The notes under the pieces: generated by a model
Databases searched by the model: none
What the model saw: only the letters and a program-made list of their open reading frames with translations
What the model was told of the DNA's origin: nothing
Source: Albimonas pacifica
GTDB lineage: Bacteria > Pseudomonadota > Alphaproteobacteria > Rhodobacterales > Rhodobacteraceae
Direction: 5' to 3'
Assembly (NCBI RefSeq): GCF_900113695.1
Contig: NZ_FOQH01000008.1
Span: 1 to 64,000 of the forward strand
Length of the DNA stretch: 64,000 nt
In this document: positions 1 through 64,000 of the stretch, piece by piece
Layout: the number at the start of each line of letters is the position of its first letter
How positions within the stretch are numbered: the stretch's first letter is position 1
Made by a program: the position numbers and the translations under genes

Positions 1-302
1 GGCTCGGGGCGCGCGGGGCTCGGCGGCGGCGGGGCGGCGTCCGGGCCGGGCGCGGGGCGCGGGTCCTCGGGCAGCTCCGCGGGCGGAGGCGGCGGGGTCT
101 CGGGCGCGGGGGACGGCGTCTCGGCCGGGGGCGCGGGGGGCGTCTCGACCGGGCGCGCGGGCGGGGTCTCGGCGGGGGGCGCGGGGACCTCGGGGGGCGC
201 GATCTCCTCGGGCTCGCCGTCGGCCATCAGCTCGTCGAGGCCCTTCTCGATCCGGTCCGAGGACTTGAAGAGGCGGGACTTGAGCTTGTTGAAGAACGAC
301 AT
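1..302 (-). CDS. ftsY: FtsY, signal recognition particle receptor (N-terminal part only)
   Basis: FtsY is the membrane-associated GTPase that docks the signal recognition particle and its ribosome at the SecYEG translocon. Only the first 100 codons are visible; the gene runs off the left edge. The start MSFFNKLKSRLFKSS is the amphipathic N-terminus usual in alphaproteobacterial FtsY. It is followed by an acidic and then a long Pro/Ala/Glu-rich linker, the poorly conserved A region, so the NG GTPase domain lies outside the window. The gene order dapF-mtaB-ftsY on the same strand is common in Rhodobacterales and supports the call, although two extra genes sit between mtaB and ftsY here. No catalytic motif can be checked. 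Confidence 0.8.
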   Translation of the reverse strand, partial: MSFFNKLKSRLFKSSDRIEKGLDELMADGEPEEIAPPEVPAPPAETPPARPVETPPAPPAETPSPAPETPPPPPAELPEDPRPAPGPDAAPPPPSPARPE

Positions 303-541
303 GGGCGATCCGATGAGCTGCCGCGCGGCGGAGGTCCGAACGAGGCTCGGCATAGCGCGTAGGGGCAGGCGAGGAAAGGGCCGGCAGGTTGGAAGCCGCC
401 GCGCGACGCACGCGCCCGGGGCGGGCGTCGGGCCCGCGGCGGCGGGGCAGGCGGCGCGCCGGGGGCGGGCGGAGGCGGCGCCCCGGCGGCGGGCGGGGGG
501 CGCGGGGGGCGCCGCTTCTGAACTCACCAGGGAACAGGGCC

Positions 542-702
542 GCGCCTGCTCCCCGCAGCCGTCCGTCGCTTCAGATGCCTGAGCTGCGGCGGGGGCCGGG
601 TCAAGGACAAGCCGCCTTCGGCGGTCGCTGCGCGATCCTTGACCCGGCCCCCGCCGCAGCTCCGATCGGCATCAGCGACGGACGGCTCCGGGGAACAGGC
701 GC
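542..702. repeat. Large inverted repeat with a palindromic centre
   Basis: Two arms of about 66 nt (542-607 and 636-702) are reverse complements apart from two substitutions and one divergent block of about 11 nt. The 28-nt centre contains a smaller palindrome (GCCGCC-TTC-GGCGGT). The element lies in the otherwise featureless 593-nt gap between ftsY and the next gene. It could be a dispersed REP/BIME-like element or a small non-autonomous transposable element. No target-site duplication was recognised and no second copy was seen in the window. The rest of 303-895 is low-complexity GC-rich sequence. Confidence 0.7.
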
Positions 703-895
703 TTCGCGAGGGGCCGGTTCGGGGGCGCCTGGGGGCGGGCGTCGAGGGGCGTGGGGCGGGCGGAGGGGCGCGACCGGGGTCTGCGGGGCGGGCGGGGCGC
801 GGGGAAGGGGAGGCCGTGCGCTCCCCGGCCTGACAGGCGCGACGGGGGCGCGGGGATGCGCTAGGCTGGCGTGCGCCCGCCGTCCGGAGCCCGCC

Positions 896-1864
896 ATGTC
901 CGAGCCGCTGCCCGACATCCGCACCGCGCCCCCCGAAGTGCAGGCCGAGGCCGCGGGGCTGCGGGCGGCGCTCGACGCCGCCATCCCGCCCAAGCGGGAG
1001 GTCGACCGCAACCTGCTGCTCGCCACCTGGAACATCTGCCAGTTCGCCTCGCTGAGCGAGACCTGGGAGGAGGGCGGCAGCCCCGTGCGCAACTGGCGCG
1101 GGCTGCACGCGATCGCCGAGATCGTCTCGCGCTTCGACGTGGTGGCCCTGCAGGAGATCAAGGGCGACCTGCGCGCCCTGCGCACGCTGATGAAGACGCT
1201 GGGCCCCGGCTGGGGGTTCCTGGTGACCGACGTCAATCGCGGCGACCGGGGCAACGACGAGCGGATGGGGTTCCTCTTCGACCTCTCGCGCGCCCGGCTC
1301 TCGGGGCTGGCCGGCGAGCTGACCGTGCCGGGGGAGGGGCTGGAGGGCTCGCCCCTGCGCGCCTTCGCCCGGGCGCCCTATGCGGTCAGCTTCCAGGCGG
1401 GGGCGCGGACCTTCATCCTCACCGTCTGCCACGTCTTCTACGGCGACGCGGGGGCGGAGGCGCTGGAGGAGCGCCGGCGCGAGCTCGACGGGTTCGCGCG
1501 CTGGATGGCGGACTGGGCGGCGACCACGAACCGCTACCACCAGGACCTGCTGGTGCTGGGGGATTTCAACATCGACCGGATGGGCGACCCGCTCTACGAG
1601 GCCTTCGCCTCGCGCGGGCTGCACGTGCCGCCGGCGCTGCACGCGGTCCCGCGGACGATCTTCGCCAAGCCCAGCTTCTACGACCAGATCGCCTGGTTCG
1701 AGGCCGGCGAGGGCCGCGCCGGCCTGACCCTGGAGCCGCTGGCGGCGGGGGGCTTCGACTTCCGCCCGCATGTCTACGCGGACCCGCCGATGCCCTCGCG
1801 CTCGCTCGCCGCGCGGATCTCGGACCACTTTCCGCTGTGGGTCGAGTTCCGCGCGGCGGGCTGA
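896..1864 (+). CDS. Endonuclease/exonuclease/phosphatase family protein
   Basis: This 322-residue protein has the ordered motifs of the EEP (DNase I/exonuclease III-like) metal-dependent phosphoesterase fold: an N-terminal strand with ATWNI, the metal-binding glutamate in VALQEIKGD, the region RGDRGNDERMGF, a histidine in VCHVFYGD, the GDFN motif in LVLGDFNIDRMGD, and the C-terminal SDHFPLW catalytic Asp-His. No signal peptide is seen, so it is probably cytoplasmic. The start at MSEPLPD was chosen because the sequence upstream in the same frame is low-complexity and unlike the family. The substrate cannot be told from sequence. The gene interrupts the usual mtaB-ftsY adjacency and is on the opposite strand. 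Confidence 0.85.
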   Translation: MSEPLPDIRTAPPEVQAEAAGLRAALDAAIPPKREVDRNLLLATWNICQFASLSETWEEGGSPVRNWRGLHAIAEIVSRFDVVALQEIKGDLRALRTLMKTLGPGWGFLVTDVNRGDRGNDERMGFLFDLSRARLSGLAGELTVPGEGLEGSPLRAFARAPYAVSFQAGARTFILTVCHVFYGDAGAEALEERRRELDGFARWMADWAATTNRYHQDLLVLGDFNIDRMGDPLYEAFASRGLHVPPALHAVPRTIFAKPSFYDQIAWFEAGEGRAGLTLEPLAAGGFDFRPHVYADPPMPSRSLAARISDHFPLWVEFRAAG

Positions 1865-1868
1865 GGCC

Positions 1869-2432
1869 TCAGGCCCGGTCGAGCTTGCGCGCGGCGAGCC
1901 CCAGCGCCAGCAGGGCCGAGCCGTCGGAGACGAAGGCGATGCCCGCGATCAGCCCCAGCAGCCACATGGCCGAGCCGGGGAAGGCCGCGTAGATCGCGAT
2001 CGCCGCGACCAGGGCGGCGGCGCCGGCGGCGGCCATCCAGCCCCAGCCCTTCGCGGGCCGCATCCGGAACCCCTCGTAGAGGCGCACCACGCCCGAGACC
2101 GCCAGCATCACCACGATGACCAGCGAGAAGGCCATCAGGCCTGCGAGCGGGTCGAAGATCACCAGCAGCGCGCCGAGGATGTAGACCGCGCCGATCAGCA
2201 GGTGGCCGACGGACTCGCGCCAGCCGCCCTTGCCGAAGCTCTGCGCCACCTGGGCGATGCCGGCGAAGAGGAAGGCGACGCCGATCCAGGCGTTGATGGC
2301 GACCGAGGCGAGGAAGGGCGCCAGGATCGCGAAGATCCCCATGACGACCAGGGCCGCGCCGATGCCGACGAGCCACTTCCAGTTGCGGACCAGGACGTCG
2401 GGCATCGGGAAGGGGACCTGCGGGGTGGACAT
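1869..2432 (-). CDS. HdeD-family (DUF308) membrane protein
   Basis: The 187-residue product is made almost entirely of about six hydrophobic helices with short loops, starting near residue 18 (WLVGIGAALVVMGIFAILAP). It has the repeated Gly/Ala-rich helix pattern of the HdeD/DUF308 family. E. coli HdeD is linked to acid resistance, but most family members have no proven role. A good ribosome-binding site (AGGAG, 8 nt before ATG) supports the start. It converges with the EEP gene with a 4-nt gap. A perfect 8-bp palindrome lies just upstream (2450-2466) and may be an operator. Confidence 0.8.
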   Translation of the reverse strand: MSTPQVPFPMPDVLVRNWKWLVGIGAALVVMGIFAILAPFLASVAINAWIGVAFLFAGIAQVAQSFGKGGWRESVGHLLIGAVYILGALLVIFDPLAGLMAFSLVIVVMLAVSGVVRLYEGFRMRPAKGWGWMAAAGAAALVAAIAIYAAFPGSAMWLLGLIAGIAFVSDGSALLALGLAARKLDRA

Positions 2433-2754
2433 GGCGAACGCTCCTGAAAATGGGGGCCGCCCCCATACTTCGCCCTGCGAGGCCGGGTTTCAACCGCCGG
2501 AGGGGGTGGGGCGACGATCGGTCGGCGGGCGGGCGAGGCGAAGGACCGCGGCGCGGGACGGCGCGCGGAGGGCCCGGGCGTCGGCGCGCGGCGCCGGCGG
2601 CGCGGCATCGGCGGCGCGGAGGCCGATGCACGTGGCGCGAGGGGCGGCGGCCGGGGAGAGGCCCCGGGTCAAGCCCGCGGCGCCCCTGGAGACGCGCGGC
2701 GCGCCGGAGGGCGGGCGTCGGCGCCTGGGGCGCGGGGGGGCTTGCGCCTGGCGG
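2433..2754. other. Intergenic region with a short palindrome
   Basis: This stretch between mtaB and the HdeD-like gene is GC-rich low-complexity DNA. The only structure seen is the perfect palindrome ATGGGGGC-C-GCCCCCAT at 2450-2466, directly upstream of the HdeD-like ribosome-binding site. It could be a repressor site or an mRNA hairpin. No gene is supported. Confidence 0.5.
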
Positions 2755-4062
2755 TCAGGCGGCGAGCAGGCGGTCGCCGTCGCGGGCGGCGATGCGGGCC
2801 TCGACCAGGGCGCCGGGGGTCCGGGGGGCGGGGAGGACGACCTCGGCGAAGCCTTCCGAGCGGCCGCGGGTCTCGGTCTCCATCACCAGTCGCTCGGTCC
2901 GGCCGATGCGGGCGTCGAGCCAGGCGTCGCGGGCGGCCTCGCCCGCCGCGCGCAGGCGGGCGGCGCGGTCCTTGCCGACCGACTTCGGAACCTGGGGCAT
3001 GCGGGCCGCCGGGGTGCCCTTGCGGGGGGAGTAGGGGAAGACGTGAAGCCAGGTGAGGCCGCAGTCCTCGACCAGCTTGAGGGAGTTGAGGAACATCGCC
3101 TCGGTCTCGGTCGGGAAGCCCGCGATCAGGTCGGCGCCGAAGACGATGTCGGGGCGGGCGCGGCGGATGTCCTCGCAGAAGCGGATGGCGTCGTCGCGCA
3201 GGTGGCGGCGCTTCATCCGCTTGAGGATCATGTCGTCCCCCGCCTGGAGCGAGAGATGCAGGTGGGGCATCAGCCGCAGGTCCGAGGCGACGGCGTCCAC
3301 GAGCGCCGGGTCCGCCTCGACCGAGTCGATGGAGGAGATGCGCAGGCGCGGCAGGTCCGGGACCAGCCGCAGGATCCGCTGCACAAGGTCGCCCAGCGGC
3401 GGCTTGCCCGGCAGGTCCGCGCCCCAGGAGGTGAGGTCGACGCCGGTCAGCACCACCTCGTTGTAGCCCTGCGCGGTCAGGCGGCGGATCTGCTCGACCA
3501 CCACGCCGGCGGGGACCGAGCGCGAGTTCCCCCGGCCGTAGGGAATGATGCAGAAGGTGCAGCGGTGGTCGCAGCCGTTCTGCACCTGCACGTAGGCGCG
3601 GGCGCGCGTTCCGAACCCGTCGATCAGGTGGCCGGCGGTCTCGGTCGCCGACATGATGTCGTCGACGCGGATCTTCTCGGTCTCGCCGATCAGGTCGGGG
3701 CCGCCGGCGCCGCCGAGCGCCTCCTCCCGCTTCAGCCGGGCCCAGGCGGGGGCCTGCATCTTCTCGGCGTTGCCCAGCACGAGGTCGACCTCGGGCATGG
3801 TCGCGAACGTCTCGGGCTCGGTCTGGGCGGCGCAGCCGGTGACGATCAGGCGGGCGTTGGGGTTCTCTCGCCGCAGCTTGCGGATGCGCTGGCGGGCCTG
3901 GCGGACGGCCTCGGCGGTCACCGCGCAGGTGTTGACCACCACCGCGTCGCCCAGGCCCTGCTCGGCGGCGAGCGCCTTCATCGCCTCGGTCTCGTAGGCG
4001 TTCAGGCGGCAGCCGAAGGTCTCGAAGACCGGGGGGGCGGGGGCGCGGGCGTCGTCGGGCAT
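2755..4062 (-). CDS. mtaB: MtaB, tRNA (t6A37) C2-methylthiotransferase
   Basis: MtaB is a radical-SAM enzyme that converts t6A to ms2t6A at position 37 of ANN-decoding tRNAs. The 435-residue protein has the family layout. The N-terminal UPF0004 domain carries the three auxiliary cluster cysteines (C18 in TFGCRLN, C46 in VNTCAV, C77 in VTGCAAQ). The radical-SAM CxxxCxxC motif follows (CDHRCTFC, then IIPYGRG). A C-terminal TRAM-like region precedes the stop. The gene starts 4 nt after the dapF stop codon, so the two are very probably cotranscribed. Length is normal for the family. MiaB is less likely because the Phe-Gly-Cys-Arg start is typical of MtaB. Confidence 0.93.
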   Translation of the reverse strand: MPDDARAPAPPVFETFGCRLNAYETEAMKALAAEQGLGDAVVVNTCAVTAEAVRQARQRIRKLRRENPNARLIVTGCAAQTEPETFATMPEVDLVLGNAEKMQAPAWARLKREEALGGAGGPDLIGETEKIRVDDIMSATETAGHLIDGFGTRARAYVQVQNGCDHRCTFCIIPYGRGNSRSVPAGVVVEQIRRLTAQGYNEVVLTGVDLTSWGADLPGKPPLGDLVQRILRLVPDLPRLRISSIDSVEADPALVDAVASDLRLMPHLHLSLQAGDDMILKRMKRRHLRDDAIRFCEDIRRARPDIVFGADLIAGFPTETEAMFLNSLKLVEDCGLTWLHVFPYSPRKGTPAARMPQVPKSVGKDRAARLRAAGEAARDAWLDARIGRTERLVMETETRGRSEGFAEVVLPAPRTPGALVEARIAARDGDRLLAA

Positions 4063-4066
4063 GGGC

Positions 4067-4951
4067 TCAGGCCTCGGCGGGGAGGGCGTCGAGGAAGGCG
4101 GGCGAGAGCTCGGCCTCGAAGACCGTGGCGACGGGGCCGGCCATCAGCACGCCGCCGCCCTGGTCCTCGGGCAGCCACTCGATCTCCAGCGCGCCGCCGT
4201 CGAGCTCCACCACCGCCCGGCGGCCGGTGACGCCCAGGCGGGCGGCGGCGACCACGGCGGCGCAGGCGCCCGAGCCGCAGGCGAGCGTGACGCCCGCGCC
4301 GCGCTCCCACACCCGCAGGCGCAGGCGGTCGGGGGCGATCAGCGAGATGAACTCGACGTTGGTGCGCTGGGGGAACAGGGGGTGACGCTCGATCTCGGGG
4401 CCGCGGGCGGTGAGGTCCACGGCCTCGGCGTCCTCGACCACGAAGACGCAGTGGGGGTTGCCCATCGACACCGCCGCCGGGGCGCCGGGCAGGGGCAGGG
4501 CGAGCGTGTCGACCTCCCGCGCCAGCGGCACCGAGGCCCAGTCGAGCGCGGGCGCGCCCATGTTCACCTCGATCAGCCCGTCCTCGCGCAGGCGGCCCGT
4601 CAGGCGGCCATGCTCGGTGCGGATGGCGACGGCCCCGCGCCCGGTCTCGGCCAGCAGCAGCGAGGCCACGCAGCGGGTGGCGTTGCCGCAGGCGCCGGCG
4701 GTGGAGCCGTCGGCGTTCCAGAAGATCAGGCCGGCGTCGGCCTCCGGGTCGCCCAGCTCGGCGCCGGTCACGATCTCGGCGAGCTGGTCGAAGCCCACCC
4801 CGCGGTGACGGTCGCCCAGCGCGCGGGCGAGCGAAGGCGTCACGCGGGGGCCGCCCGCGCGCGCGTCGATCACCACGAAATCGTTGCCCAGCCCGTGCAT
4901 CTTGCGAAAGCGCAGGGGGGCGGAGGATGCGTCCTTGGCCATGGCGCGCAT
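4067..4951 (-). CDS. dapF: Diaminopimelate epimerase
   Basis: DapF interconverts LL- and meso-diaminopimelate, the last but one step to lysine and the source of the peptidoglycan cross-linking residue. The protein shows the N-terminal signature [13 protein letters not shown] and both catalytic cysteines in their conserved settings: GACGNATRC in the first half and [10 protein letters not shown] in the second. Its length of 294 residues is slightly long because of the N-terminal [10 protein letters not shown]. An in-frame ATG at 4942 is an equally possible start, and neither has a strong ribosome-binding site. It is the first gene of the dapF-mtaB pair. The enzyme is cytoplasmic. Confidence 0.95.
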
Positions 4952-5115
4952 ATACGCGCGCGGGGCCGGCCGCGCCAGCCCCGCGAGGCGCGCGGCCCTG
5001 CGCCGGGCGGGAGGCGGACCTGCGCCCGACGCCGCGGCCGCAGCGTCGCGCCCGGCTTGCGCCGACGCGCCGCGGGCGTCACCTATGCGCCCACGAACAA
5101 GGAGAGGAAACGTCC

Positions 5116-5532
5116 ATGGCCGACGAGACCGCCCGCCCCGCCCCCGACGCCGATCCGGCGACCGCCTCGCTGGACGCTTCGGTCGAGCGCGTGCCCGCCG
5201 AGGCGCCGATGGGCCGGACCCTGATGCGCGGCTGGCGCGGGCGCTGCCCGCGCTGCGGCGAGGGCGGCCTGTTCCGCGCCTACCTCAAGGTGCGCGAGGA
5301 GTGTCCTGCCTGCGGCCAGTCCTTCCGCGGCCTGCGCGCCGACGACGGGCCGGCCTACGTCACCATCCTGATCGCCGGGCATCTCGCGATCCCGCTGATG
5401 TACTGGGGCGCGGAGTGGGAGAACATGTGGGCCTCGGTCGCCGCGATCTCCGCGGTGGTGCTGGTCGGCTCGCTGGTGCTGCTGCCGCGGGTGAAGGGGG
5501 CGTTCCTGGGGGTGCTCTGGCGCAGCGCCTGA
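5116..5532 (+). CDS. DUF983 family membrane protein
   Basis: The 138-residue protein has two CxxC pairs ([11 protein letters not shown] and ECPACGQ) followed by two hydrophobic helices, which is the layout of the DUF983 family common in alphaproteobacteria. The cysteine pairs suggest a zinc ribbon facing the cytoplasm. Its function is not established. The start was chosen at MADETARP because AAGGAG lies 11 nt upstream; sequence further upstream in frame does not look like protein. It is divergent from dapF and convergent with the short-chain dehydrogenase. Confidence 0.85.
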
Positions 5533-5547
5533 GCGGCGCCGCGCCGG

Positions 5548-5563
5548 GACCGCTGCGGCGGTC
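5548..5563. terminator. Hairpin between convergent genes
   Basis: The perfect inverted repeat GACCGC-tgcg-GCGGTC fills most of the 31-nt gap between two convergent genes. It has no T-run, so it may act as a weak bidirectional terminator or only as a 3' end-protecting hairpin. Confidence 0.4.
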
Positions 5564-6310
5564 TCACTGGGCGGTGTAGCCGCCGTCCACCACGTGATAG
5601 CCGCCGGTCATGAAGCTGGCGCGGTCGGAGAGCAGGAAGGCGATCAGCTCGCCCACCTCCTCCGGCCGGCCGAGCCGCTTGACCGGGTGGAGCTGCACGA
5701 TCGGGTCGAGGTCGGCGACCGCGTTCTCGACCAGCGGCGTGCGGATGTAGCCGGGGCCGACCGCGTTGATGCGGACGCCCTGCTCGGCGTAGTCCATCGC
5801 CGCCGCGCGGGTCATCCCCACCACCGCGTGCTTGGAGGCGACGTAGCCCGTCGCGTTGGCCCGCCCCACCGAGCCCAGGATCGAGGCGATGTTCACGATC
5901 GCCCCGCCGCCGGCCTTCAGCATCTGCGGGATCTGCGCCCGCATCCCCAGGAACACCCCGGTGAGGTTGATCGAGATGATCCGGTCCCAGTCCTCGAGCG
6001 TCTGTTCGTGCAGCGGCGCGCGCACCCCGGCGACGCCGGCGTTGTTCACCGCCAGATGCAGCGCCCCCCAGCGGGAGACGGCGGCCGCCACCGTGCGGGC
6101 GTGATCCTGCGCCGAGGCGACGTCGGCGACCGCGATCTCGGCCTCGCCGCCCGCGTCGCGGATCTCGTCATGGGTGGCCTGGGCGAGCTGGCTGACCAGG
6201 TCCGAGACGACGACCCGCGCCCCCTCTCCCGCCAGCTGCACCGCCGTGGCGCGCCCGATCCCCGAGCCTGCGCCGGTGACCAGCGCGACCTTGCCGTCGA
6301 AGCCCGGCAT
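5564..6310 (-). CDS. Short-chain dehydrogenase/reductase (classical SDR)
   Basis: The 248-residue protein has all classical SDR marks: the nucleotide-binding motif TGAGSGIGRA near residue 12, NNAG in the middle, the catalytic YVASK (Tyr-x-x-x-Lys) with the upstream serine in IASILGS, and the PG motif after it (VGPGYIRTPL). The aspartate after the second strand (VVVSDL) favours NAD(H) over NADP(H). The substrate is unknown; glucose/3-oxoacyl-reductase-like annotations are common for this type. It is cytoplasmic and appears to be transcribed alone. Confidence 0.9.
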   Translation of the reverse strand: MPGFDGKVALVTGAGSGIGRATAVQLAGEGARVVVSDLVSQLAQATHDEIRDAGGEAEIAVADVASAQDHARTVAAAVSRWGALHLAVNNAGVAGVRAPLHEQTLEDWDRIISINLTGVFLGMRAQIPQMLKAGGGAIVNIASILGSVGRANATGYVASKHAVVGMTRAAAMDYAEQGVRINAVGPGYIRTPLVENAVADLDPIVQLHPVKRLGRPEEVGELIAFLLSDRASFMTGGYHVVDGGYTAQ

Positions 6311-6584
6311 GGCGTTCCTCCCGTGTCTGCGGGGCGGCAGGGTCGCCGTCCCGCTGTTATTGTTCGGATGTCTTAGCGTCCGCCGTCTCCGGGACCAAGC
6401 CCCGCCGGCGGGGGGGGCGGCGGGGGCGGCGACGGCGGACCCGGGGTCGCGGGGCTTGCGCGGGGCGGCGGGGGCCCGGGGATCGGGGGGGCGAGCGAGG
6501 TCCGGGCGCGTCGCCGGGTCGGGGGGGCGGGGAACTGCGCGGGGCTGCGGGGCATCTTCCTTCCCGCCTTCGCCTCGCGACGGC

Positions 6585-6613
6585 TTGACCCCCGCCCCCC
6601 GGCCCCCTATCAG
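6585..6613 (+). promoter_or_regulatory. Promoter of tRNA-Lys
   Basis: TTGACC (6585-6590) and TATCAG (6608-6613) are separated by 17 nt and end 11 nt before the tRNA 5' end, which is ideal for a sigma-70 stable-RNA promoter. The rest of the 6311-6624 gap is low-complexity G/C-rich sequence with no gene. Confidence 0.6.
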
Positions 6614-6624
6614 AGCCCCCGGTC

Positions 6625-6700
6625 GGGCCGTTAGCTCAGTTGGTAGAGCAGCTGACTTTTAATCAGCGGGTCGCAGGTTCGAATCCTGCACGGCTCACCA
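6625..6700 (+). tRNA. tRNA-Lys (anticodon UUU)
   Basis: The 76-nt sequence folds as a full cloverleaf. The acceptor stem is GGGCCGT paired with ACGGCTC (one G-U pair), followed by discriminator A and an encoded CCA end. The anticodon stem is GCTGA/TCAGC with loop CTTTTAA, giving anticodon UUU, and the T-arm contains GGTTCGAATCC. The 3' part (6653-6700) is supplied by the integrated phage, which restores an intact gene; the displaced chromosomal 3' end is now at 45580-45627. Confidence 0.98.
6653..6700. other. attL core (tRNA-Lys 3' end)
   Basis: This 48-nt stretch, from the anticodon arm to the CCA end, is repeated without mismatch at 45580-45627. Crossover took place somewhere within it. 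Confidence 0.95.
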
Positions 6701-6723
6701 AAATCAAGCACTTAGCAGTGCAT

Positions 6724-6759
6724 CCGTCCGAGCGTCCGAAAGCGTCCGAGTCGGACGGA
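6724..6759. repeat. Repeats next to attL, possible integrase arm sites
   Basis: Two GCGTCCGA direct repeats lie within a 9-bp inverted repeat (TCCGTCCGA at 6724-6732 and TCGGACGGA at 6751-6759), 24 nt inside the prophage. Phage integrases bind arm-type repeats at such positions, but a tRNA-processing or transcript hairpin role is also possible. Confidence 0.4.
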
Positions 6760-6766
6760 AATGCGA

Positions 6767-6792
6767 AACGCCCTCCCGATCGGGAGGGCGTT
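6767..6792. terminator. Perfect palindromic hairpin downstream of the first antirepressor
   Basis: AACGCCCTCCCGA and its exact complement form a 26-nt perfect palindrome flanked by A and T residues. It lies 20 nt past the stop of the leftward antirepressor gene and downstream of the rightward tRNA gene, so it can terminate transcription from either side. Confidence 0.6.
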
Positions 6793-6811
6793 CGCGTCTC
6801 GGCCGAGACGA

Positions 6812-7507
6812 TCAGCGGCGGGCGGCGAAGTTCCGCAGGGCTTCTTCGAGAATCACATAGAGGTCGATGGCGAAGGGGTTGCCGTCCATCCGCATGTCGG
6901 CGCGCCGACGGTCGCGGATGGCGCGGGCCTCGGCGATCAGCTCGGCCAGGTCCTCGGCCGAGAGGCCCCCGCTTCCGGGCATCCGACCGGCGAAGCCGCC
7001 GGCGAAGGGCGGGTCTCCCAGCTCGGCGAGGCGCGCGGCCGCCTGGTCGCGGATGCCGCGCCAGTGGGCGATGCGGTTGAGATGGGCGCGGTCGGCCGGC
7101 AGCGGTGCGGCGAAGGGATCGAAGGCCGCGACCGGCAGGCCCGCCGCCGGCGGCCGCCGCTCCCCCTCCTCCTCGATCAGGTCGAGCACCCAGCGGCGGA
7201 ACGCCTTGGCCCGCTCGGTCTTCGCCAGCATCGCCACCAGGTGGGCGCCGCGGAGGGAGAAGACGCGGACTTCGCGGCGCTGACCTGCGTGGTCAGATTG
7301 ACCACTCAGGTCCCCCTGCACGGTCAGCTTGACCGTGCAACTCATGTCCGCGGTGAACTCGTCCTCGTTGCGCTGGTAGAGCCGATGGACGGCGCGGTCA
7401 TCCGCATAGCCTAGCGCCTCGGCCAGGTCGCGTGCGGTGAACCACATCTCGCCGTCGCGGCGGATGACCTCGATCTCGGTATCTTCAAAGGTGAGCAGAT
7501 CCAGCAT
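6812..7507 (-). CDS. BRO-N domain antirepressor (copy 1)
   Basis: The 231-residue protein begins with a BRO-N domain (about residues 1-110; MLDLLTFEDTEIEVIRRDG, FTARDLAEALGYAD, and later VFSLRGAHLVAMLAKTERAKAFRRWVLD), as found in phage antirepressors. Such proteins inactivate the prophage repressor by direct contact. The C-terminal half is predicted to be helical and ends DGNPFAIDLYVILEEALRNF. A close paralogue lies at 27226-27909; the two differ mainly in residues about 54-80. The start was chosen at the ATG preceded by AGGAG that sits directly after the C4-type leader; longer in-frame versions would read through that RNA. It is transcribed alone from its own promoter (7720-7748). Confidence 0.85.
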   Translation of the reverse strand: MLDLLTFEDTEIEVIRRDGEMWFTARDLAEALGYADDRAVHRLYQRNEDEFTADMSCTVKLTVQGDLSGQSDHAGQRREVRVFSLRGAHLVAMLAKTERAKAFRRWVLDLIEEEGERRPPAAGLPVAAFDPFAAPLPADRAHLNRIAHWRGIRDQAAARLAELGDPPFAGGFAGRMPGSGGLSAEDLAELIAEARAIRDRRRADMRMDGNPFAIDLYVILEEALRNFAARR

Positions 7508-7714
7508 CTCAAGCTCCTGTGATGGAGCCCGACGCCCGCTCGCCAAAACGGGTGGCCGGGCAACAGCGGGTTGGCGAACCGGCTCACAGGGACCGGCAGG
7601 CCCGAAGGCCTCCCACTGCGCCCGACCATAAAAGCCGCACCCATGGGGCGCGGCTTGCGAGCGCCTGTGAACGAAGCGGGTCGCCAAACCCGACGCGCCC
7701 TTTTTCGACGCGCA
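7508..7714 (-). promoter_or_regulatory. Antirepressor leader with C4-type decoy and target segments (copy 1)
   Basis: This leader of about 205 nt is homologous along its length to 27021-27225. In gene orientation it contains TTGGCGA (7681-7687) and TCACAGG (7664-7670); then their complements CCTGTGA (7584-7590) and TCGCCAA (7571-7577) inside the 76-nt C4-like RNA; then TTGGCGA (7540-7546) and TCACAGG (7516-7522), the latter overlapping the ribosome-binding site. The middle pair can therefore pair with either outer pair, and pairing with the last one would hide the ribosome-binding site. A terminator-like hairpin with a short T-run lies between the first pair and the C4 RNA. Confidence 0.75.
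7553..7628 (-). ncRNA. c4: C4-like antisense RNA (copy 1)
   Basis: A 76-nt unit is closed by a 9-bp stem (TGGTCGGGC with GCCCGGCCA). Inside are a hairpin AGGCC-TTCG-GGCCT and a CCGG/CCGG hairpin that displays CCTGTGA in its loop, followed by single-stranded TCGCCAA. This matches the size and arrangement of the C4 antisense RNA of phages P1 and P7, which is cut from the antirepressor transcript and blocks antirepressor translation. The two exposed segments are exact complements of the ribosome-binding region of the downstream antirepressor. Processing ends are inferred from the fold. Confidence 0.75.
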
Positions 7715-7719
7715 GTTGC

Positions 7720-7748
7720 ATCGTAGGGTAAGCGCGACCGTCGTTCAA
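7720..7748 (-). promoter_or_regulatory. Promoter for C4-like RNA 1 and antirepressor 1
   Basis: On the minus strand TTGAAC and TACGAT are separated by exactly 17 nt, placing transcription start near 7713, where homology with the second leader begins. The second locus has TTGAAT-N17-TACATT at the same relative position, although the surrounding sequence is unrelated. Confidence 0.6.
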
Positions 7749-7793
7749 GGGTAGGCTCGCCCGTGGGCGAATCGCATTCTTCGGGGGGATTTG

Positions 7794-8093
7794 ATGTCGC
7801 TCGCTCTTTGGGCCCTTATCGGGATACTTTGCAAGAAGTGGTGGCAGGTCCTGATCGGCGCCGCGGTGCTGACCGTCCTCGCGATGCTGAGGTTCGAGTT
7901 CAACGTGGGGCCGAACTTGCGCGAGTTGGGCTACGCGCCGAGATCCTTCGGCGCGGTGCTGCTGGGGACCTTTCCGCTGCATGTCGCCGGCTGCTTCTTC
8001 TTCTTCGGTGTCAAGCACCTGGTGAAACGGATCGCGCGTCGGGCTGATGCGCGGCGGGGCATCTCGTCGGATGACGCCCCGCCGCAGTCTTGA
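7794..8093 (+). CDS. Small membrane protein of unknown function
   Basis: The 99-residue product has two or three hydrophobic segments (about residues 2-12, 15-32 and 51-72, the last containing HVAGCFFFFGVKHL) and a positively charged, polar C-terminal tail. It is divergent from antirepressor 1 and is the only rightward gene in the left block of the prophage. Its isolated position, opposite in direction to its neighbours, is typical of a lysogenically expressed moron gene. The family is not recognised. The ATG at 7794 is preceded by a GGGGGGA ribosome-binding site. Confidence 0.55.
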   Translation: MSLALWALIGILCKKWWQVLIGAAVLTVLAMLRFEFNVGPNLRELGYAPRSFGAVLLGTFPLHVAGCFFFFGVKHLVKRIARRADARRGISSDDAPPQS

Positions 8094-8122
8094 GGCGCGG
8101 CCCGCAGGCCGCGCCTCGATCT

Positions 8123-8311
8123 TTACCGCACCGGCTGGTTGGTCTTGAACCGCAGCGCGATCCCGACCAGGGCCTGCACGGCGGAGACGATGGCGACCTG
8201 CACCTCGGGCGTGAGGCCGAGGTCGAGGCCGGCCATCGTGGTCAGCGTCGCCACCAGGGCCACGACCTGGGCCCAGATGCTCTTCGAGGCCCAGAAGGGT
8301 TTCGCTTCCAT
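8123..8311 (-). CDS. Holin-like small membrane protein
   Basis: The 62-residue product starts MEAKPFWASKSIWAQ and has two hydrophobic stretches separated by a short turn (VVALVATLTTMAGLDLGL and VQVAIVSAVQALVGIAL), followed by a basic tail. Small phage proteins with 'SKSIWAQVVAL' starts next to endolysins are usually annotated as holins, which open the inner membrane at lysis. The start has a clear AGGAG 9 nt upstream; a longer in-frame version would overlap the endolysin. It begins 13 nt after the endolysin stop codon, in the same transcript. Confidence 0.65.
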   Translation of the reverse strand: MEAKPFWASKSIWAQVVALVATLTTMAGLDLGLTPEVQVAIVSAVQALVGIALRFKTNQPVR

Positions 8312-8324
8312 GGAAGTCTCCTGT

Positions 8325-8918
8325 TCAGACGGAAGGCGAGAGGCTGGCGCGCAGCCCCTCGAGGAAGACGCCGGCGTAGCCAGCGACATCGTCGGCCCGG
8401 TCGAGGCCATTCACGCAGCGCCGCGCGTTCCGGAAATCCAGGTGGCCGGGGCGCACATGCTGGGACAGGCGGTCGCCGAAGACCCCTTCCAGCATCCCCT
8501 CCCAGATGACCTCCGATGCGATCTCGGGGCTCTTCACGAGGTCCGGGTTGCTGACCAGGTCCAGGCCCAGGCGCACGGACATGTCGGCGTAGTTGCGCAG
8601 CCAGGTGAGCTGCACGAAGCCGCGGCCGTGGTAGCGGCGGCGCTGATCGACGCGGGAGCCGGTCCCCATGAGGGGGAGATCTTCGCCGTAGGCCTTGCCG
8701 GCGCCGCGGCCGATCTCCTCCATGTGCAGGAAGCGCACCGTCTCGTGGTAAGCGGTCGCCAGCACATAGGCGGTCTTGCGCAGGCCTTTGCCGCGGCCGA
8801 GGCCCTGCTCGATCAGGAGGCGCAGGGGCGCCGCCTGCTTGGGCGGGAGCGAGCCGCGGAACAGCCGCGGCATGACGAAGGCCCCGAGGGCGTCGAAGTC
8901 GATGGCATGTGTGGTCAC
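8325..8918 (-). CDS. Endolysin, glycoside hydrolase family 19-like
   Basis: This 197-residue protein has the lysozyme-like GH19 (chitinase class I-type) pattern used by many phage endolysins. The catalytic glutamate is probably E59 in ATAYHETVRF. The loop YHGRGFVQLTWLRNYADM and the helix NPDLVKSPEIASEVIWEGM follow. It would cleave the peptidoglycan glycan backbone at the end of infection. There is no signal peptide, so export needs the adjacent holin. The gene is part of the leftward operon with integrase, overlapping the upstream gene by 4 nt. Finding lysis genes in the integrase operon is unusual. Confidence 0.85.
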   Translation of the reverse strand: MTTHAIDFDALGAFVMPRLFRGSLPPKQAAPLRLLIEQGLGRGKGLRKTAYVLATAYHETVRFLHMEEIGRGAGKAYGEDLPLMGTGSRVDQRRRYHGRGFVQLTWLRNYADMSVRLGLDLVSNPDLVKSPEIASEVIWEGMLEGVFGDRLSQHVRPGHLDFRNARRCVNGLDRADDVAGYAGVFLEGLRASLSPSV

Positions 8919-9160
8919 GTGGGTTCCTCCGAAGGCGGCGGCTGGACGGCGAGCATGACCGGCGGGTGGACCGAGCCGAGGATCGTGAGGCGCACCGCGC
9001 CGCCGGCGGCGAGTGCGGCGCGTTCGGCGGGGCTGGGCTCCCAGAGGCTGGTCATCTGATTGAAGCCGCCGACGTTCTCGTCCCGGATGGCGAGCGCGGT
9101 GAAATCGTCCTGGTCCTCGGCCAGCACCCGGGTCGCGTCGTGGATGCGGAGCGGCAGCAT
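8915..9160 (-). CDS. Small phage protein, unknown
   Basis: The 81-residue product (MLPLRIHDATRVLAEDQDD...) is not recognised. It contains IRDENVGGFNQMTSLWEPSPAE, resembling small polar accessory proteins found beside phage lysis genes. Start and stop overlap both neighbours (TGATG upstream, ATGA-type downstream), so it is translated as part of the operon. Confidence 0.6.
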   Translation of the reverse strand: MLPLRIHDATRVLAEDQDDFTALAIRDENVGGFNQMTSLWEPSPAERAALAAGGAVRLTILGSVHPPVMLAVQPPPSEEPT

Positions 9161-9432
9161 CACGCCCTCCCCGCCGGGATCGGCGCGCCGGGCGGGACGT
9201 CTCCGCGCGCCTCGAGCGTGTCGGCCGCCTCGCGGATCGCGGCGATCATCTGCGCGCGGTCGCCGTTCGAGACGTAGCCGCCATACCCGACGCCGCCCTC
9301 GGGGTTGGGCGTGCCGATGTGCAGGACGAAGACCATCCCCTTCGGCAGCTCCCGCTCGATGATCCGGGCGAGCTTCTGCAGCCGCGCCTCGCCCCGCCGG
9401 TAGAGCGTCAGGCGGCGTTCCTGTTCCGCCAT
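9160..9432 (-). CDS. Small phage protein, unknown
   Basis: The 90-residue product begins MAEQERRLTLYRRGEARLQ and contains IERELPKGMVFVLHIGTPNPEGGVGYGGYVSNGDRAQ split by short turns. It shares the feature 'P-x-G-x-x-[FY]-V-x-[IL]' with the next upstream protein (LIPEGCAYVVILTQP), so the two may be distant duplicates. The function is unknown. It is translationally coupled on both sides. Confidence 0.6.
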   Translation of the reverse strand: MAEQERRLTLYRRGEARLQKLARIIERELPKGMVFVLHIGTPNPEGGVGYGGYVSNGDRAQMIAAIREAADTLEARGDVPPGAPIPAGRA

Positions 9433-9698
9433 CACGCCCTCCCGACCTTCGCCGGCGCTGCGATGCGCCGGGCGCCCCCGGCCCGCGCCGTCTGGGACAG
9501 ATGCGCCAGGACGTCGGCGGCGTGCTCGTCGCAAAGCCCGCGCATGCGCAGGCGGAGAGGCATGTCCTCCCCGGCGTCGGCGCACGGCTGGGTCAGGATC
9601 ACGACGTAGGCGCAGCCTTCCGGGATGAGCTGATCGAGCAGGCTCATGGCGATATCGGCGAGATGGGTGATCTCGGGGTTGCTGTCGGCGCCGCTCAT
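9432..9698 (-). CDS. Small phage protein, unknown
   Basis: The 88-residue product starts MSGADSNPEITHLADIAMS and contains LLDQLIPEGCAYVVILTQPC and a C-terminal helix with an 'ADVLAHLSQTA' stretch. It resembles the protein encoded immediately downstream in its central strand, suggesting common ancestry. The family is not recognised. Coupled to both neighbours by overlapping start and stop codons. Confidence 0.6.
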   Translation of the reverse strand: MSGADSNPEITHLADIAMSLLDQLIPEGCAYVVILTQPCADAGEDMPLRLRMRGLCDEHAADVLAHLSQTARAGGARRIAAPAKVGRA

Positions 9699-9958
9699 GC
9701 CGCCCTCCGATCGTCGATCACCGAGCCGATCCACGGATCCGTCCCGGGCGGGCGTCGGCCCAGCTCGGCCTCGACGTCCAGGATCAGGCGGCGCAGGCGC
9801 TGCAGCTGGGGCGCCGCGTCGAGCTCCGTCGGCAAGGCGTAGACGCCCGACGCGGCCATCATCTGGTGCTCGGCCCGGATCTGGTCCTGCCTCGCGAGGA
9901 GCTGGCCGAGCTGGTCGCAGAGCGCGGCGTGGCAGCGCTCGAGGAGATGGGTGTTCAT
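9695..9958 (-). CDS. Small helical phage protein, unknown
   Basis: The 87-residue product (MNTHLLERCHAALCDQLGQL...) is mostly predicted helix with a leucine-rich heptad pattern in both halves, and ends DPWIGSVIDDRRAA. No family is recognised. It overlaps both neighbours by 4 nt in the leftward operon. Confidence 0.6.
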   Translation of the reverse strand: MNTHLLERCHAALCDQLGQLLARQDQIRAEHQMMAASGVYALPTELDAAPQLQRLRRLILDVEAELGRRPPGTDPWIGSVIDDRRAA

Positions 9959-10197
9959 GCTTCGACCTCCGGTCGGTTCGCCGCCTCGGCCTTCGCGTGG
10001 GCGGCCGCAAGCAGGTCGAGCGCGTCGGCCACGCCGCGGTTTCTCGTGGCGAGATCCGCGAGCTGGGTCGCGATGCGGTCCAGCTCCTCGGCGTGATGGT
10101 TGGCCAGGTGCGCGAGGATCGCCCCGAGGCTCAGCTCACCCCAGGCGATGGCCTTGGCGACCAGGTCGCCGTCGTCGGCTTCGAGGGTCAGGCTCAT
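9955..10197 (-). CDS. Small helical phage protein, unknown
   Basis: The 80-residue, acidic, Ala/Leu-rich product (MSLTLEADDGDLVAKAIAWG...) is predicted to be two helices that could form a coiled coil. No family is recognised. Start and stop overlap both neighbours by 4 nt. Confidence 0.6.
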   Translation of the reverse strand: MSLTLEADDGDLVAKAIAWGELSLGAILAHLANHHAEELDRIATQLADLATRNRGVADALDLLAAAHAKAEAANRPEVEA

Positions 10198-10403
10198 GAC
10201 TTGCGCCCTTCCTTCTGCGCCGCGGCGCGGAGCGCTGCGGCCTTCGCCTTGCGCGCCTTCCGCTCGGCCTGTCGGCGTTGCTGGCGGCTGCGAGCGGAGG
10301 TCTTGGGGGTCGCCAGCCAGATCGCGCGCTGGCGCTGCAGCCGCACCGCGGCGCGGCGCGTGCCGGCGCCGGGGGCTGCGTCGTGGAACCTCGTGTGCTT
10401 CAA
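10194..10403 (-). CDS. Small basic phage protein with TTG start
   Basis: The 69-residue product is strongly basic (KHTRFHDAAPG..., RSRQQRRQAERKARKAK) and could bind nucleic acid. There is no ATG in the right place. A TTG at 10401-10403 overlaps the integrase stop codon (TTGA) and has GGAG 8 nt upstream, which copies the overlap pattern of every other junction in this operon, so it is preferred. The function is unknown. Confidence 0.5.
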   Translation of the reverse strand: MKHTRFHDAAPGAGTRRAAVRLQRQRAIWLATPKTSARSRQQRRQAERKARKAKAAALRAAAQKEGRKS

Positions 10404-11647
10404 GATCGCGTCTCCTTCTTCGCGCCGGCCGGCTTGCCCGGCCGCTTCATCGCCTGCACCGCCCGCCTGGCGCCGTCGAAGGCGGGCGGGTTGTAGGTCT
10501 GGCCCAGCCGCGGGTTGCGGTCGGACTGGTTGCCCAGGCCGTCGGCCCGGTCGCGCTCGGACGCGCCGCCCTCGCGCGACCACCACGCCCAGGAGCGGCG
10601 CAGGTCGCGGAACTGGACGTCGCGGAGCGAGGGCATGCGCTTCGCCGCCGCGGCGCGGACCTGGGCGAAGTGGTGCCGGAAGGTGTCGGCGGCGTAGGCC
10701 TGGCCCCCGAACGCCACGACGGGCGCGAGGGGGTCGGGCGCCGGCCCGCCGCCGGCGAGCTCGGCGAGGCGCGCGTCCAGCAGTGGCCGCAGCTCGTCAT
10801 GGATCGGCATCGCCGCGTGCTTCGCCTCGGAGCCGGCCCGCGCCTTCGAGCGCTCGAAGGCCCAGACGAGGAGCGCCTCGCCCTCCTCCTCGCGCTCGAT
10901 GAAGTCGCCGGCGCAGGCGGCGAGGACGTCGGTCTGCCGCTGGCCCTGATACCAGGCGATCGCGATCCCGAGCGCCACGCCCGGCCGCTGCAGCTTCTCG
11001 GCCGAGGCGAGCAGGTCGCCGAACTCCTCCCAGCTCACGACGCGGTCGCGGGGCGGCGGGGTCTCGAGCTTGAGCCGGAGCGCGGGATGATCCGTCACCC
11101 AGCCGACGAGCTCGCCGTAGGTCATGAGGACCGAGAGGACGCGGACGTCATGGGCGGCCAGCGAGGCGCCCTTTTCGCGGTAGAGGGTTTCGTACCACTC
11201 GTAGACGATGGGCTTGGTGAAGGCGGCGACGCGGGTGGCGCCCCACTTCTTCTCGATGCGGCGCAGGGTTTCGTCGTAGTCGCGCCGCGTGGCGGGTTTG
11301 AGCTTCCCCCACCGGGGCGACGCCCGGAACTTCGCGGCCAGGGCCGAGACGGTGCGCGTCGCGCCCGCCGACAGCATCGAGCCCTCGCGGGCGCGCTGCA
11401 CGCGGCGGTTCAGCCCCTCCGCCTGGCGCAGCGACCAGGTCAGACGGTTCGGGTCGAGCTCCACGACCTCGAACCCCAGGTGGCGCTCCGCCGGCGTCGG
11501 CTCCCACCACAGGCGCCAGGATCCGTCCGCCCGCTCGCGGTCGCGCAGCCGCGGCGGGATCTTGCCGCCCTTCGCCCGCACCTGGTCGAGCGGCCCGACC
11601 GCCGATGGCTTGCGCGCGGGCGCTGGGGAGGCGCGGCGGCGCGTCAC
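10400..11647 (-). CDS. int: Tyrosine recombinase, phage integrase
   Basis: The 415-residue protein inserts the phage into tRNA-Lys. It has an N-terminal arm-binding part, a SAM-like core-binding domain (about 95-195) and a catalytic domain with box I arginine R237 (YQGQRQTD), box II arginine R350 (FRDLRRSW) and the nucleophile Y385 (LGQTYNPP). Two usual histidines are replaced: R347 is in the HxxR position and N373 in the LGH position. Related phage integrases tolerate such changes, but activity is worth testing. The gene is not at the prophage end as is usual; it lies 3.7 kb inside, in an operon between an excisionase-like gene and small genes leading to the lysis genes. Confidence 0.9.
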   Translation of the reverse strand: MTRRRASPAPARKPSAVGPLDQVRAKGGKIPPRLRDRERADGSWRLWWEPTPAERHLGFEVVELDPNRLTWSLRQAEGLNRRVQRAREGSMLSAGATRTVSALAAKFRASPRWGKLKPATRRDYDETLRRIEKKWGATRVAAFTKPIVYEWYETLYREKGASLAAHDVRVLSVLMTYGELVGWVTDHPALRLKLETPPPRDRVVSWEEFGDLLASAEKLQRPGVALGIAIAWYQGQRQTDVLAACAGDFIEREEEGEALLVWAFERSKARAGSEAKHAAMPIHDELRPLLDARLAELAGGGPAPDPLAPVVAFGGQAYAADTFRHHFAQVRAAAAKRMPSLRDVQFRDLRRSWAWWSREGGASERDRADGLGNQSDRNPRLGQTYNPPAFDGARRAVQAMKRPGKPAGAKKETRS

Positions 11648-11961
11648 GCGGCGCCCGCCATGCGCAACATCACCGCGCGATCAGCGGCGAGGTCGGCGGC
11701 CGAGAGCCCGGGCACGCCTTCGACCGGCGGCAGCGGGCGATCCAGCCAGGCGAGGACCTCGTCCCGCCGCCAGAGGTATTCGCGGCCGGCTGTGCGGGCA
11801 GGCGGGGGGAAGTCCTCGTCCTCCTCGAGGCGCAGGCGGGCGTCGCGGAACGTGGCGGCCGAGGCGTAGCCCAGCAGCTTCGCCAGCTCGGCCGAGCGGA
11901 TGAACACCGGCGGCCGCGTGTAGGCGGGGCAGGAGAGGGAGGGGCCGGGCGGGGTTCTCAT
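11644..11961 (-). CDS. Excisionase-like helix-turn-helix protein
   Basis: The 105-residue protein has the AlpA/Xis-type winged-helix layout: VFIRSAELAKLLGYASAATF gives the HTH and REYLWRRDEVLAWLDR gives the wing and end of the domain. It overlaps the integrase start by 4 nt, the usual place for a recombination directionality factor that bends att DNA to favour excision. A role as a transcription regulator cannot be excluded. Confidence 0.65.
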   Translation of the reverse strand: MRTPPGPSLSCPAYTRPPVFIRSAELAKLLGYASAATFRDARLRLEEDEDFPPPARTAGREYLWRRDEVLAWLDRPLPPVEGVPGLSAADLAADRAVMLRMAGAA

Positions 11962-12080
11962 TCCAGGCCCTCCGGCTTGCGGACCTGGCGGACGTTGCGC
12001 GTCGCCAGGCCGAAGGCGAGCCCGGCGAGGAAGCCGCCGAAGCCGGTCAGGAACAGGGCGGGCAGGAGATCCTCAGCCAT
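11958..12080 (-). CDS. 40-residue membrane peptide
   Basis: This short gene encodes MAEDLLPALFLTGFGGFLAG followed by LAFGLATRN and a basic tail, so it is one Gly-rich hydrophobic helix plus a polar end. Its ATG and TGA overlap the upstream (8 nt) and downstream (ATGA) genes, which argues that it is translated. The function is unknown. Confidence 0.5.
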   Translation of the reverse strand: MAEDLLPALFLTGFGGFLAGLAFGLATRNVRQVRKPEGLE

Positions 12081-12390
12081 CGGCGGGCCCTCCCGCGGTC
12101 AGGCCGAGGGCCGGGCGGCGCGGCGGCGGCGGCAGGGTCACGACGTTGCGCGCGACCGGGCGGCCGCGGCGGTCGCGCCAGGCCTGCAGGCGTTCGGCCA
12201 GAGCGCGCATCCGGGCGGCGTAGCGGCGGCGCGCGCGCAGCTCGTCGATGATCGCGGGCATGGTCAGACAGAGCAGCGCGACGCCGTCGGCGCTGGCGCG
12301 GTCCTGGGCGACGTCGCCGGCGGTGATCGCCAGGTGCGCCAGGAGCTCGTCGCTGATCGGCGGCAGCGGGGGCGGAGCGGGTTGCGGCAT
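12073..12390 (-). CDS. First gene of the leftward prophage operon, unknown
   Basis: The 105-residue product has a Pro-rich start, a helical middle (ISDELLAHLAITAGDVAQDR, then MPAIIDELRARRRYAARM) and a Pro-rich end. No family is recognised. Its start is preceded by GAGGAGG, and the operator-like repeats at 12463-12508 lie 73-118 nt upstream, so this gene is probably the first one under repressor control in the leftward operon. Confidence 0.55.
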   Translation of the reverse strand: MPQPAPPPLPPISDELLAHLAITAGDVAQDRASADGVALLCLTMPAIIDELRARRRYAARMRALAERLQAWRDRRGRPVARNVVTLPPPPRRPALGLTAGGPADG

Positions 12391-12462
12391 GAAAGTCCTC
12401 CTCGCAATGGGCGCGGAGGGCCATGTGTCGAGCTCCTCTGCGCTGTCGGACGCAGAGGTAAC

Positions 12463-12508
12463 GTGAGATTATCGCACTTTCAAGCAGAAATGTGAGGTTG
12501 TCGCACTT
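12463..12508. promoter_or_regulatory. Paired operator repeats of the leftward operon
   Basis: In operon orientation AAGTGCGACAACCTCAC (12508-12492) and AAGTGCGATAATCTCAC (12479-12463) are 17-nt direct repeats spaced 29 nt apart, matching at 15 positions. They lie between the repressor gene and the first gene it would control. A related site is present on the other side of the repressor gene. GATAAT inside the second copy could serve as a -10 element, so a bound repressor would block the promoter. Confidence 0.6.
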
Positions 12509-12530
12509 ATGAGATTTGCTGCGCGCGGCG

Positions 12531-13145
12531 CTAGAGGCCGCGCCACATGCAGGCCACTACACCCTTGATAACTACTCGTTCATGATCGACCACCATTGGG
12601 CGAGCGAAGTCGGGTCGGGCGCTGAGCGCAAATATGATGGGCGGCTCGAAGCGTCGGAGCACCAGCGAGGCATTCCCCGTGGCAATATCGAGGACCTCCG
12701 CCAGCACGTCGTCCCCGCGTTTCGCGGTCTCAGCCTTGAGGCGATCAGACACCAGACAGTCCCCTGGCTTATAGCCGCCGAGGATCATGTGCTCAGTCTT
12801 GACGATCCAAGCGGTTCTGTGAGCACCGGCTATTCCGAAGAGGCTGAAGTACTCGTCGGAATTGCGAACCCCTGTCCAATCATACTCTTCAAGCTCACTT
12901 GAGGGATGCGCCGAACGGCCGGCCATGGCTTTCGCCGCCGGATGATGAAGCCCCGCTTTTTCCAGCACGAGATCGATTGGGATCTGTAGCAGGCTAGCAA
13001 AAGCTGAAACCTCTTCCGGCTTCAGTTTTCGTTCACCGCTGTAAATTCTAGATATGACGGTTCGATCCCGCCCGATCTTCCGGGCGAGATCATCATTTGT
13101 CACGCCCATTTGGCGCTGAAGCTTCTTGAAGAACGATGCATCCAT
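12531..13145 (-). CDS. Prophage repressor, HTH plus S24-like C-terminal domain
   Basis: The 204-residue protein starts with an Xre-type HTH (MGVTNDDLARKIGRDRTVIS, about residues 15-60). It continues with a C-terminal domain that looks like the LexA/CI peptidase fold (HMILGGYKPGDCLVSDR aligns with the usual nucleophile region). The nucleophile serine is replaced: the residue before Met is His. The usual catalytic lysine also seems to be Arg (LVLRRFEP). It may therefore dimerise but not self-cleave. It lies between two sets of operator-like repeats and is divergent from the Cro-like gene. An in-frame ATG at 13157 is an alternative start. Confidence 0.8.
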   Translation of the reverse strand: MDASFFKKLQRQMGVTNDDLARKIGRDRTVISRIYSGERKLKPEEVSAFASLLQIPIDLVLEKAGLHHPAAKAMAGRSAHPSSELEEYDWTGVRNSDEYFSLFGIAGAHRTAWIVKTEHMILGGYKPGDCLVSDRLKAETAKRGDDVLAEVLDIATGNASLVLRRFEPPIIFALSARPDFARPMVVDHERVVIKGVVACMWRGL

Positions 13146-13179
13146 GCGGCGCAACATGAGAGCGCGGAGCCGCACATAG

Positions 13180-13207
13180 AAGTGCGGAAAGCTCTTGAAG
13201 ATCGCAC
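13180..13207. promoter_or_regulatory. Operator-like site between repressor and Cro-like gene
   Basis: AAGTGCGGAAAGCTCTT (13180-13196) matches the leftward operators at 11 of 17 positions, and CGCAC ends an opposing half-site at 13203-13207. The site sits in the short divergent promoter region, as expected for an immunity operator controlling both repressor and early genes. Confidence 0.45.
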
Positions 13208-13228
13208 ATGTGTGGCGTATCGACAGAT

Positions 13229-13537
13229 ATGTCCAACGCAGTGTCCCCCGTCGATGTCGTTGTCAGCCTCTTCGGCTCCCCGGGAGCTGTTGCGGAGGTC
13301 TGCGACCGCCATCGAACCGCGGTGTCGCATTGGCGACGTGCGGGGCCTCGGCGGGAGGCGGGCGACGTTCCGCCTCCCCACATGCGCAAGCTCCTCGCCC
13401 ACGCCCGCGCCCACGGCATCCCCCTGACGGCCGAGCACCTGATCTTCGGCGCCACGCGCGCCGAGCTCGAGATCCTGCTTGACCGACGGAACCCCGACGC
13501 AGCGGCCACCCCCGCCGCGTCGGTGGCGGCGGAGTAG
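13229..13537 (+). CDS. Cro-like DNA-binding protein
   Basis: The 102-residue product contains a short HTH of the YdaS/Cro type (VVSLFGSPGAVAEVCDRHRT then AVSHWRRAG), followed by a region rich in Leu/Ala with 'GIPLTAEHLIFG'. It is the first rightward gene and is divergent from the repressor, so it probably acts like Cro to shut off repressor synthesis when the lytic cycle begins. No strong ribosome-binding site is visible; an in-frame ATG at 13208 is the alternative start. Confidence 0.65.
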   Translation: MSNAVSPVDVVVSLFGSPGAVAEVCDRHRTAVSHWRRAGPRREAGDVPPPHMRKLLAHARAHGIPLTAEHLIFGATRAELEILLDRRNPDAAATPAASVAAE

Positions 13538-13659
13538 GCCCCGTGGGCCGCGTCGCTCCCCGCCCGGTCGCCGCGCCGCGTTGCGGGTTCCCGGCGCGGC
13601 GGCCGTCCCTCTCCTCCCTGGCCGCGGGAGTTGGCTGTCGCCTCGCCCGCGGCTCACTC

Positions 13660-13711
13660 CCCCGCCGCCGGTCCGTTTCCCTGCCTGGACGGACCGGCGG
13701 CGGGGATTTTT
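13660..13711 (+). terminator. Strong intrinsic terminator after the Cro-like gene
   Basis: A 16-bp GC-rich stem (CCCCGCCGCCGGTCCG with its exact complement), a 14-nt loop and then ATTTTT give a classical rho-independent terminator. It separates the Cro-like gene from the replication operon, so read-through or antitermination would be needed for replication genes, unless a promoter follows. Confidence 0.75.
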
Positions 13712-13724
13712 CGGGAGCGCAGGC

Positions 13725-13997
13725 ATGACGCATCTCGGCATCAGCCCCGACGGCGACGGCTTCAAAGTCGAGGAGCTCACCTGGACCGAGATCGCCCGCT
13801 TCGCGCGGCGCGAGGACGCCGAGCTGTTCGTCTCGGCGAAACATGGCGGGCGCCCGCTGGACCCGGTCCGGATGGTCCCGACCTCCATGCTGACGCCGGA
13901 GCAGCTCGGGCAGCTCGACGACGCGCCGGAGCCGGATCTCGAGGTCGAGCCCCGGTGGTGGCCCCGCGGCGGGGAACTTTCGGGAGGTTCGGCATGA
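13725..13997 (+). CDS. Small early phage protein, unknown
   Basis: The 90-residue acidic product (MTHLGISPDGDGFKVEELTW...) is not recognised. It contains a 'SPDGDGFKVEELTWTEIARF' stretch and an acidic C-terminal half ending near EVEPRWWPRGGE. The start has GGGAG upstream, inside the tail of the terminator, so a transcript passing the terminator carries the site. It is the first gene of the early operon and overlaps the next by 4 nt. Confidence 0.6.
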   Translation: MTHLGISPDGDGFKVEELTWTEIARFARREDAELFVSAKHGGRPLDPVRMVPTSMLTPEQLGQLDDAPEPDLEVEPRWWPRGGELSGGSA

Positions 13998-14203
13998 CCG
14001 AGGACCGCCGGCCCAGACCCCACCGCAAGCGCGCCTCGGAGGTCGAAGACTGGTCGAAGCCCAAGGCGCCGACCCACCCGCGCGCCTGCATCTGCTGCGG
14101 CGTGCAGTTCCGTTCGGAGGGCGCGCATCATCGGATGTGCAAGTCCTGCCGGACGGGGGCATGGGATCGGAACCCGGCCTTTCCCGGGGCGGTGATCGAA
14201 TGA
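13994..14203 (+). CDS. Small zinc-ribbon protein
   Basis: The 69-residue basic protein has two CxxC pairs (CICCGVQF and MCKSC) spaced 15 residues apart, with His residues between them (GAHHR), which suggests a zinc-ribbon. The N-terminal half is very basic, so nucleic acid binding is possible. It is coupled to both neighbours by ATGA overlaps. The role in early infection is unknown. Confidence 0.6.
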   Translation: MTEDRRPRPHRKRASEVEDWSKPKAPTHPRACICCGVQFRSEGAHHRMCKSCRTGAWDRNPAFPGAVIE

Positions 14204-14556
14204 CCGACGCCCCCCGATCCCCCATCATCGCGTTCGGCCTGCACGCCGCCGCGCGGGCCATGGCCGCGAAGCTCCGCCCGCTGACCGAGGACGAGGCCGC
14301 CGAGCTCCGACAGCGGCTCGACTGGTTTCTGCCGGATCGGGCGGACCTGACCGAGGCGCTCGAGGCGTTCCTGGCCGAGGTCGGGCCGGAGGCCGACGTC
14401 GACGACGCCGCCCGCCAGACGGCGGCGGACGCTTTCCTGGCGCAGCTCGCCGCCCTCGAGGACGGCTTGACGATCGCCGAGGCGCAGGCCCGGCGCATCG
14501 CCGGCGCGATGGATCAGATCGAGTTCGACTGGCAGCAGAGGGCCGACCTGCGATGA
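14200..14556 (+). CDS. Small acidic helical early protein, unknown
   Basis: The 118-residue product is acidic and predicted to be almost all helix (LTEDEAAELRQRLDWFLPDR, LTEALEAFLAEVGPEADVDD, LAALEDGLTIAEAQARRIAG). No family is recognised. It overlaps both neighbours by 4 nt in the early operon. Confidence 0.55.
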   Translation: MTDAPRSPIIAFGLHAAARAMAAKLRPLTEDEAAELRQRLDWFLPDRADLTEALEAFLAEVGPEADVDDAARQTAADAFLAQLAALEDGLTIAEAQARRIAGAMDQIEFDWQQRADLR

Positions 14557-14948
14557 CCGCGCAGCCTGATCTCCTTGTGCACGAGGGGGGCCGCGACAAG
14601 GCCCCGGCCGTGCCGCCCCTCAACGACGCCGACAAGGCGCTGGTGGCCGTGCTGACGGCGGCCATGCTGTGCCGCCGCTCGCACCCCTCCCACCTGGCGC
14701 TCGCCCTGCGGGACGTCGAGGACCTGCTGCCGCGCACGACGCCGCTGCACCCCGTCACGCAGGGTCTGGTGAGCGCGGCCCGAGAGCTGCTCGGCCTGGG
14801 CGACCTCGAGGATCCGGAGCTGGATCGCTCGGGCGCCTGGTGGCGGGCATGGTATGCGCTCGAGGGCGCGCTGGCGCTGACGTGGGTCCGCCGCGCGGGC
14901 AAGGCGATCGAGGCGGCCCAGAGCGTGCAGCCCGGGGGGCGGGCATGA
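14553..14948 (+). CDS. Early phage protein, unknown
   Basis: The 131-residue product is mostly helical (DADKALVAVLTAAMLCRRSH, HPVTQGLVSAARELLGLGDL, WWRAWYALEGALALTWVRRA). No domain is recognised. It is coupled to both neighbours by 4-nt overlaps. The position before a DNA-binding regulator and the primase suggests an early accessory function, but nothing in the sequence proves it. Confidence 0.55.
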   Translation: MTAQPDLLVHEGGRDKAPAVPPLNDADKALVAVLTAAMLCRRSHPSHLALALRDVEDLLPRTTPLHPVTQGLVSAARELLGLGDLEDPELDRSGAWWRAWYALEGALALTWVRRAGKAIEAAQSVQPGGRA

Positions 14949-15367
14949 GCGCCGACGTCTCCCTCCTGTCCCGCGAGGACCTCGAGATCCGCTGCCTCGA
15001 GCTGATCGAGCGCTGCACGGCCCTCGAGGAGGCGCTCGGGCTGACCGGAGACGCCCAGCCGCGCAACTGGCGCGTGCCCCTGACGCCGGCGCTCGGGCGG
15101 ATGCTGGCCGTCCTGCTCAACGCCAGGCCTGGGCGGCCCGTCTCGCGGCAGCTGCTCTCCGAGGTTTCCGCGCGGGACCCGCTGGACCCGCCCCTGTCCA
15201 ACGCGGTCGAAGTGCAGATCCGGAACCTGCGCAAGCTGCTCCGCGACGCGGGGCTGCCGCACGACGCGATCCACACCGTGGTCGGCGAGGGCTACTGCAT
15301 CCACCCCGACCACCTGACGGCCATGCGCAACGCCTTCCTGTGCGACGACGGGCGGCTGTTTGGATGA
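14945..15367 (+). CDS. Orphan OmpR/PhoB-type winged-helix protein
   Basis: The 140-residue protein has an N-terminal helix that may form a coiled coil (LSREDLEIRCLELIERCTAL). A domain with the order of an OmpR/PhoB-type DNA-binding domain follows: VPLTPALGRMLAVLLNARPG, then VSRQLLSEV, then SNAVEVQIRNLRKLLRDAG for the recognition helix, and IHTVVGEGYCIHPD for the wing. No receiver domain is present. In the early operon, just before the primase, it could activate later genes or control replication. It is translationally coupled to its neighbours. Confidence 0.7.
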   Translation: MSADVSLLSREDLEIRCLELIERCTALEEALGLTGDAQPRNWRVPLTPALGRMLAVLLNARPGRPVSRQLLSEVSARDPLDPPLSNAVEVQIRNLRKLLRDAGLPHDAIHTVVGEGYCIHPDHLTAMRNAFLCDDGRLFG

Positions 15368-16518
15368 CCCGCGGCCTCTCCGACTTCCAGGCGATCGTCG
15401 CCCAGCTCAACGCCCAGCCCGAGGCGGTGGCCCGGCGCTACGCCCCCAACGGGCGGCGCGACGGGCCGACCTGGCGCGCGCTCAACCCCGGCCGGGTGGA
15501 CCGGCATATCGGGAGCTTCTGGGTCAACGTCACGGGTCCGCACGCCGGGCGCTGGCACGACAGGGCGACGGGCGAGGGCGGCGACATGCTGGACCTGATC
15601 CAGCTGGCGCTCGGCTGCGACCGGGCCGCGGCCGTGCAGGAGGCGCGGGCCTTCCTCGGGATCGCCGACCAGGAGACGCCGGAGCAGCGCCGCCTCCGCC
15701 ATGAGGCGGCCCTGCGCGCGCAGCGGGCGGCCGAGGAAGCGAAGGCCCAGGCGGAGCGGGAGGCGCTGCAGAAGCGGGGCCGCGCCCGGGCCCTGTGGCT
15801 GGGCGGCAAGCCCCTCGAGGGGACGCCGGCGGCCGCCTACCTGGCCGGGCGCTGCGTCGGGCCCGCCGACCTCGGCCGCGCCCCCGGCGCGCTGCGCTTC
15901 GTGCCGCGGCTGCGCTACTACCACGAGGACGAGGAGACCGGCGAGATCTTCGAGGGCGCATGGCCCGCGATGGTCGCCCAGATCCATGGTCCCTGGCAGG
16001 CCGACGCCCCGCCCGAGGCCATCGGGACGCATATCACCTGGCTCGCGCCCGACGGCCGCGGCGGCTGGGGCAAGGCGCCCGTGCCGGCCCCGAAGAAGAT
16101 CCACGGTCAGCACAAGGGCGGCTTCATCCGCCTGTGGTCCGGCTGGGGCCCGCGGTCAGGCAAGAACCGCCCGCTCGCGCAGGCGCGCGACGGCGCCCGG
16201 GTCTTCATCTCCGAGGGCATCGAGGACGGGTTGAGCGCGGCCGTGATGCTGGGCCGGGAGCCGGACACCTACGTCGTCGCGGCCCTGAACCTCGGCAATA
16301 TGGAGGCGATCGTCCTGCCGCCGGCGCTGACCGAAGCCACGATCATCGCCGACCAGGACCCGGGCGAGAAGCAGCGCGCCGTCATCGACCGCGCCGCCGC
16401 CCGTCTCGCGGCCGAGGGCCGGCGCGTCCGCGTCTGGCGGAACCACCACGGCGGCAAGGACCTGAACGACGCGCTCCGCCAGGCGCGGGCACAGGAGCGC
16501 GAGGAGGGCGCAGCATGA
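15364..16518 (+). CDS. Toprim-domain primase
   Basis: The 384-residue protein has an N-terminal region typical of phage primases that feed a Toprim core (GRWHDRATGEGGDMLDLIQL, about residues 60-80). The C-terminal Toprim domain carries the glutamate E284 (FISEGIEDGLSA) and the Asp-x-Asp pair D330/D332 (IIADQDPGEK), and ends with a GKDLNDAL motif usual in these primases. It would make primers for phage replication together with the ATPase encoded at 17291-19204. No clear zinc-binding cysteines are visible at the N-terminus. It overlaps both neighbours by 4 nt. Confidence 0.85.
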   Translation: MTRGLSDFQAIVAQLNAQPEAVARRYAPNGRRDGPTWRALNPGRVDRHIGSFWVNVTGPHAGRWHDRATGEGGDMLDLIQLALGCDRAAAVQEARAFLGIADQETPEQRRLRHEAALRAQRAAEEAKAQAEREALQKRGRARALWLGGKPLEGTPAAAYLAGRCVGPADLGRAPGALRFVPRLRYYHEDEETGEIFEGAWPAMVAQIHGPWQADAPPEAIGTHITWLAPDGRGGWGKAPVPAPKKIHGQHKGGFIRLWSGWGPRSGKNRPLAQARDGARVFISEGIEDGLSAAVMLGREPDTYVVAALNLGNMEAIVLPPALTEATIIADQDPGEKQRAVIDRAAARLAAEGRRVRVWRNHHGGKDLNDALRQARAQEREEGAA

Positions 16519-16844
16519 TGATCCCCAAGAAACTTCCGAAGCTCGGAGAGAAGGCGGGCGACGCATCTGGATCGGAACGCGACCCGGTGGGGTTTCACGG
16601 CGATCTCGCCCGTGAGGCCACCGAGCGCTTCCTCGACCAGGCATCCAACCTGCCGGTTCTGGTGCAGGGCCTGGCGGTGCTGGCGCTGCGGCTGCAGGGG
16701 CCCATGACCTGCGCGGCTGACGCCCAGGCGCGCATGGAGTTCTCCCTTCTCCGCGCTCAGGCGCGCGCCGAGGTCAAGCGTCTGGGGGTGCTGGTCGACG
16801 AGCTTTCGAGCCTGGTCGAGCCGACCTGCGAAATCGACTTCTAG
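16515..16844 (+). CDS. Early phage protein, unknown
   Basis: The 109-residue product has a basic start (MMIPKKLPKLGEKAGD), then two predicted helices (LAREATERFLDQASNLPVLV, ARAEVKRLGVLVDELSSLVE). No family is recognised. It starts with an ATGA overlap on the primase gene. Confidence 0.5.
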   Translation: MMIPKKLPKLGEKAGDASGSERDPVGFHGDLAREATERFLDQASNLPVLVQGLAVLALRLQGPMTCAADAQARMEFSLLRAQARAEVKRLGVLVDELSSLVEPTCEIDF

Positions 16845-16857
16845 AGGGGGGCGTCGA

Positions 16858-17079
16858 ATGCGAACCGAAACCAAGATCGCCCGCGTCCAGGACGCGCCTG
16901 ATCGCGCGGCCTACTGGGCGCACGTCGGAATGCGCGGCAAGGCTCGCGGGATCCTCAAGGAGGCCCGGGACCTGGCGGCGGCCGCGCGCAAGGAGCTCGA
17001 CGCGCAGCGCGAGCAGCTGCAGGCGGCCCAGGAGGCCGTCACGGCCGAGCTCGCCAGGCTCGACGAGGCCGCGCGGTGA
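16858..17079 (+). CDS. Small coiled-coil early protein
   Basis: The 73-residue product is helical, with a strong heptad pattern in its second half (ARDLAAAARKELDAQREQLQ...). A GAGGGGG ribosome-binding site precedes the ATG. It overlaps the next gene by a GTGA junction. The function is unknown. Confidence 0.5.
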   Translation: MRTETKIARVQDAPDRAAYWAHVGMRGKARGILKEARDLAAAARKELDAQREQLQAAQEAVTAELARLDEAAR

Positions 17080-17294
17080 ACGGCGTCGACGGCTACGGCT
17101 CGGCCGCGCGCGGCCCCCGCTCCCACGAGGAGGTCCGGCCGCTGGTTCTGGTGGGCGGCGAGACCCACCGGAGCCTGACCTGGGCGGCGCAGGCCTACCG
17201 CGTGTCGACCTCGATCATCGCCGAGGCCTGGAACGACCGCGTTCCGGTCGCCGCCGTCGTCGCGGCCCGGAACCGGCGGGCAGGTCTGACGTGA
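17076..17294 (+). CDS. Small early protein with GTG start
   Basis: The 72-residue product contains LTWAAQAYRVSTSIIAEAWN, which could be an HTH-like pair of helices. GTG is the start because it overlaps the previous stop (GTGA), as in the rest of the operon. The family is not recognised. Confidence 0.5.
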   Translation: MNGVDGYGSAARGPRSHEEVRPLVLVGGETHRSLTWAAQAYRVSTSIIAEAWNDRVPVAAVVAARNRRAGLT

Positions 17295-19204
17295 CGGCCG
17301 GAGAGGGGGGCAAGAAGCCGTCGCTGCGCGTCCTGAAAGGCGAGCTCGAGAGCGCGCCCGAAGCCGCCGCGCCGGGCGGGCAGGGCGCCGGCCAGGAGCT
17401 GAGCGACAAGGCCCGCGACCACGTCGAGAAGACCACCGGCAAGCGTCCCGGCAAGCGCCAGGGCCCGCCCTCGGGCGACGCCCGGCCCGGCGAGATCTGG
17501 CGCGACTGCCCGGTGAAGGCCCTGGGCGTCCACGGCGCGACGAGCTGGTATGTCGACTGGCTCGGCCAGGTCCGCGACGTCCGCAAGCACGATCGCGACA
17601 CCATCCTGCACATCTTCGGCGGGCGCGAGGACGTCCTGCGCCAGCACTACAAGCGCACCACCAAGGGTGGGGACGTCGTCATCGGCTGGGACCAGGCGAA
17701 GGCCGCGGCCGCCATGCAGCGGGCCGCGGCCGAGCAGGGCATCTGGAACCCGCTGCAGCGCCTGCGCGGCCTCGGCGCCTGGCTCGACGGCGACGGGGGC
17801 GTGATCCTGCACTGCGGCGACGCGATCCTCCATCGGGGCGAGTGGAGGGACCCGGGCGAGATCGACGGATACGTCTACCCGTCCGACGCCCGCATCCCCC
17901 GCCCCCTCGCCCCCGACGCGAAGACCGAGGGCGCCGCCGGGAAGCTGATGGCCTACCTCGAAAGCTGGCGCTGGCAACGGGGCGAGCTGGACGCGATCCT
18001 GCTGCTGGGCTGGATGGGCTGCGCCATGTTCGGCGGGGCCCTGCGCTGGCGCCCGCTGGTCTGGCTGACCGGCGACGCCGGCACGGGCAAGAGCACCCTG
18101 CAGGACCTGATCGGCCACGTCCTGGGCGGCGAGGGCGCGCTGCTGCAGAGCTCCGACGCCACCGCGCCCAGCCTCTGGCAGACGCTGGGGTGCAAGTCCC
18201 TGCCGGTCGCCCTCGACGAGGTCGAGCCGGACGTGGACGCGCGGTCGAAGCTGACCGCCATCATCAAGTTTGCGCGCCAGGCCGCCTCGGGCGGGCTGGT
18301 GATGCGCGGCGGGGCCGACCACAAGGGGCAGGAGTTCCGCGCCCGGTCCTGCTTCCTGTTGTCCTCGATCCTGCGCCCGGCGATGCTGGACCAGGACCTG
18401 AGCCGCATGGCGCTCCTCGAGCTGGACCAGCTCGGCCGAGGCGCGAAGTCCCCCGTGATCCGCCCCGACGAGATGCGGCGGATCGGGCAGGCCCTGCGCA
18501 CGCGCATCCTGCTGCGCTGGGGCGACTGGGGCGAGACGCTCGAGCTCTACCGCGCCGCCCTCGCCGGGAAGGGGCACAGCGCCCGCGGCGCGGACCAGTT
18601 CGGCACGCTGCTCGCCATGGCCGACCTGTGCCTGCGCGACACCGTCCCGACGCCGGCGTGGTGCGAGACCTGGGCCGAGAAGCTCGCCGCCCACGTCATC
18701 ACCGACCAGGTCGATCAGGCGCGCGACTGGCAGCGCTTGGCGGGCCATCTGCTGACCCAGCAGCTGGATCCCTGGCGCAAGGGCGTCCGCTACTCCGTCG
18801 CCTCCCTGTGCATGGCGGCGGCCGATATCGGGACCTTCAAGGACGGTCGCGCGCCCTCGATCGAGCCGCAGGAGGCCAACGGGATCCTGCGCGACAGCGG
18901 GCTCCTGGTCGAGGGACGCGGCTTCGAGGCTCGCCTTCTGGTTGCCAACCGTCACGCCCAGCTGTCGAAGCTCCTCGAGAACTCGATCTGGTGGGCGCCC
19001 CCCGGACAGACGGGCGTCTGGATGCAGTCGCTGCGCCGCGTGCCGGGCGCCGAGGCCTCCGCCGGCCGCCGCTTCGGCGGCTTCAACGTGCGGTGCATTT
19101 CCGTTCCGCTTCCGACGCTTCTGGAGCTGCAGCCGGAGGGCGACGAGCCCAGCCCTCCGGACCTCTCCGGGCCCCCTGACCCCGCCGAAGACTGGATCGA
19201 CTGA
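17291..19204 (+). CDS. Phage replicative ATPase/helicase (DUF927/SF3-like)
   Basis: The 637-residue protein has a central P-loop ATPase: Walker A GDAGTGKST with K267 and Walker B VALDEVEPD near residue 305, followed by a region sensing hydrolysis (SCFLLSSILRPAM). The N-terminal third (about 75-230) resembles the part that precedes the ATPase in DUF927-type phage replication proteins. With the Toprim primase upstream it probably forms the primase-helicase pair. GTG is the start, overlapping the previous gene. The iteron array starts 139 nt downstream, as in many phages where the origin follows the replication protein gene. Confidence 0.75.
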   Translation: MTAGEGGKKPSLRVLKGELESAPEAAAPGGQGAGQELSDKARDHVEKTTGKRPGKRQGPPSGDARPGEIWRDCPVKALGVHGATSWYVDWLGQVRDVRKHDRDTILHIFGGREDVLRQHYKRTTKGGDVVIGWDQAKAAAAMQRAAAEQGIWNPLQRLRGLGAWLDGDGGVILHCGDAILHRGEWRDPGEIDGYVYPSDARIPRPLAPDAKTEGAAGKLMAYLESWRWQRGELDAILLLGWMGCAMFGGALRWRPLVWLTGDAGTGKSTLQDLIGHVLGGEGALLQSSDATAPSLWQTLGCKSLPVALDEVEPDVDARSKLTAIIKFARQAASGGLVMRGGADHKGQEFRARSCFLLSSILRPAMLDQDLSRMALLELDQLGRGAKSPVIRPDEMRRIGQALRTRILLRWGDWGETLELYRAALAGKGHSARGADQFGTLLAMADLCLRDTVPTPAWCETWAEKLAAHVITDQVDQARDWQRLAGHLLTQQLDPWRKGVRYSVASLCMAAADIGTFKDGRAPSIEPQEANGILRDSGLLVEGRGFEARLLVANRHAQLSKLLENSIWWAPPGQTGVWMQSLRRVPGAEASAGRRFGGFNVRCISVPLPTLLELQPEGDEPSPPDLSGPPDPAEDWID

Positions 19205-19342
19205 GGAGCCGCCGCCGATGGTCCGCACCCGCACCCGCCGGTCCCTTTCGCCCGCGCCCGGACCCGTGTACAGATGCCTTGAACCGCGGCCTGCGGCCGC
19301 CTCCGCTCGCGCGGAGGTTGCGCCCGGGCGGGGGTTTGGGGC

Positions 19343-19636
19343 TGAAACCGGATCGACGTCAGGTTTCATTCAGGTTTCAGCCGAGTTTCAGGGTTTCGCG
19401 AGCCATTCCAAGGGCTTGCGCCGCTCTGAAACCGTGAAACCGGAAATCGCCTCCCGCGTATGCGCAATGCGCGCGATCACACGCGCGCGCGCGCATGGTC
19501 GGTTTCACGGTTTCATCTATACCTATCTATATGGAAATAAAGATAAAAGTCTGAAACCGGGGCTGAAACCAGCCCGAAACCGGGATGAAACCCGGTTTCA
19601 ACGCCTCGCCTCCATCCCGGCCAACCCGCTGAAACC
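19343..19636. repeat. Iteron array, probable replication origin
   Basis: Twelve exact copies of TGAAACC lie in about 290 nt. They are at 19343, 19427, 19435, 19552, 19564, 19586 and 19630 on the plus strand, and at 19362, 19373, 19501, 19509 and 19594 on the minus strand. Near-copies are at 19384, 19391 and 19575. In the centre are an alternating C/G run (about 19480-19496) and an AT-rich stretch (19516-19550), which is rare in this GC-rich DNA and could be the unwinding site. The array fills most of the 456-nt gap (19205-19660) between the replicative ATPase and the terminase genes. It could also be a multi-site operator. Confidence 0.65.
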
Positions 19637-19660
19637 CTTAAACAAAGCGGGGATTTTGGC

Positions 19661-20353
19661 ATGAGCGGCGGCGAGAAGACGGCTCAGGCGCAGCGCCTGG
19701 CGGCTGAGGCGGCCGACCGGATCGGCTCCGCCCGGCAGGCCGGCGAGCAGCTGTCGCTCCTGGCCGCGCCGGAGCCCGCCGCGCCTGTCGCCCAGGACGA
19801 GGGCGAGCGCCGCGGGCCCGGCCGGCCGCTGGGGTCGCGGAACCGGGCCAAGCGGGCCGAGCTGCGCAAGCTGTTCGCCGCCCGCGGCTGGGCGATGCCC
19901 GAGGACCAGCTGGCCCGCCTGGCCGGGCTGGACCTGGGCGGCGGGGACCTGTTCACCCAGGCGATGGCGCGGGCCGAGCAGCTCCTCGCCTGGGCTCAGG
20001 ACGGCGCGCGGGAGGAGGACGACGGCGAGGGCAACAAGGCGGTCCCCGCGCCCACCATGGGCCAGCGCCTGAGCCTCGCCCTGTCGCTCCTGGGCGAGAT
20101 GCGCAAGGCGCAGGAGGCGCTCCTGCCCTACGGCCTGGCGAAGGTGACGCCGGACACGGCCGGTGCGGCTCCGCCGAACTTCATCGTCCTGCCTGGCCAG
20201 CCTGTCCAGAGCCAGCCGGGCGACGGCGCTCGGGTGGTCGAGGGTCAGGCGCGGCCGGTCGGCCCGTCCGACTTCGCCCCGCCGCCGATGCCGGGCGATT
20301 TCCAGCGAAATCAAGGGCTTGCGGATGACGTGGATCCGGAGGACGAGGCATGA
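19661..20353 (+). CDS. Probable terminase small subunit
   Basis: The 230-residue protein lies directly before the terminase large subunit region, has a basic 'GPGRPLGSRNRAKRAELRKL' segment that looks like a DNA-binding hook near residue 50, a helical middle and a disordered acidic end. Small terminase subunits bind the packaging site and recruit the large subunit. The sequence is not close to a family I can name, so the call depends on position and the 'GRPxGSRN' motif seen in many small terminases. Confidence 0.55.
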   Translation: MSGGEKTAQAQRLAAEAADRIGSARQAGEQLSLLAAPEPAAPVAQDEGERRGPGRPLGSRNRAKRAELRKLFAARGWAMPEDQLARLAGLDLGGGDLFTQAMARAEQLLAWAQDGAREEDDGEGNKAVPAPTMGQRLSLALSLLGEMRKAQEALLPYGLAKVTPDTAGAAPPNFIVLPGQPVQSQPGDGARVVEGQARPVGPSDFAPPPMPGDFQRNQGLADDVDPEDEA

Positions 20354-20709
20354 TCTCGGACGCTCCGGTCAAGTGCTTGACGGAAAAGGGGAAAACCCCG
20401 CTCCGGCAGCTTATCAAAAATCAGCGGGACGGACGCTCGGGCCCGGCGCTCGCGCCCTCGCCCTGGCGCGCGCTCGCCCTCGCGGCCGCGGCCGCGCTCC
20501 CGCCCGCGCCCGCCCGCGCGCCCGGCCGCGCCCGCCCCCCCGGGCTCGCGCGCGCGCGCCGCGCGCCCGGCCGCGCCCCCGGGGGGGCGCCCGCGCGCCT
20601 CTTGAGGATGCCCCTCTCTCCGACCCCATACGGCCTTCCGGGCTCCTCCGCGGGTCGAGGCAGAGCGCGAACCTGGGGAGCCCTGTTCGGGGTCGGGGGT
20701 GCGGCGTGA
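20350..20709 (+). CDS. Possible Ala/Pro/Arg-rich protein between terminase genes
   Basis: A 119-codon frame joins the small subunit gene (ATGA overlap at 20350-20353) to the large subunit gene (GTGA overlap at 20706-20709). These junctions match the rest of the operon and argue for translation. The protein is low-complexity apart from its first 30 residues (MISDAPVKCLTEKGKTPLRQ...), and its middle is coded by sequence without any A. It may be real, or the stretch may be a cis-acting packaging signal that happens to be open. Confidence 0.4.
   Translation: MISDAPVKCLTEKGKTPLRQLIKNQRDGRSGPALAPSPWRALALAAAAALPPAPARAPGRARPPGLARARRAPGRAPGGAPARLLRMPLSPTPYGLPGSSAGRGRARTWGALFGVGGAA
20434..20604. other. 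171-nt stretch without A on the plus strand
   Basis: No A occurs between 20433 and 20605, and 20461-20600 has only six T in 140 positions. The stretch is almost all C and G, with runs such as CCCCCCCGGG and GGGGGGG. It lies between the terminase genes, where packaging sites are often found. Sequencing artefact or drift in a low-complexity coding region are alternatives. Confidence 0.6.
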
Positions 20710-22388
20710 CCGGAGCTGAGGGGATCGGGGCGGCGAAGGCCGCCGAGCTGGAGGGCCTGGGGGCGGCCGATGCGGTGCAGGAACTGCACGGCGGGGCTAC
20801 CGGGGACATGCCCTCCGTCAGCCATCTGACATTCCCGGGCCCGGTCGCACAAGCGTTCTTCGCGGACGACGCCGACGTCCTCGGGATCCAGGGCCCGGTC
20901 GGCTCGGGCAAGACGACGACGGCGATGCTGAGCCGCGTCCGGCGCGCTCGGATGATGCCGCGGTCGGTGAAGGACGGCGTGCGCTACTACAAGCTCGGCC
21001 TGGTCCGCGAAACCTACCGCCAGCTCTGGGCCACCACGATCCCGTCCTACCTCGAGACGATCCCGAAGGCCCTGGGGACCTGGGCGGGCGGGCGCGGGGA
21101 TCCGGTCAGCCACACGGTGCGGTTCGAGGACGAGTTCGGCGAGATCGAGTTCGTCGCCGAGTTCCTCGCCTTCGGGGACAACGTGATCGAGGCCATGCGC
21201 GGCTGGCAGGTGACGGACATCTACGGGAACGAGGGCGACACCCTCCCCGTCGAGGTCCTCACCACCGGGATCGGCCGCGTCGACCGCTACCCCGCCCGCG
21301 AGCATTTCGAGGGCTACCCGCCCCAGCTGCGCAGCTGGGGGCAGATGGTCTTCGACTTCAACGCCCCGGACGAGGAGAACTGGACCTTCCGCGTCTTCCA
21401 CAACGAGCGCGAGCGCAAGCGGATGGCCGAGGAGCTGTCCGCTGGCCTCCCGCCGGGCGCCAAGCCGGTGCGGATCGCCTTCCACCGTCAGCCGGGCGGG
21501 CGCGAGGAGGGCGCGGAGAACCTGCAGAACCTCGCGCCGGGCTACTACGCCCGTCAGATCGCGGCCATGCGCCTCGCCGGGCGGTCCGACCAGGTCACGC
21601 GCCTGATCGACAACAAGCCCGCGTTCACCCGCGCGGGCGCCCCGGTCTTCGAGAAGGAGTTCAACCCGGCGTTCCACGTCGCGCAGACGAAGATCCCCGC
21701 GGATCCCGACCTGCCGCTGCAGATCGGGCTCGATCAGGGCTTCACCCCGGCTGCGGTGGTCGGCCAATTCCGCCCGAACCGGGGCTGGCGGATGCTGGGC
21801 GAGCTGATGTTCCCCCTCGAGCACCTGCTCGCGCGGGTGTTCGGCGAGCGGCTCGCCGACTTCCTCGACGAGAACTGGCCGGGGCACCCGCTCGGGCGCG
21901 CCTGGGGCGACCTGGCGGGCGAGGCCGGCGCCGCGCAGGCCGAGGAGAGCGCCACGTTCAACCGGATCGTGGGCCAGGCGATCGGCGTGCGGGTGCGGCC
22001 GCAGACCCGGGGCGGAAACCGCATCCAGCCGCGCCTCGAGGCGGTGCGCGCCTGGCTCGACTTCGTCCGCGAGGGGGAGCCGGGCCTGCTGATCGACCCC
22101 CGCTGCCGCTTCCTGCGCGGCGGGATGGAGGCCCGATACGTCTGGGCCGAGGAGGTCGACACGTCGGGCAACAAGCGGAAGGTCCCGAACAAGCGCCTGG
22201 TCGAGGCGAACGTCATGGACGCGGCGCAATACCTGATCCTCGGCGAGCCGCTGCCGCACGGCGCCGGCGTGACCGGCGGGGGCTTGCCGCGGGCGAGCGC
22301 GCTCGCCCGGCAGGGCGCGCCGGATCGCGCCGGCGGCCTCGAAACCGGGTGGGACGTGACGAACCCCTATGCCGGGGGCGCGCGATGA
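20706..22388 (+). CDS. terL: Terminase large subunit
   Basis: The 560-residue protein is the packaging motor and nuclease. The N-terminal ATPase has Walker A GPVGSGKTT with K69, and a 'VTDIYGNEGDTLP' segment in the Walker B/coupling region. The C-terminal nuclease domain begins with LQIGLDQGFTPAAVV (first metal-binding aspartate) and continues past RAWGDLAGEAG (second aspartate) to NVMDAAQYLILG, typical of the RNase H-fold nuclease. GTG start chosen because it overlaps the upstream stop codon and precedes the first conserved residues. It is followed immediately by the other head genes. Confidence 0.9.
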   Translation: MTGAEGIGAAKAAELEGLGAADAVQELHGGATGDMPSVSHLTFPGPVAQAFFADDADVLGIQGPVGSGKTTTAMLSRVRRARMMPRSVKDGVRYYKLGLVRETYRQLWATTIPSYLETIPKALGTWAGGRGDPVSHTVRFEDEFGEIEFVAEFLAFGDNVIEAMRGWQVTDIYGNEGDTLPVEVLTTGIGRVDRYPAREHFEGYPPQLRSWGQMVFDFNAPDEENWTFRVFHNERERKRMAEELSAGLPPGAKPVRIAFHRQPGGREEGAENLQNLAPGYYARQIAAMRLAGRSDQVTRLIDNKPAFTRAGAPVFEKEFNPAFHVAQTKIPADPDLPLQIGLDQGFTPAAVVGQFRPNRGWRMLGELMFPLEHLLARVFGERLADFLDENWPGHPLGRAWGDLAGEAGAAQAEESATFNRIVGQAIGVRVRPQTRGGNRIQPRLEAVRAWLDFVREGEPGLLIDPRCRFLRGGMEARYVWAEEVDTSGNKRKVPNKRLVEANVMDAAQYLILGEPLPHGAGVTGGGLPRASALARQGAPDRAGGLETGWDVTNPYAGGAR

Positions 22389-22945
22389 CGAGCCGCGCGA
22401 TCCTCACCGGGCGTCCCTGGCGCGACCTGAGCCTGACCCCGCTGCAGCCGCGCGCCGCGCTCGAGATCCTCGGGGACCTCGACGCCTGCGACCGGCGGGA
22501 GGCGGCGCTGGCGTTGGGCGGCGCCTGCGATGCGGAGGATCTCCTGCGCGGCTTCCTGCACCGGCAGCAGCAGGGCGCCCACGTCTTCGTCGCCTGGTCG
22601 CACAGGCCCGAAGGCGGCGCCGCGCCGCTGGCCGTGCTGGGCGTGGACGAGCTCCTGGCCCGCGGCGTCGGATCGGCCGCCCTGCTGGCGCGCCCGCATC
22701 GCCGCTGGGCGGGCCCGCTGCGCGCGCTCGCCTACGCCCTCCGCCAGGACCTGCCGCTCTGGGCGCGTGCGACCGGGTTTCACCGGCTCGAGGCCCGGTC
22801 CTGGGCGGAGCATCCGACCGCCGGCCGCCTCCTGCGCGGCATCGGCTTTCGCCACGAGCTGCGCATGCGCGGCTTCGCCGGCGCCGCCGGCGACTTCGAC
22901 CTCTACGCCCTGTCCACTGACGCAGGAGGCCCTGCCAATGTGTAA
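22385..22945 (+). CDS. GNAT-like phage protein
   Basis: The 186-residue protein resembles the acyltransferase-fold (GNAT) proteins found next to terminase and portal genes in T7-like phages. The pattern ARSWAEHPTAGRLLRGIGFR followed by HELRMRG and FDLYAL is the end of such a fold. Substrate and role are unknown; some act in assembly rather than catalysis. It overlaps terL by ATGA. Confidence 0.6.
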   Translation: MTSRAILTGRPWRDLSLTPLQPRAALEILGDLDACDRREAALALGGACDAEDLLRGFLHRQQQGAHVFVAWSHRPEGGAAPLAVLGVDELLARGVGSAALLARPHRRWAGPLRALAYALRQDLPLWARATGFHRLEARSWAEHPTAGRLLRGIGFRHELRMRGFAGAAGDFDLYALSTDAGGPANV

Positions 22946-23225
22946 TCCGGCACCTCTCACAACGAAAATGCGGCGGTTGCTGTATTCGGCGCGCCGCGAT
23001 CCTCGCGGCCTCTCGCCGTCTGAGCAGACGGCGTACTGGCTGATGACGCGGCGGGCGTGGCGCGCGCTCAAGGCTGAAACCGCCCTCTTCGGTTTCAAGC
23101 ATCAGGGGGGCCATTCCCGCCGGTTCGCGGGCCTGCCTATCCGCATCACCGTGAAGGATCGCACCAATGGGCCGGACGTCGAACTTGTGACCCGCCACGC
23201 CCTCGAAATTCGTCTTGGAGACTGA
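22938..23225 (+). CDS. Small phage protein, unknown
   Basis: The 95-residue basic protein (MCNPAPLTTKMRRLLYSARR...) has a good CAGGAGG ribosome-binding site inside the previous gene. Its sequence includes one inverted pair of the TGAAACC motif of the origin (about 23073 and 23090), which may be chance. No family is recognised. Confidence 0.5.
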   Translation: MCNPAPLTTKMRRLLYSARRDPRGLSPSEQTAYWLMTRRAWRALKAETALFGFKHQGGHSRRFAGLPIRITVKDRTNGPDVELVTRHALEIRLGD

Positions 23226-23227
23226 CC

Positions 23228-23425
23228 ATGTGCATCGGCGGAAGCGTGCCCAAGCCCATCGCGGCCCCCATCGTCCCGACCACCACCAGCACGGAGGCGA
23301 GCGTCGGCAGCGCCTACGCCCGCCGCATGCAGCAGATGCGGGCGGGCGCGGCGGCGAACATCCTGACGTCGCCGACCGGGATCCCGGCCGGGCGTCCCAG
23401 CAACCGCCAGATGGGGGGCGCGTGA
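23228..23425 (+). CDS. Small phage protein with MCIGG start
   Basis: The 65-residue product begins MCIGGSVPKPIAAPIVP, a Cys-Gly start followed by a Pro-rich stretch. Proteins of this type are commonly found just before portal genes in alphaproteobacterial podoviruses, but their function is not known. The start is preceded by TTGGAG. Confidence 0.55.
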   Translation: MCIGGSVPKPIAAPIVPTTTSTEASVGSAYARRMQQMRAGAAANILTSPTGIPAGRPSNRQMGGA

Positions 23426-23426
23426 G

Positions 23427-25052
23427 ATGCCCGACGAGAAGGATCCGCGCGCCGTCGCGGCCATCGACGCCTGGTCCTCGCTGAAAGGCGAGCGGGCGCA
23501 CCACGAGCAGGACTGGGAGGAGCTCGCCCGCCTGATCCGCCCGCAGCGGGGCAACTTCACCGCCGCGGCGCCCGAGCTGCCGCGCAACGAAAAGCCCCTG
23601 TCCTCGGCCCCCATCGTGGCGCAGTCGAACTTCGCCTCGGGGCTCTACGGGACCCTCACGAACCCCGCCAATCGCTGGTTCGAGCTCGGCACCACCGACC
23701 AGGCGCTGGCCGACTTCCAGCCCATGCGGGAGTGGCTGGACGTCGCCTCGCGGATCACGCTGGCGAGCTTCGCCCCCAGCGTCTCGCCCTTCTACAGCCA
23801 GGCGTCGCAGCTGTTCGGGGATATCTCCACCTTCGGGAACGCCGCTCAGTATGGCGAGCAGCCCGCGGGCGAGCGCCGGTTCCTCGACGTGACCCTGTCG
23901 CTGGCCGAGGTCGTCGTCTCGATCGACGCCTACGGCCGGGTGGACGAGTGGGTCCGGCGCTTCAAGCTGGGCGCCACGGCCGCGGCGCGGCGCTACGGCC
24001 TCGAGGCCCTTCCCGAGCGGATCCAGACCGCGGCGATGAAGGGCTCCCGCGACAGCTTCGTGTTCTTCCAGCACGTCCACATGAACGACGGGTGGCGCAA
24101 GGGGATGCTCGGGCCCCGCGGCAAGCGCTGGTCCTCGATCCACGTCAGCGAGGAGGCCGCCGCGGTCGTGAGGCATTCGGGCTATGCCGACATGCCGGTG
24201 GATTTCCCGCGGTGGGACGTCGAGACGGGGCAGGGCTACGGCCGCGGCCCGGGCTGGATCGCCCTCGCCGAGGCCCGCAAGCTCGACCTCTTCGAGCGGG
24301 CGAACCTGCGCGCCGCGCAGCGCGCCGCGGATCCGACCCTCCTCGCGCCCGAGCGGGAGGTCATGCCCCTGCGCGGCCGCGTCCGCCCCGGAGAACTGGT
24401 CTACGGCGGCGTCGACGCGGCGGGGCGCAAGATGCTGCAGACCCTCGACACCGTGTCGGGCGTGCCCCTGACGCTCGAGATGAAGGAGCGCGCGGTCGAG
24501 CATATCCGCGACGCCTTCCATTGGAGCCTCATGAACCTCGCTGGCCGCACCGGCATGACGGCGACGGAAGTGATCGAGCGGCAGGAGGAGAAGCTGCGCC
24601 TCATGGCCCCGCACATGGGGCGCGTGCAGGAGGAATACCTGGCCCCCAAGATCGCCCGGCGCTTCCGCCAGCTGATGAGCGCCGGACAGATCCCGCAGCC
24701 GCCGCAGGAGGCCCGGGGCGCGGACCTGACGATCGAATACACCTCGGCCGCCGCCATGGCCGCGCGCTCGGCCGAGGGCGCGGCGACGGTCCGCCTCCTC
24801 ACGGATCTCGCCCCGCTCGCCCAGACCAATCCGCGCGTGTGGGACCGGCTCAGCGAAGACGACATCGTCGAGGTGCTGGCCGAGGCCCGCGGCGCGCCGG
24901 CGCGCCTCCTGCGCTCGCGCGAGGAGGCCGACAAGCTCGGCCAGGCCCGCGCCCAGCAGGAGCAGGGCGCCCAGCTGCTGGCGGCCGCGGAGGCCGGCGG
25001 CGGGATCATGAAGGACCTGGCCGCCGCCGGTGCGCCGGAGGCGGCGGGATGA
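23427..25052 (+). CDS. Portal (head-tail connector) protein, T7 type
   Basis: The 541-residue protein matches the T7 gp8-like head-tail connector family in length and features: an N-terminal helical part (DWEELARLIRPQRGNF), a conserved SNFASGLYGTLTNPANRWF region, FFQHVHMND in the middle, and a 'MTATEVIERQEEKLRLMAPH' segment in the crown/stem region. Twelve copies form the ring through which DNA is packaged and ejected, and on which the short tail is built. It is followed by Bbp19-like, scaffold and capsid genes in the standard order. Confidence 0.92.
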   Translation: MPDEKDPRAVAAIDAWSSLKGERAHHEQDWEELARLIRPQRGNFTAAAPELPRNEKPLSSAPIVAQSNFASGLYGTLTNPANRWFELGTTDQALADFQPMREWLDVASRITLASFAPSVSPFYSQASQLFGDISTFGNAAQYGEQPAGERRFLDVTLSLAEVVVSIDAYGRVDEWVRRFKLGATAAARRYGLEALPERIQTAAMKGSRDSFVFFQHVHMNDGWRKGMLGPRGKRWSSIHVSEEAAAVVRHSGYADMPVDFPRWDVETGQGYGRGPGWIALAEARKLDLFERANLRAAQRAADPTLLAPEREVMPLRGRVRPGELVYGGVDAAGRKMLQTLDTVSGVPLTLEMKERAVEHIRDAFHWSLMNLAGRTGMTATEVIERQEEKLRLMAPHMGRVQEEYLAPKIARRFRQLMSAGQIPQPPQEARGADLTIEYTSAAAMAARSAEGAATVRLLTDLAPLAQTNPRVWDRLSEDDIVEVLAEARGAPARLLRSREEADKLGQARAQQEQGAQLLAAAEAGGGIMKDLAAAGAPEAAG

Positions 25053-25384
25053 CCAGAGACCACCGCTATCGCACGACGGATTTTCCAGTGGCCTGTAACT
25101 GCAGGAGCGCAGGCGAGTGCAGTTGCCACATGTGGGGTGACTTCGACGAAGTCGCCGCCCTCAACGCAATGGTCGACGCCTTCGCCGCTGAAATGAAAGC
25201 GAAGCTTGAAGCTTCGTGGCGAAGAAAGGGAAAGGGCGGATGGGACAGCCCGAATTGGCACCCTGATCAGATCTTGGCGGCCCTCCGCGAACACGTCGAC
25301 AAGGGCGACCCGATCGATGTCGCGAACTTCGCGGCGTTCCTGTGGAACAGGACGCCCGGGCGAGACGGCGGGCCGGGCGAATGA
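25049..25384 (+). CDS. Small phage protein, Cys-rich start
   Basis: The 111-residue protein has a Cys-rich N-terminus (CNCRSAGECSCH), then a helical part ending in ILAALREHVDKGDPIDVANF and AAFLWNR. The end resembles a motif found in phage proteins related to dATP/dGTP diphosphohydrolases, but the protein is too short for me to claim that activity. It overlaps the portal gene by ATGA. Confidence 0.5.
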   Translation: MTRDHRYRTTDFPVACNCRSAGECSCHMWGDFDEVAALNAMVDAFAAEMKAKLEASWRRKGKGGWDSPNWHPDQILAALREHVDKGDPIDVANFAAFLWNRTPGRDGGPGE

Positions 25385-25743
25385 AGATCTTCGACCGCAT
25401 CGCCGTCGCCTTCTCGGCCCTGTTCTTCGAGCCGACGCAGGCCGGACGCCGGATCATCAGGCAGGCCGTCTCCCGGCGCGCCGCGCGCTGGGGGCGGGCT
25501 TGCACGGCGGAGCCGCGCCTGGCGGCCGACGTCCTCGCGCTGGGGGGCGTGCTGGCGCTCGGCCCCCGCGACCAGACCGGGGCGCCCGAGCTGGCGCCCG
25601 AACACCTGGCCTACGAGGCAGGCCGGCGAGAGCTCGCGCTCGAGCTGGTGGCGCTCATGGGCCTGACCCCTTTCGAGCTTCGCGAACAGATGATGGAGGA
25701 GCACCATGCGACCCAGGATGACGATCGTTCCGGTCTGGCTTGA
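25381..25743 (+). CDS. Bbp19-like phage protein
   Basis: The 120-residue protein lies between portal and scaffold, the position of Bbp19 of Bordetella phage BPP-1. It has a similar ending (LAYEAGRRELALELVALMGL), with an acidic C-terminus. The role is unknown. It overlaps the scaffold gene by 38 nt. Confidence 0.5.
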   Translation: MKIFDRIAVAFSALFFEPTQAGRRIIRQAVSRRAARWGRACTAEPRLAADVLALGGVLALGPRDQTGAPELAPEHLAYEAGRRELALELVALMGLTPFELREQMMEEHHATQDDDRSGLA

Positions 25744-26788
25744 CCGGCTGCTGCGGGCCCCGGCGGATGGCGGGCAGGGCGGCGATGGCGGCGGCGGCCA
25801 GGGCGGCGAGGGCGGCCAGGGCGGCGGCGAGGGCGCGGGCCAGGGCGGCGCGGGCGACGGCGGCGCGGCCGGCGCGGGCGGCGAAGGCGGCGCGACGGGC
25901 GGCGGCGATGGAGGCCAGGGCGACGGCGGCGCTGGCGGAGGCAAGGGCGACGGCAAGCCCTGGTGGGAGCGCGACGGCTTCCTGAAGTCCGACGAGGTCG
26001 ACTGGCTTCGGTCGAAGGGTTTCAACCAGGAGCTCACGCCCGAGCTGATGGCGCGTGCCCTGCGCAGCTACCGCGCCGCCGAGACCAAGATGGGGCGGCC
26101 TGCCGACAGCCTCATGGACAAGCCGGGGAAGGACCAGCCGGTCGCGGAATGGATGAAGGCGAACCGCGAGCTGTTCGGCCTGCCGGAGGCGCCCGACGGC
26201 TACGAGATCAAGCGCCCCGACATGCCCGAGGGCGTCACGTGGGACGAGGGTCTCGAGACGAAGTTCCGCGAGATCGGCCACGCCAACGGCATGACGCCTG
26301 CTCAGATGCAGGCGAGCGTCGACATGTTCGCCGAGATGCGGAAGACCGAGTTCGAGACCCTGGCGACGGAGCTGCAGACGGCGGGCGAGGAAATGCGCCA
26401 GCAGCTCGAGCGCGACTGGGGCGACCAGTATTCCGCCAAGGTCAAGCAGGCGCAGCAGGCGGCCCAGGCGATGGGCGAGAAGGCGGGGCTCGACACCGAG
26501 CAGATCCTCTCGATCGGCCAGCTCCTGAAACCCAAGGTCGGCGACGCCGGGATCATGCGGCTGTTCGCGGCGATCGGCGCGGCGATGGGCGACGACGGTT
26601 TCGTCCCCGGCGCCGGCGGCGGCCCGGGGATCGGCATGACGCCCCAGGAGGCGAAGGCCGAGCATGATCGGTTCGTCGGGCTGGACGGCGAGTATGGGAA
26701 GGCCTACCGCGCGGGCGATCAGCCGAAGATGCGCGAGCTGAACGCAAAGCGCCTGCAGTTGCTCAAACTGGCCTCTGGTCAGGGCTGA
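25706..26788 (+). CDS. Scaffolding protein
   Basis: The 360-residue protein is placed between portal and capsid. It has a long Gly/Ala/Asp/Glu-rich N-terminal region (about residues 20-85), then WWERDGFLKSDEVDWLRSKG and a 'FGLPEAPDGYEI' motif typical of podovirus scaffolds, and a helical charged C-terminal half. It would guide capsid assembly and leave before packaging. Its ATG has GGAG 7 nt upstream inside the preceding gene. The Gly-rich region is strongly biased, but the frame is kept. Confidence 0.8.
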   Translation: MRPRMTIVPVWLDRLLRAPADGGQGGDGGGGQGGEGGQGGGEGAGQGGAGDGGAAGAGGEGGATGGGDGGQGDGGAGGGKGDGKPWWERDGFLKSDEVDWLRSKGFNQELTPELMARALRSYRAAETKMGRPADSLMDKPGKDQPVAEWMKANRELFGLPEAPDGYEIKRPDMPEGVTWDEGLETKFREIGHANGMTPAQMQASVDMFAEMRKTEFETLATELQTAGEEMRQQLERDWGDQYSAKVKQAQQAAQAMGEKAGLDTEQILSIGQLLKPKVGDAGIMRLFAAIGAAMGDDGFVPGAGGGPGIGMTPQEAKAEHDRFVGLDGEYGKAYRAGDQPKMRELNAKRLQLLKLASGQG

Positions 26789-26973
26789 GGATCGCCGGAG
26801 GTGGCGAGCGCATCGCATTGTTCGGCGATGCGGGCGCGCGCCTCCTCCGTCGCGATCAGGCACGGGAAAGACCAGAACGTCACGTCCGGTTCGGGCGCCG
26901 GCGTCGGACGCTCGGGCGCGGCGCAGCCCGCGACCATGAGCAGGGCACTGCAAACAATGGGAGAATATCGCAT
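26779..26973 (-). CDS. Small lipoprotein on the opposite strand (moron or Rz1-like)
   Basis: The 64-residue product starts with a lipoprotein signal peptide (MRYSPIVCSALLMVAGCAAP, lipobox VAGC, Cys17) and continues with a short Pro-rich stretch. It runs against the late genes, overlapping the scaffold end by 10 nt. Such genes are often morons expressed in the lysogen, for example to block superinfection. An Rz1-like outer spanin is possible, since Rz1 proteins are short Pro-rich lipoproteins, but the true lysis genes are far away and no partner gene is adjacent. Confidence 0.6.
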   Translation of the reverse strand: MRYSPIVCSALLMVAGCAAPERPTPAPEPDVTFWSFPCLIATEEARARIAEQCDALATSGDPQP

Positions 26974-26986
26974 CTCAACTCGCCTG

Positions 26987-27015
26987 TTGAATGACCGGGC
27001 AGCTTATTTTACATT
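26987..27015 (+). promoter_or_regulatory. Promoter for C4-like RNA 2 and antirepressor 2
   Basis: TTGAAT and TACATT are separated by 17 nt and predict a start near 27022, the first base of homology with the other leader. The promoter allows the antirepressor and C4-like RNA to be expressed inside the late gene block without late transcription. Confidence 0.65.
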
Positions 27016-27020
27016 CGGGG

Positions 27021-27225
27021 TGCGCGCCGAAAAAGGGTGCGCCGGGATTGACAGCCCGTTCGTTCACAGGCGCTCGTAAGCCGCGCCCTAGGGTGCGGCT
27101 TTTATGGTCGGGCGCAATGGGAGGCCTTCGGGCCTGCCGGTCCCTGTGAGCCGGTCTGTCAACCCGTTGTTGCCCGGCCACCCCGAGTTGACAGTCGGGC
27201 CCCGGGTTCATCACAGGAGCCCGAC
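27021..27225 (+). promoter_or_regulatory. Antirepressor leader with C4-type decoy and target segments (copy 2)
   Basis: The order of segments is TTGACAG (27048-27054), TCACAGG (27064-27070), a terminator-like hairpin (27078-27101, followed by TTTTA), the 76-nt C4-like RNA with CCTGTGA (27143-27149) and CTGTCAA (27156-27162), then TTGACAG (27188-27194) and TCACAGG (27211-27217), where the last overlaps the AGGAG ribosome-binding site. The middle pair can bind the first or the last pair. In the other copy the TTGACAG class is TTGGCGA at all three positions. Confidence 0.8.
27105..27180 (+). ncRNA. c4: C4-like antisense RNA (copy 2)
   Basis: A 9-bp closing stem (27105-27113 with 27172-27180) encloses a UUCG hairpin (27122-27135) and a CCGG/CCGG hairpin with CCTGTGA in its loop, then single-stranded CTGTCAA. 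The total is 76 nt, close to the size of the P1/P7 C4 RNA. Both exposed segments are exact complements of the antirepressor ribosome-binding region downstream. The closing stem and UUCG hairpin are identical in the first copy. Confidence 0.8.
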
Positions 27226-27909
27226 ATGCTGGACCTTCTCAGCTTCGAAGATACCGAGATCGAGGTCATCCGCCGGGACGGCGAGATGTGGTTGTCCGCC
27301 CGCGATCTGGCCGATGCGCTCGGCTACGCCGACATGAGCTCGGTGCTGCGGCTCTACCAGCGGAACGAAGACGAGTTCACCTCGGACATGACCGCAATCA
27401 TCAAGCTCGGCAAAGGCACGGTCAATCTGACCGCACCTTCGAACGCACAGGAGACCCGCGTTTTCTCCCTCCGCGGCGCTCACCTGGTTGCGATGCTGGC
27501 GAAGACCGAGCGGGCCAAGGCGTTCCGCCGCTGGGTGCTCGACCTGATCGAGCAGGAGGGGGACCGCCGGCCGCCGGCGGCGGGCCTGCCGGTCCCCGCG
27601 CTCGACCCGTTCGCCCCCTTCCTCCCGGCCGACCGCGCCCACCTGAACCGCATCGCCCACTGGCGCGGGATCCGCGACCAGGCGCAGGCCCGCCTGGCCG
27701 AGCTGGGCGAGCCACCCCTCGCCGGCGGTTTCGCCGGCCCGATGCCGCGGGTGGGCGGCCTCTCGGCCGAGGACCTCGCCGACCTGATCGCCGAGGCCCG
27801 GGCCATCCGGGACCGCCGGCGCGCCGACGTGCGCATGGACGGCAACCCCTTCGCCATCGACCTCTACGTGATCCTCGAAGAGGCGTTGCGGAACTTCGCG
27901 GCACGCTGA
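27226..27909 (+). CDS. BRO-N domain antirepressor (copy 2)
   Basis: The 227-residue protein is a close paralogue of the one at 6812-7507. The BRO-N domain (MLDLLSFEDTEIEVIRRDG...) and the C-terminal half are nearly the same; residues about 54-76 differ strongly. It is expected to bind and inactivate the repressor. Its position between scaffold and capsid, with its own promoter and leader, makes it a cassette inserted into the late operon. AGGAG lies 6 nt before the ATG. The divergent segment may decide which repressor each copy recognises. Confidence 0.85.
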   Translation: MLDLLSFEDTEIEVIRRDGEMWLSARDLADALGYADMSSVLRLYQRNEDEFTSDMTAIIKLGKGTVNLTAPSNAQETRVFSLRGAHLVAMLAKTERAKAFRRWVLDLIEQEGDRRPPAAGLPVPALDPFAPFLPADRAHLNRIAHWRGIRDQAQARLAELGEPPLAGGFAGPMPRVGGLSAEDLADLIAEARAIRDRRRADVRMDGNPFAIDLYVILEEALRNFAAR

Positions 27910-27918
27910 ACGCGAAAA

Positions 27919-27932
27919 CCCCTTGACAGGGG
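27919..27932 (+). promoter_or_regulatory. Hairpin displaying a further TTGACA motif
   Basis: CCCC-TTGACA-GGGG directly follows the antirepressor stop codon and repeats the variable segment found three times in its leader (TTGACAG at 27923-27929). It could titrate C4-like RNA 2, or be a weak -35 element; no good -10 follows at the right distance. The rest of the 27910-28127 gap shows no gene. Confidence 0.4.
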
Positions 27933-28127
27933 ATTCGGCGTCTCGGCATTTTCCTCCTCGCCGGCGGCCTTCGGGCCCCCGGCAGTCCGGGCAACCGCAA
28001 CCCCAGCGGTCCGGCTGACCGCGGGAACAGACCGCCGCCCCACGCCTGCGCATGGCGAGGAAGGGTCCGGCGTTCCGGGCAACCCTACCGGCAACCTCCT
28101 GTCATTGGTCGCCTGTAGGGAAATCCC

Positions 28128-29045
28128 ATGCCGTTCGACCAGCTGGTGGAAGCCCACCACCGCACCACCTTCAAGGCCACGTTCGAGCTCGCGCTGCAGC
28201 AGAACGGGTCGAAGCTCCGCCCGCACGTCGGCGAGACGGCGTGCTCCGGCGAGGGCGCCACGGCCGCCGACATCATCGGGAAGGTCGACTACCAGCGCGG
28301 TTCCGGCCGCCGCCGTTCCAACATCGAGAACGTCCCCGGCCGGACCCGCCGCTGGCACGTCTTCCCGGACCCGCTCGAGACCGGCCAGTATCTCGACAGC
28401 GTCGACAAGTTCCGCATGATCGAGGATCCGACCTCCAAGCTGATGATGGCCCATACGGCCGCGATCGGCCGCGGGATCGACGACATCATCCTCGGCATCA
28501 ACCCGGACGGGACGCTCTACCAGGGCGGCATCCTCGGGCCGATCTCCGAGGGCAAGCAGCCGGGCTCGGGGACCAAGGCGCTGCCGTCCGCCCAGGTCAC
28601 GGTCCACGGCGGGACCGGCCTGACCATCGAGAAGCTGCGCAAGGCGCGCAAGCGGCTCGGCCTCGACGAGAACGACCTGGACCGGGTGACGCCGATCATG
28701 GCGATCACCATGAACCAGGACGACGACCTGCTGGGCATCGTCGAGAGCGCTTCGGCGAACCTCAACATGCTCGAGCAGCCGCATATCGTCGACGGCAAGG
28801 TCACGCGGCTGATGGGCTTCCAGTTCGTCCGCATCAACCGCCTGCCCAAGCTGCAGACCAACGTCAGGTCCTGCCCGGTCTGGATCAAGGACATGGTCGA
28901 GCTGGGCGTCTGGCAGGACGTGAAGCCGGACATGTGGAACGACACCCACGCCCGCAACACCCCCTACATGCACGCCGACGCCTGGATGGACTGCGTCCGC
29001 ATCCAGGACGAGGGCGTGCACGTCGCGGAGTGCACCGAGAGCTGA
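28128..29045 (+). CDS. Major capsid protein
   Basis: The 305-residue protein follows the scaffold gene (after the antirepressor cassette) and has the features of the BPP-1-like podovirus capsid family: MPFDQLVEAHHRTTFKATF, a GRTRRWHVFPDPLETGQYLD stretch, KLMMAHTAAIGRGIDDIILG, and a C-terminal part with 'RNTPYMHADAWMDCVRIQD'. These suit an HK97-fold capsid. The gene has GTAGGGA before its ATG. Hundreds of copies would form the head. Confidence 0.85.
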   Translation: MPFDQLVEAHHRTTFKATFELALQQNGSKLRPHVGETACSGEGATAADIIGKVDYQRGSGRRRSNIENVPGRTRRWHVFPDPLETGQYLDSVDKFRMIEDPTSKLMMAHTAAIGRGIDDIILGINPDGTLYQGGILGPISEGKQPGSGTKALPSAQVTVHGGTGLTIEKLRKARKRLGLDENDLDRVTPIMAITMNQDDDLLGIVESASANLNMLEQPHIVDGKVTRLMGFQFVRINRLPKLQTNVRSCPVWIKDMVELGVWQDVKPDMWNDTHARNTPYMHADAWMDCVRIQDEGVHVAECTES

Positions 29046-29112
29046 CCGGCCGGGCCGGGCGGCTTCGCCTGGCCCGTCGCCTTCCCTCTCTCCTTCCGAA
29101 AGGGCCTGAGCC

Positions 29113-29571
29113 ATGGCCGTCGTCAACGGCATCTCGAACCTCTTCCGCTCCCCGATCGCGCTGGGCGCCGTGCCCGACGCGGTGCAGGTCAAGGGCGTGC
29201 GCCGCTGCGCCGTGGGGACCGTCGCGAACGCGAGCACCGACAGCAGCGGGTCCACCTACAAGCTGTGCTCGATCCCCTCCCACGCGATCATGCATCCGGA
29301 CACGCTGCTGGACGTCGAGAACTGGGGCTTCGCCCAGGTGGTGATCGGCTCGAAGGAGGCCCCGGACGCGCTGCTGGACGTGGCGAAGTCCGCCGCCACC
29401 ACCCAGGCGCCGTTCGCCTGGGGCGACGCCAACCACGGCAAGCGCCTGTGGGAGGTGCTGGCGCTCGCCGCGGACCCGGGCGGGCTGATCGACATCTACG
29501 CCACGGCCGAGGCGAACGCGACTGGCGCGGGGTCGATGCCCTTCGCCTTCGAGTGGATCGACAACCAGTGA
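29113..29571 (+). CDS. Virion protein downstream of capsid (Bbp16-like)
   Basis: The 152-residue protein is rich in beta-strand-like sequence and lies directly after the capsid gene, where BPP-1-like phages encode Bbp16, a likely capsid decoration or cement protein. Similarity to that protein is suggested by position and by its general pattern only. A hairpin separates it from the capsid gene, and its stop codon begins the duplicated hairpin repeat at 29569-29604. Confidence 0.6.
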   Translation: MAVVNGISNLFRSPIALGAVPDAVQVKGVRRCAVGTVANASTDSSGSTYKLCSIPSHAIMHPDTLLDVENWGFAQVVIGSKEAPDALLDVAKSAATTQAPFAWGDANHGKRLWEVLALAADPGGLIDIYATAEANATGAGSMPFAFEWIDNQ

Positions 29572-29604
29572 TCCCGCCGGCCGGGGCGCGGTGACGCCCC
29601 GGCC
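29569..29604 (+). repeat. Hairpin repeat, left copy flanking the Tad2-like gene
   Basis: This 36-nt sequence begins with the TGA stop codon of the preceding gene and forms a hairpin with arms GGCCGGGGCG and CGCCCCGGCC. It is repeated with two substitutions at 30100-30135. Confidence 0.85.
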
Positions 29605-29631
29605 GATCTTCCCTCGAGCTCGGATGCGACC

Positions 29632-30102
29632 ATGACGAAGCACTACTACGGCACAAAGCGCGTCACCGCCTGGCCGGAGGCCCGCGACGGCCGCGACGGC
29701 TATGCCGTTCGCTACGAAGACGGCTACACGAGCTGGTCCCCGGCGGACGCCTTCGAAGCCGCCTACAAGCCGAACGGGTCGCTGGATTTCGCCGGCGCCA
29801 TCACCGCCCTCAAGGAGGGGCGGAAGGTCGCCCGCTCCGGCTGGAACGGGAAGGGCATGTGGATCGCGCTGACGCCCGGCTCCACCTTCGATGCCAGCTT
29901 CGCGAAACCCGGTCATGCCTCGAAGCATCGGGCCGACGAGCTTCGCCATGAGCCGTGCGGTCGCGACGACGTTCCGATGATCGTGCTCGCCCCGCATATC
30001 GACATGCGCGCGGCGGACGGGACGATGGTCGTGGGCTGGCTCGCGTCCCAGACCGACATGCTGGCCGAGGACTGGTTCGTCCTCGGGGTCCCGGTCCTCT
30101 GA
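29632..30102 (+). CDS. DUF2829 protein, Tad2-like anti-Thoeris
   Basis: The 156-residue protein ends with a DUF2829 domain (about residues 51-156): LDFAGAITALKEGRKVARSG, WNGKGMWIALTPG, PHIDMRAADGTMVVGWLASQ and TDMLAEDWFVL. Characterised members are Tad2 proteins, which form a tetramer that captures the signal molecule of the Thoeris defence system and thus blocks it. The N-terminal 50 residues (TAWPEARDG...YTSWSPADAFEAAYK) are an added segment that often accompanies this domain in phages. It sits between two head genes and is framed by duplicated hairpin repeats, so it looks like an inserted cassette. Some DUF2829 proteins have no proven activity. Confidence 0.85.
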   Translation: MTKHYYGTKRVTAWPEARDGRDGYAVRYEDGYTSWSPADAFEAAYKPNGSLDFAGAITALKEGRKVARSGWNGKGMWIALTPGSTFDASFAKPGHASKHRADELRHEPCGRDDVPMIVLAPHIDMRAADGTMVVGWLASQTDMLAEDWFVLGVPVL

Positions 30103-30135
30103 TCCCGCCGGCCGGGGTGCGCTGACGCCCCGGCC
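30100..30135 (+). repeat. Hairpin repeat, right copy flanking the Tad2-like gene
   Basis: This is the second copy of the repeat at 29569-29604; it again starts with the TGA stop codon of the preceding gene. The arms are GGCCGGGGTG and CGCCCCGGCC, keeping the hairpin through one G-U pair. Confidence 0.85.
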
Positions 30136-30164
30136 CCTCCCGCCTTCAAGGCTTCCGAGGCGCC

Positions 30165-30746
30165 ATGTCGATCGCCGCCAGCCGCATCGCCCAGCAGGCG
30201 TTTCGCTACTGCGAAATGTCCGCCCTGTCGTCCTTCGGCGACGACAGCCCCGAGGCCCGCGCCGCGGCGGAGCAGTATCCGCTCGTCCGCGACGCCGGCC
30301 TCCGGCGCGCGGACTGGTCCTTCGCGTCGGAGCTCCTCGAGCTCAGCGAGGCGACCGGCATGATCGCCGACGATGATCTCCCCTACGCCTACCAGCTGCC
30401 GCCCCGCGTCCTCGCCGTGCGCGAGGTCCTGCCCGAGCTGACCGCCTGGCGCATCGACGGGCGCCTGATGCGGACCGACGAGCCGACCCTGCAGCGGTTC
30501 CGGGCCACGGTGCAGATCACGAACGAGAACCTCCTGCCGGCCGAGTTCGCCGACTATCTGGCCTATCTCCTGGCCTCGCGTCTGAGCCCGGTGTTCGCGA
30601 GCTCGGCCAACCGCGCCACGTCCCTCGAGCAGCGGGCCGAAGCCGCCTTCGTCCTGGCCCTGCGCGCCGACCGCGGCCAGGCGTCGGCCCAGCGATGGGA
30701 CGGCCTGACCGGCGAGGGCGACTGGGCCGGGCTGGTGGTGCGATGA
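30165..30746 (+). CDS. Tail tubular protein A-like (T7 gp11 type)
   Basis: The 193-residue protein matches the adaptor family that joins the portal to the tail nozzle in T7-like phages: IAQQAFRYCEMSALSSFGDD, EQYPLVRDAGLRRADWSFAS and, near the end, LLPAEFADYLAYLLASRL. It overlaps the nozzle gene that follows by ATGA, the usual gene order. It would form a twelve-fold ring. Confidence 0.85.
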   Translation: MSIAASRIAQQAFRYCEMSALSSFGDDSPEARAAAEQYPLVRDAGLRRADWSFASELLELSEATGMIADDDLPYAYQLPPRVLAVREVLPELTAWRIDGRLMRTDEPTLQRFRATVQITNENLLPAEFADYLAYLLASRLSPVFASSANRATSLEQRAEAAFVLALRADRGQASAQRWDGLTGEGDWAGLVVR

Positions 30747-32965
30747 CCCGATCCTCGCCGCCGCAGCGCAGCTTCGCCTCCGGCGAGATCTCGCCCACCC
30801 TCGCGGGCCGCACCGACTACGTCCGCCATCAGACGGGGCTTGCGAAGGCCGCCGGCTTCATCCCGATCCCCGAGGGCGGTTTCACCCGCGCGCCCGGCAC
30901 CATCTACGAGGGCCGCACCCGAGGCGACGCGCAGGCGCGGCTCATCGAATTCGAGTTCGCGGTGGACGACGCGGTCGTCCTCGAGCTGACGGCCGAATGG
31001 ATGCGGTTCTGGCGCTACGGCCAGCTCGTGACGTCCGGAGGCTCGCCCTACGAGATCGCGACGCCGTGGAACCTCCCCGAGATCAAGCAGCTGAAGTTCG
31101 CCCAGACCGCGGACGTGACCTACTTCGCGGACGGCAAGCGGGCGCCTCGCCGCCTGCGACGCTTCGCGCTGGACGACTGGCAGCTGGACCGCGCCCCCTT
31201 CTCCGGCGGTCCGCTCCGTCCGTGGAACACCGACCAGGACGTGAGCGTCGAGGCCTCCGCGGCGACCGGATCCGTCACGCTGACCGCGACCGGCGGCGAC
31301 GTCTTCGACGCAGGCATGATCGGCAGCTTCTTCGCGATGAAGGTGGTGGACTGGTCGGCGATCCCGCTGTGGACCGGCAACACGGTCTTCAGCTTGGGCG
31401 ACAAGGTCCGCTACGACGGGCGCGTTTACGAGTGCACCGACGAGGCGACGGCGGCGGACAAGAACGTCAGTCCGCCGAGCCACGCCACCGGAACCGTCCT
31501 GAGCACCAAGGACGGCCCGACGTGGAAATTCATCTCGACGGACCGCGGCCTGGTGGAGATCACCGCCGTCGCCTCCGCCACATCGGCGACGGCGCAGGTG
31601 ATCGACCGGATCCCCGACGAGATCGTGGGCGGCGGGACCTGGGATTGGGCGGCGGGCGCCTGGTCCGACCTATACGGCTGGCCCGCGGCCGTCACCTTCC
31701 ACGACCAGCGCTCCGTCTGGGCCGCGACCGAGAGCGAGCCCCGGACCGTCTGGGCCTCGGGCATCGGCGACTATCTCGATTTCGCCGAGGGCGTGAACGC
31801 CGACGAGGCGTTCGCCTACCAGCTGGCGACGCAGCGGGGCCTCAACCGCATCGTCTGGCTGCAGGGCGGTCAACGGGGCCTGCACATCGGCGCCACCGGC
31901 GAAGTGCAAGGCGCGCGCTCGACGGTAGGCGACGAGGTCCTGTCGATCGAGAGCGCCGCGTTCGGGATGATCGCCTCGATCGGCGCGCACCACGCGCAGC
32001 CGATCGCGCCGATGGGCAAACCCATCTACGTCTCGCGCGACCGGAGCCGCGTCCTCGAGCTGCGGTTTCAGCTGCAGGAGGACAGCGTCCAGCCGCTGAA
32101 CCTCTCTCTCCCGGCCCGGCATCTAGGGGCCGAGCGCTTCGACATCATCGCCTGGCAGAGCTCGCCGCTGCCGATCGCGTGGATCGTCCGGCGCGACGGC
32201 GACCTGGTCGCGATGATCTACGATGCCGCCGAGGACGTGCTGGGCTGGTGCACGATCCCGATGGCCGGGGGCGTGGTCGAGGAGGTTTCGGTCACGGCCG
32301 CGCCGGATGGCGGGGACGACGAGGTGCGCGTCGTCGTCAGGCGGACGATCGGCGGCGAGACGCGTCGCCACGTCGAGCGCCTCGCCCCGTTCTGGGGCCT
32401 GCTCACCGGGGACATGAAGATCGCCGAGGCGTGCCACCTCTACGCCGCCGCCGAGAAGATTTTCGAGGAGCCGGGGCAGGTGGTGGACGGCCTCGAGCAC
32501 CTCGAGGGCGAGGACGTCCTCGTGTGGACGGACAAGGGGCAGTTCGGCCCCTACACCGTCGCGAGCGGCCGCGTGACGCTCGAGCTCCCCGTGTCCCGCG
32601 CCTGGGCGGGGCTGAACGACGACGGCCAGCGGGCGCGCACGCTCAGCCTCTACGCCGCGACCCGCAGCGGCGACGGCATGGGCCGGCAGACGAAGCTCAC
32701 CGGCGCCGGCGTCCGGCTGCAGCGGACCGCGGGCTATCGGATCCGCGCGATCGAAAGCGAGTGGGGGAGAGACGAGCGCGTCGGCGACTGGTTCGAGCGG
32801 AACGGCCAGACCGTGCCCGGCGACCTGGTGAAGGCGTGGAGCGGCGTCGATCCCGTGAATATCAACGCCGGATGGGCCGCGGCGATCGCGCTGGAATTCG
32901 CGCCGCTCGGCGCCGCCCCGATGACCGTCCTCGCCCTCACTCCGACCGTGGAGGCGCGGGACTGA
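30743..32965 (+). CDS. Tail tubular protein B-like nozzle protein (T7 gp12 type)
   Basis: The 740-residue protein has the N-terminal motif common to podovirus nozzle/stabilisation proteins (SFASGEISPTLAGRTDYVRH and AGFIPIPEGGFTRAPGT), a large beta-rich middle and the conserved AVTFHDQRSVWAATESEPRT region near residue 330. Six copies would build the tail nozzle beneath the adaptor ring. The length is similar to T7 gp12. It is coupled to the upstream gene. Confidence 0.88.
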   Translation: MTRSSPPQRSFASGEISPTLAGRTDYVRHQTGLAKAAGFIPIPEGGFTRAPGTIYEGRTRGDAQARLIEFEFAVDDAVVLELTAEWMRFWRYGQLVTSGGSPYEIATPWNLPEIKQLKFAQTADVTYFADGKRAPRRLRRFALDDWQLDRAPFSGGPLRPWNTDQDVSVEASAATGSVTLTATGGDVFDAGMIGSFFAMKVVDWSAIPLWTGNTVFSLGDKVRYDGRVYECTDEATAADKNVSPPSHATGTVLSTKDGPTWKFISTDRGLVEITAVASATSATAQVIDRIPDEIVGGGTWDWAAGAWSDLYGWPAAVTFHDQRSVWAATESEPRTVWASGIGDYLDFAEGVNADEAFAYQLATQRGLNRIVWLQGGQRGLHIGATGEVQGARSTVGDEVLSIESAAFGMIASIGAHHAQPIAPMGKPIYVSRDRSRVLELRFQLQEDSVQPLNLSLPARHLGAERFDIIAWQSSPLPIAWIVRRDGDLVAMIYDAAEDVLGWCTIPMAGGVVEEVSVTAAPDGGDDEVRVVVRRTIGGETRRHVERLAPFWGLLTGDMKIAEACHLYAAAEKIFEEPGQVVDGLEHLEGEDVLVWTDKGQFGPYTVASGRVTLELPVSRAWAGLNDDGQRARTLSLYAATRSGDGMGRQTKLTGAGVRLQRTAGYRIRAIESEWGRDERVGDWFERNGQTVPGDLVKAWSGVDPVNINAGWAAAIALEFAPLGAAPMTVLALTPTVEARD

Positions 32966-32966
32966 T

Positions 32967-33569
32967 ATGTGCTTGATGGCGGCAGCCGCGCTCCCTGTCC
33001 TCGCCGGCGGAGCCACCGCGGTCGGAACCGGCGCCGCCGCCGCCGGCGCCGCCACCGCGGCCACCGCCGCCGCCGCGGCCGCGCCCGCCGCGGCGGCCGG
33101 GTGGAGCCTGGGGCAGCTCGCCCTCACGGCGGGCTCCCTGATCTCCGCCGGCGGCGCGCTCTACTCCGGCTACCAGCAGTCGCAGCAGGCTGAAGCCTAC
33201 GCCAAGGCGCAGGAGCAGCAGGCCGAGACCGAGCGGATGCTGGGCGCCATCGAAGACCAGCGGGTGCGCGAGCGGATGCGGGCCGAGCTCGGGCGCATGC
33301 AGGCCGGCCTCGCCGCCCGCGGCGTGACGCTCGGGAGCCCGTCCAGCCTGGCCCTGGCGGACCGGGCGGCGCGCGAAACCTCCTTCGCGAGCCAGGAGGC
33401 CCGCAGCCGGTCCGGCGCCCGTGTCGGCACGCTGACCGCCTCCGCCCGGCAGTCGCGGGCCCTGGGCGGCGCCGCGCTCCTGAAAGGCGGCATCGGCGCA
33501 GCCGGGTCGCTGCTGACCGCGGCGCCAGAGCTCTGGCCCGAGCTCAGCGCGCGACGGGTGCTCGCATGA
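32967..33569 (+). CDS. Internal virion protein (T7 gp14-like)
   Basis: The 200-residue protein begins with a long Ala/Gly-rich hydrophobic region (about 1-60), followed by ALYSGYQQSQQAEAYAKAQE and RGVTLGSPSSLALADRAARE, a pattern shared by podovirus inner-core/ejection proteins that insert in the host outer membrane when DNA enters. It lies after the nozzle gene, as in T7-like phages, and overlaps the next gene by ATGA. Confidence 0.75.
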   Translation: MCLMAAAALPVLAGGATAVGTGAAAAGAATAATAAAAAAPAAAAGWSLGQLALTAGSLISAGGALYSGYQQSQQAEAYAKAQEQQAETERMLGAIEDQRVRERMRAELGRMQAGLAARGVTLGSPSSLALADRAARETSFASQEARSRSGARVGTLTASARQSRALGGAALLKGGIGAAGSLLTAAPELWPELSARRVLA

Positions 33570-35635
33570 GCCGTCTGACCGTCCCCCTCGGCCCGCTCGC
33601 CGGCGGCGCCTCGGCCACCCCGCCCGCGCCCGTCGACGACGGCCTCGGCCGCGCGACAGAGGAGCTGGGGGCCCGCATCTTCCAGGCCGGCCAGGCGCTC
33701 GAGGCGGACCGCCTGCAGGCGCAGTTCTCCGACGCCTACACGACGGCCGCCACCGGCCTCGCCGACCTGCGCGTGGAGCTTGAGCGGGAACAGGACCCCG
33801 ACCGTCTCGATGCGGCCTGGTCGGCCCGGGCCGAAGAGCTCAAGAGCCGGGCCGCCGAGGGGCTGGACGAGCGCAACAGGCAGCGGTTCGCCTCCGCTTG
33901 GGCGTCCATGTCCACGCCGGTCAAGATCGACCTGGGCCGCCGCAGCAACGACCTGCGCGGCGCCCGGGCGCTGACCCAGCTGTCGCAGCGGGCGCAGGCG
34001 GACGCCGGCCTCCTGCTGCTGTCGAGGGATGAGCGGGCCAAGGCGACGGACGAGTATGCGACCCAGCTCGCCGGCGCCGTCGCGCTGGGGCAGGTCCCGA
34101 TGGAGCGCGTCCCCGGGATCCTCGCCTCCTATCGGGCGGACCTGACGCAGCCCGCCCTCCGGCGGCTGCTGTCGGAGGATCCCGCCCGGCTGGTGGCGAT
34201 GATCGACGCCGGCGAATTCGAGGACGCGCCCGCCGACCTGCGCGAGCAGTTCCGCGCCTCGGCCGCCTCCGCCGTCAGGGCCCAGGAGAGCGCCGCCGCC
34301 ACGGCCGCCGCCGCCGATCGGACGCGGGCGGAGGCGCGCGCCGACCAGGATCTCGAGGACCTGATCGCCGTGGCCGAGCTCGGCGGCGTCTGGGAGCGAG
34401 AGGCCGAGGTTTTCGCCGATCCGCTCGCGCGCGAGCGGCCCGGGTATTTCGACGCCTACGCCGTCGCGGCGCTGCGGGACGAGGGCGTGCCGCGGATGAC
34501 CCCCGCCCAGATGCGCGAGCACCTGGCGGGCCTGCGCGCGCAGGCGATGCGGGGCCCGGAGGAGGCCGCGCAGGTCGCCGCCCTCGAGAAGATGATCCCC
34601 GCGGCCGAAGCCGCCTGGCGGGACGATCCGATCGCGAAGGCGCGCGCCGTCGGGCTCGCCGCGCCGTCCGACCTGCCGCCCGACCTGTCCTCGCCCTCCG
34701 CCTGGGCGACCGCCCTGCGCGAGCGTGGCGCGATCATGGGCGCGCTGGCGGAGGCGGGATACGTCCAGCCGGGCGCCTTCGCCCCCTTCACCGCCGACGA
34801 GCGCGAGCGTCTCGGCCGCATGGCCGGCGTCGAGGCGCGCCCGGAAGACCGCGCGGCGCTCGCCGAGATCCTCGCCCGATCCTTTCCGGCCCAGGTGCAC
34901 CGCGTATTCGGCGAGGTCGCCCCCGACGATCGCGCCTTCGCTCACGTCGGCCAGATGCTGGCGGGCCGCGGTTCGCGCTCGGCCGCCCTGTCCGCCTTCC
35001 GCGGCGCGCAGGCGATCAAGTCGGGCGCCGTCGCCCTGCCGACGCCCGAGGATCGGCGCGCGGTCTTCGCCGAGGTGGCGGGCGACGCCATGCGCTACCT
35101 GTCCGGCAGCTACGCCCAGGTCCTCGCCGCGGCGGACGCGATTTATGGCGAGGTCGGCGCGGGGATCGATCCGAAGGACAGCCCCGCCGAAGCGCGGGAG
35201 GCCTACAAGCAGGCGATCCAGCGAGCCCTCGGCCGCGCCGCCGTCAACGCCCGCAGCGATGCGGGTGGTATCCAGGAGATCAACGGTCGCGCCACCCTAC
35301 TTCCGCTGGGCCTGACCGCGCCCGAAGTATCCAATGTGCTCCGCGGAATGCGCGGGCCGGAGTATCGCGGCTTGTCGGACGGTCGGGCGCAGGCGCTCGC
35401 CCTCGAGGCGCTCGCCGCGGCCAGCGTTCACGGCGGCGCGGCCGAGTTCCTGAGCGGGGATCCGCTGGCCTTCGAGCACCTCGAGGACGTCACCTTCGTC
35501 GCCACCAGTCAGGGCTCGCATCGGGTTCAGATCAAGGGCGTCGATCTGGTCGACGCGAAGACCGGCGGGCCCTTCGAGGTCTCCCTGCAGCGTCTCGTCT
35601 CCGAGGCGCGCCAGCGGGCGGGGGCGCGGCCGTGA
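33566..35635 (+). CDS. Internal virion protein, long helical
   Basis: The 689-residue protein is mostly helical with many charged residues and low-complexity Ala stretches. Its position and size resemble T7 gp15. Family motifs are not strong enough to name it by sequence alone. It likely belongs to the ejected inner core together with its two neighbours, and both its start and stop overlap adjacent genes. Confidence 0.65.
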   Translation: MSRLTVPLGPLAGGASATPPAPVDDGLGRATEELGARIFQAGQALEADRLQAQFSDAYTTAATGLADLRVELEREQDPDRLDAAWSARAEELKSRAAEGLDERNRQRFASAWASMSTPVKIDLGRRSNDLRGARALTQLSQRAQADAGLLLLSRDERAKATDEYATQLAGAVALGQVPMERVPGILASYRADLTQPALRRLLSEDPARLVAMIDAGEFEDAPADLREQFRASAASAVRAQESAAATAAAADRTRAEARADQDLEDLIAVAELGGVWEREAEVFADPLARERPGYFDAYAVAALRDEGVPRMTPAQMREHLAGLRAQAMRGPEEAAQVAALEKMIPAAEAAWRDDPIAKARAVGLAAPSDLPPDLSSPSAWATALRERGAIMGALAEAGYVQPGAFAPFTADERERLGRMAGVEARPEDRAALAEILARSFPAQVHRVFGEVAPDDRAFAHVGQMLAGRGSRSAALSAFRGAQAIKSGAVALPTPEDRRAVFAEVAGDAMRYLSGSYAQVLAAADAIYGEVGAGIDPKDSPAEAREAYKQAIQRALGRAAVNARSDAGGIQEINGRATLLPLGLTAPEVSNVLRGMRGPEYRGLSDGRAQALALEALAAASVHGGAAEFLSGDPLAFEHLEDVTFVATSQGSHRVQIKGVDLVDAKTGGPFEVSLQRLVSEARQRAGARP

Positions 35636-38600
35636 CCTTCTTCCTCCCCGAGACGCAGCCCGGCGCCCCCGCAACCGATCTGCCCTTCGATCCGGCGCCG
35701 CTGCCGCCGGCTGGTTTCGGTGAGACCGTGTCGGCTGCCTGGGAGCAGGAGCAGCTCCTGCAGAATGCATGGGACTATGCCGGCCAGGTGCGACGCCAGC
35801 TCCTCGAGGAGATCAACGCCGGCCTGCCGCAGAAGCCCTTCGCGCGGCCGCTGGTCGAGGAGTGGCAGCGCACCGGCGACTGGCGCCCGATCCGGGCCCG
35901 CGTCCTCGAGGCCGCCCGCCGCCAGGCCGCCCTCGAGCCGGGCGCCTGGGGCGCGCTGCCGCTCGAGGAAGAGGCGTTCGAGCGCGAGGCGCTGCGCCGG
36001 CGGCAGGCCGAGCTCGAGGACGTGCAGACGACGCTCCGCATGGGCTCCGGCCCGGTGGCCGAGTTCATCGGCGCGGCGGGTCGCGCATCGACCGACCTGC
36101 CCAGCCTGGCCCTGATGCCGCTCGGCGCCGGCGGCGGCCTCGCCCGCGTCTTCGCCGGCGAGATCGCCCTGGGCGTGCTGGGCGAAGCGATCGCCCTGCC
36201 GGCGCAGTTCTCGACGGCCGAGGAGCTCGAGCAGCCGGACCCCAACGTCGCGGCGCAGCTGGCGATCGGCGGCGTAGGCGGCGGCGTGCTGGCGACCGCG
36301 CCGGTCGCCGCGGTCCGCGGCGCGGCCTATCTCGCCGGCCGCCGGGACAGGCTGCGCGCCGGGCGGCCCGAAACCGCGGATCCGGCCGAGCACCAGGCGC
36401 GGGAGGATGCCGCGACCGAGGCGCTCCGCCGCGGCGAGCCCGTCCCTGCGCCCGCGCCGGTCGGCGACGACGGGCTGCGCAGGGCGGCGCGACGGATCGT
36501 CTACGCGGAGAGCCTCGGCCGCCCGGATGCGAAGAACCCCAACAGCACCGCCACCGGACCCGGCCAGTTCATCGAAGAGACCTGGCTGGGTCTGATCAAG
36601 CGGCACCGGACCGATCTTTGGAACCGGCACGGCCGTAGCGAATTGCTCGCCAAGCGGACCGACCCCAAGCTCGCGATGGAGATGACCGAGGCGCTGGCTC
36701 GGGAGAACCGAGACTTTCTCGAGGCCCGCGGGATATCGGCCGCCGAGCCGGACCTCTACCTCGCGCATTTCATGGGCGCGGAGGGGGCCGCCCGGGCGCT
36801 TGCGGCCGATCCGTCGACGCCGGTCACCCAGGTCATGAGCCCGGCGCAGATCGCGGCCAACGCCAACATCCTCTATGGAAACCGTCGCCTTCCGGCCTGG
36901 ACCGTGCGCGACCTGCGCCGCTGGTCCGAAAGCAAGATGGGCCTGACCGCGGATCCCGGCGACGCCTATGCCGCCGGCAGTCGGGCGGGCTACACGCGGC
37001 CGGATCAGGTGGTGACGCCCGAGGGGATGCGCGTCCCGGTGACCTACGAGGTCGTCGATTTCGACAGCCTGATCTTAGCCAGCGGGAACCGTCAGAACCG
37101 CGACCGCTCCCGGCCGGCGCCCACGGCCGAGGTGATCCGGCGGGCCGCGAACCTCGATCCGGCGCTGCTGATGCCGGACCCGAAGGCCGGCTACGGCGCC
37201 CCCATCGTGGGTCCGGACGACGTGATCGACAGCGGAAACGGCCGGACCATGTCGATCATCTACGCCGCCCGGAACGTGCGGGATCGCTACGACGCCTATG
37301 TGGACGCCATCCGCGGCGCCGGCTTCGAGATCCCCGAAGGAGTGACCAGCCCGATCCTGGTCGCCCGCCGCGGCGCCCTCTCGGCCGAGGACGAGGCGCG
37401 CCTGGCGCGGGGCGCCAACGTGGAGGCGATCGAGCGGCTCAGCGCCACCGAGCAGGCGCGCACCGATGCGGCGGCGATCGACGCCGAGTTGCTGGGTCTC
37501 TACGACCCCGCAGCCGGGGATCCGTTCGGCGCCCGGAACGCCCGCTTCCTGCGGGGCATGGTCGACCGGCTGCCGCCCGGCGACCGCGGCGCCCTGCTGA
37601 CCGACGACGCGCGCCTTTCCGCCCCGGGCCGGGAGCGCCTGCGCTCCGCCCTGTTCGCTCGCGCCTATGACGCGCCCGACCTCACCGCCATCCAGGCCGA
37701 GGACGGCGGCGGCGAAGTGCGCTCGATCGCCGAGGCCCTGACCGACGCCGCCGCGGCGTGGGCGCAGATGCGCGCGGCCGTGGCCGCCGGTCGGATCGAT
37801 CCCGCCTTCGACATCACTCCGGACCTGGTCGCGGCGATCCGCCTGGTGCAGGAGGCCCGCCGTCAGGCCGCGCTCGAGGGCGTGAGCGTGCGCGCGGCGA
37901 TCGCGGACGCGCTGGCGCAGGGCGACATGTTCGGCGGCGGCCCCAGCCCGGCCGCGGCGCGCCTGGTCGGCCTCCTCTACGACGGCGGCCGCGCGCGATC
38001 CCGCGAGAGCATGGCCCGCAGCCTGACGGACTACGCGGCCGAGGCGATCCGCCTGGGCGACCCCGACGACCTCCTAGCCGCGGCTGGCCCCGCCGGTCCG
38101 CTCGACGCGCTGGACGCGATGGCGGCGCGCGTGGGGCGCGAGGAGCCGTCAGCCCGTGGCGACGCGGCCGAGGACGAGACGGGCGCTCAGCGGGCGTCCG
38201 ACGCGGCCCCGGAGCAGGGTCCCCGCCTGATCGAGATCGAGGGCGTCGACGACGCCGCCTGGCGCGACGGCGCCGCTGCGCCGCTCGCCCAGGCGGCCGA
38301 CGACCAGGCGGAAGCGGATCTGCGGGCGGCGATCGACGGCGGGGCGCAGCAGGAGCAAGGCGCATTCGCAGACCTCCCGACAGACCGACGGCTGACGGAT
38401 GCCGAGCACGCCGAGGTGGAGGCGTTCCTCGACCGGGAGATCCGGAGCCGCTCCTCGCTGTCGCCTGAGGAGATGACCCGCATTGATCGGACCTATCGCG
38501 ACAACGGCGACGACGATGTCCGGAACCTGATCGCGGAGGGCTCGGTCCCCGCTCCGCGCGACCTCCGGCTGTTCCGTGGCGAAGGCCTCGACGAGATAGC

Positions 38601-38970
38601 CGACGGCTATGCGTCTTACACGTTCAGCCGGCATGCCGCCGCGAATTTCGGGCGCGTTCGGGAGGTGCTCGTGCCTGCCGGCACGCCTGTCTATTCGCCC
38701 CGCTCCGGCATCTCCGGCGGCGAGGTGCTGCTGTCCCCGTCGGATCACCTTCGGCTTCGCGACCGCGATCCGGCGGCGTCCCAAGGGCTTTCGGGCGAGA
38801 CCGGCGCCGCGCTTGAGACGCTGCGCGCGGAGGTCGCGACGGCGGACTTCGTCGTGGAGATCGACGGGGTCCCGGCTCGCGCCTCCGACGTTTTGCGCGA
38901 GCTCGACGACGACGCCGAGTTCGCCGAGGCGATCCAGTTCTGCCGACCGGGGGGGCGTCTCGATGCCTGA
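35632..38970 (+). CDS. Large ejection protein: transglycosylase, DdrB/ParB-like and possible ADP-ribosyltransferase domains
   Basis: The 1112-residue protein has several parts. A helical N-terminus is followed by a lytic transglycosylase-like domain at about residues 284-390 (VYAESLGRPDAKNPN, catalytic E293, then ATGPGQFIEETW). This would cut peptidoglycan during DNA entry. A region at about 464-600 resembles the DdrB-like ParB fold (VTYEVVDFDSLILASGNRQN, DVIDSGNGRTMSII). The C-terminus (about 975-1060) looks like a small ADP-ribosyltransferase: LFRGEG with R982, SYT at 995-997, and GGEVLL with E1031. The first two assignments are fairly firm; the last is an inference from motif order. The protein is probably carried in the virion and injected. 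Confidence 0.8.
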   Translation: MTFFLPETQPGAPATDLPFDPAPLPPAGFGETVSAAWEQEQLLQNAWDYAGQVRRQLLEEINAGLPQKPFARPLVEEWQRTGDWRPIRARVLEAARRQAALEPGAWGALPLEEEAFEREALRRRQAELEDVQTTLRMGSGPVAEFIGAAGRASTDLPSLALMPLGAGGGLARVFAGEIALGVLGEAIALPAQFSTAEELEQPDPNVAAQLAIGGVGGGVLATAPVAAVRGAAYLAGRRDRLRAGRPETADPAEHQAREDAATEALRRGEPVPAPAPVGDDGLRRAARRIVYAESLGRPDAKNPNSTATGPGQFIEETWLGLIKRHRTDLWNRHGRSELLAKRTDPKLAMEMTEALARENRDFLEARGISAAEPDLYLAHFMGAEGAARALAADPSTPVTQVMSPAQIAANANILYGNRRLPAWTVRDLRRWSESKMGLTADPGDAYAAGSRAGYTRPDQVVTPEGMRVPVTYEVVDFDSLILASGNRQNRDRSRPAPTAEVIRRAANLDPALLMPDPKAGYGAPIVGPDDVIDSGNGRTMSIIYAARNVRDRYDAYVDAIRGAGFEIPEGVTSPILVARRGALSAEDEARLARGANVEAIERLSATEQARTDAAAIDAELLGLYDPAAGDPFGARNARFLRGMVDRLPPGDRGALLTDDARLSAPGRERLRSALFARAYDAPDLTAIQAEDGGGEVRSIAEALTDAAAAWAQMRAAVAAGRIDPAFDITPDLVAAIRLVQEARRQAALEGVSVRAAIADALAQGDMFGGGPSPAAARLVGLLYDGGRARSRESMARSLTDYAAEAIRLGDPDDLLAAAGPAGPLDALDAMAARVGREEPSARGDAAEDETGAQRASDAAPEQGPRLIEIEGVDDAAWRDGAAAPLAQAADDQAEADLRAAIDGGAQQEQGAFADLPTDRRLTDAEHAEVEAFLDREIRSRSSLSPEEMTRIDRTYRDNGDDDVRNLIAEGSVPAPRDLRLFRGEGLDEIADGYASYTFSRHAAANFGRVREVLVPAGTPVYSPRSGISGGEVLLSPSDHLRLRDRDPAASQGLSGETGAALETLRAEVATADFVVEIDGVPARASDVLRELDDDAEFAEAIQFCRPGGRLDA

Positions 38971-41461
38971 CATGTTCGACTGCCTGCAATCCGGCATGGA
39001 CGACGGCCTGCTGAACAGGGCCCGCGGCCAGGCGGCGCAGAGCGAGTATCGCGAGCTCTACGACCGCTACCGGCGGCACATGCCCGACGCCGCGGCCGCG
39101 GCCCAGGCGGCGGCCGACGTGAAGGAGGCGGCGAAGCGGGGCGCCGCCTCGCGCCGTCATGCCGTCATCGCGCAGCTGCAGCGCATGCAGGCGAATGGGG
39201 TGCACATCGCCAACGCCGCCCGGCCGGACCTCGCGGTCAAGAGCCTGCTGGAATTCGGCGAGGGGCGGGGCGACCAGTTCCTGGGCGTCCGCTCGATCCG
39301 CGACGGGCTCAGCCGCCAGCTGCGCGGCATGATCCCCGAGTTTCTGCGCCAGAACCGCCGCGACCTCCTGGGGCGACCGAAGAACAAGGCCCTCCTCTAC
39401 GACGTCGTGCGCGAGATGCATGGCGAGAAAACCGGCAAGCCCGAGGCCGCGAATATGGCGAAGGCCGTAGGCGCCGCCTTCGAGCGGGCGCGGTCGCTGT
39501 TCAACGCCCACGGCGGCGATATCGGGAGGCTGGCCGACTTCGGCCTGCCGCACAGCCACGACGCCCGTGCCATGCGCAAGGCGAAGTTCCCGAAGTGGCA
39601 TGATGAGATCGTCGATCGGCTCGACTGGTCGCGCATCGAGGATCACAAGACCGGCAAGCCATTCGCGCCGACTCCCGGTGGCAAGCCCGATCCGGCGCGA
39701 GCCCGCGCGTTCCTGAACGACATCTATGAGAACCTCACGACGGGCGGGTGGGACGATCGCGTGCCGGCGCTGACCGCCAACGGCAAGGCGCTCTACAACC
39801 GGCGGGCCGAGAGCCGGATCCTGCACTTCAAGGGCGCGGACCACTGGCTCGCCTACAACGAGGCGTTCGGGACTGCCAATCCGCTGGTCGCCATCGTCTC
39901 GCATCTGGACGGCATGGCTCGCGACATCGCCCTGATGAAAGTCCTCGGCCCCTCGCCGAAGGCCGGCCTCGAGCACGCGATCCAGACCGCGCAGCGCGTC
40001 GCCAGCCAGGCGAAGGATAAGGACGCCGAGGCGCGGGTGAAGAAGGCGGCCGTCACGGCGCGGGCGATGCTCGCCCACCTGACAGGCGCCGCCAACGACC
40101 CTGCGGATGGGTGGTGGGCGGGCTTCCTGTCCGGGACCCGCAACGTCCTGACCGCGGCGCAGCTGGGCTCCGCGCCGCTGTCCGCCGCCTCCGACCTCTG
40201 GACCCAGCGCATGGCCGCCCGCGCCGTGGGCATGAACCCGGGCAACGTGGTCTCGCGCACCGTGCAGCTCCTCGCCTCGAGCTCGACGCGCGAGACGGCG
40301 GCGCGCATGGGCTACATCGCCGACACCCTCGCCGACGTCGGCAGCGCCCAGGCGCGTTACCTGGGCGACGTCTGGTCCCCCGAGGTGACCGAGACGCTCG
40401 CGAGCTTCGTCATGCGCGCCAGCGGTCTCGCCTTCTGGACCGATATGAACCGCACCGCCTTCCAGATGGAGTTCGCTGGCCTGCTGGCCGAGAACGCCGG
40501 GCGCCAGCTGGCGGACGTCGACCAGCCGCTGCAGGGGATCCTCCGCGCCCGTGGCCTGCGCGAGGACGACTGGGCGAAGATCGCGGACCCGGCCCTCCTC
40601 TTCCAGGCCCCGGACGGCGCGACCTTCCTGGCGCCGGTCCATTGGCGCGAGGCGGCGCTGGCGGCGGGGATGGAGACGGCCGAGGCCGAGAACCTGTCGC
40701 TCCGCCTCTCCGCGATCATGGAAGAGCAGATGGAGTTCGCCGTCCCCAGCGTCTCGCTTGAGGCGCGGGTGAGCGTGATCGGCGACGCGCCGCCCGGCAC
40801 GATCTACGGTGAGATCATCCGCAGCGTGGCGATGTACAAGAACTTCGCCCTCTCGCTGACCCTCAACCAGATCCGGCGCACCATGGCCCAGCCGGCGGCC
40901 ATGAGCCGGGCGAGCTACGCCGCCCAGCTGATGGCCGGCCTCACCGTGATGGGCGCGGTCAGCGTCCAGCTCAAGGAGCTCGCCAAGGGCAACGACCCGC
41001 GCCCGATGGGCGATGCCGGCTTCTGGGGCGCCGCGGTCTTCCAGGGCGGCGGCCTGGGCATCTTCGGCGACTTCTTCAAGTCCGAGACCAGCCGCACCGG
41101 CGGCGGCCTGGCCGAAACGCTGGGCGGCCCCGTCGTCGGCCTGACCGGCGACGTGTTCCGCGCGGGGGCGTCCAACGTCGATCGCGTGGCCGCCGGCAAG
41201 GATCCGCTGCTCGGCCGCGACCTGGTCAACCTCGCCCGCCGCTACACCCCCGGCTCGACCCTCTGGTATGGGCGCCTCGCGCTCGACCGCCTGGTCTGGG
41301 ACCAGATGCAGGATCTTCTCGATCCCGAGGCCGCCACCCTCTGGCGGCGCCAGGAGCGCAAGCAGCGCCGCGACTACGGAACCGCGCCCTGGTGGGCCCG
41401 GGGCGAAACCGCCCCCGACCGCGCCCCCGACTTCGCCAACGCCTTCGGAGGGGACCGATGA
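38963..41461 (+). CDS. Internal virion protein, large C-terminal type
   Basis: The 832-residue protein follows the transglycosylase protein and is mostly helical, with a hydrophobic Gly-rich part near residues 660-720 (LMAGLTVMGAVSVQLKELAK and AAVFQGGGLGIFGDFFKSE), similar to the end of large ejection proteins in podoviruses. It probably spans the membrane during genome entry. The start at 38963 overlaps the upstream gene by 8 nt; ATG at 38972 is an alternative. No enzyme domain is recognised. Confidence 0.7.
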   Translation: MPDMFDCLQSGMDDGLLNRARGQAAQSEYRELYDRYRRHMPDAAAAAQAAADVKEAAKRGAASRRHAVIAQLQRMQANGVHIANAARPDLAVKSLLEFGEGRGDQFLGVRSIRDGLSRQLRGMIPEFLRQNRRDLLGRPKNKALLYDVVREMHGEKTGKPEAANMAKAVGAAFERARSLFNAHGGDIGRLADFGLPHSHDARAMRKAKFPKWHDEIVDRLDWSRIEDHKTGKPFAPTPGGKPDPARARAFLNDIYENLTTGGWDDRVPALTANGKALYNRRAESRILHFKGADHWLAYNEAFGTANPLVAIVSHLDGMARDIALMKVLGPSPKAGLEHAIQTAQRVASQAKDKDAEARVKKAAVTARAMLAHLTGAANDPADGWWAGFLSGTRNVLTAAQLGSAPLSAASDLWTQRMAARAVGMNPGNVVSRTVQLLASSSTRETAARMGYIADTLADVGSAQARYLGDVWSPEVTETLASFVMRASGLAFWTDMNRTAFQMEFAGLLAENAGRQLADVDQPLQGILRARGLREDDWAKIADPALLFQAPDGATFLAPVHWREAALAAGMETAEAENLSLRLSAIMEEQMEFAVPSVSLEARVSVIGDAPPGTIYGEIIRSVAMYKNFALSLTLNQIRRTMAQPAAMSRASYAAQLMAGLTVMGAVSVQLKELAKGNDPRPMGDAGFWGAAVFQGGGLGIFGDFFKSETSRTGGGLAETLGGPVVGLTGDVFRAGASNVDRVAAGKDPLLGRDLVNLARRYTPGSTLWYGRLALDRLVWDQMQDLLDPEAATLWRRQERKQRRDYGTAPWWARGETAPDRAPDFANAFGGDR

Positions 41462-43683
41462 CCACCGAGACTTTCGAGCCGGCCCCGAGCTACGTGATCG
41501 CGAACGCCGGGCCCTACGCAATCCCCTTCGAATACGAGGGCGGGTCCGAGATCGTCGCGACCGTCACCAAGGACGATCTCGAGCTGTCGCTGGTGGTCGA
41601 CACGCATTTCACCGTCGATCCGGATGCTCGGGCGACAGGGGGAGAGCTGACGCTCACCGACACCGCGGCGGCGTCCTTCGCGGGATGGGTGCTGCGCATC
41701 GGCCGGGCCACGCTGATAGAGCAGGGCTGGGCCGCCCAGGGCGGGGCTCGCGAGCGCGGCCTCGAGGCGCAGCTCGACCGCCAGGCGCGCGCCATCCAGG
41801 ACGTCGCCCGCGGGCTGGCGCTGCTGGCGCTCGACGTGGGGCGGGCGCTGCGCGTGCCGCCCAGCACCGGCGCCGTCAACCACTTCGACCGCGACACCTG
41901 GGCGGGCCGCCTGGTCGGGATCGGCAATGACGGCAAGCCGACCCCGCTCGAGCTCGCCCCCCTGTCGGTCTCGCCAGGGAACCGGATCATCTCCTATGCG
42001 CGCGAGATCGAGTTCCTGACGCCCGAGCCCGAAGTCGAGTGGCTCGAGGCGCTCGGGCATTGGGCGCCGGGCGACGGCGGCCGGGCGCTCTATGCGCGGG
42101 TCGACGACGAGCCCGACCACCCCGGCAAGTTCCAGACCGCGGACGGCGGCTGGTGGGAGCTGCGATCGCAGATCATCGTTCCCGAGATGCTGGGCGCGAT
42201 CGGCGACGGCCTGACGGACGACGCCGACGCGATCAACGACGCCGTCCTCGTCCGCAACCGCGTGCAGCTGCTGGGCGTTTACGGGGTCGCCTCGCCCATC
42301 CACCTCGGACGGTTCACCAACCTGATCGGTCCCGGGATGATGGAGGACGGCCTGCGCCTCGTCGCCTCCGGCGCGTGCCTCCTCGCCGGCGAGGACGGCA
42401 ATTCCGGCTACGGCCTCACGGTCCAGGACCTGCTGGTCGACGGCATGGGCATCGCGTCCAAGTGCATCGTGCTCGGCGACGGCATCACCCAGGCGATCGG
42501 CATCCAGAACGTGCGCGTGCGCGACTACGAAGACGTCGGCGTGGAGATCGGGGCCAACTCCGACCAGCTGACCCTCGATCGGCTGAACGTCACCGGCGCG
42601 CGCAACTGCAGCCCGACAGGCTGGGCGGTCACGCACAAGGGCCCGGGCCCGATCTACGCGGTCAACTGCGAGCTCTCGAGCGGCCGCGGCGGGGGGATCT
42701 ACTCCCAGGCGCACTGCACGCTGGTCAACACGCGCGTCAATTTCTTCGCGACGGGCCTGATCCGCTTCGAGCCGCCCACCAAGAACAACTTCATGAACCT
42801 GGTGGGGGTCTTCATTGAGAACTGCGGGAACGTCCACAAGGACGACCCCGTGCCTGCGGGGTCTCCTGTCGCGATCCTTTGCGACGGGCTCTTGGATCCC
42901 AGCGGGACGACGAGCGGCGGGATAATCATCGAGGCGCCGCAGAAGATGCAGGCCGCCTGGGCGAGCACCTTCGCCAAGGCCGCGAACGGCGGCTGCATCA
43001 TCTTCGACGCCCGCATGCCCTGGCAGGGCAACGACGGCAACCGCGACCTCGAGGCGATGGAGGTGGCGGGCACGGGAAGCGGCTCGTTCATCGAGGCCCA
43101 GCGCGGTCCCTGGCGCTACGACGACTGGTCGAAGGTCCAGACCATCGGCCGGTTCGACCCCCAGACGGTGGGGCCGCCGTTCCGCTTCGACCCCCGATAT
43201 GCCGACCTGCTCTGGGAGGCAGACTTCTCGACGACGGCGGGCTGGTCCGTGCCCGGAACCGTGAGCGGTCTCGCGGTCGGTCCGGACGGCCAGTCCCTGG
43301 TGTGGACGTGCGCCGGCACCGGCGCCTCGATCTACCGCGACCTGCCCGCGAGCGTCGTCGAGGGCTACGCCGGCCGTCCGCTGTTCCTGCTGTCCAAGTT
43401 CACGCACACGGGATCCGGCGAGGTCTTCGTGAACACCCGCCTTTCCAAGCCCCCTGCGCCGACGCCACCTGCGCCCGATCCGGGCGCGATCCTGTCGAAG
43501 ATGGCGGCGGCGCAGTCCTGGCAGGGCAGCGTCTACGGCTTCAACAAGACGAGCTTCCACTGCTTTCCCGCGTTCCTCGACGCGGCGGGCACCTTGCGCG
43601 TGAGCGGCGGCCACGACAGCGGCATGACCGCGAGCACCGCCGGGATCACCTGGCACTCGGCCGAGCTCTGGGCGCTCGGCTGA
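41458..43683 (+). CDS. Tail fibre/tailspike with T7-fibre-like N-terminus
   Basis: The 741-residue protein begins with a domain like the T7 tail fibre N-terminus that attaches to the tail (about 1-140: SYVIANAGPYAIPFEYEGGS, HFTVDPDARATGGELTL). It is followed by a segment resembling a pectate-lyase-type beta-helix (about 240-540: MLGAIGDGLTDDADAINDAV and repeated short strands). A lectin-like beta domain ends the protein. It would bind, and perhaps cut, host surface polysaccharide. The gene overlaps the previous by ATGA. Confidence 0.85.
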   Translation: MTTETFEPAPSYVIANAGPYAIPFEYEGGSEIVATVTKDDLELSLVVDTHFTVDPDARATGGELTLTDTAAASFAGWVLRIGRATLIEQGWAAQGGARERGLEAQLDRQARAIQDVARGLALLALDVGRALRVPPSTGAVNHFDRDTWAGRLVGIGNDGKPTPLELAPLSVSPGNRIISYAREIEFLTPEPEVEWLEALGHWAPGDGGRALYARVDDEPDHPGKFQTADGGWWELRSQIIVPEMLGAIGDGLTDDADAINDAVLVRNRVQLLGVYGVASPIHLGRFTNLIGPGMMEDGLRLVASGACLLAGEDGNSGYGLTVQDLLVDGMGIASKCIVLGDGITQAIGIQNVRVRDYEDVGVEIGANSDQLTLDRLNVTGARNCSPTGWAVTHKGPGPIYAVNCELSSGRGGGIYSQAHCTLVNTRVNFFATGLIRFEPPTKNNFMNLVGVFIENCGNVHKDDPVPAGSPVAILCDGLLDPSGTTSGGIIIEAPQKMQAAWASTFAKAANGGCIIFDARMPWQGNDGNRDLEAMEVAGTGSGSFIEAQRGPWRYDDWSKVQTIGRFDPQTVGPPFRFDPRYADLLWEADFSTTAGWSVPGTVSGLAVGPDGQSLVWTCAGTGASIYRDLPASVVEGYAGRPLFLLSKFTHTGSGEVFVNTRLSKPPAPTPPAPDPGAILSKMAAAQSWQGSVYGFNKTSFHCFPAFLDAAGTLRVSGGHDSGMTASTAGITWHSAELWALG

Positions 43684-43708
43684 TCGCCTGAAAGAGGACC
43701 TGGACCGC

Positions 43709-44485
43709 ATGCTTTCCCTCTCCCTTTCACCCATGGCAGTCGCGACCCGGGGGCGAGCCGACGTCGTCGACAGCGGGAGCAGCGTCGACAGTTTGGTCAC
43801 GACCCACGGCGGCGGCATTCTGGACGCAGTCGACAGCCCCTTGTGGCAGGACGCGGCGAAAACCGTTCCGGCCGGCGTCGGCAACAACGTGCGGTCGTGG
43901 TCCTTCGCCGGCGGCGGCGCCGATGCCGTGGCGCCGAGCGGCAGCGAGAGCCCCCTGCTGATCGCCGCTGGCGCCTCCCGCGCGCTTTCCTTCGACAACA
44001 CCGACGACCTCATGACGATCGCGATGGGGGCGGCGGTTCCGGTGCTGAACGCGGCGGCCGGAACCGCCTGGACGGTTTCTTATGTGGCCGCTACGCGCAC
44101 GTCCATTTTCGAGCCGATCATCGCGCAGGACAGCCCGAACTTCACAGTTTTCTTTGGGAACGGCGGCCCAAAGATGACTTACAACCTCCGAAACGGGGGT
44201 AATTTCGACTTCGTTCCAACGCCGGTTCAAGACGTCTACTTCGCTGTAGCGATCAGATGGACGGGGACCGCCGCGGAATACAGCATCGACGGCGGATCGT
44301 GGACCGCGATGACCATCGGCTCCGGAACGATGAACACCGCCGCGCCCATCGAGATTTCGAGGAACGGCGCTGGCGCGGTCGACGTCTCCCGGATCGTGCT
44401 GCTCAAGGGCGCGATCTCGGATGCGGAGCACACCGACATTCTGGCGCCCTCGAACGCCTCCCGTATCGCGGAGTTGAACGCATGA
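43709..44485 (+). CDS. Lectin-like fibre protein
   Basis: The 258-residue beta-rich protein contains a concanavalin/LamG-like pattern (WSFAGGGAD, SRALSFDNTDDLMTIAMGAA, AAEYSIDGGSWTAM, VDVSRIVLLKGAISDAEHTD). Such domains are found in phage receptor-binding proteins. It follows the fibre gene with a 25-nt gap. The base composition of 44100-44260 is less GC-rich than its neighbours, which may indicate exchange of the receptor-binding part. Confidence 0.65.
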   Translation: MLSLSLSPMAVATRGRADVVDSGSSVDSLVTTHGGGILDAVDSPLWQDAAKTVPAGVGNNVRSWSFAGGGADAVAPSGSESPLLIAAGASRALSFDNTDDLMTIAMGAAVPVLNAAAGTAWTVSYVAATRTSIFEPIIAQDSPNFTVFFGNGGPKMTYNLRNGGNFDFVPTPVQDVYFAVAIRWTGTAAEYSIDGGSWTAMTIGSGTMNTAAPIEISRNGAGAVDVSRIVLLKGAISDAEHTDILAPSNASRIAELNA

Positions 44486-44850
44486 GCGACCAGCCATATT
44501 CCCTCGTCATCGTCGCCCCGGCGGCGCTGGTCGAGGCGCTGCGCGACGCCTCCGAGGCCGCGGGCCACGGGCGCGGGTTCGCCTGCGCGCTGGCCGTCGA
44601 CGGGATCGGGCCGGCGACGCACTACGCCCTCCGCGCGGATGCCGGCCCGATCCTGCTCGGCCAGCTAGACGCCGGCTTCGGGCTGGACCCGCTGGACGCC
44701 GCCCAGGTCGCCTACAGCTACCATCTCCGCAGCAGCGGGCCCTGGGGCAGCGACCACCTCGAAGCGGTGCTGACCCCGGACGGCGAGGATCTCCTGTCCC
44801 CCGCCATGCGGGCGCTGATCCCGGCCGGTCTGCAGAGGATCGAGGATTGA
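44482..44850 (+). CDS. Small late phage protein, unknown
   Basis: The 122-residue acidic protein (MSDQPYSLVIVAPAALVEAL...) is predicted alpha/beta. It is coupled by ATGA to the lectin-like fibre gene, so it may be its chaperone or another tail component. No family is recognised. Confidence 0.55.
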   Translation: MSDQPYSLVIVAPAALVEALRDASEAAGHGRGFACALAVDGIGPATHYALRADAGPILLGQLDAGFGLDPLDAAQVAYSYHLRSSGPWGSDHLEAVLTPDGEDLLSPAMRALIPAGLQRIED

Positions 44851-44988
44851 GCCCGGCCGACATCAGCCTCCGGCCGCGCGCCCTCTTGCCGTCGCCCAGA
44901 CGACGGGCGCGGCCAAGCGCGCCCGAGGCTCCGCATGCGCCTGGCGATCCCACCCCCCTCTAACCTCTCGCAAGCAAGGAGATGTCCA

Positions 44989-45252
44989 ATGTCCAACCCC
45001 TACAACGGTCACTCGCCGTCGCGCTTCGGCTCCGTGTCCGACCTGGTCCCGGTCACGCCGTCCGATGACGACGCCCTCCCGACGCCGGCGCTCGGCCTCT
45101 ATGTCCAGGGCGCCGGCGCGGTGAGCTTCATCGCCCATTCCGGCGAGACGCGGACCGTCAGCGTCCCGGCGAACTTCTACCTGATCTGCGCCATGTCGCA
45201 GGTTCTCGCGGCCGGCACCACCGCGACCGGCATCCACGCCCTGGTCCTCTGA
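44989..45252 (+). CDS. Spike base protein, RCAP_rcc01079-like
   Basis: The 87-residue protein shares the pattern of the head-spike base protein of the Rhodobacter capsulatus gene transfer agent: VTPSDDDALPTPALGLYVQG, a glycine-rich turn and a conserved end LAAGTTATGIHALV. In the gene transfer agent it attaches head spikes that bind capsular polysaccharide. Here it lies next to fibre genes and probably anchors a similar spike. AAGGAG lies 7 nt before the chosen ATG; an out-of-frame ATG just upstream was rejected. Confidence 0.75.
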   Translation: MSNPYNGHSPSRFGSVSDLVPVTPSDDDALPTPALGLYVQGAGAVSFIAHSGETRTVSVPANFYLICAMSQVLAAGTTATGIHALVL

Positions 45253-45273
45253 GCCGATCGGAGGCGCATCGAC

Positions 45274-45561
45274 ATGGCCCGAGAGATTATCGAACCCGAT
45301 TGGCTCATCATGGTGCGCCTCTACACGCCGACCCTTCTCGCGATCGGCAGCGTCGTCGCAGCCTGGCTCGCCGCGGCCTTTGCCTTCTGGCTCAGGGTGC
45401 GCGACCATGGCCGCCGGATCCGCGAGCTCGAGAAGCGTCGCGAGGCGGACATTGCCCGCATCCAGGCTGACCGTGAGCACGACAACGCGGCCGTGGAGCG
45501 CAAGCTCGATCGTATCGAGGACATGGTCGGGCGCATCATGCAGGCCCTGATAAAGCCTTGA
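45274..45561 (+). CDS. Membrane protein with coiled coil, possible spanin-like
   Basis: The 95-residue protein has one transmembrane helix (about residues 15-40, LYTPTLLAIGSVVAAWLAAA) followed by a charged coiled coil (RIRELEKRREADIARIQADR...). This layout is like inner-membrane spanins, though the long N-terminal part before the helix and the distance from endolysin are unusual. It has a good CGGAGG site. It ends 18 nt before attR and is the last prophage gene. Confidence 0.6.
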   Translation: MAREIIEPDWLIMVRLYTPTLLAIGSVVAAWLAAAFAFWLRVRDHGRRIRELEKRREADIARIQADREHDNAAVERKLDRIEDMVGRIMQALIKP

Positions 45562-45579
45562 AATAAATAATCTTTGTGG

Positions 45580-45627
45580 TGACTTTTAATCAGCGGGTCG
45601 CAGGTTCGAATCCTGCACGGCTCACCA
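45580..45627. other. attR core (displaced 3' end of tRNA-Lys)
   Basis: The 48 nt are identical to 6653-6700. Lacking the 5' half, this is not a functional tRNA. An AT-rich patch just inside (about 45561-45578) could help protein-induced bending at the site. The region from 45628 to 45904 that follows is GC-rich and holds no gene. Confidence 0.95.
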
Positions 45628-45904
45628 CTCCCGCTCCGCGATGCGCGCGGGACGGGGGTGGGAGCGACCGGACCAACTCCATGATCTGAAAGCCGAATGG
45701 GTCGTTCCCGGGCAGGGGACGGGCGATCGCGTGCGGGCGTCCGAGGGGCGGGCCGGGCGGTCGGCGCGGGGCGCGAGGCGTGGGGCGGGCGTCGGGCGCG
45801 CCGCCGGGGCCGGGGGCGGCGGAGAGGATCGCGGGGGCCGGGAGGGCTGGCGCGGCCCGCGCGGCTCGGACATGCTCGCGGGCGCACAGAGCCAAGGAGC
45901 GCCC

Positions 45905-47032
45905 ATGACCCCGCACGCCCCCGACCGCGGCCCGATCCAGGCGGATCTCGAGGCGCTGGTCGCCCTCGAATCCCCGACCGAGGACCCGGCCCGCGTCACC
46001 GCCGCCATCGACGCCGTCGAGCGCCGCGTCGCCGGGGCCGGCGCCCGGGTCGAGCGGATCGCGGGGCGCGACGGATTCGGCGACCATCTCGCCGCCACCC
46101 TGCCGGGCGGACGCGAGGGGGCGCCGGTGCTGGTGCTGTGCCACCTCGACACCGTGCACCCGGTCGGCGCCTTCGGCCCCGAACCGGTGCGGGTGGAGGG
46201 GGAGCGGCTGGTCGGCCCCGGCTCGGTCGACATGAAGGGGGGCGTGGCGCTGGCCATCGCCATGGTGCGCGCCCTCGCCGCCGATCCGGCGCCGCGCCGG
46301 CCGGTGCGGCTGCTGTTCACCTCGGACGAGGAGGTCGGCTCGCCCACCTCCCGCGCGCGGATCGAGGCGGAGGCGGCGCCGGCCTCCCACGTGCTGGTCG
46401 TCGAGCCCGCGCGCGAGGGCGGCGGCGTGGTGGTGGGGCGGCGCGGGGTCGGGCGCTATGTGGTCCGCGCCCACGGGCGGCCGTCGCACTCGGGCCTCGA
46501 CCATCCGGCGGGGCGCAGCGCGATCCGCACGCTGGCGCGCGCGGTGCTGGAGATCGAGGCGATGACGGATTATGCGCGCAACGTGGCGCTGAACGTCGGC
46601 ACGATCCGCGGCGGCACCGGGGCCAACACGGTGCCCGAGCACGCCGAGGCGCTGGTCGACCTGCGCATCGACGACCCCGCCGCGGCCGAGGAGTTCGACG
46701 CCCGCATCCGCGCCCTGACCAGCCCCGACGAGGGCGTGACCCTGAGCGTGGAGGGCGAGATCAACCGCCCTCCCTACCGCATGACCCCGCCCATCGAGGC
46801 GCTGCTGGGCGTCGCGCGCGAGATCGGCGCGCCGCTGGGGCTCAGCCTGCCGGCGGTGCACACCGGGGGCGGGGGCGACAGCTCCTTCGTCGCGGCCTCG
46901 ACGCCGGTGCTCGACGGGCTGGGGGTCGCGGGCGGGGGGGCGCACACGCTCGGCGAATGGGTGGACCTGACCAGCCTCGCCCCCCGCGCGGCGCTGCTGG
47001 CGCGGCTGACGGACCGGCTGGCGCAGGGCTGA
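45905..47032 (+). CDS. M20-family metallopeptidase (carboxypeptidase G2-like)
   Basis: The 375-residue protein has the M20 metal-site motifs: VLVLCHLDTVHPVG (His and the catalytic Asp), GPGSVDMKGGVALAI (bridging Asp), TSDEEVGSPTSR (catalytic and metal Glu), a 'VVEPAREGG' metal Glu, and a late His in AGGGAHTLGEW. The dimerisation domain lies between, with GRPSHSG. It probably removes a terminal amino acid (often glutamate) from a peptide or folate-like substrate. There is no signal peptide. An AAGGAG site precedes the ATG. It begins 278 nt to the right of attR. Confidence 0.88.
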   Translation: MTPHAPDRGPIQADLEALVALESPTEDPARVTAAIDAVERRVAGAGARVERIAGRDGFGDHLAATLPGGREGAPVLVLCHLDTVHPVGAFGPEPVRVEGERLVGPGSVDMKGGVALAIAMVRALAADPAPRRPVRLLFTSDEEVGSPTSRARIEAEAAPASHVLVVEPAREGGGVVVGRRGVGRYVVRAHGRPSHSGLDHPAGRSAIRTLARAVLEIEAMTDYARNVALNVGTIRGGTGANTVPEHAEALVDLRIDDPAAAEEFDARIRALTSPDEGVTLSVEGEINRPPYRMTPPIEALLGVAREIGAPLGLSLPAVHTGGGGDSSFVAASTPVLDGLGVAGGGAHTLGEWVDLTSLAPRAALLARLTDRLAQG

Positions 47033-47035
47033 GGG

Positions 47036-47057
47036 CGGCGGCCGGAGGGGGCCGCCG
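47036..47057. terminator. Hairpin between convergent genes
   Basis: CGGCGGCC-ggaggg-GGCCGCCG forms a perfect 8-bp stem in the 31-nt gap between the convergent peptidase and amine oxidase genes. It can act on both strands; no clear T-run follows. Confidence 0.5.
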
Positions 47058-47063
47058 ACCCGT

Positions 47064-49037
47064 TCATTCGCCCGACGTGCAGCCGGACGACGCCGCCCCG
47101 CCGTCCCGGGCGGCGCAGGCGCCGTTGGGGTCGGCGGGCACGTCGAGCGTGGGGTTGCGGTCGAAGAAATTCTCCGGCCGAAGCTTGAAGCCGGCGTAGT
47201 CGACCGGCATCACCGGCCAGTCCTCGGTCCGCGGGAAGTGGGTCAGGCCGAAGCTGTGCCAGACCACCAGGTCCTCGCCGTCGAGGCCGCGGTCGCGCGC
47301 GGCGTAGGCGGGCAGGCCCGCGCCCCCGGGGTGCTGGTTGGGCGTGTAGCCCGCCGCCCACATCTCGTCCCGCTCGAACCGCGTCACCCACAGCGCGTGT
47401 TTCGCGAACGTCGCCCGCGCCGCGATCGAGGAGGCGTCGTCGGCCAGCAGCATCGGCTGTCCCTCGGGCTGGAGCAGGTAGGCGGTGGGCTCGCCGAGCT
47501 CGGTGCGCCGCTCGCTCGAGGAGATGCGCCAGACCCGGCCGAGGTCGTTGCGCGCGTCGCGGATCGCGGCCTGCTCGCTCGTCAGGCGGGTGATCCTGCG
47601 GGTGAAGGCGTTGCCGACCGGGTTGCCGGGGCCCATGGGGACGCGGGCGACCTCGATCTCGTCGACCGCGTTGCGGGGTCCGTCGACGGCGAAGTCGAGC
47701 CGCGCCGAGAACAGGTGCTGGTGCACGGGGGCGCCGAGCCGGGGGGCGAGCTCGGTCGACCATTCGTAGTCGCCCTCCGGCCGGCCGGAGGTGAAGACCA
47801 CGCCGGTCGCCTGGCACTCCAGCTCGATGCGCCCGTCGAGGTAGAGGCGCCAGTAGAAGCCGTAGTCGTAGTTGCCCACGGTCACGAAGAAGCTGATCGT
47901 CAGCCGCCGCTGCCGGCGCACGTCGACGCGGCCGGTGAAGACGTCGGTGTGCTTCCACAGGGTCCCGTAGTCCTCCTCGTGGATGCAGATGGCGTTGGGG
48001 ATCGCGACCGGGTTGCACAGGTCGTCGACCACCGTCGCGTCGAGGTAGCGGATCTCGCCCAGGCAGTCGCAGCCCAGCACCAGCGAGTTCGCCAGCCGGC
48101 CGAACTGGTATTCGCCCGCGTCGAAGTAGTTCTGCCACTCGTGCGTCGGCTGGGGCTCGCCGTAGGGGACCACCATCTCCGAGATCGAGGCGCGGCGCAG
48201 GATCGAGCGCGCCTCGCCGCGGTCGCGGAAGGAGAGGTCGTGCAGGGTCAGCCCCTCGCGCCCGTTGAAGCCGATGCGCACCGACCAGTTCTGCCAGTCG
48301 AGGACGTTGTTCTCGACGGTGAAGGAGGGGCCCTCGGGCTGGACGATGCGCAGGGGCCTGAGCCCCTCGCGCGGGGCGATGGCGGGGTCGAGGTAGTCGT
48401 CGTCGCGCTGGGGGACGTGGTCGTAGCCGGTGTCCACGAAGCGCAGGATCGAGCGCGAGACGAGGTCGACGTGGCACACGATCCCCTCGATCGGATGCGC
48501 CCAGGAGGCCCAGGGCCGCGCGGCGTCGGGGGCGAGGAAGCTCAGCACCCGCAGCATCCGCCGGCCGACCTCGTCCGCGTGGCCGAAGTTCCCGGCCGAG
48601 AGCGGGGAGCACAACACCCGGTCGAGGTCGTGGATGCCGCGCCGCGCCAGCGCCGCGACGAAGCGGGGGTCGGCCTTGCAGATCTCGCCGGCGGCGTGGA
48701 AGTCCTCGGTCAGCACCGGGCCCCAGCCGTCGCGGGCGGGGTCGAGGGGGCGGGCGTGGATCACCCGGCCTGCGGGCAGGTCGACCACGACCTCGGTGGC
48801 GCGGCCCTCGGCGACGTCGGTGACCAGCGCGCCGACCTCGCGCGGGACCGGATCGCCGGGGGCGAAGGCGGCCAGCGTCGCGCGCGCGGGCTCGCGCAGC
48901 AGGACGTAGGAATAGCGCAGGCGCTCGCCCCCGAAGCCGGCCGCGGCCAGGATCTCCTTCACGCGCACGATCTCGGCGGGGGCGAGCGGGTCGAGCGGAT
49001 GCAGGACGGGCGAGGGCGCGGGGGCGGCGAAGGTCAT
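47064..49037 (-). CDS. Copper-containing primary amine oxidase
   Basis: The 657-residue protein oxidises primary amines to aldehydes, giving ammonia and hydrogen peroxide, with copper and the self-made cofactor topaquinone. The catalytic base lies in YFDAGEYQFGRLANSLVLGC, and the cofactor tyrosine in VTVGNYDYGFYWRLYLDG (the Asn-Tyr-Asp/Glu signature). Copper ligands are the His-x-His of PVHQHLFSARLD and the distant His in GLTHFPRTEDWPVMPVD. No signal peptide is seen, unlike periplasmic TynA, so the cytoplasmic histamine/phenethylamine oxidase type is more likely. Start chosen at MTFAAPAP with AGGAG 8 nt upstream. Confidence 0.93.
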   Translation of the reverse strand: MTFAAPAPSPVLHPLDPLAPAEIVRVKEILAAAGFGGERLRYSYVLLREPARATLAAFAPGDPVPREVGALVTDVAEGRATEVVVDLPAGRVIHARPLDPARDGWGPVLTEDFHAAGEICKADPRFVAALARRGIHDLDRVLCSPLSAGNFGHADEVGRRMLRVLSFLAPDAARPWASWAHPIEGIVCHVDLVSRSILRFVDTGYDHVPQRDDDYLDPAIAPREGLRPLRIVQPEGPSFTVENNVLDWQNWSVRIGFNGREGLTLHDLSFRDRGEARSILRRASISEMVVPYGEPQPTHEWQNYFDAGEYQFGRLANSLVLGCDCLGEIRYLDATVVDDLCNPVAIPNAICIHEEDYGTLWKHTDVFTGRVDVRRQRRLTISFFVTVGNYDYGFYWRLYLDGRIELECQATGVVFTSGRPEGDYEWSTELAPRLGAPVHQHLFSARLDFAVDGPRNAVDEIEVARVPMGPGNPVGNAFTRRITRLTSEQAAIRDARNDLGRVWRISSSERRTELGEPTAYLLQPEGQPMLLADDASSIAARATFAKHALWVTRFERDEMWAAGYTPNQHPGGAGLPAYAARDRGLDGEDLVVWHSFGLTHFPRTEDWPVMPVDYAGFKLRPENFFDRNPTLDVPADPNGACAARDGGAASSGCTSGE

Positions 49038-49499
49038 CGGGCGGCTCCTGGAACGGCGGTCGCAGGGACTGTGAGGCGCGCGGCGCCCCGCGTCCATGAG
49101 ACCGGACGCGCAGGGAGGGGGGAAGGGCCGCGAGGGGGGGAGGGCCGCCCGCCGGGCGCGCCAGGGACCGTCTGACCGCGCGGATCGGCGTCGCGACGGC
49201 CCCCTCCGGGACCGCGCGGCCGGGCGCGCGGGGCGGGCGGCACGGGGGCCTGCGCCGCCGGCGACCGGACCGGGGCCGAGGCGGCCGGCCGGGCAGGGCG
49301 CCCGGGCCGGCGAGGTCGGGCGCAGGGGGCGGCGGGGCGGCGGAGCCGGGATGGATCATGAGCGGGGCTCATGATCGTGATCGCGCAGACGTCATAGGCC
49401 GCGGTGGCGAAAGCATTTATCCTCCCGCGCGTCGACCGCCGCCGCCCCCCCTTCGCGCGCCCGGTCGCCGCCGCCGACAGCCAAGCAAGGAGCCGAGCC
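49038..49499. other. Intergenic region with operator-like palindrome
   Basis: The region between the divergent amine oxidase and molybdenum hydroxylase genes is GC-rich, except near its right end. ATCATGAG-cgggg-CTCATGAT (49355-49375) is a perfect 8-bp inverted repeat, a likely regulator-binding site. The hydroxylase ribosome-binding site AGGAG follows at about 49489. Confidence 0.5.
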
Positions 49500-49946
49500 A
49501 TGGAGCTGACCGTCAACGGGGAGATCCGCCAGGTCGACGTCGATCCCGACACCCCCCTGCTGTGGGTGATCCGGGAGGAGCTGGGCCTGACCGGCACGAA
49601 ATACGGCTGCGGCATCGCCATGTGCGGCGCCTGCACGGTGATGGTCGACGGGATCGCCACCCGCTCCTGCCAGACGCCGGCGGACGCGGTGGCGGGCGCG
49701 CAGATCACCACCATCGAGGCGGTCGAGCAGGACGAGGTCGGCCGCAGGGTCGTCGAGGCCTGGGTCGCCAACAACGCCCCCCAGTGCGGCTACTGCCAGT
49801 CCGGCCAGGTGATGGCCGCGGTGGCGCTGCTCAAGGAGAACCCGCAGCCGACGGACCAGGACATCGCCGACGCGATGACCAACCTCTGCCGCTGCGGGAC
49901 CTACAACGCCGTCGCCGCCGCCGTGCGCGACGCCTCCAACGCCTGA
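49500..49946 (+). CDS. 2Fe-2S subunit of a molybdenum hydroxylase (isoquinoline oxidoreductase type)
   Basis: The 148-residue protein passes electrons in a xanthine oxidase-family hydroxylase. The plant-type 2Fe-2S site has the cysteines of KYGCGIAMCGACTVMVDG and a later Cys in TRSCQTP. The second cluster is held by QCGYCQSG and NLCRCGTY. Length and layout match the alpha subunit of isoquinoline 1-oxidoreductase or a related aldehyde dehydrogenase. It is followed 8 nt later by the molybdenum subunit gene. Confidence 0.93.
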   Translation: MELTVNGEIRQVDVDPDTPLLWVIREELGLTGTKYGCGIAMCGACTVMVDGIATRSCQTPADAVAGAQITTIEAVEQDEVGRRVVEAWVANNAPQCGYCQSGQVMAAVALLKENPQPTDQDIADAMTNLCRCGTYNAVAAAVRDASNA

Positions 49947-49954
49947 GGCCGGAC

Positions 49955-52192
49955 ATGACGCTCTTCGACCGCAAGGCCCCGTTCCGGGCCGTCGCCGCCG
50001 AGCTGCCCGCCGACGGCGCGCCGCTCAACGTCTCCCGCCGCGTGTTCCTGGGCGGCGCGGGGGCCCTTACGCTGGCCGTCGCGCTGCCGCTGCGCCGCGC
50101 CCGCGGCCAGGCCGCCGACGCGCCCCCGCCCCCCGCCGTCCCCGCCTTCCTGGAGCTGCGCGAGGACGGAACCGCCCTCCTGCGCAGCCCCTTCGTCGAG
50201 GGCGGGCAGGGCATCTTCACCGCCATGGCCCAGATCGTGGGCGAGGAGCTGGACCTCGCCCCCGACCGGTTCGAGGTGGTCAACGCCCCCGCCGGCGAGG
50301 ACTACCTGGTGATGAACGGGATGCGCCTGACCGGCGGCTCGATGTCGGTGCGCTTCGGCTACGACGCGATGCGCCGGCTGGGCGCCTCGGCCCGCGCCAT
50401 GGTGCTGGCCGCCGCCGCGCAGGAGCTGGGGGTGGACGCCTCCGAGCTGACCACCGAGCCCGGGCGCGTGGTCCACGCCGCCTCCGGCCGCTCGCTGGGC
50501 TACGGCGAGCTGGCGCAGGCGGCCGCGGCCCAGCCCGTGCCCGCGCAGGTGACGCTGAAGGATCCCGCGAGCTTCCGCTGGATCCGCCAGCCCGTCGACC
50601 GCATCGACGTGCGCGACAAGTCCACGGGCCGTGCGCAATACGCCATCGACCTCGCGGTCGAGGACATGCTGCTGGCCGCCGTCGTCCACGCGCCCCGGCG
50701 GGGCCTCGCGCCGGGCGAGATCGCCAACCGCGCCGAGATCGAGGGGATGCGCGGCGTCCACTCGGTCCAGCTGCTGCCGGGCGCCGTCGCCGTGCTCGCG
50801 GACCGCTGGTGGCGGGCGCGCAAGGCGGTGGAGGCGCTGGAGATCGCCTGGGTCGAGGGGACGTCCGAGACGCCGATGCCCGCCGACTTCTCCTCGGCCG
50901 GGTGGAAGGCGCAGATGCTCGCGCTCGATGGCGAGATCGCCGATGCGGAGGTCGAGGGCGACGCGCCCGGAACCCTCGCCGCGGCCGAGACGGTGATCGA
51001 GGCGACCTACGACGCGCCGTTCCTCGCCCATGGCCAGCTCGAGCCGCCCTCGGCCATCGCGCGGTTCAACGAAGACGGCACGCTGGAGGTCTGGACCTCC
51101 AACCAGGCGCCCGAGATGTTCCAGGGCGTCGCCGCCGGGCTGGCGGGGCTGGAGCCGGGCCAGGTCTCGATCCACTCGCCGATCCTGGGCGGGTTCTTCG
51201 GGCGCCACTTCGTCTATGGCGACGCCAACGTGATGCCCGAGGCGATCGCGCTGGCCCGGGCCGCGGGCCGGCCGGTGAAGGTGCTGTGGACGCGCGAGGA
51301 GGAGTTCCTGCGCGACGCCCTGCGCCCGCTGGGGGTGGCGACGCTGCGCGCCGCGCTCGACGCGCAGGGCCTGCCCGTGGCGCTGGAGGCGGTGGCGAGG
51401 GGCGAGGGGCCGACGGGCCGCTGGTTCGGCGCGCCCCCGGGCAAGGACGACTCGGCGGTCGAGGGGCTGGCGGGCAAGGTCTACGCCATTCCCAACCGCC
51501 GCGTCGGGCAGCGCTATGCGAAGAACCCCGCGATGCTGGGCTACTGGCGCTCGGTCGGGCATTCGATGCACGACTTCTTCTACGAGGGGTTCCTCGACGA
51601 GCTCGCCGAGGCGGGCGGCCGGGACCCGTTCGAGCTGCGCCGCACGCTGCTCGCCGAACAACCGCGGCATCTGGCGCTGCTCGAGGCGGTGGGCGAGCTC
51701 TCTGGCGGCTGGAAGCGCGGGCCCTTCGAGGCGGAGGACGGAAGCCGCCGGGCGCGGGGCGTGGCCATGGCCTCGCCCTTCGGCTCGGAGGTGGCGACCA
51801 TCGCCGAGGTCTCGATCGAGTCGGGCGAGGTGCGGGTCCATGACGTCTGGGTGGCCATCGACCCGGGCGAGATCGTGAACCCCGCGATCATCGAGGCGCA
51901 GGTGCAGTCGGCCGTCGCCCTCGGGCTGAGCCAGGCGCTGTTCGAGGAGGTGGTCTATGAGGACGGCGCCCCCCAGGCGCGCAACTACGACCTCTACCGG
52001 ATCCTGTCGCGCTACGAGATGCCCCGGGTCCACACCCGCATCGTGCGCTCCGGCGCCCCGATGGGCGGCATCGGCGAGCCGGGCCTGCCGGGGGTGCCGC
52101 CGGCGGTGGTCAACGCGGTCGCGGCGCTCACCGGCCAGCGGATCCGCAGCCTGCCGCTGTCGAACCACGACCTGAGCGCCCAGTCGGGCTGA
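49955..52192 (+). CDS. Molybdenum subunit of an isoquinoline oxidoreductase-like hydroxylase, Tat-exported
   Basis: The 745-residue protein carries a twin-arginine signal (NVSRRVFLGG with R28-R29, then GALTLAVALPL), so it and its small partner probably act in the periplasm. The rest follows the IorB-like large subunit of the xanthine oxidase family: LRSPFVEGGQGIFTAMAQIV, LTGGSMSVRFGYDAMRR, APFLAHGQLEPPSAIARFN, and near the end APMGGIGEPGLPGVPPAVVN with the catalytic glutamate. No FAD subunit gene is present, which fits this type, where electrons go to cytochromes. Substrate is unknown: an N-heterocycle or aldehyde. Confidence 0.9.
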   Translation: MTLFDRKAPFRAVAAELPADGAPLNVSRRVFLGGAGALTLAVALPLRRARGQAADAPPPPAVPAFLELREDGTALLRSPFVEGGQGIFTAMAQIVGEELDLAPDRFEVVNAPAGEDYLVMNGMRLTGGSMSVRFGYDAMRRLGASARAMVLAAAAQELGVDASELTTEPGRVVHAASGRSLGYGELAQAAAAQPVPAQVTLKDPASFRWIRQPVDRIDVRDKSTGRAQYAIDLAVEDMLLAAVVHAPRRGLAPGEIANRAEIEGMRGVHSVQLLPGAVAVLADRWWRARKAVEALEIAWVEGTSETPMPADFSSAGWKAQMLALDGEIADAEVEGDAPGTLAAAETVIEATYDAPFLAHGQLEPPSAIARFNEDGTLEVWTSNQAPEMFQGVAAGLAGLEPGQVSIHSPILGGFFGRHFVYGDANVMPEAIALARAAGRPVKVLWTREEEFLRDALRPLGVATLRAALDAQGLPVALEAVARGEGPTGRWFGAPPGKDDSAVEGLAGKVYAIPNRRVGQRYAKNPAMLGYWRSVGHSMHDFFYEGFLDELAEAGGRDPFELRRTLLAEQPRHLALLEAVGELSGGWKRGPFEAEDGSRRARGVAMASPFGSEVATIAEVSIESGEVRVHDVWVAIDPGEIVNPAIIEAQVQSAVALGLSQALFEEVVYEDGAPQARNYDLYRILSRYEMPRVHTRIVRSGAPMGGIGEPGLPGVPPAVVNAVAALTGQRIRSLPLSNHDLSAQSG

Positions 52193-52209
52193 GGCCGGGC
52201 GACGAGACC

Positions 52210-52273
52210 GGGGCCCACGCGCGGGCCCCGGACCCTGAATGAGCCAAGGGGCGCCCGTCGCGACGGGCGCCCC
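52210..52273 (+). terminator. Double hairpin after the hydroxylase operon
   Basis: Two perfect hairpins follow the stop codon: GGGGCCC-acgcgc-GGGCCCC (52210-52229) and a 26-nt perfect palindrome with arms GGGGCGCCCGTCG (52248-52273). Neither has a T-run. They are the only structures in the 401-nt gap up to the cyclase gene, apart from a TATATG at about 52540 that could be a -10 element. Confidence 0.55.
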
Positions 52274-52593
52274 GCTGCATCCCGGGGGGCGAGCCCGGTC
52301 CGGCGGCGGCGCCGGCTACGGGGGCGGGGGCGCCGGCCCGGGTGCGCGTCGCGATCCCGGGGAGGGCTTCGGGAGAGTCCGCGCCGGAGGTTCGGGGGGT
52401 CGGGGCAGGTTCGGGCGCAGGCCTGGGAGCCGGGCCCCGGGGCAGGGGCCTCGCGCCGCGCTCCGCCCGGCTCGCACCGGTTTCAACGGCCGTGACGCCG
52501 GCCGGTCCGGACCGGCCGCGGAACCCGGGCGGCCGGGCCCTATATGCTGGAGGGCCGCCGCCCGAGCCGGGCGCGCCCGAGGAGGGAGCGCAG

Positions 52594-54105
52594 ATGACCC
52601 CCGTCGAGATCCCTCGCCTCGCCCCGCCCGAACCGGCGCCGCCCGGGCCGGTCCCGCTCGCGAGGGTCCCGCCCGGGCCGGTCGAGCCCGGGACGATCCC
52701 CGCCACGCGCGGCGCGCTCGCGCGGCGCCTCGCGCCGCTGGGCGAGGCGCTGCGGGGTCTCGCGCGGTCCGAGGCCGCCCCCGCCGGACCCGTCGCCGCC
52801 CGGGCGCTGGCGCGCGAGGAGGTGGCGGGGCTGGGCTACATGCTCGCGGCCCGGCTGGCGGCGCTGGGGGTGATGGCGGCCTGGGTGCTGACCACCCTGC
52901 CGATCGAACGCTCGGGCCTCTATTTCGCGGTGATCGCGGCCTTCGCGGCGCTCGGCTTTCCGCCCTGGCTGCTGGCCCGCCGGGCGGGCGCGGTCGGCGT
53001 CGCCGCCGCGCCCTTCCTGATGCTGGACGCGGGGCTGCTGGCCTATGTGCTGATCTTCCCCGACTCGTATGCGACCGAGGGCTGGACGCCGCAGCTCAAC
53101 CTGCGCCTGCCCTCGGTGCTCTACGTCGCGGTGTTCCTGGTCAGCGTCTCGCTCGCCCATTCGCCGCGGCTGGTGCTGCTGACCGGGCTCGCGGCCATCG
53201 GGGCCTGGACGGCGGGGGTGCTGCGGGTGGCGGAGATGCCGGGCTCGGTCGTCACCACCTCGGTCTCGGCGCTGCAGAGCGGCGCGAGCCCCGCCCAGAT
53301 GGTGGCCGACTTCCTGGCCCCCGGGGCGGTGAGCCTGACCGCGCTCTACAACCAGGTGATGGCGCTCGGCCTGCTGACCCTGATCCTGGCGCTGAGCGTC
53401 TGGCGCTCGCGCCGGCTGGTGCGCCGCTCGGTCGGGGCGGAGACCCAGCGCCTGGCGCTGGCGCGCTACTTCTCGCCGGAGCTGATCGGGGAGCTGGAGA
53501 AGGACCCCGGCGCGCTCGACCGCCCCGCGCGGGGGCCGGCGGCGGTGCTCTTCGCCGACATGGTGGGCTTCACCACGATCTGCGAGCGCATGGCGCCCGA
53601 GGCGCTGGTGGCCTTCCTGGGCGAGTTCCACGCCCGCCTCGCCCGCGCCGCCTTCGAGCATGACGGCACGGTCGACAAGTATCTGGGCGACGCGATCATG
53701 GTGCATTTCGGCACGCCGCGCGCCCGGCCCGACGACGCGGCCCGGGCGCTGGCCTGCGCGGGGGCGATGCTGCGCGAGATCGACCGCTGGAACGCGGCGC
53801 GCGCCGCCCGCGGCGAGGCGCCGGTCGAGATCGGGGTCGGCCTCCACCACGGCGAGGTGCTGGCCGGCAACATCGGCGACGCCCGGCGGGTGGAATACAC
53901 GGTCCTGGGCGACGTGGTGAACGTGGCGAGCCGGCTGGAGAGGCTGTGCCGCGATCTCGACGCCCGCCTCGTGGTCAGCGACGCCTGCGTCGAGGCCGCC
54001 CGCGCCGCCGGCGCCGAGCCGCAGGCCCTGGTCCCGGGCCTGGTCCCCGAAGCCTCCCGCCAGGTGCGCGGCCGCTCGGAGCCGGTCGCGATCTGGCGGG
54101 CCTGA
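52594..54105 (+). CDS. Class III adenylate/guanylate cyclase, membrane-bound
   Basis: The 503-residue protein has a Pro-rich cytoplasmic start, about six transmembrane helices (residues 85-275) and a C-terminal class III cyclase domain. The metal-binding aspartates are D322 ([12 protein letters not shown]) and D366 ([16 protein letters not shown]), and [15 protein letters not shown] holds the usual Asn-Arg pair. Output would be cAMP (or cGMP). Alphaproteobacteria often carry many such cyclases with membrane sensor parts. The start has GGAGGGAG upstream. It seems to be a single-gene unit. Confidence 0.92.
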
Positions 54106-54368
54106 GGGCGCTGCGGGCGCGCCCTGCGGGATCGCGAGGACCCCGCGCCGGGGTTCGGGCCGGGCGCAGGCGCCCCGGCCGCGACCGGGCGATGGACAAC
54201 GGCCCCTCGGGAGAGGAGGCTGCGGGCCAGGCGCGCGCCGCCGCCCCTGCGGGCGGGCCGGAGCGTCTTGCGCCCGCGCCTGCGCCGGGGGCGCGGCCGT
54301 CCGGACAGGCGGCGCCCCCGGAGTCGTCACGCATCCGCGCCCCTGCCGGCGCGGGAAAGGAGAGCCTC

Positions 54369-54764
54369 ATGAAGATCACCCGCGCCGGGACCGCCCCCTC
54401 GGGCGTCGGTCCCTCCGACTGGTTCACCGGGACCGTGCGCATCGACCCGATGTTCGCCGCCGAGGCGCCCGGGCGCGTCGCCGGGGCCCATGTCACCTTC
54501 GAGCCCGGCGCCCGCACCGCCTGGCACACCCATCCCGCCGGCCAGACCCTGATCGTCACCTTCGGCAAGGGCCGCGTGCAGCGCGAGGGCGGCCCGGTCG
54601 AGGAGATCCGCCCCGGCGACGTCGTCTGGTTCCCCGCCGGCGAGAAGCACTGGCACGGCGCCTCCCCCGACACGGCCATGTCCCACATCGCCATCCAGGA
54701 GGCGATCGACGGCTCCGCCGTCGCCTGGCTGGAGAAGGTCGAGGACGCGGACTACCTGGGCTGA
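54369..54764 (+). CDS. Cupin-domain protein, mandelonitrile-lyase-like
   Basis: The 131-residue single-domain cupin has both motifs: [17 protein letters not shown] (His-x-His and Gln/Glu metal ligands) and [17 protein letters not shown] (second His). The pattern '[10 protein letters not shown]...WHGASP' is typical of small bacterial manganese cupins named after (R)-mandelonitrile lyase, most of which have unknown natural reactions. AAAGGAG precedes the start. The 263-nt gap upstream shows nothing distinct. Confidence 0.85.
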
Positions 54765-55180
54765 GAGCCGGCCTCCCGGCCCCGGAGCGGTCCCGCTGCG
54801 GGGGCCGCGCGTCCTCGGCACGCCGGGCTCCCGCCGCGACCTCGGCCCCGATCCCGGCCCTGATCCCGGCCCGATCCCCCGCCCCGTGCGGCGATCTCGC
54901 GCCGGGTCCGGGCGCGGCCGCGCCCGGCGGCGTCGGGCGCCGGCGCCGCGCCGGACCGGGCCTTCGCGCGGGCGACCGCAGGGGGCGAGCGGGGCGCCGT
55001 TGCATCGCCTCCCAGGTTTCCATTCCCCAGCGTCGTCTTCCGTCTTGCGGAACACCGGCCGGTCTGTGGAAGAAACACGGGTCGACCGGAGGCGGTCGCC
55101 CTATGCTTGTTGCAGAGCAGCAAGGCGCCAGGCGGGCGGCAAGCCCGCGGCCTCCCGCAGATCGGAACGAGGATTCCCCG
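54765..55180. other. Intergenic region without recognised feature
   Basis: This 416-nt gap before the L,D-transpeptidase gene is low-complexity and GC-rich in its first 250 nt and more mixed after. A TATGCT at 55102 may be a -10 element for the downstream gene, but no convincing -35 is present. No gene or repeat is supported. Confidence 0.4.
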
Positions 55181-56080
55181 ATGGTCTCCGCTCGCTCGAG
55201 CTCTCCTGCGCCGCACGCCGCCCGCGGCCCCGCCCTCGCCGCCCGGGGCCGCTCTGCGGGCCTGCTGGCGCTGATCGCTGGCCTCGCGCTCGCCGGATGC
55301 GCCCAGACGCAGGGGCCGGCGGGCGAGACCGCCTCGGCCCCCGCCGCGCCGGCCGCGCTCTCGGCGCCCGCCGACCCGGCCCTCGCCGATCCCGCCGCCG
55401 TCGATCCCGCGGCCGCGGCGCTCGCCTCCGCCCCGATCCCCGAGAGCTACCAGGACCTGCTGGACCGCCACGGCGTGCCCTTCCAGGTGCCCGCGCAGGG
55501 CAAGGCGATCCTGGTCAACGTGCCCTCCTACGAGCTGATCGCCTTCGAGGACGGGGAGCCGGTGATCCGAAGCCGGGTGATCGTGGGCCGCGACGTCGCC
55601 GGCGACCGCACGCCGGAGATGACGACCGAGACCTCGGTGGTCCGCTTCCGCCCCACCTGGCGGCCGACGCCGCTGATGATCAGCCGCGGCGACTACGAGG
55701 ACAAGATCTGGCCCCCGGGCCGCAACAATCCGCTGGGTCTGCTGGCGATCCGGCTGGAGCCGGGGATGCTGATCTACCTGCACGGCACCAACCGCCCCGA
55801 GCTGTTCGAAAAGGAGGCCCGCGCCCTCTCCGGCGGCTGCGTGCGCGTCGAGCGCTGGGACGAGGTCGCGGCCTGGGTGCTGGACGTGGATGTGGACGAG
55901 GTGCACCGCCTGGCCAACGGCCCGGACACTTTCGACATGCAGACCGCAGGCGTGCCGGTGATGATGCGCTATTTCACCGAATTCCCGGACCCGCAGGGCC
56001 AGCTCCAGGCCTACAACGACGTCTACGGGCAGGGCGGCTCGGCCTATGCCGTGGCGGCGCAGGTGGCGGCGCTGGACTGA
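55181..56080 (+). CDS. L,D-transpeptidase (YkuD family) lipoprotein
   Basis: The 299-residue protein has a lipoprotein signal (LLALIAGLALAGC, Cys40), an Ala/Pro-rich linker, and a YkuD catalytic domain with H201 (YLHGTNRPELF) and the catalytic C220 in ALSGGCVRVERW. Such enzymes form 3-3 cross-links in peptidoglycan or attach proteins to it, working in the periplasm. The ATG at 55181 was preferred over an earlier in-frame start because the signal peptide then has a usual length. Confidence 0.9.
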   Translation: MVSARSSSPAPHAARGPALAARGRSAGLLALIAGLALAGCAQTQGPAGETASAPAAPAALSAPADPALADPAAVDPAAAALASAPIPESYQDLLDRHGVPFQVPAQGKAILVNVPSYELIAFEDGEPVIRSRVIVGRDVAGDRTPEMTTETSVVRFRPTWRPTPLMISRGDYEDKIWPPGRNNPLGLLAIRLEPGMLIYLHGTNRPELFEKEARALSGGCVRVERWDEVAAWVLDVDVDEVHRLANGPDTFDMQTAGVPVMMRYFTEFPDPQGQLQAYNDVYGQGGSAYAVAAQVAALD

Positions 56081-56293
56081 GCGCCGGCGCGGGGCGCAGG
56101 CCGCCCCGCCCGATCCCGTCCCCGGCCGCCTGACGGCCGGGGGCGCGCGCCGCAGGCGCGGTTCGGGCGCCCGGCGCCCCCCGTTTCCCCCCTCCGATCT
56201 TCGTCGCGTTTACGAACCCTTTGCCTTGTTGCGCGAAGGATCGCCCACGCACCCGGCGCGCGCCTCCGCGCGCCCGGCTGGACGGAGGGCGGG

Positions 56294-59200
56294 ATGCGCC
56301 TCGTGGCACGCAGCGAGCCTCGGCTGGCGGTCATCGTGATGGCCGCCGTCAGCCTGTCGGTGGTCTTCGCCACCCTGCTGGTCTCGGCCGGTCTGCAGGC
56401 GCGCCTGCGCGACCAGGCGCTGGAGCGCTCGGAGGCGGAGCTGGGCTTCCGCGCGCGCCTGCTGGCCAACCGGGTGACGGGCTACGTGCGGCTCGCCGAC
56501 GGCCTCTCGCGCGTGCCGCCGCTGGCGGGGCTGGAGCGTGCGGCGGCCACCGGCTTCGACGCGCAGGAGGGCTCGACGCGCGCCCAGTGGGCGGCGCGGC
56601 TCGCGGCGATCTTCCAGTCGACCCTGCGGGCCGAGGATGTGGTCTACCAGGCGCGCTACCTCGACGCCGCGGGGCGGGAGGTGGTGCGCCTCGACCGCAT
56701 CGACGCGGTCCTGGCCCAGACCCCCGAAGACCGCCTGCAGGACAAGAGCGGACGGGAATACATGCGGTTCGCCTTCGCCCGCGGCGCGGCGCCGGCCTTC
56801 GTCACCCCGATCGGCATGAACCGCGAGCGCGGCGTGCTCGACCCCCGGCTGATCCCGACCCTGCGCACCGTGGCGCCGGCGCTGGACGGGGACGGGCGGG
56901 TGTTGGGCTGGATCGTGCTCAACATCGACCTGCGCGAGACGCTGCGCGACATGGGCGGGGTCGGCCGCTTCGCCGGCGCGCCGCGGATCGTCGACGGCCA
57001 GGGGCGCTATGCGGCGACGCTGGACCCCGAGCGGATCCCGGCGATGGCCGAGGAACGGCCCGGCGCCGCATGGGACGACCATCCCGCGCTGGCCGCCCGC
57101 GCCGCGGCGGGCGACGCCTTCCCCTTCGACCACGCCCAGCCCGAGGCCGACCGCCTGCTGGTCGCGGCCCCCCTGCGGTTCGAGCGGATGGTCCCCCCCG
57201 CCGACTACATGCTGGTGTGGGAGCGTCCGGCGAGCCCGGTGGACGCGCTGCTCGCCGCCGCCTGGACCGACGCGCTGCTCGCGGGGCTCGCCGCGACCGC
57301 GGCGGCGGGGGGGCTGGCGCTGCTGCTGGGGCGGCGGATGGCGCGGCCCCTGCGCCGCCTCGCCGCCGCGGGGGAGGCGGTGACCCGCGGGGCCGATCCC
57401 GACGCCGTCGCCTGGCCGGCGGAGGGGGTGCACGAGATCCGGCGCACCGCCGCCGCCTTCCACGAGATGGCGATCCGCGCCCGCGACCGGCAGGAGGAGC
57501 TGCGCGCGCGCGAGGCGCGGCTCGAGGCGGTGATGGACGGCGCCTCGAACGGCATCGTCTCGATCGACGCCGGCGGGCGCATCCGCTACGTCAACCGCGC
57601 CCTGCTGGAGATGTTCGGCCACCGGCGCGAGGCGCTCGTGGGCCGCGACGTCTCGGTTCTGGCGCCCGAGCCCCACGCCTCGGCCCACGCGGGCTACCTG
57701 CGCGCCTACGCCCGCACCGGCCAGGCCCGGATCCTGGGCCGCGCGCTGGAGGTGGAGGCGGTGCGCGCCGACGGCTCGCGCTTTCCGGTGCGGCTCGCCG
57801 TCTCCGCCCACCGGGTGGACGGGGCGCCCACCTACACCGGCCTGATCGCCGACCTCAGCGAGGAGCGGCGGACCGAGCGGATGAAGGCCGAGTTCATCTC
57901 CACCGTCAGCCACGAGCTGCGCACCCCGCTCGCCTCGATCAAGGGGGCGCTGTCGCTGCTGCGCTCGGGCGTGGCGGGGGAGCTGCCGGCGGCCGCGGAC
58001 GAGATGCTCGACATGGCCCAGAGCAACGGCGAGCGGCTGATCCGCCTGATCAACGACATCCTCGATTTCGAGAAGATCTCCGCCGGCGGCCTGTCCTGCG
58101 ACATCGCGCGCGTGGACCTGCGCGCCCTGGCGGCGCGCTCGCTGGCCGAGCTCGCCTCGATGGCCGAGGCGCGCGGGGTGCGCCTGTCGCTGGTCCCGCC
58201 CGACCCGGCCGGCCCGGGCGAGGTCGCGGCGGAGGTCCAGGCGGATGCGGGGCGCATCGCCCAGGTGCTGGCGAACCTCGTCTCCAACGCGGTCAAGCAC
58301 TCCGACGCGGGCGACGCGGTGGTCGTGGCGGTGACCCCCGACGGCGACGGCTGGCGGGTGACGGTGACCGACGAGGGGCCGGGCGTGCCGGTCCATTTCC
58401 GCGATCGCATCTTCTCCCGCTTCGCCCAGGCCGACGCCTCGGACCGACGGGCGCGGGGGGGCACCGGGCTCGGCCTGAGCATCTCGCGCGCCATCGTCGA
58501 GGCGCATGGCGGCGAGATCGGGTTCGACTGTCCGCCGGGCGGCGGCTCGGTCTTCGCCTTCCGCCTGCCGGCGGTCCAGCCCCGGACGGGGGAGGCCTGG
58601 CGCGCGCCGCCCGCCCTGGTCTTCGCCCGCGACCCCGCCCGGCGCGAGGCGCTGGCGGGCGTGGTGGCCGGGATGGGCCTCGTTCCCCGGCCGGTCGAGG
58701 ACGTGGAGGCGGCGCTGCTGGCGCTCGTGGACGGCGCGCCCTCGGCGGTGGTGATGGACGGCGAGGCGTCCTGCGCCGACTGCCGGCGCATCGTCGAGGC
58801 GCTGCGCCGCGTCGATCCGGGCGGCTCGGCGCCCGCGATCCTGCTGGTCCCCGCCCTGGCCCTTGGGGAGGACCCGGGGCGCGCGCCGCCCCCGGCCCGC
58901 CCGGTGGAGGTGCTGGAGTGGCCGGCGGGCGAGCTCGACCCCGAGCGCCTGCGCCGCACGCTGGCCGGCCGGCTGGGCGCGGGCGCGCGGGTGCTGCTGT
59001 GCGAGGACGACGACGACCAGGCGCGGCTCCTGACCCGGGCGCTGGCGGGGCTGGCGACGGTCGCCCGCGCGCCGAGCTGCGCGGCGGCGCGCGCGATGCT
59101 CGACGCCGCCGACTGGGACGCGGTGATCCTCGATCTGCGCCTGCCCGACGGGCGGGGGGAGAGCCTGATGGGCGCGATCCGCAGCCCCCGCGCCACGGGC

Positions 59201-59404
59201 CCGCTGGTGCTGGTCTATTCGGTCGAGGAGGCCCGCGGCGCCCTGCGCGAGGCGGTGGACGCGGCCTTCGTGAAATCCGCGATCGAGCCCACGGCGCTGG
59301 CCGAGGCGCTCTCCGCGCTGCTGGCGCGGCGGGCCGCCTCGGGCGAGGCGCGGGATCCCGACCCCGGAGACAGGGAGCTGGCCGATGCCGACGACCGGAC
59401 GTGA
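56294..59404 (+). CDS. Hybrid sensor histidine kinase with PAS and receiver domains
   Basis: The 1036-residue protein has a transmembrane helix (about 11-33), a periplasmic Cache-like sensor domain (about 35-310), a second helix (about 318-345), HAMP, PAS (about 412-525), a HisKA domain with phosphorylated H540 (STVSHELRTPLASI), an ATPase domain (VSNAVKHS, DEGPGVP, GGTGLGLSI), a degenerate receiver-like part (about 770-900) and a full receiver with D947 (VILDLRLPDG). It begins a three-gene phosphorelay operon and overlaps the receiver gene by 20 nt. The signal sensed is unknown. Confidence 0.93.
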   Translation: MRLVARSEPRLAVIVMAAVSLSVVFATLLVSAGLQARLRDQALERSEAELGFRARLLANRVTGYVRLADGLSRVPPLAGLERAAATGFDAQEGSTRAQWAARLAAIFQSTLRAEDVVYQARYLDAAGREVVRLDRIDAVLAQTPEDRLQDKSGREYMRFAFARGAAPAFVTPIGMNRERGVLDPRLIPTLRTVAPALDGDGRVLGWIVLNIDLRETLRDMGGVGRFAGAPRIVDGQGRYAATLDPERIPAMAEERPGAAWDDHPALAARAAAGDAFPFDHAQPEADRLLVAAPLRFERMVPPADYMLVWERPASPVDALLAAAWTDALLAGLAATAAAGGLALLLGRRMARPLRRLAAAGEAVTRGADPDAVAWPAEGVHEIRRTAAAFHEMAIRARDRQEELRAREARLEAVMDGASNGIVSIDAGGRIRYVNRALLEMFGHRREALVGRDVSVLAPEPHASAHAGYLRAYARTGQARILGRALEVEAVRADGSRFPVRLAVSAHRVDGAPTYTGLIADLSEERRTERMKAEFISTVSHELRTPLASIKGALSLLRSGVAGELPAAADEMLDMAQSNGERLIRLINDILDFEKISAGGLSCDIARVDLRALAARSLAELASMAEARGVRLSLVPPDPAGPGEVAAEVQADAGRIAQVLANLVSNAVKHSDAGDAVVVAVTPDGDGWRVTVTDEGPGVPVHFRDRIFSRFAQADASDRRARGGTGLGLSISRAIVEAHGGEIGFDCPPGGGSVFAFRLPAVQPRTGEAWRAPPALVFARDPARREALAGVVAGMGLVPRPVEDVEAALLALVDGAPSAVVMDGEASCADCRRIVEALRRVDPGGSAPAILLVPALALGEDPGRAPPPARPVEVLEWPAGELDPERLRRTLAGRLGAGARVLLCEDDDDQARLLTRALAGLATVARAPSCAAARAMLDAADWDAVILDLRLPDGRGESLMGAIRSPRATGPLVLVYSVEEARGALREAVDAAFVKSAIEPTALAEALSALLARRAASGEARDPDPGDRELADADDRT

Positions 59405-59786
59405 GCTGACCCGCATCGCCTGCGTGGAGGACGAGCCGGACCTGCGCCGGATCTGCGAGCTGACGCTGAGCCGGCTGGGCGGGTTCGAGGTGCAGGTCTA
59501 CGCCGACGGCCCTTCGGCGCTGGCGGGGCTGGCGGCGTTCGCGCCGGACCTGGTGCTGCTCGACGTGATGATGCCGGGGCTCGACGGGCCCGCGGTGCTG
59601 GCCGAACTGCGCGCGCGCCCGTCGCTCGCGGCGCTGCCCGTCGCCTTCATGACCGCCAAGGCGCAGCCGGCCGAGATCGCCCGCTTCCGCGCCCTGGGGG
59701 CCTGCGACGTGATCGTGAAGCCCTTCGACCCGATGACCCTGTCGGAGCGGGTGCGGAGAATCTGGGCGGAGCTGGAGGAGCCATGA
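59385..59786 (+). CDS. Single-domain response regulator
   Basis: The 133-residue protein is a lone receiver domain: acidic pocket in CVEDEPD (E15, D16), phosphorylated D60 (LVLLDVMMPG), Thr in FMTAKAQ and Lys in VIVKPFDPM. With no output domain it probably passes phosphate on or acts by protein contact. It overlaps the kinase and the Hpt gene, so it is very likely the partner of both. Confidence 0.93.
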   Translation: MPTTGRELTRIACVEDEPDLRRICELTLSRLGGFEVQVYADGPSALAGLAAFAPDLVLLDVMMPGLDGPAVLAELRARPSLAALPVAFMTAKAQPAEIARFRALGACDVIVKPFDPMTLSERVRRIWAELEEP

Positions 59787-60163
59787 TCGACGCCGGCCTG
59801 AGGGCGGAGCTGCGCAAGCTGATCGCCGCCTTCGTGGAGAACATGGGCGCGATGACCGCCGAGATGGAGGCGGCGCTGGACGCCGGCCGCCGGGGCGAGG
59901 GCGACGCCGCCGCCGCCTGGGACCTGCTGCGCACGCAGACGCACCGGATCTCGGGCAGCGGCGCGTCCTTCGGCTTCACGGACATCGCCGCGGTGGCCCG
60001 GCGCATCGACCTGCATGCGGCGGGCACGCTGTCGGGCGGCGACGCGGCCGCCGTCGCGGCCCCGCCCTGGGAGGACGCGCTGGTGACGGGCGACCTCGAC
60101 GCGCTGCGCCGCCTCGTCGACCGGGCGGCGCCGACCGACTCGCCCCTCTATCCCGGGGACTAG
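59783..60163 (+). CDS. Hpt (histidine phosphotransfer) protein
   Basis: The 126-residue helical protein has the Hpt signature THRISGSGASFGF with H54 as the probable phosphate acceptor. The kinase, receiver and Hpt together form a complete relay, whose final response regulator is not in the window. It shares the palindromic stop CTAG with the convergent leuD gene. Confidence 0.85.
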   Translation: MIDAGLRAELRKLIAAFVENMGAMTAEMEAALDAGRRGEGDAAAAWDLLRTQTHRISGSGASFGFTDIAAVARRIDLHAAGTLSGGDAAAVAAPPWEDALVTGDLDALRRLVDRAAPTDSPLYPGD

Positions 60164-60783
60164 GCGCTCCCGCCGCCCCGCTCGGCGCGGAGCTGCGCCC
60201 AGGGCCGCGCGGCGGCGTCGGCGGTGGCGAAGGCGGCGATGGCCTCGGCGTGCGACAGGGTCAGGTCCACGTCGTCCCAGCCGTTGAGCAGCTTGGTGCG
60301 CCAGACCGGGTCGACCGTGAAGCGCAGGGCGGGGCCGGCGCCGCGGATCTCCTGCGCCGCGAGGTCGACGGTCAGCTCCGCGCCCGCCCCGACCGCGGCG
60401 AGCAGGGTCTCGGCCTCCGCCTCCTCGACCGTCGCGGGCAGCACGCCGTTGTTGACGGCGTTGGAGGCGAAGATGTCGCCGAAGCTGGGCGCGATCACGC
60501 AGGCGAAGCCGAAGTCGGCGAGCGCGTAGACCGCCGCCTCCCGCGACGAGCCGCAGCCGAAGTTGCGCCGCGCGACCAGGATCTTCGCCCCCGGATGGGC
60601 GTTGAGCGGGAAGTCGGGGTCGAGCGCCCCGCCCGCCTCCCGCCGCAGGTCGTGGAGCAGGAAGTCGCCGTAGCCCTCGGCGCGGGGGCGCGACATGAAG
60701 CGGGCGGGGATCAGCTGGTCGGTGTCCACGTTCGACAGCGGCAGCGGGCAGGCGGGCGCGGTCAGCTCGACGAAGGGCTGCAT
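60160..60783 (-). CDS. leuD: 3-isopropylmalate dehydratase small subunit
   Basis: The 207-residue protein is the swivel-domain subunit of isopropylmalate isomerase. It has LPLSNVDTDQLIPARFMSRP near the start, the GCGSSREAAVYALADFGFAC core, and FGDIFASNAVNNGVLPA. With LeuC it turns 2-isopropylmalate to 3-isopropylmalate in leucine synthesis. Its ATG overlaps the leuC stop codon (TGATG). The frame stays open upstream through leuC, but the LeuD family start is clear. Confidence 0.93.
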   Translation of the reverse strand: MQPFVELTAPACPLPLSNVDTDQLIPARFMSRPRAEGYGDFLLHDLRREAGGALDPDFPLNAHPGAKILVARRNFGCGSSREAAVYALADFGFACVIAPSFGDIFASNAVNNGVLPATVEEAEAETLLAAVGAGAELTVDLAAQEIRGAGPALRFTVDPVWRTKLLNGWDDVDLTLSHAEAIAAFATADAAARPWAQLRAERGGGSA

Positions 60784-62192
60784 CAGGCGGTCTCCCCCAG
60801 GATCTCGCGCACGTCGGCGAGGCGGCCGGCGACGGCGGCGGCGGCGACCATCGCCGGGCTCATCAGGTGGGTGCGCGCGCCGGGCCCCTGGCGGCCCTTG
60901 AAGTTGCGGTTGGTGGTCGAGGCGCAGCGCTCCCCCGGCGCCGCGATGTCGCCGTTCATGCCCACGCACATCGAGCAGCCCGAGGCGACCCACTCCAGCC
61001 CCGCCTCGGTGAAGATGCGGTCCAGCCCCTCCTGCTCGGCCTGGGCCTTCACGATCATCGAGCCGGGCGAGACGAGGCCCGGCACCGCCGCGCGCCGGCC
61101 CTTCAGCACGGCGGCGGCGGCGCGCAGATCCTCGATCCGCGCGTTGGTGCACGAGCCGATGAACACCCGGTCCACCGCCACGTCGGTCAGGCGCTGGCCG
61201 GGGCGCAGGCCCATGTAGTCGATGGCCTCGCGGGCATGGGCGGCGCGCGAGGCGTCGGCGATGCGCGCGGGATCGGGGACCGTGCCGTCGATGGGCAGCG
61301 CGTCCTCGGGCGAGACGCCCCAGGTGACGGTGGGGGCGATGGCGGCGGCGTCGATGACGACCTCGCGGTCGAAGGCGGCCTCGGCGTCGGAGGGCAGGGC
61401 GGCCCAGGCCTCGACGGCTCTGTCGAAAGCCTCGCCCGCGGGGGCGTAGGGGCGGCCCTTCACGAAGGCGAAGGCGGTCTCGTCCGGCGCCACCATCCCG
61501 CAGCGGCCCCCGGATTCGATGGAGAGGTTGCACAGCGTCAGCCGCCCTTCCATCGAGAGGCCCCGCACCGCCTCGCCGGCGTATTCGATGGCGTGGCCGC
61601 GGGCGCCGTCGGCGCCGACGGTCGCGATGAAGGCCAGCGCCATGTCCTTGGCGGTGATCCCGGGGGCGAGCCGCCCGTCGAAGCGCACCCGCATCCGCTT
61701 CGGGCGGCGCTGCCACAGGGTCTGGGTCATCAGCACATGGGCGACCTCGGAGGCGCCGATGCCGAAGGCGATGGTCCCGAAGGCGCCGTGGGTCGAGGTG
61801 TGGGAATCTCCGCAGACCATGGTCAGGCCGGGCAGGGTGAACCCCTGCTCGGGGCCCATCACGTGCACGATCCCCTGGCGGGGGTCGTTCAGGCCGAAGA
61901 GGCGCACCCCCTGATCGGCGGTGTTGCGCTCCAGCCGGCGCACCATGTCGGCGATCTGCGGATCCGCCCGGCCGAGGTCGCGGGTGCGGGTCGGCACGTA
62001 GTGGTCGGCGATGCCGATGGTCAGCTCGGGCCGCGAGACGCGGGCGCCCCGCTCGCGCAGTTTCGCGAAGGCGTGGTGGGAGCCCTCGTGCACGAAGTGC
62101 CGGTCGATCCACAGGAGCGACTGGCCGTCCTCGCGGTCGTGGACCACGTGGCGGTCCCAGATCTTGTCGAACAGCGTGCGCGGCGCGGTCAT
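60783..62192 (-). CDS. leuC: 3-isopropylmalate dehydratase large subunit
   Basis: The 469-residue aconitase-family protein holds a 4Fe-4S cluster through cysteines in VFIGSCTNARIEDL and SGCSMCVGMN. Other family motifs are VCGDSHTSTHGAFGTIAFGI and TNRNFKGRQG. Length is normal. It is the second subunit of the enzyme encoded with leuD. The upstream neighbours, an epimerase and a flavin oxidoreductase, are not leucine-pathway genes, so a second copy serving another hydroxy-acid isomerisation is possible; this cannot be decided here. Confidence 0.92.
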   Translation of the reverse strand: MTAPRTLFDKIWDRHVVHDREDGQSLLWIDRHFVHEGSHHAFAKLRERGARVSRPELTIGIADHYVPTRTRDLGRADPQIADMVRRLERNTADQGVRLFGLNDPRQGIVHVMGPEQGFTLPGLTMVCGDSHTSTHGAFGTIAFGIGASEVAHVLMTQTLWQRRPKRMRVRFDGRLAPGITAKDMALAFIATVGADGARGHAIEYAGEAVRGLSMEGRLTLCNLSIESGGRCGMVAPDETAFAFVKGRPYAPAGEAFDRAVEAWAALPSDAEAAFDREVVIDAAAIAPTVTWGVSPEDALPIDGTVPDPARIADASRAAHAREAIDYMGLRPGQRLTDVAVDRVFIGSCTNARIEDLRAAAAVLKGRRAAVPGLVSPGSMIVKAQAEQEGLDRIFTEAGLEWVASGCSMCVGMNGDIAAPGERCASTTNRNFKGRQGPGARTHLMSPAMVAAAAVAGRLADVREILGETA

Positions 62193-62294
62193 GGCAGGGC
62201 CCTCCCTGGGGACGGAGATCGGGTCGCGGGGCGGCGGCGTCCAGGGGCGGCCGCCTGCGCGGGACGGAGCGGGCTCACGGGCGGCGGTCTCCTC

Positions 62295-63281
62295 TCACAG
62301 CGAGGCGAAGGCGGCGGGGCCCAGCGCCTCCAGCCAGGCGGCGTAGTCCTCGGCGGCCTCTTCGGGGGTCATGAAGCGGAAGTCGAAGTCGCGCGCGAAG
62401 CGCCCGGCGTCGATCGGGGCGCGGGTTCTGGCGAGGTCGTCGTTGTAGGCGAGGTCGCCCTCGTCGGTCGCCGCGGCGGTCGTCGACCAGGCGGCCGGCA
62501 TCCGCCGCCCCAGCGCCTCGGCCAGCAGCGACGGCCGCCAGCAGGCGCCGGCGGAGAGGTTGTAGAGGTCGTGGGGCAGGCGCTCGGCCTGCAGCAGCAG
62601 CGCCAGCGCCCGGGCGACGTCGCGCGCCGAGGTCCAGTCGCGCGCGCCCGCGGGGGACATGGCGACCGGCACGCCGGCGAGGATGCGCCTCGCGGCCTGG
62701 AAGGGCGGCGACAGGGTCTCGCGCACGCCGGTGTCATGCTCCCACGGGCCGAAGAGGGCGGTGATGCGGGCGCGCACGGTGCTCAGCCCGTCGCGGGCGG
62801 CCTCGGCGACCAGCGCCTCGGAGGCGAGCTTGGTGAAGCCGTAGAGGCCGGCGGGGGTCGGCTCGCGGTCCTCGGTCACGGGGGCGCCGTCGAAGGGGGC
62901 TGCGCCGTAGACGGCCGAGGAGGAGGGGTAGACGAAGCGGGCGACGCCGGCTTTCCGCGCCTCATCCAGAAGGATCGCGGTGGAGAGCGTGTTGACCTCG
63001 ACCGCCGTGCGCGCCGGCGTCAGGGCGGCCTTCGGCCCCAGGGTGATCGCGGCGGCGTGGACGATCCCCTCGACCCCCTGCACCGCGAGGTTGACCGCGG
63101 CGCGGTCGCGCACGTCGGCGCGCAGGATCTCGACCTTGCCGGGGAGCGCGCAGAAGCGCGCCAGCGCCGCCTGCGGCAGGGGGCGGTCGTTGAAGGCGCG
63201 CACGCGGTGGCCCTCGGTCAGCAGGCGCTCCACCAGGTTGAGGCCGACGAAGCCGCCGGCCCCGGTCACGAGATAGGTCAT
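62295..63281 (-). CDS. NAD-dependent epimerase/dehydratase (extended SDR)
   Basis: The 328-residue protein has the extended SDR pattern: MTYLVTGAGGFVGLNLVERL (Gly-x-x-Gly-x-x-Gly), aspartate after the second strand (AFNDRP), the catalytic Ser region SSSAVYGAAP, and YGFTKLASEAL (Tyr-x-x-x-Lys). The substrate may be a sugar acid or sugar nucleotide. D-erythronate dehydrogenase-like proteins are similar in size. The start overlaps the end of the flavin oxidoreductase gene upstream, so both are one operon. Confidence 0.88.
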   Translation of the reverse strand: MTYLVTGAGGFVGLNLVERLLTEGHRVRAFNDRPLPQAALARFCALPGKVEILRADVRDRAAVNLAVQGVEGIVHAAAITLGPKAALTPARTAVEVNTLSTAILLDEARKAGVARFVYPSSSAVYGAAPFDGAPVTEDREPTPAGLYGFTKLASEALVAEAARDGLSTVRARITALFGPWEHDTGVRETLSPPFQAARRILAGVPVAMSPAGARDWTSARDVARALALLLQAERLPHDLYNLSAGACWRPSLLAEALGRRMPAAWSTTAAATDEGDLAYNDDLARTRAPIDAGRFARDFDFRFMTPEEAAEDYAAWLEALGPAAFASL

Positions 63282-64000
63282 GCGATTTCCCTTGCGGCCT
63301 TGTGGCCGGAGTAGACGGCCTCGACCGCGGTGCGCGGGGCCACGGCGTCGCCGATCTGGACGACGGGCAGGCCCTCCCCCCGCAGCGCCAGCCACAGCGA
63401 CTGGTCGGAGGCGGCGTGGTCGGCGACGACCACCGAGCTGAGATTCTCCAACGCCTCGGCCTCTCCGCTGGAGAGGTCTTCGAGGGCGAGCGTCCGGCCG
63501 TCCCAATCGGTCGCGCGCCGCATCGTGCGGATGCGCACCCCGGCCTCGCGCAGGCGCCTGGTCGTGGCGAGGGTGGAATAGATCGTGGTCCGCCAGGCGA
63601 AGGCGGCGGGGGCGGTCAGCACCGTGACCGACTTGCCGAGGTCCGCCAGCCGCTCGATGACCGAGAGCGCCGTCCACTCGCCGGTGAGGTCGACGAAGGC
63701 CAGGCGTGGGCCCAGCGCGTCGGGGTCGGCGAGCGCCTCGGTCGGGGAGAAGACGCGCGCGCCGCCGGGCAGGGCGGGGCGCGCGGGGGTGGAGCCGGTG
63801 GCGAGCAGCACCCGGTCGGCGGCGAAGGCGCGGATCGCCTCGGCGTCGGCGCGCCGGTTCAGCGCCACCGTCACCCCGAGGCGGTCGAGGGCGGCGAGCT
63901 GGTGGGCGAGGAAGCGGCTGAACTCGGCGCGCTTCGGCATCGTCTCGGTCCACAGGAGCTGGCCGCCGAGGCGGTCCGCGGCTTCCCACAGCGTCACCGC
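63278..64000 (-). CDS. FAD/NAD-binding part of an NADH:flavin oxidoreductase (5' end outside window)
   Basis: The visible 240 codons match the C-terminal dinucleotide-binding region of trimethylamine dehydrogenase/2,4-dienoyl-CoA reductase-like enzymes: WEAADRLGGQLLWTETMP, RVLLATGSTPARPALPG, and the final IGDAVAPRTAVEAVYSGHKA that contacts FAD. The FMN barrel and the 4Fe-4S site should lie to the right of the window. Such enzymes demethylate betaines or reduce unsaturated acyl compounds; the substrate is unknown. It overlaps the epimerase gene by 4 nt. Confidence 0.88.
   Translation of the reverse strand, partial: AVTLWEAADRLGGQLLWTETMPKRAEFSRFLAHQLAALDRLGVTVALNRRADAEAIRAFAADRVLLATGSTPARPALPGGARVFSPTEALADPDALGPRLAFVDLTGEWTALSVIERLADLGKSVTVLTAPAAFAWRTTIYSTLATTRRLREAGVRIRTMRRATDWDGRTLALEDLSSGEAEALENLSSVVVADHAASDQSLWLALRGEGLPVVQIGDAVAPRTAVEAVYSGHKAAREIA

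Follow-up and report, generated by a model that had tools for sequence, protein, structure and literature searches.

Results

Two C4 cassettes precede antirepressor genes in one contig of Albimonas pacifica

The stretch analysed here, called the window below, comprises the first 64,000 nt of contig NZ_FOQH01000008.1 of Albimonas pacifica. It contains two loci, A and B, in each of which an intact Bro-N antirepressor gene (ant) begins within 50 nt downstream of a C4 antisense RNA (Table 1). Both C4s match RF01695 from end to end and exceed its gathering cut-off of 45 bits, which bears out the original prediction that both loci are of the C4 type, and they are the only RF01695 matches in the 6.02-Mb assembly. 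Following the naming used for phage P1, we refer to the hairpin-loop segment CCTGTGA as b' and to the 7-nt junction segment as a'. In both loci, a' and b' lie in loops and are complementary to the a1/b1 segments upstream and the a2/b2 segments downstream, giving the common order a1, b1, C4 (b', a'), a2, b2, start codon. The b2 segment directly adjoins ant, reading TCACAGG-AG followed by the ATG of the Bro-N gene, and a TAT-GG is found at the expected C4 end, as in P1, where a GG end is expected for release by RNase P.

Table 1. Positions of the cassette and prophage features in the window, listed from attL to attR.
Feature	Position	Strand	Basis or remark
attL, 3' end of tRNA-Lys(TTT)	6676..6700	+	25-bp exact repeat
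Bro-N antirepressor gene B, 231 aa	6812..7507	-	PF02498 1.8e-12; PHROG anti-repressor Ant 2.8e-32
b2 TCACAGG, locus B	7522-7516	-	overlaps Shine-Dalgarno AGGAG
a2 TTGGCGA, locus B	7546-7540	-	sequence match
C4 antisense RNA, locus B	7548..7633	-	RF01695 74.1 bits, E 1.4e-12
a' TCGCCAA, locus B	7577-7571	-	sequence match
b' CCTGTGA, locus B	7590-7584	-	sequence match
Terminator-like hairpin + TTTT, b1-C4 interval, locus B	7630..7654	-	35-nt stretch folds at -18.5 kcal/mol
b1 TCACAGG, locus B	7670-7664	-	sequence match
a1 TTGGCGA, locus B	7687-7681	-	sequence match; flanks CGGG/CCCG can close a small hairpin (fold)
Probable prophage repressor, candidate antirepressor target	12531..13175	-	weak PHROG repressor matches, best 1.7e-05
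a1 TTGACAG, locus A	27048-27054	+	flanks CGGG/CCCG; fragment folds without that hairpin
b1 TCACAGG, locus A	27064-27070	+	sequence match
Terminator-like hairpin + TTTT, b1-C4 interval, locus A	27080..27103	+	35-nt stretch folds at -15.3 kcal/mol
C4 antisense RNA, locus A	27100..27185	+	RF01695 72.7 bits, E 3e-12
b' CCTGTGA, locus A	27143-27149	+	sequence match
a' CTGTCAA, locus A	27156-27162	+	same a code as phage P1
a2 TTGACAG, locus A	27188-27194	+	sequence match
b2 TCACAGG, locus A	27211-27217	+	overlaps Shine-Dalgarno AGGAG
Bro-N antirepressor gene A, 227 aa	27226..27909	+	PF02498 3.7e-11; 81% identical to B
attR, exact 25-bp copy of tRNA end	45603..45627	+	repeat match

Counted singly over the window, the 7-mers are close to chance: TCACAGG occurs six times (3.8 expected; as many in 22 of 100 shuffles), TTGACAG four times (1.7 expected; 9 of 100) and TTGGCGA 13 times (6.8 expected; 3 of 100). 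The evidence lies in the order and spacing of the segments together with the covariance-model matches.

Both loci belong to a single prophage

The tRNA-Lys repeat had no match in 100 shuffles, and an IMG/VR record of 38,441 bp carries two C4s at the same spacing with both Ants at 100% identity. Because of this repeat pair and this record we regard the region as a single prophage of ∼39 kb, and the placement of loci A and B inside it is supported. PHROG matches between the att sites comprise, for lysogeny and replication, an integrase, a DNA-binding/excisionase-like protein, a weak repressor match and primases and, for structure and packaging, a terminase, a head-tail adaptor, a protease-like protein, a major head protein, tail proteins and an internal virion protein. 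We read the head-tail adaptor as the portal, the protease-like protein as the scaffold and the gene set as that of a temperate podovirus. Cassette B lies just inside attL, and cassette A between the scaffold and capsid genes.

In related prophages, the scaffold-major capsid junction (window 26788-28128) is filled differently between aligned ends: with ∼0.27 kb in genome G368, 1.3–1.5 kb in G137 and G389, 3.9 kb in G341, and 4.2 kb in G318, the last including an apparent lysozyme gene, as read by eye. No C4 was found in genome G318. The related prophage of G341 carries one C4 (L005, G341:C150:466-548) with the code AGTTCCAA, situated left of the integrase on the same strand, a placement that resembles that of cassette B.

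Features of the leaders

In both leaders, the TTTT that follows the terminator-like hairpin is also the start of the Rfam C4 match; a stricter terminator scan returned no site in either leader. A similar hairpin with a T run was seen in 123 of 211 loci of the survey described below, against 2 of 220 in a control downstream stretch of unmatched length. The a1-b1 region and this hairpin may serve to tune transcription of C4 or ant. Among the survey loci, a1 is flanked by a stem of at least four pairs in 179 of 213 cases (17.8% at random positions of the same stretches) and a2 in 104 of 188 (11.2%).

A promoter scan of the two leaders gave none at ≥ 9/12. By eye, we noticed a promoter-like pair under this limit, at 8/12, in each leader: TTGAAC-17-TACGAT at 7748-7720 (-) in leader B and TTGAAT-17-TACATT at 26987-27015 (+) in leader A, the place of the latter matching that of the former. 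Two small genes, 26779-26973 (-) and 7791-8093 (+), point away from the respective C4 leaders; judged by eye, their products look lipoprotein-like and membrane-protein-like.

The a segments differ in step while b is constant

The original prediction gave its coordinates and the segments of both loci correctly, and the two leaders do align, with 84% mean column identity. It had also stated that the a segment was switched coordinately, which the alignment confirmed: TCGCCAA of locus B and CTGTCAA of locus A differ at three bases, each mirrored at a1 and a2, while b1, b' and b2 do not differ. With the a' and b' loops set aside, the C4 bodies show 94% identity. In the alignment, C4-A and C4-B differ at the three a' bases, at one base pair that is changed on both sides (G-C/A-U) and at the last two bases. 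The observation is more than chance; these are two C4 loci with switched specificity.

The antirepressors and the origin of the pair

The two Ants score 48.2 and 43.9 bits with PF02498, above its cut-off of 25.6, and share 187 of 230 positions (81% over their length). At E ≤ 1e-20, Ant A had no match in another genome among 394 genomes of the family. Among viral contigs, nothing outside the prophage covers 80% of Ant B or at least 80% of Ant A, for which the one other match (L205) reaches 35% identity over residues 1-114. All matches listed for Ant B in plasmids (15 of 43 records) and for Ant A in phages (15 of 57 records) end by residue 123, and none covers 80%; a blastn search of phages with leader B gave no match. 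Since the Ants are 81% identical and no outside match covers 80% of either, cassettes A and B look like duplicates that probably arose within the prophage's own lineage, a reading that the sequence comparison supports well.

Divergence between the Ants is concentrated in codons 37-82, with a dN of 0.505 and a dS of 1.0, against a dN of 0.015–0.11 in the other four stretches. This pattern suggests that part of the Bro-N region was replaced, which may affect which repressor each Ant binds. The candidate repressor (12531-13175) gave a tblastn match in four of the five related prophages examined and none in G318. It is the one repressor-like gene among 30 prophage proteins scanned against PHROGs.

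A survey of C4 loci reveals covariation of a1, a' and a2

The survey drew on several sources. In the family sample (394 genomes) at least six genomes had a match and at least four were over the cut-off, and in the phylum sample (398 genomes) at least 62 and at least 60, respectively; these counts are lower bounds, as ten candidates were scored per genome under stricter filters. Part of the listed matches were fetched. Named genomes known to hold a C4 numbered 25, drawn from 40 stretches of which 12 looked like chance and three lay in the same genomes. From viral records, 32 of 42 C4-like carriers were included, seven of the remaining ten repeating a C4 already present. A loose pattern scan of viral contigs, in which ∼6 of the 120 matches listed were C4-like, was replaced by a tighter pattern that gave 37 stretches. 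After removal of two low scorers (L433, L434) and merging of 14 repeats, the 236 loci entered yielded 220 distinct C4 loci, with the best C4 scored per locus (a second C4 in L417 and two further C4s in L390, which has three, are uncounted).

Among these loci a' is spelled in 72 ways, which include some register variants of a single code. The locus B code TCGCCAA is the commonest (22 loci) and the locus A code CTGTCAA the third (15 loci). An exact complement of a' of at least 7 nt was present downstream in 173 of 220 cognate pairs, as compared with 1,099 of 46,678 non-cognate pairs (2.4%), and upstream in 194 of 218, as compared with 2,765 of 46,260 (6.0%); these counts treat related loci as separate sequences, to which the near-identical pairs below are a partial answer. 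Because the cognate rates far exceed the non-cognate rates, we conclude that a1, a' and a2 covary, as the original prediction proposed for related prophages. Independent variation of the three segments, the outcome it had named as refuting, did not appear as a rule. The b segments gave a less sharp picture than a, with a complement of b' downstream in 136 of 220 loci (5.7% non-cognate) and upstream in 146 of 218 (9.5%), b' extraction having failed in 11 of the 220, including L007 and L411, which both match a of locus A. Beyond the window's own loci, each code has one survey locus whose a' (≥ 7 nt) and b' (≥ 6 nt) both fit the window target: L218 for A and L268 for B.

Contrary to the rule, the downstream complement of a' is shorter than 6 nt in 32 of the 220 loci, several of which come from groups that keep a1, many without a2. 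Such matched a1 segments, often with no matched a2, were seen in L395-L407 (G542, G738, G823), L363-L367 (G599), L373-L374 (G756) and L375-L379 (G733); a1 therefore seems to act in its own right.

Seventeen locus pairs combine different a' codes with C4s of equal length whose bodies are ≥ 90% alike, not all pairs being independent of one another. In 16 of the 17, both members keep a1 and a2 matched (≥ 6 nt), and in six, the window pair included, no a cross-match of 6 nt or more is left.

Cross-pairing is predicted to be weakened at a and unchanged at b

For the a2 duplexes, energies were computed with a single flanking base on either side. The cognate a'-a2 duplexes reach -10.6 kcal/mol (A on A) and -11.1 kcal/mol (B on B), as against -5.0 kcal/mol for C4-A on leader B and -2.6 kcal/mol for C4-B on leader A. 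In contrast, b'-b2 has -11.9 kcal/mol in all four combinations. The original prediction that pairing is kept within each locus and broken between loci was hence right for the cognate pairs; between loci a pairing is weakened, whereas b pairing does not change. In RNA, each of the three a' differences exchanges C and U. At two positions, the U of C4-A can pair with the G of leader B while the C of C4-B faces an A in leader A; at the outermost, the asymmetry is reversed. C4-A still forms six a pairs on leader B, two of which we read as G.U. Whole-molecule cofolding returned a binding gain of 0 to -0.5 kcal/mol for any combination, loop-loop contacts lying outside its model.

As b at the ribosome site is shared and pairing is weakened for a alone, cross-talk should be partial and lopsided: cross-repression is predicted to be reduced rather than abolished, with C4-A acting more strongly on leader B than C4-B on leader A. 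P1 and P7, reported to be heteroimmune (PMC6906374; PMC12197685), served as a yardstick. For a and b together they retain -8.2 and -6.9 kcal/mol across types, against about -20 kcal/mol within type, and both a and b cross-pairing are weakened; the window pair retains -16.9 and -14.5 kcal/mol across, against -22.5 and -23.0 kcal/mol within, with a weakened and b unchanged. Since P1 and P7 lose far more pairing, full independence of the window pair does not follow, and its two codes are probably only partly independent.

Codes of C4s that share a genome

C4 pairs at most 45 kb apart on one contig differ in code in 12 of 14 cases, and between-genome pairs in 96%. Over the whole set, same-code pairs were commoner within genomes (56 of 431) than between them (888 of 24,994). 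When codes were permuted within three taxonomic families, the observed same-code pairs within genomes were 25 of 233 in f44 (21.3 expected), 1 of 35 in f49 (1.5 expected) and 2 of 23 in f46 (3.7 expected). Selection for different codes among C4s that share a genome was not supported, as within-genome codes are no more distinct than chance.

Discussion

Loci A and B agree in anatomy, each has the full set of complementary segments, and their a segments changed in a coordinated manner. We consider it probable that a C4-antirepressor cassette was duplicated and that the a code of one copy was switched in step, leaving each C4 best suited to its own leader. The duplication would have occurred within the prophage's own lineage. 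Each cassette would be transcribed as a1-b1, terminator-like hairpin, C4, a2-b2 and ant, and C4 would be freed from this transcript as it is in P1. The b' hairpin loop could then pair with b2 at the Shine-Dalgarno sequence and the 7-nt a' junction loop with a2, so blocking synthesis of the Bro-N antirepressor and keeping the prophage quiet; by this model, relief of the repression would bear on induction. After duplication, a1, a' and a2 of one copy would have changed together with b held constant and, as a was switched and b kept, each C4 should act best on its own leader.

The shared b invites a different reading, in which a drifts near-neutrally and the C4s repress each other's targets through b, making one lock in two copies with a dosage reserve. 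The identical b'/b2 duplexes and the chance-like distinctness of codes within genomes (the f44, f49 and f46 counts) are in its favour. Yet every base change in a' is mirrored at a1 and a2, and functionless drift would not preserve the matched a codes seen in 16 of the 17 code-switched pairs, so that we give this reading a lesser, though appreciable, chance. A further view takes the Ants rather than the C4s as the point of difference: two locks with two keys, each cassette serving a different repressor because its Ant has a different partner. The high dN of Ant codons 37-82 relative to the other four stretches would fit, but dS is also high there, which points to recombination of this segment more than to selection for a new partner, and one repressor-like gene was found among the 30 proteins scanned, a subset of the prophage genes; we hold this view to be rather doubtful.

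Locus A might instead be a moron from another phage and not a duplicate of B. It does sit at the scaffold-major capsid junction, whose content varies from ∼0.27 kb in G368 to 4.2 kb in G318, where no C4 was found. The 94% identity of the C4 bodies and the lack, in the collections searched, of an outside match covering 80% of either Ant make such an origin improbable. Chance resemblance is excluded by Rfam E-values of ∼1e-12; individual 7-mers are near chance by count, but with intact reading frames and full matched segment sets in both loci, the idea of a fortuitous or non-functional remnant is hardly credible.

The two locks on induction and the double immunity of the original prediction are plausible but, like its full separation of the two loci, go beyond the evidence. 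More broadly, and tentatively, C4s of Proteobacteria might share a 7-nt immunity-code alphabet in which duplication plus a three-site a switch adds a second code; here the Bro-N segment would have switched too, giving two separately gated induction routes and a wider range of silenced phages. As the window pair differs in a alone, it offers a natural test of the shares of a and b in C4 specificity. Because a1, a' and a2 change in concert across dozens of codes, a and b should largely reveal which immunity type a C4 phage has, and phages with two C4 types can be picked out from these segments.

Among the closest known systems is the immI region (c4-icd-ant) of P1. The order a1-b1-C4-a2-b2 is as annotated in the P1 record, the P1 a1/a2 sequence TTGACAG is the exact code of window locus A, and b2 lies immediately ahead of the controlled reading frame. 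P1 differs in having one C4, in the icd between C4 and ant (in the window b2 is directly at the ant start) and in its b segment, which is unlike that of the window. PMC5320573 describes a as the specificity element and b' as acting at the ribosome site, and credits Citron & Schuster 1990 with the finding that a difference of 4 nt suffices to prevent cross-reaction. As originally stated, P1 and P7 differ by small C4 changes; these have matching target switches, which recalls the window pair. In their case, however, the difference is between two phages and affects two nucleotides each of a' and b', whereas one prophage here has 3 nt changed in a' and none in b'. Weinberg et al. 2010 (PMC2864571) give both a c4 and a c4-a1b1 motif, so the upstream a1-b1 target is already a recognised conserved structure; the portion of the main text available to us does not mention a phage with two codes. 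C4-like RNAs with variable a' loops are also described for Acinetobacter baumannii Group 1, with 21 similar sequences in one genome, and PMC5320573 favours their acting on new host mRNA targets; in contrast, a' codes in our survey, which named no Acinetobacter genome, mostly lie beside their own a1 and a2.

Dual codes recur among P1-like phages. Whereas P1 and P7 have one C4 each, RCS47, JL22 and 673R5 have two and D6 has two over the cut-off plus one below (these four were chosen for two listed C4 places, six of 27 records being searched). Their two a codes differ in all four cases, as they do in the window prophage, where each code is likewise matched by its own targets. In RCS47, JL22 and D6 every target shares a match of 7–8 nt with its own C4; in the second C4 of 673R5 only a1 is well matched, a2, b1 and b2 having 4 nt each. 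Unlike in the window, a and b both differ between the cassettes of these phages (longest cross-match 6 nt), which should therefore be more independent than the window pair. JL22 (L470, JL22 43517) combines the a code of P1 with the b segment of P7, so the two segments can be exchanged independently of each other. Other different-code pairs, in one record or close together on one contig, occur in Aeromonas genomes G413 and G409 and in G642 and G446, and close pairs with the same a code in G446 and G407. A second c4/icd region has been reported in the D6-like pYU39_89 (PMC6799933), and an extra ant between pacB and c1 (PMC6906374). In the open-access literature, largely as titles and opening parts of abstracts, we found no paper discussing two C4 specificities within one phage. 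Two differently coded C4s in one phage are a real, but recurring, arrangement; in the Albimonas prophage, a is switched and b kept.
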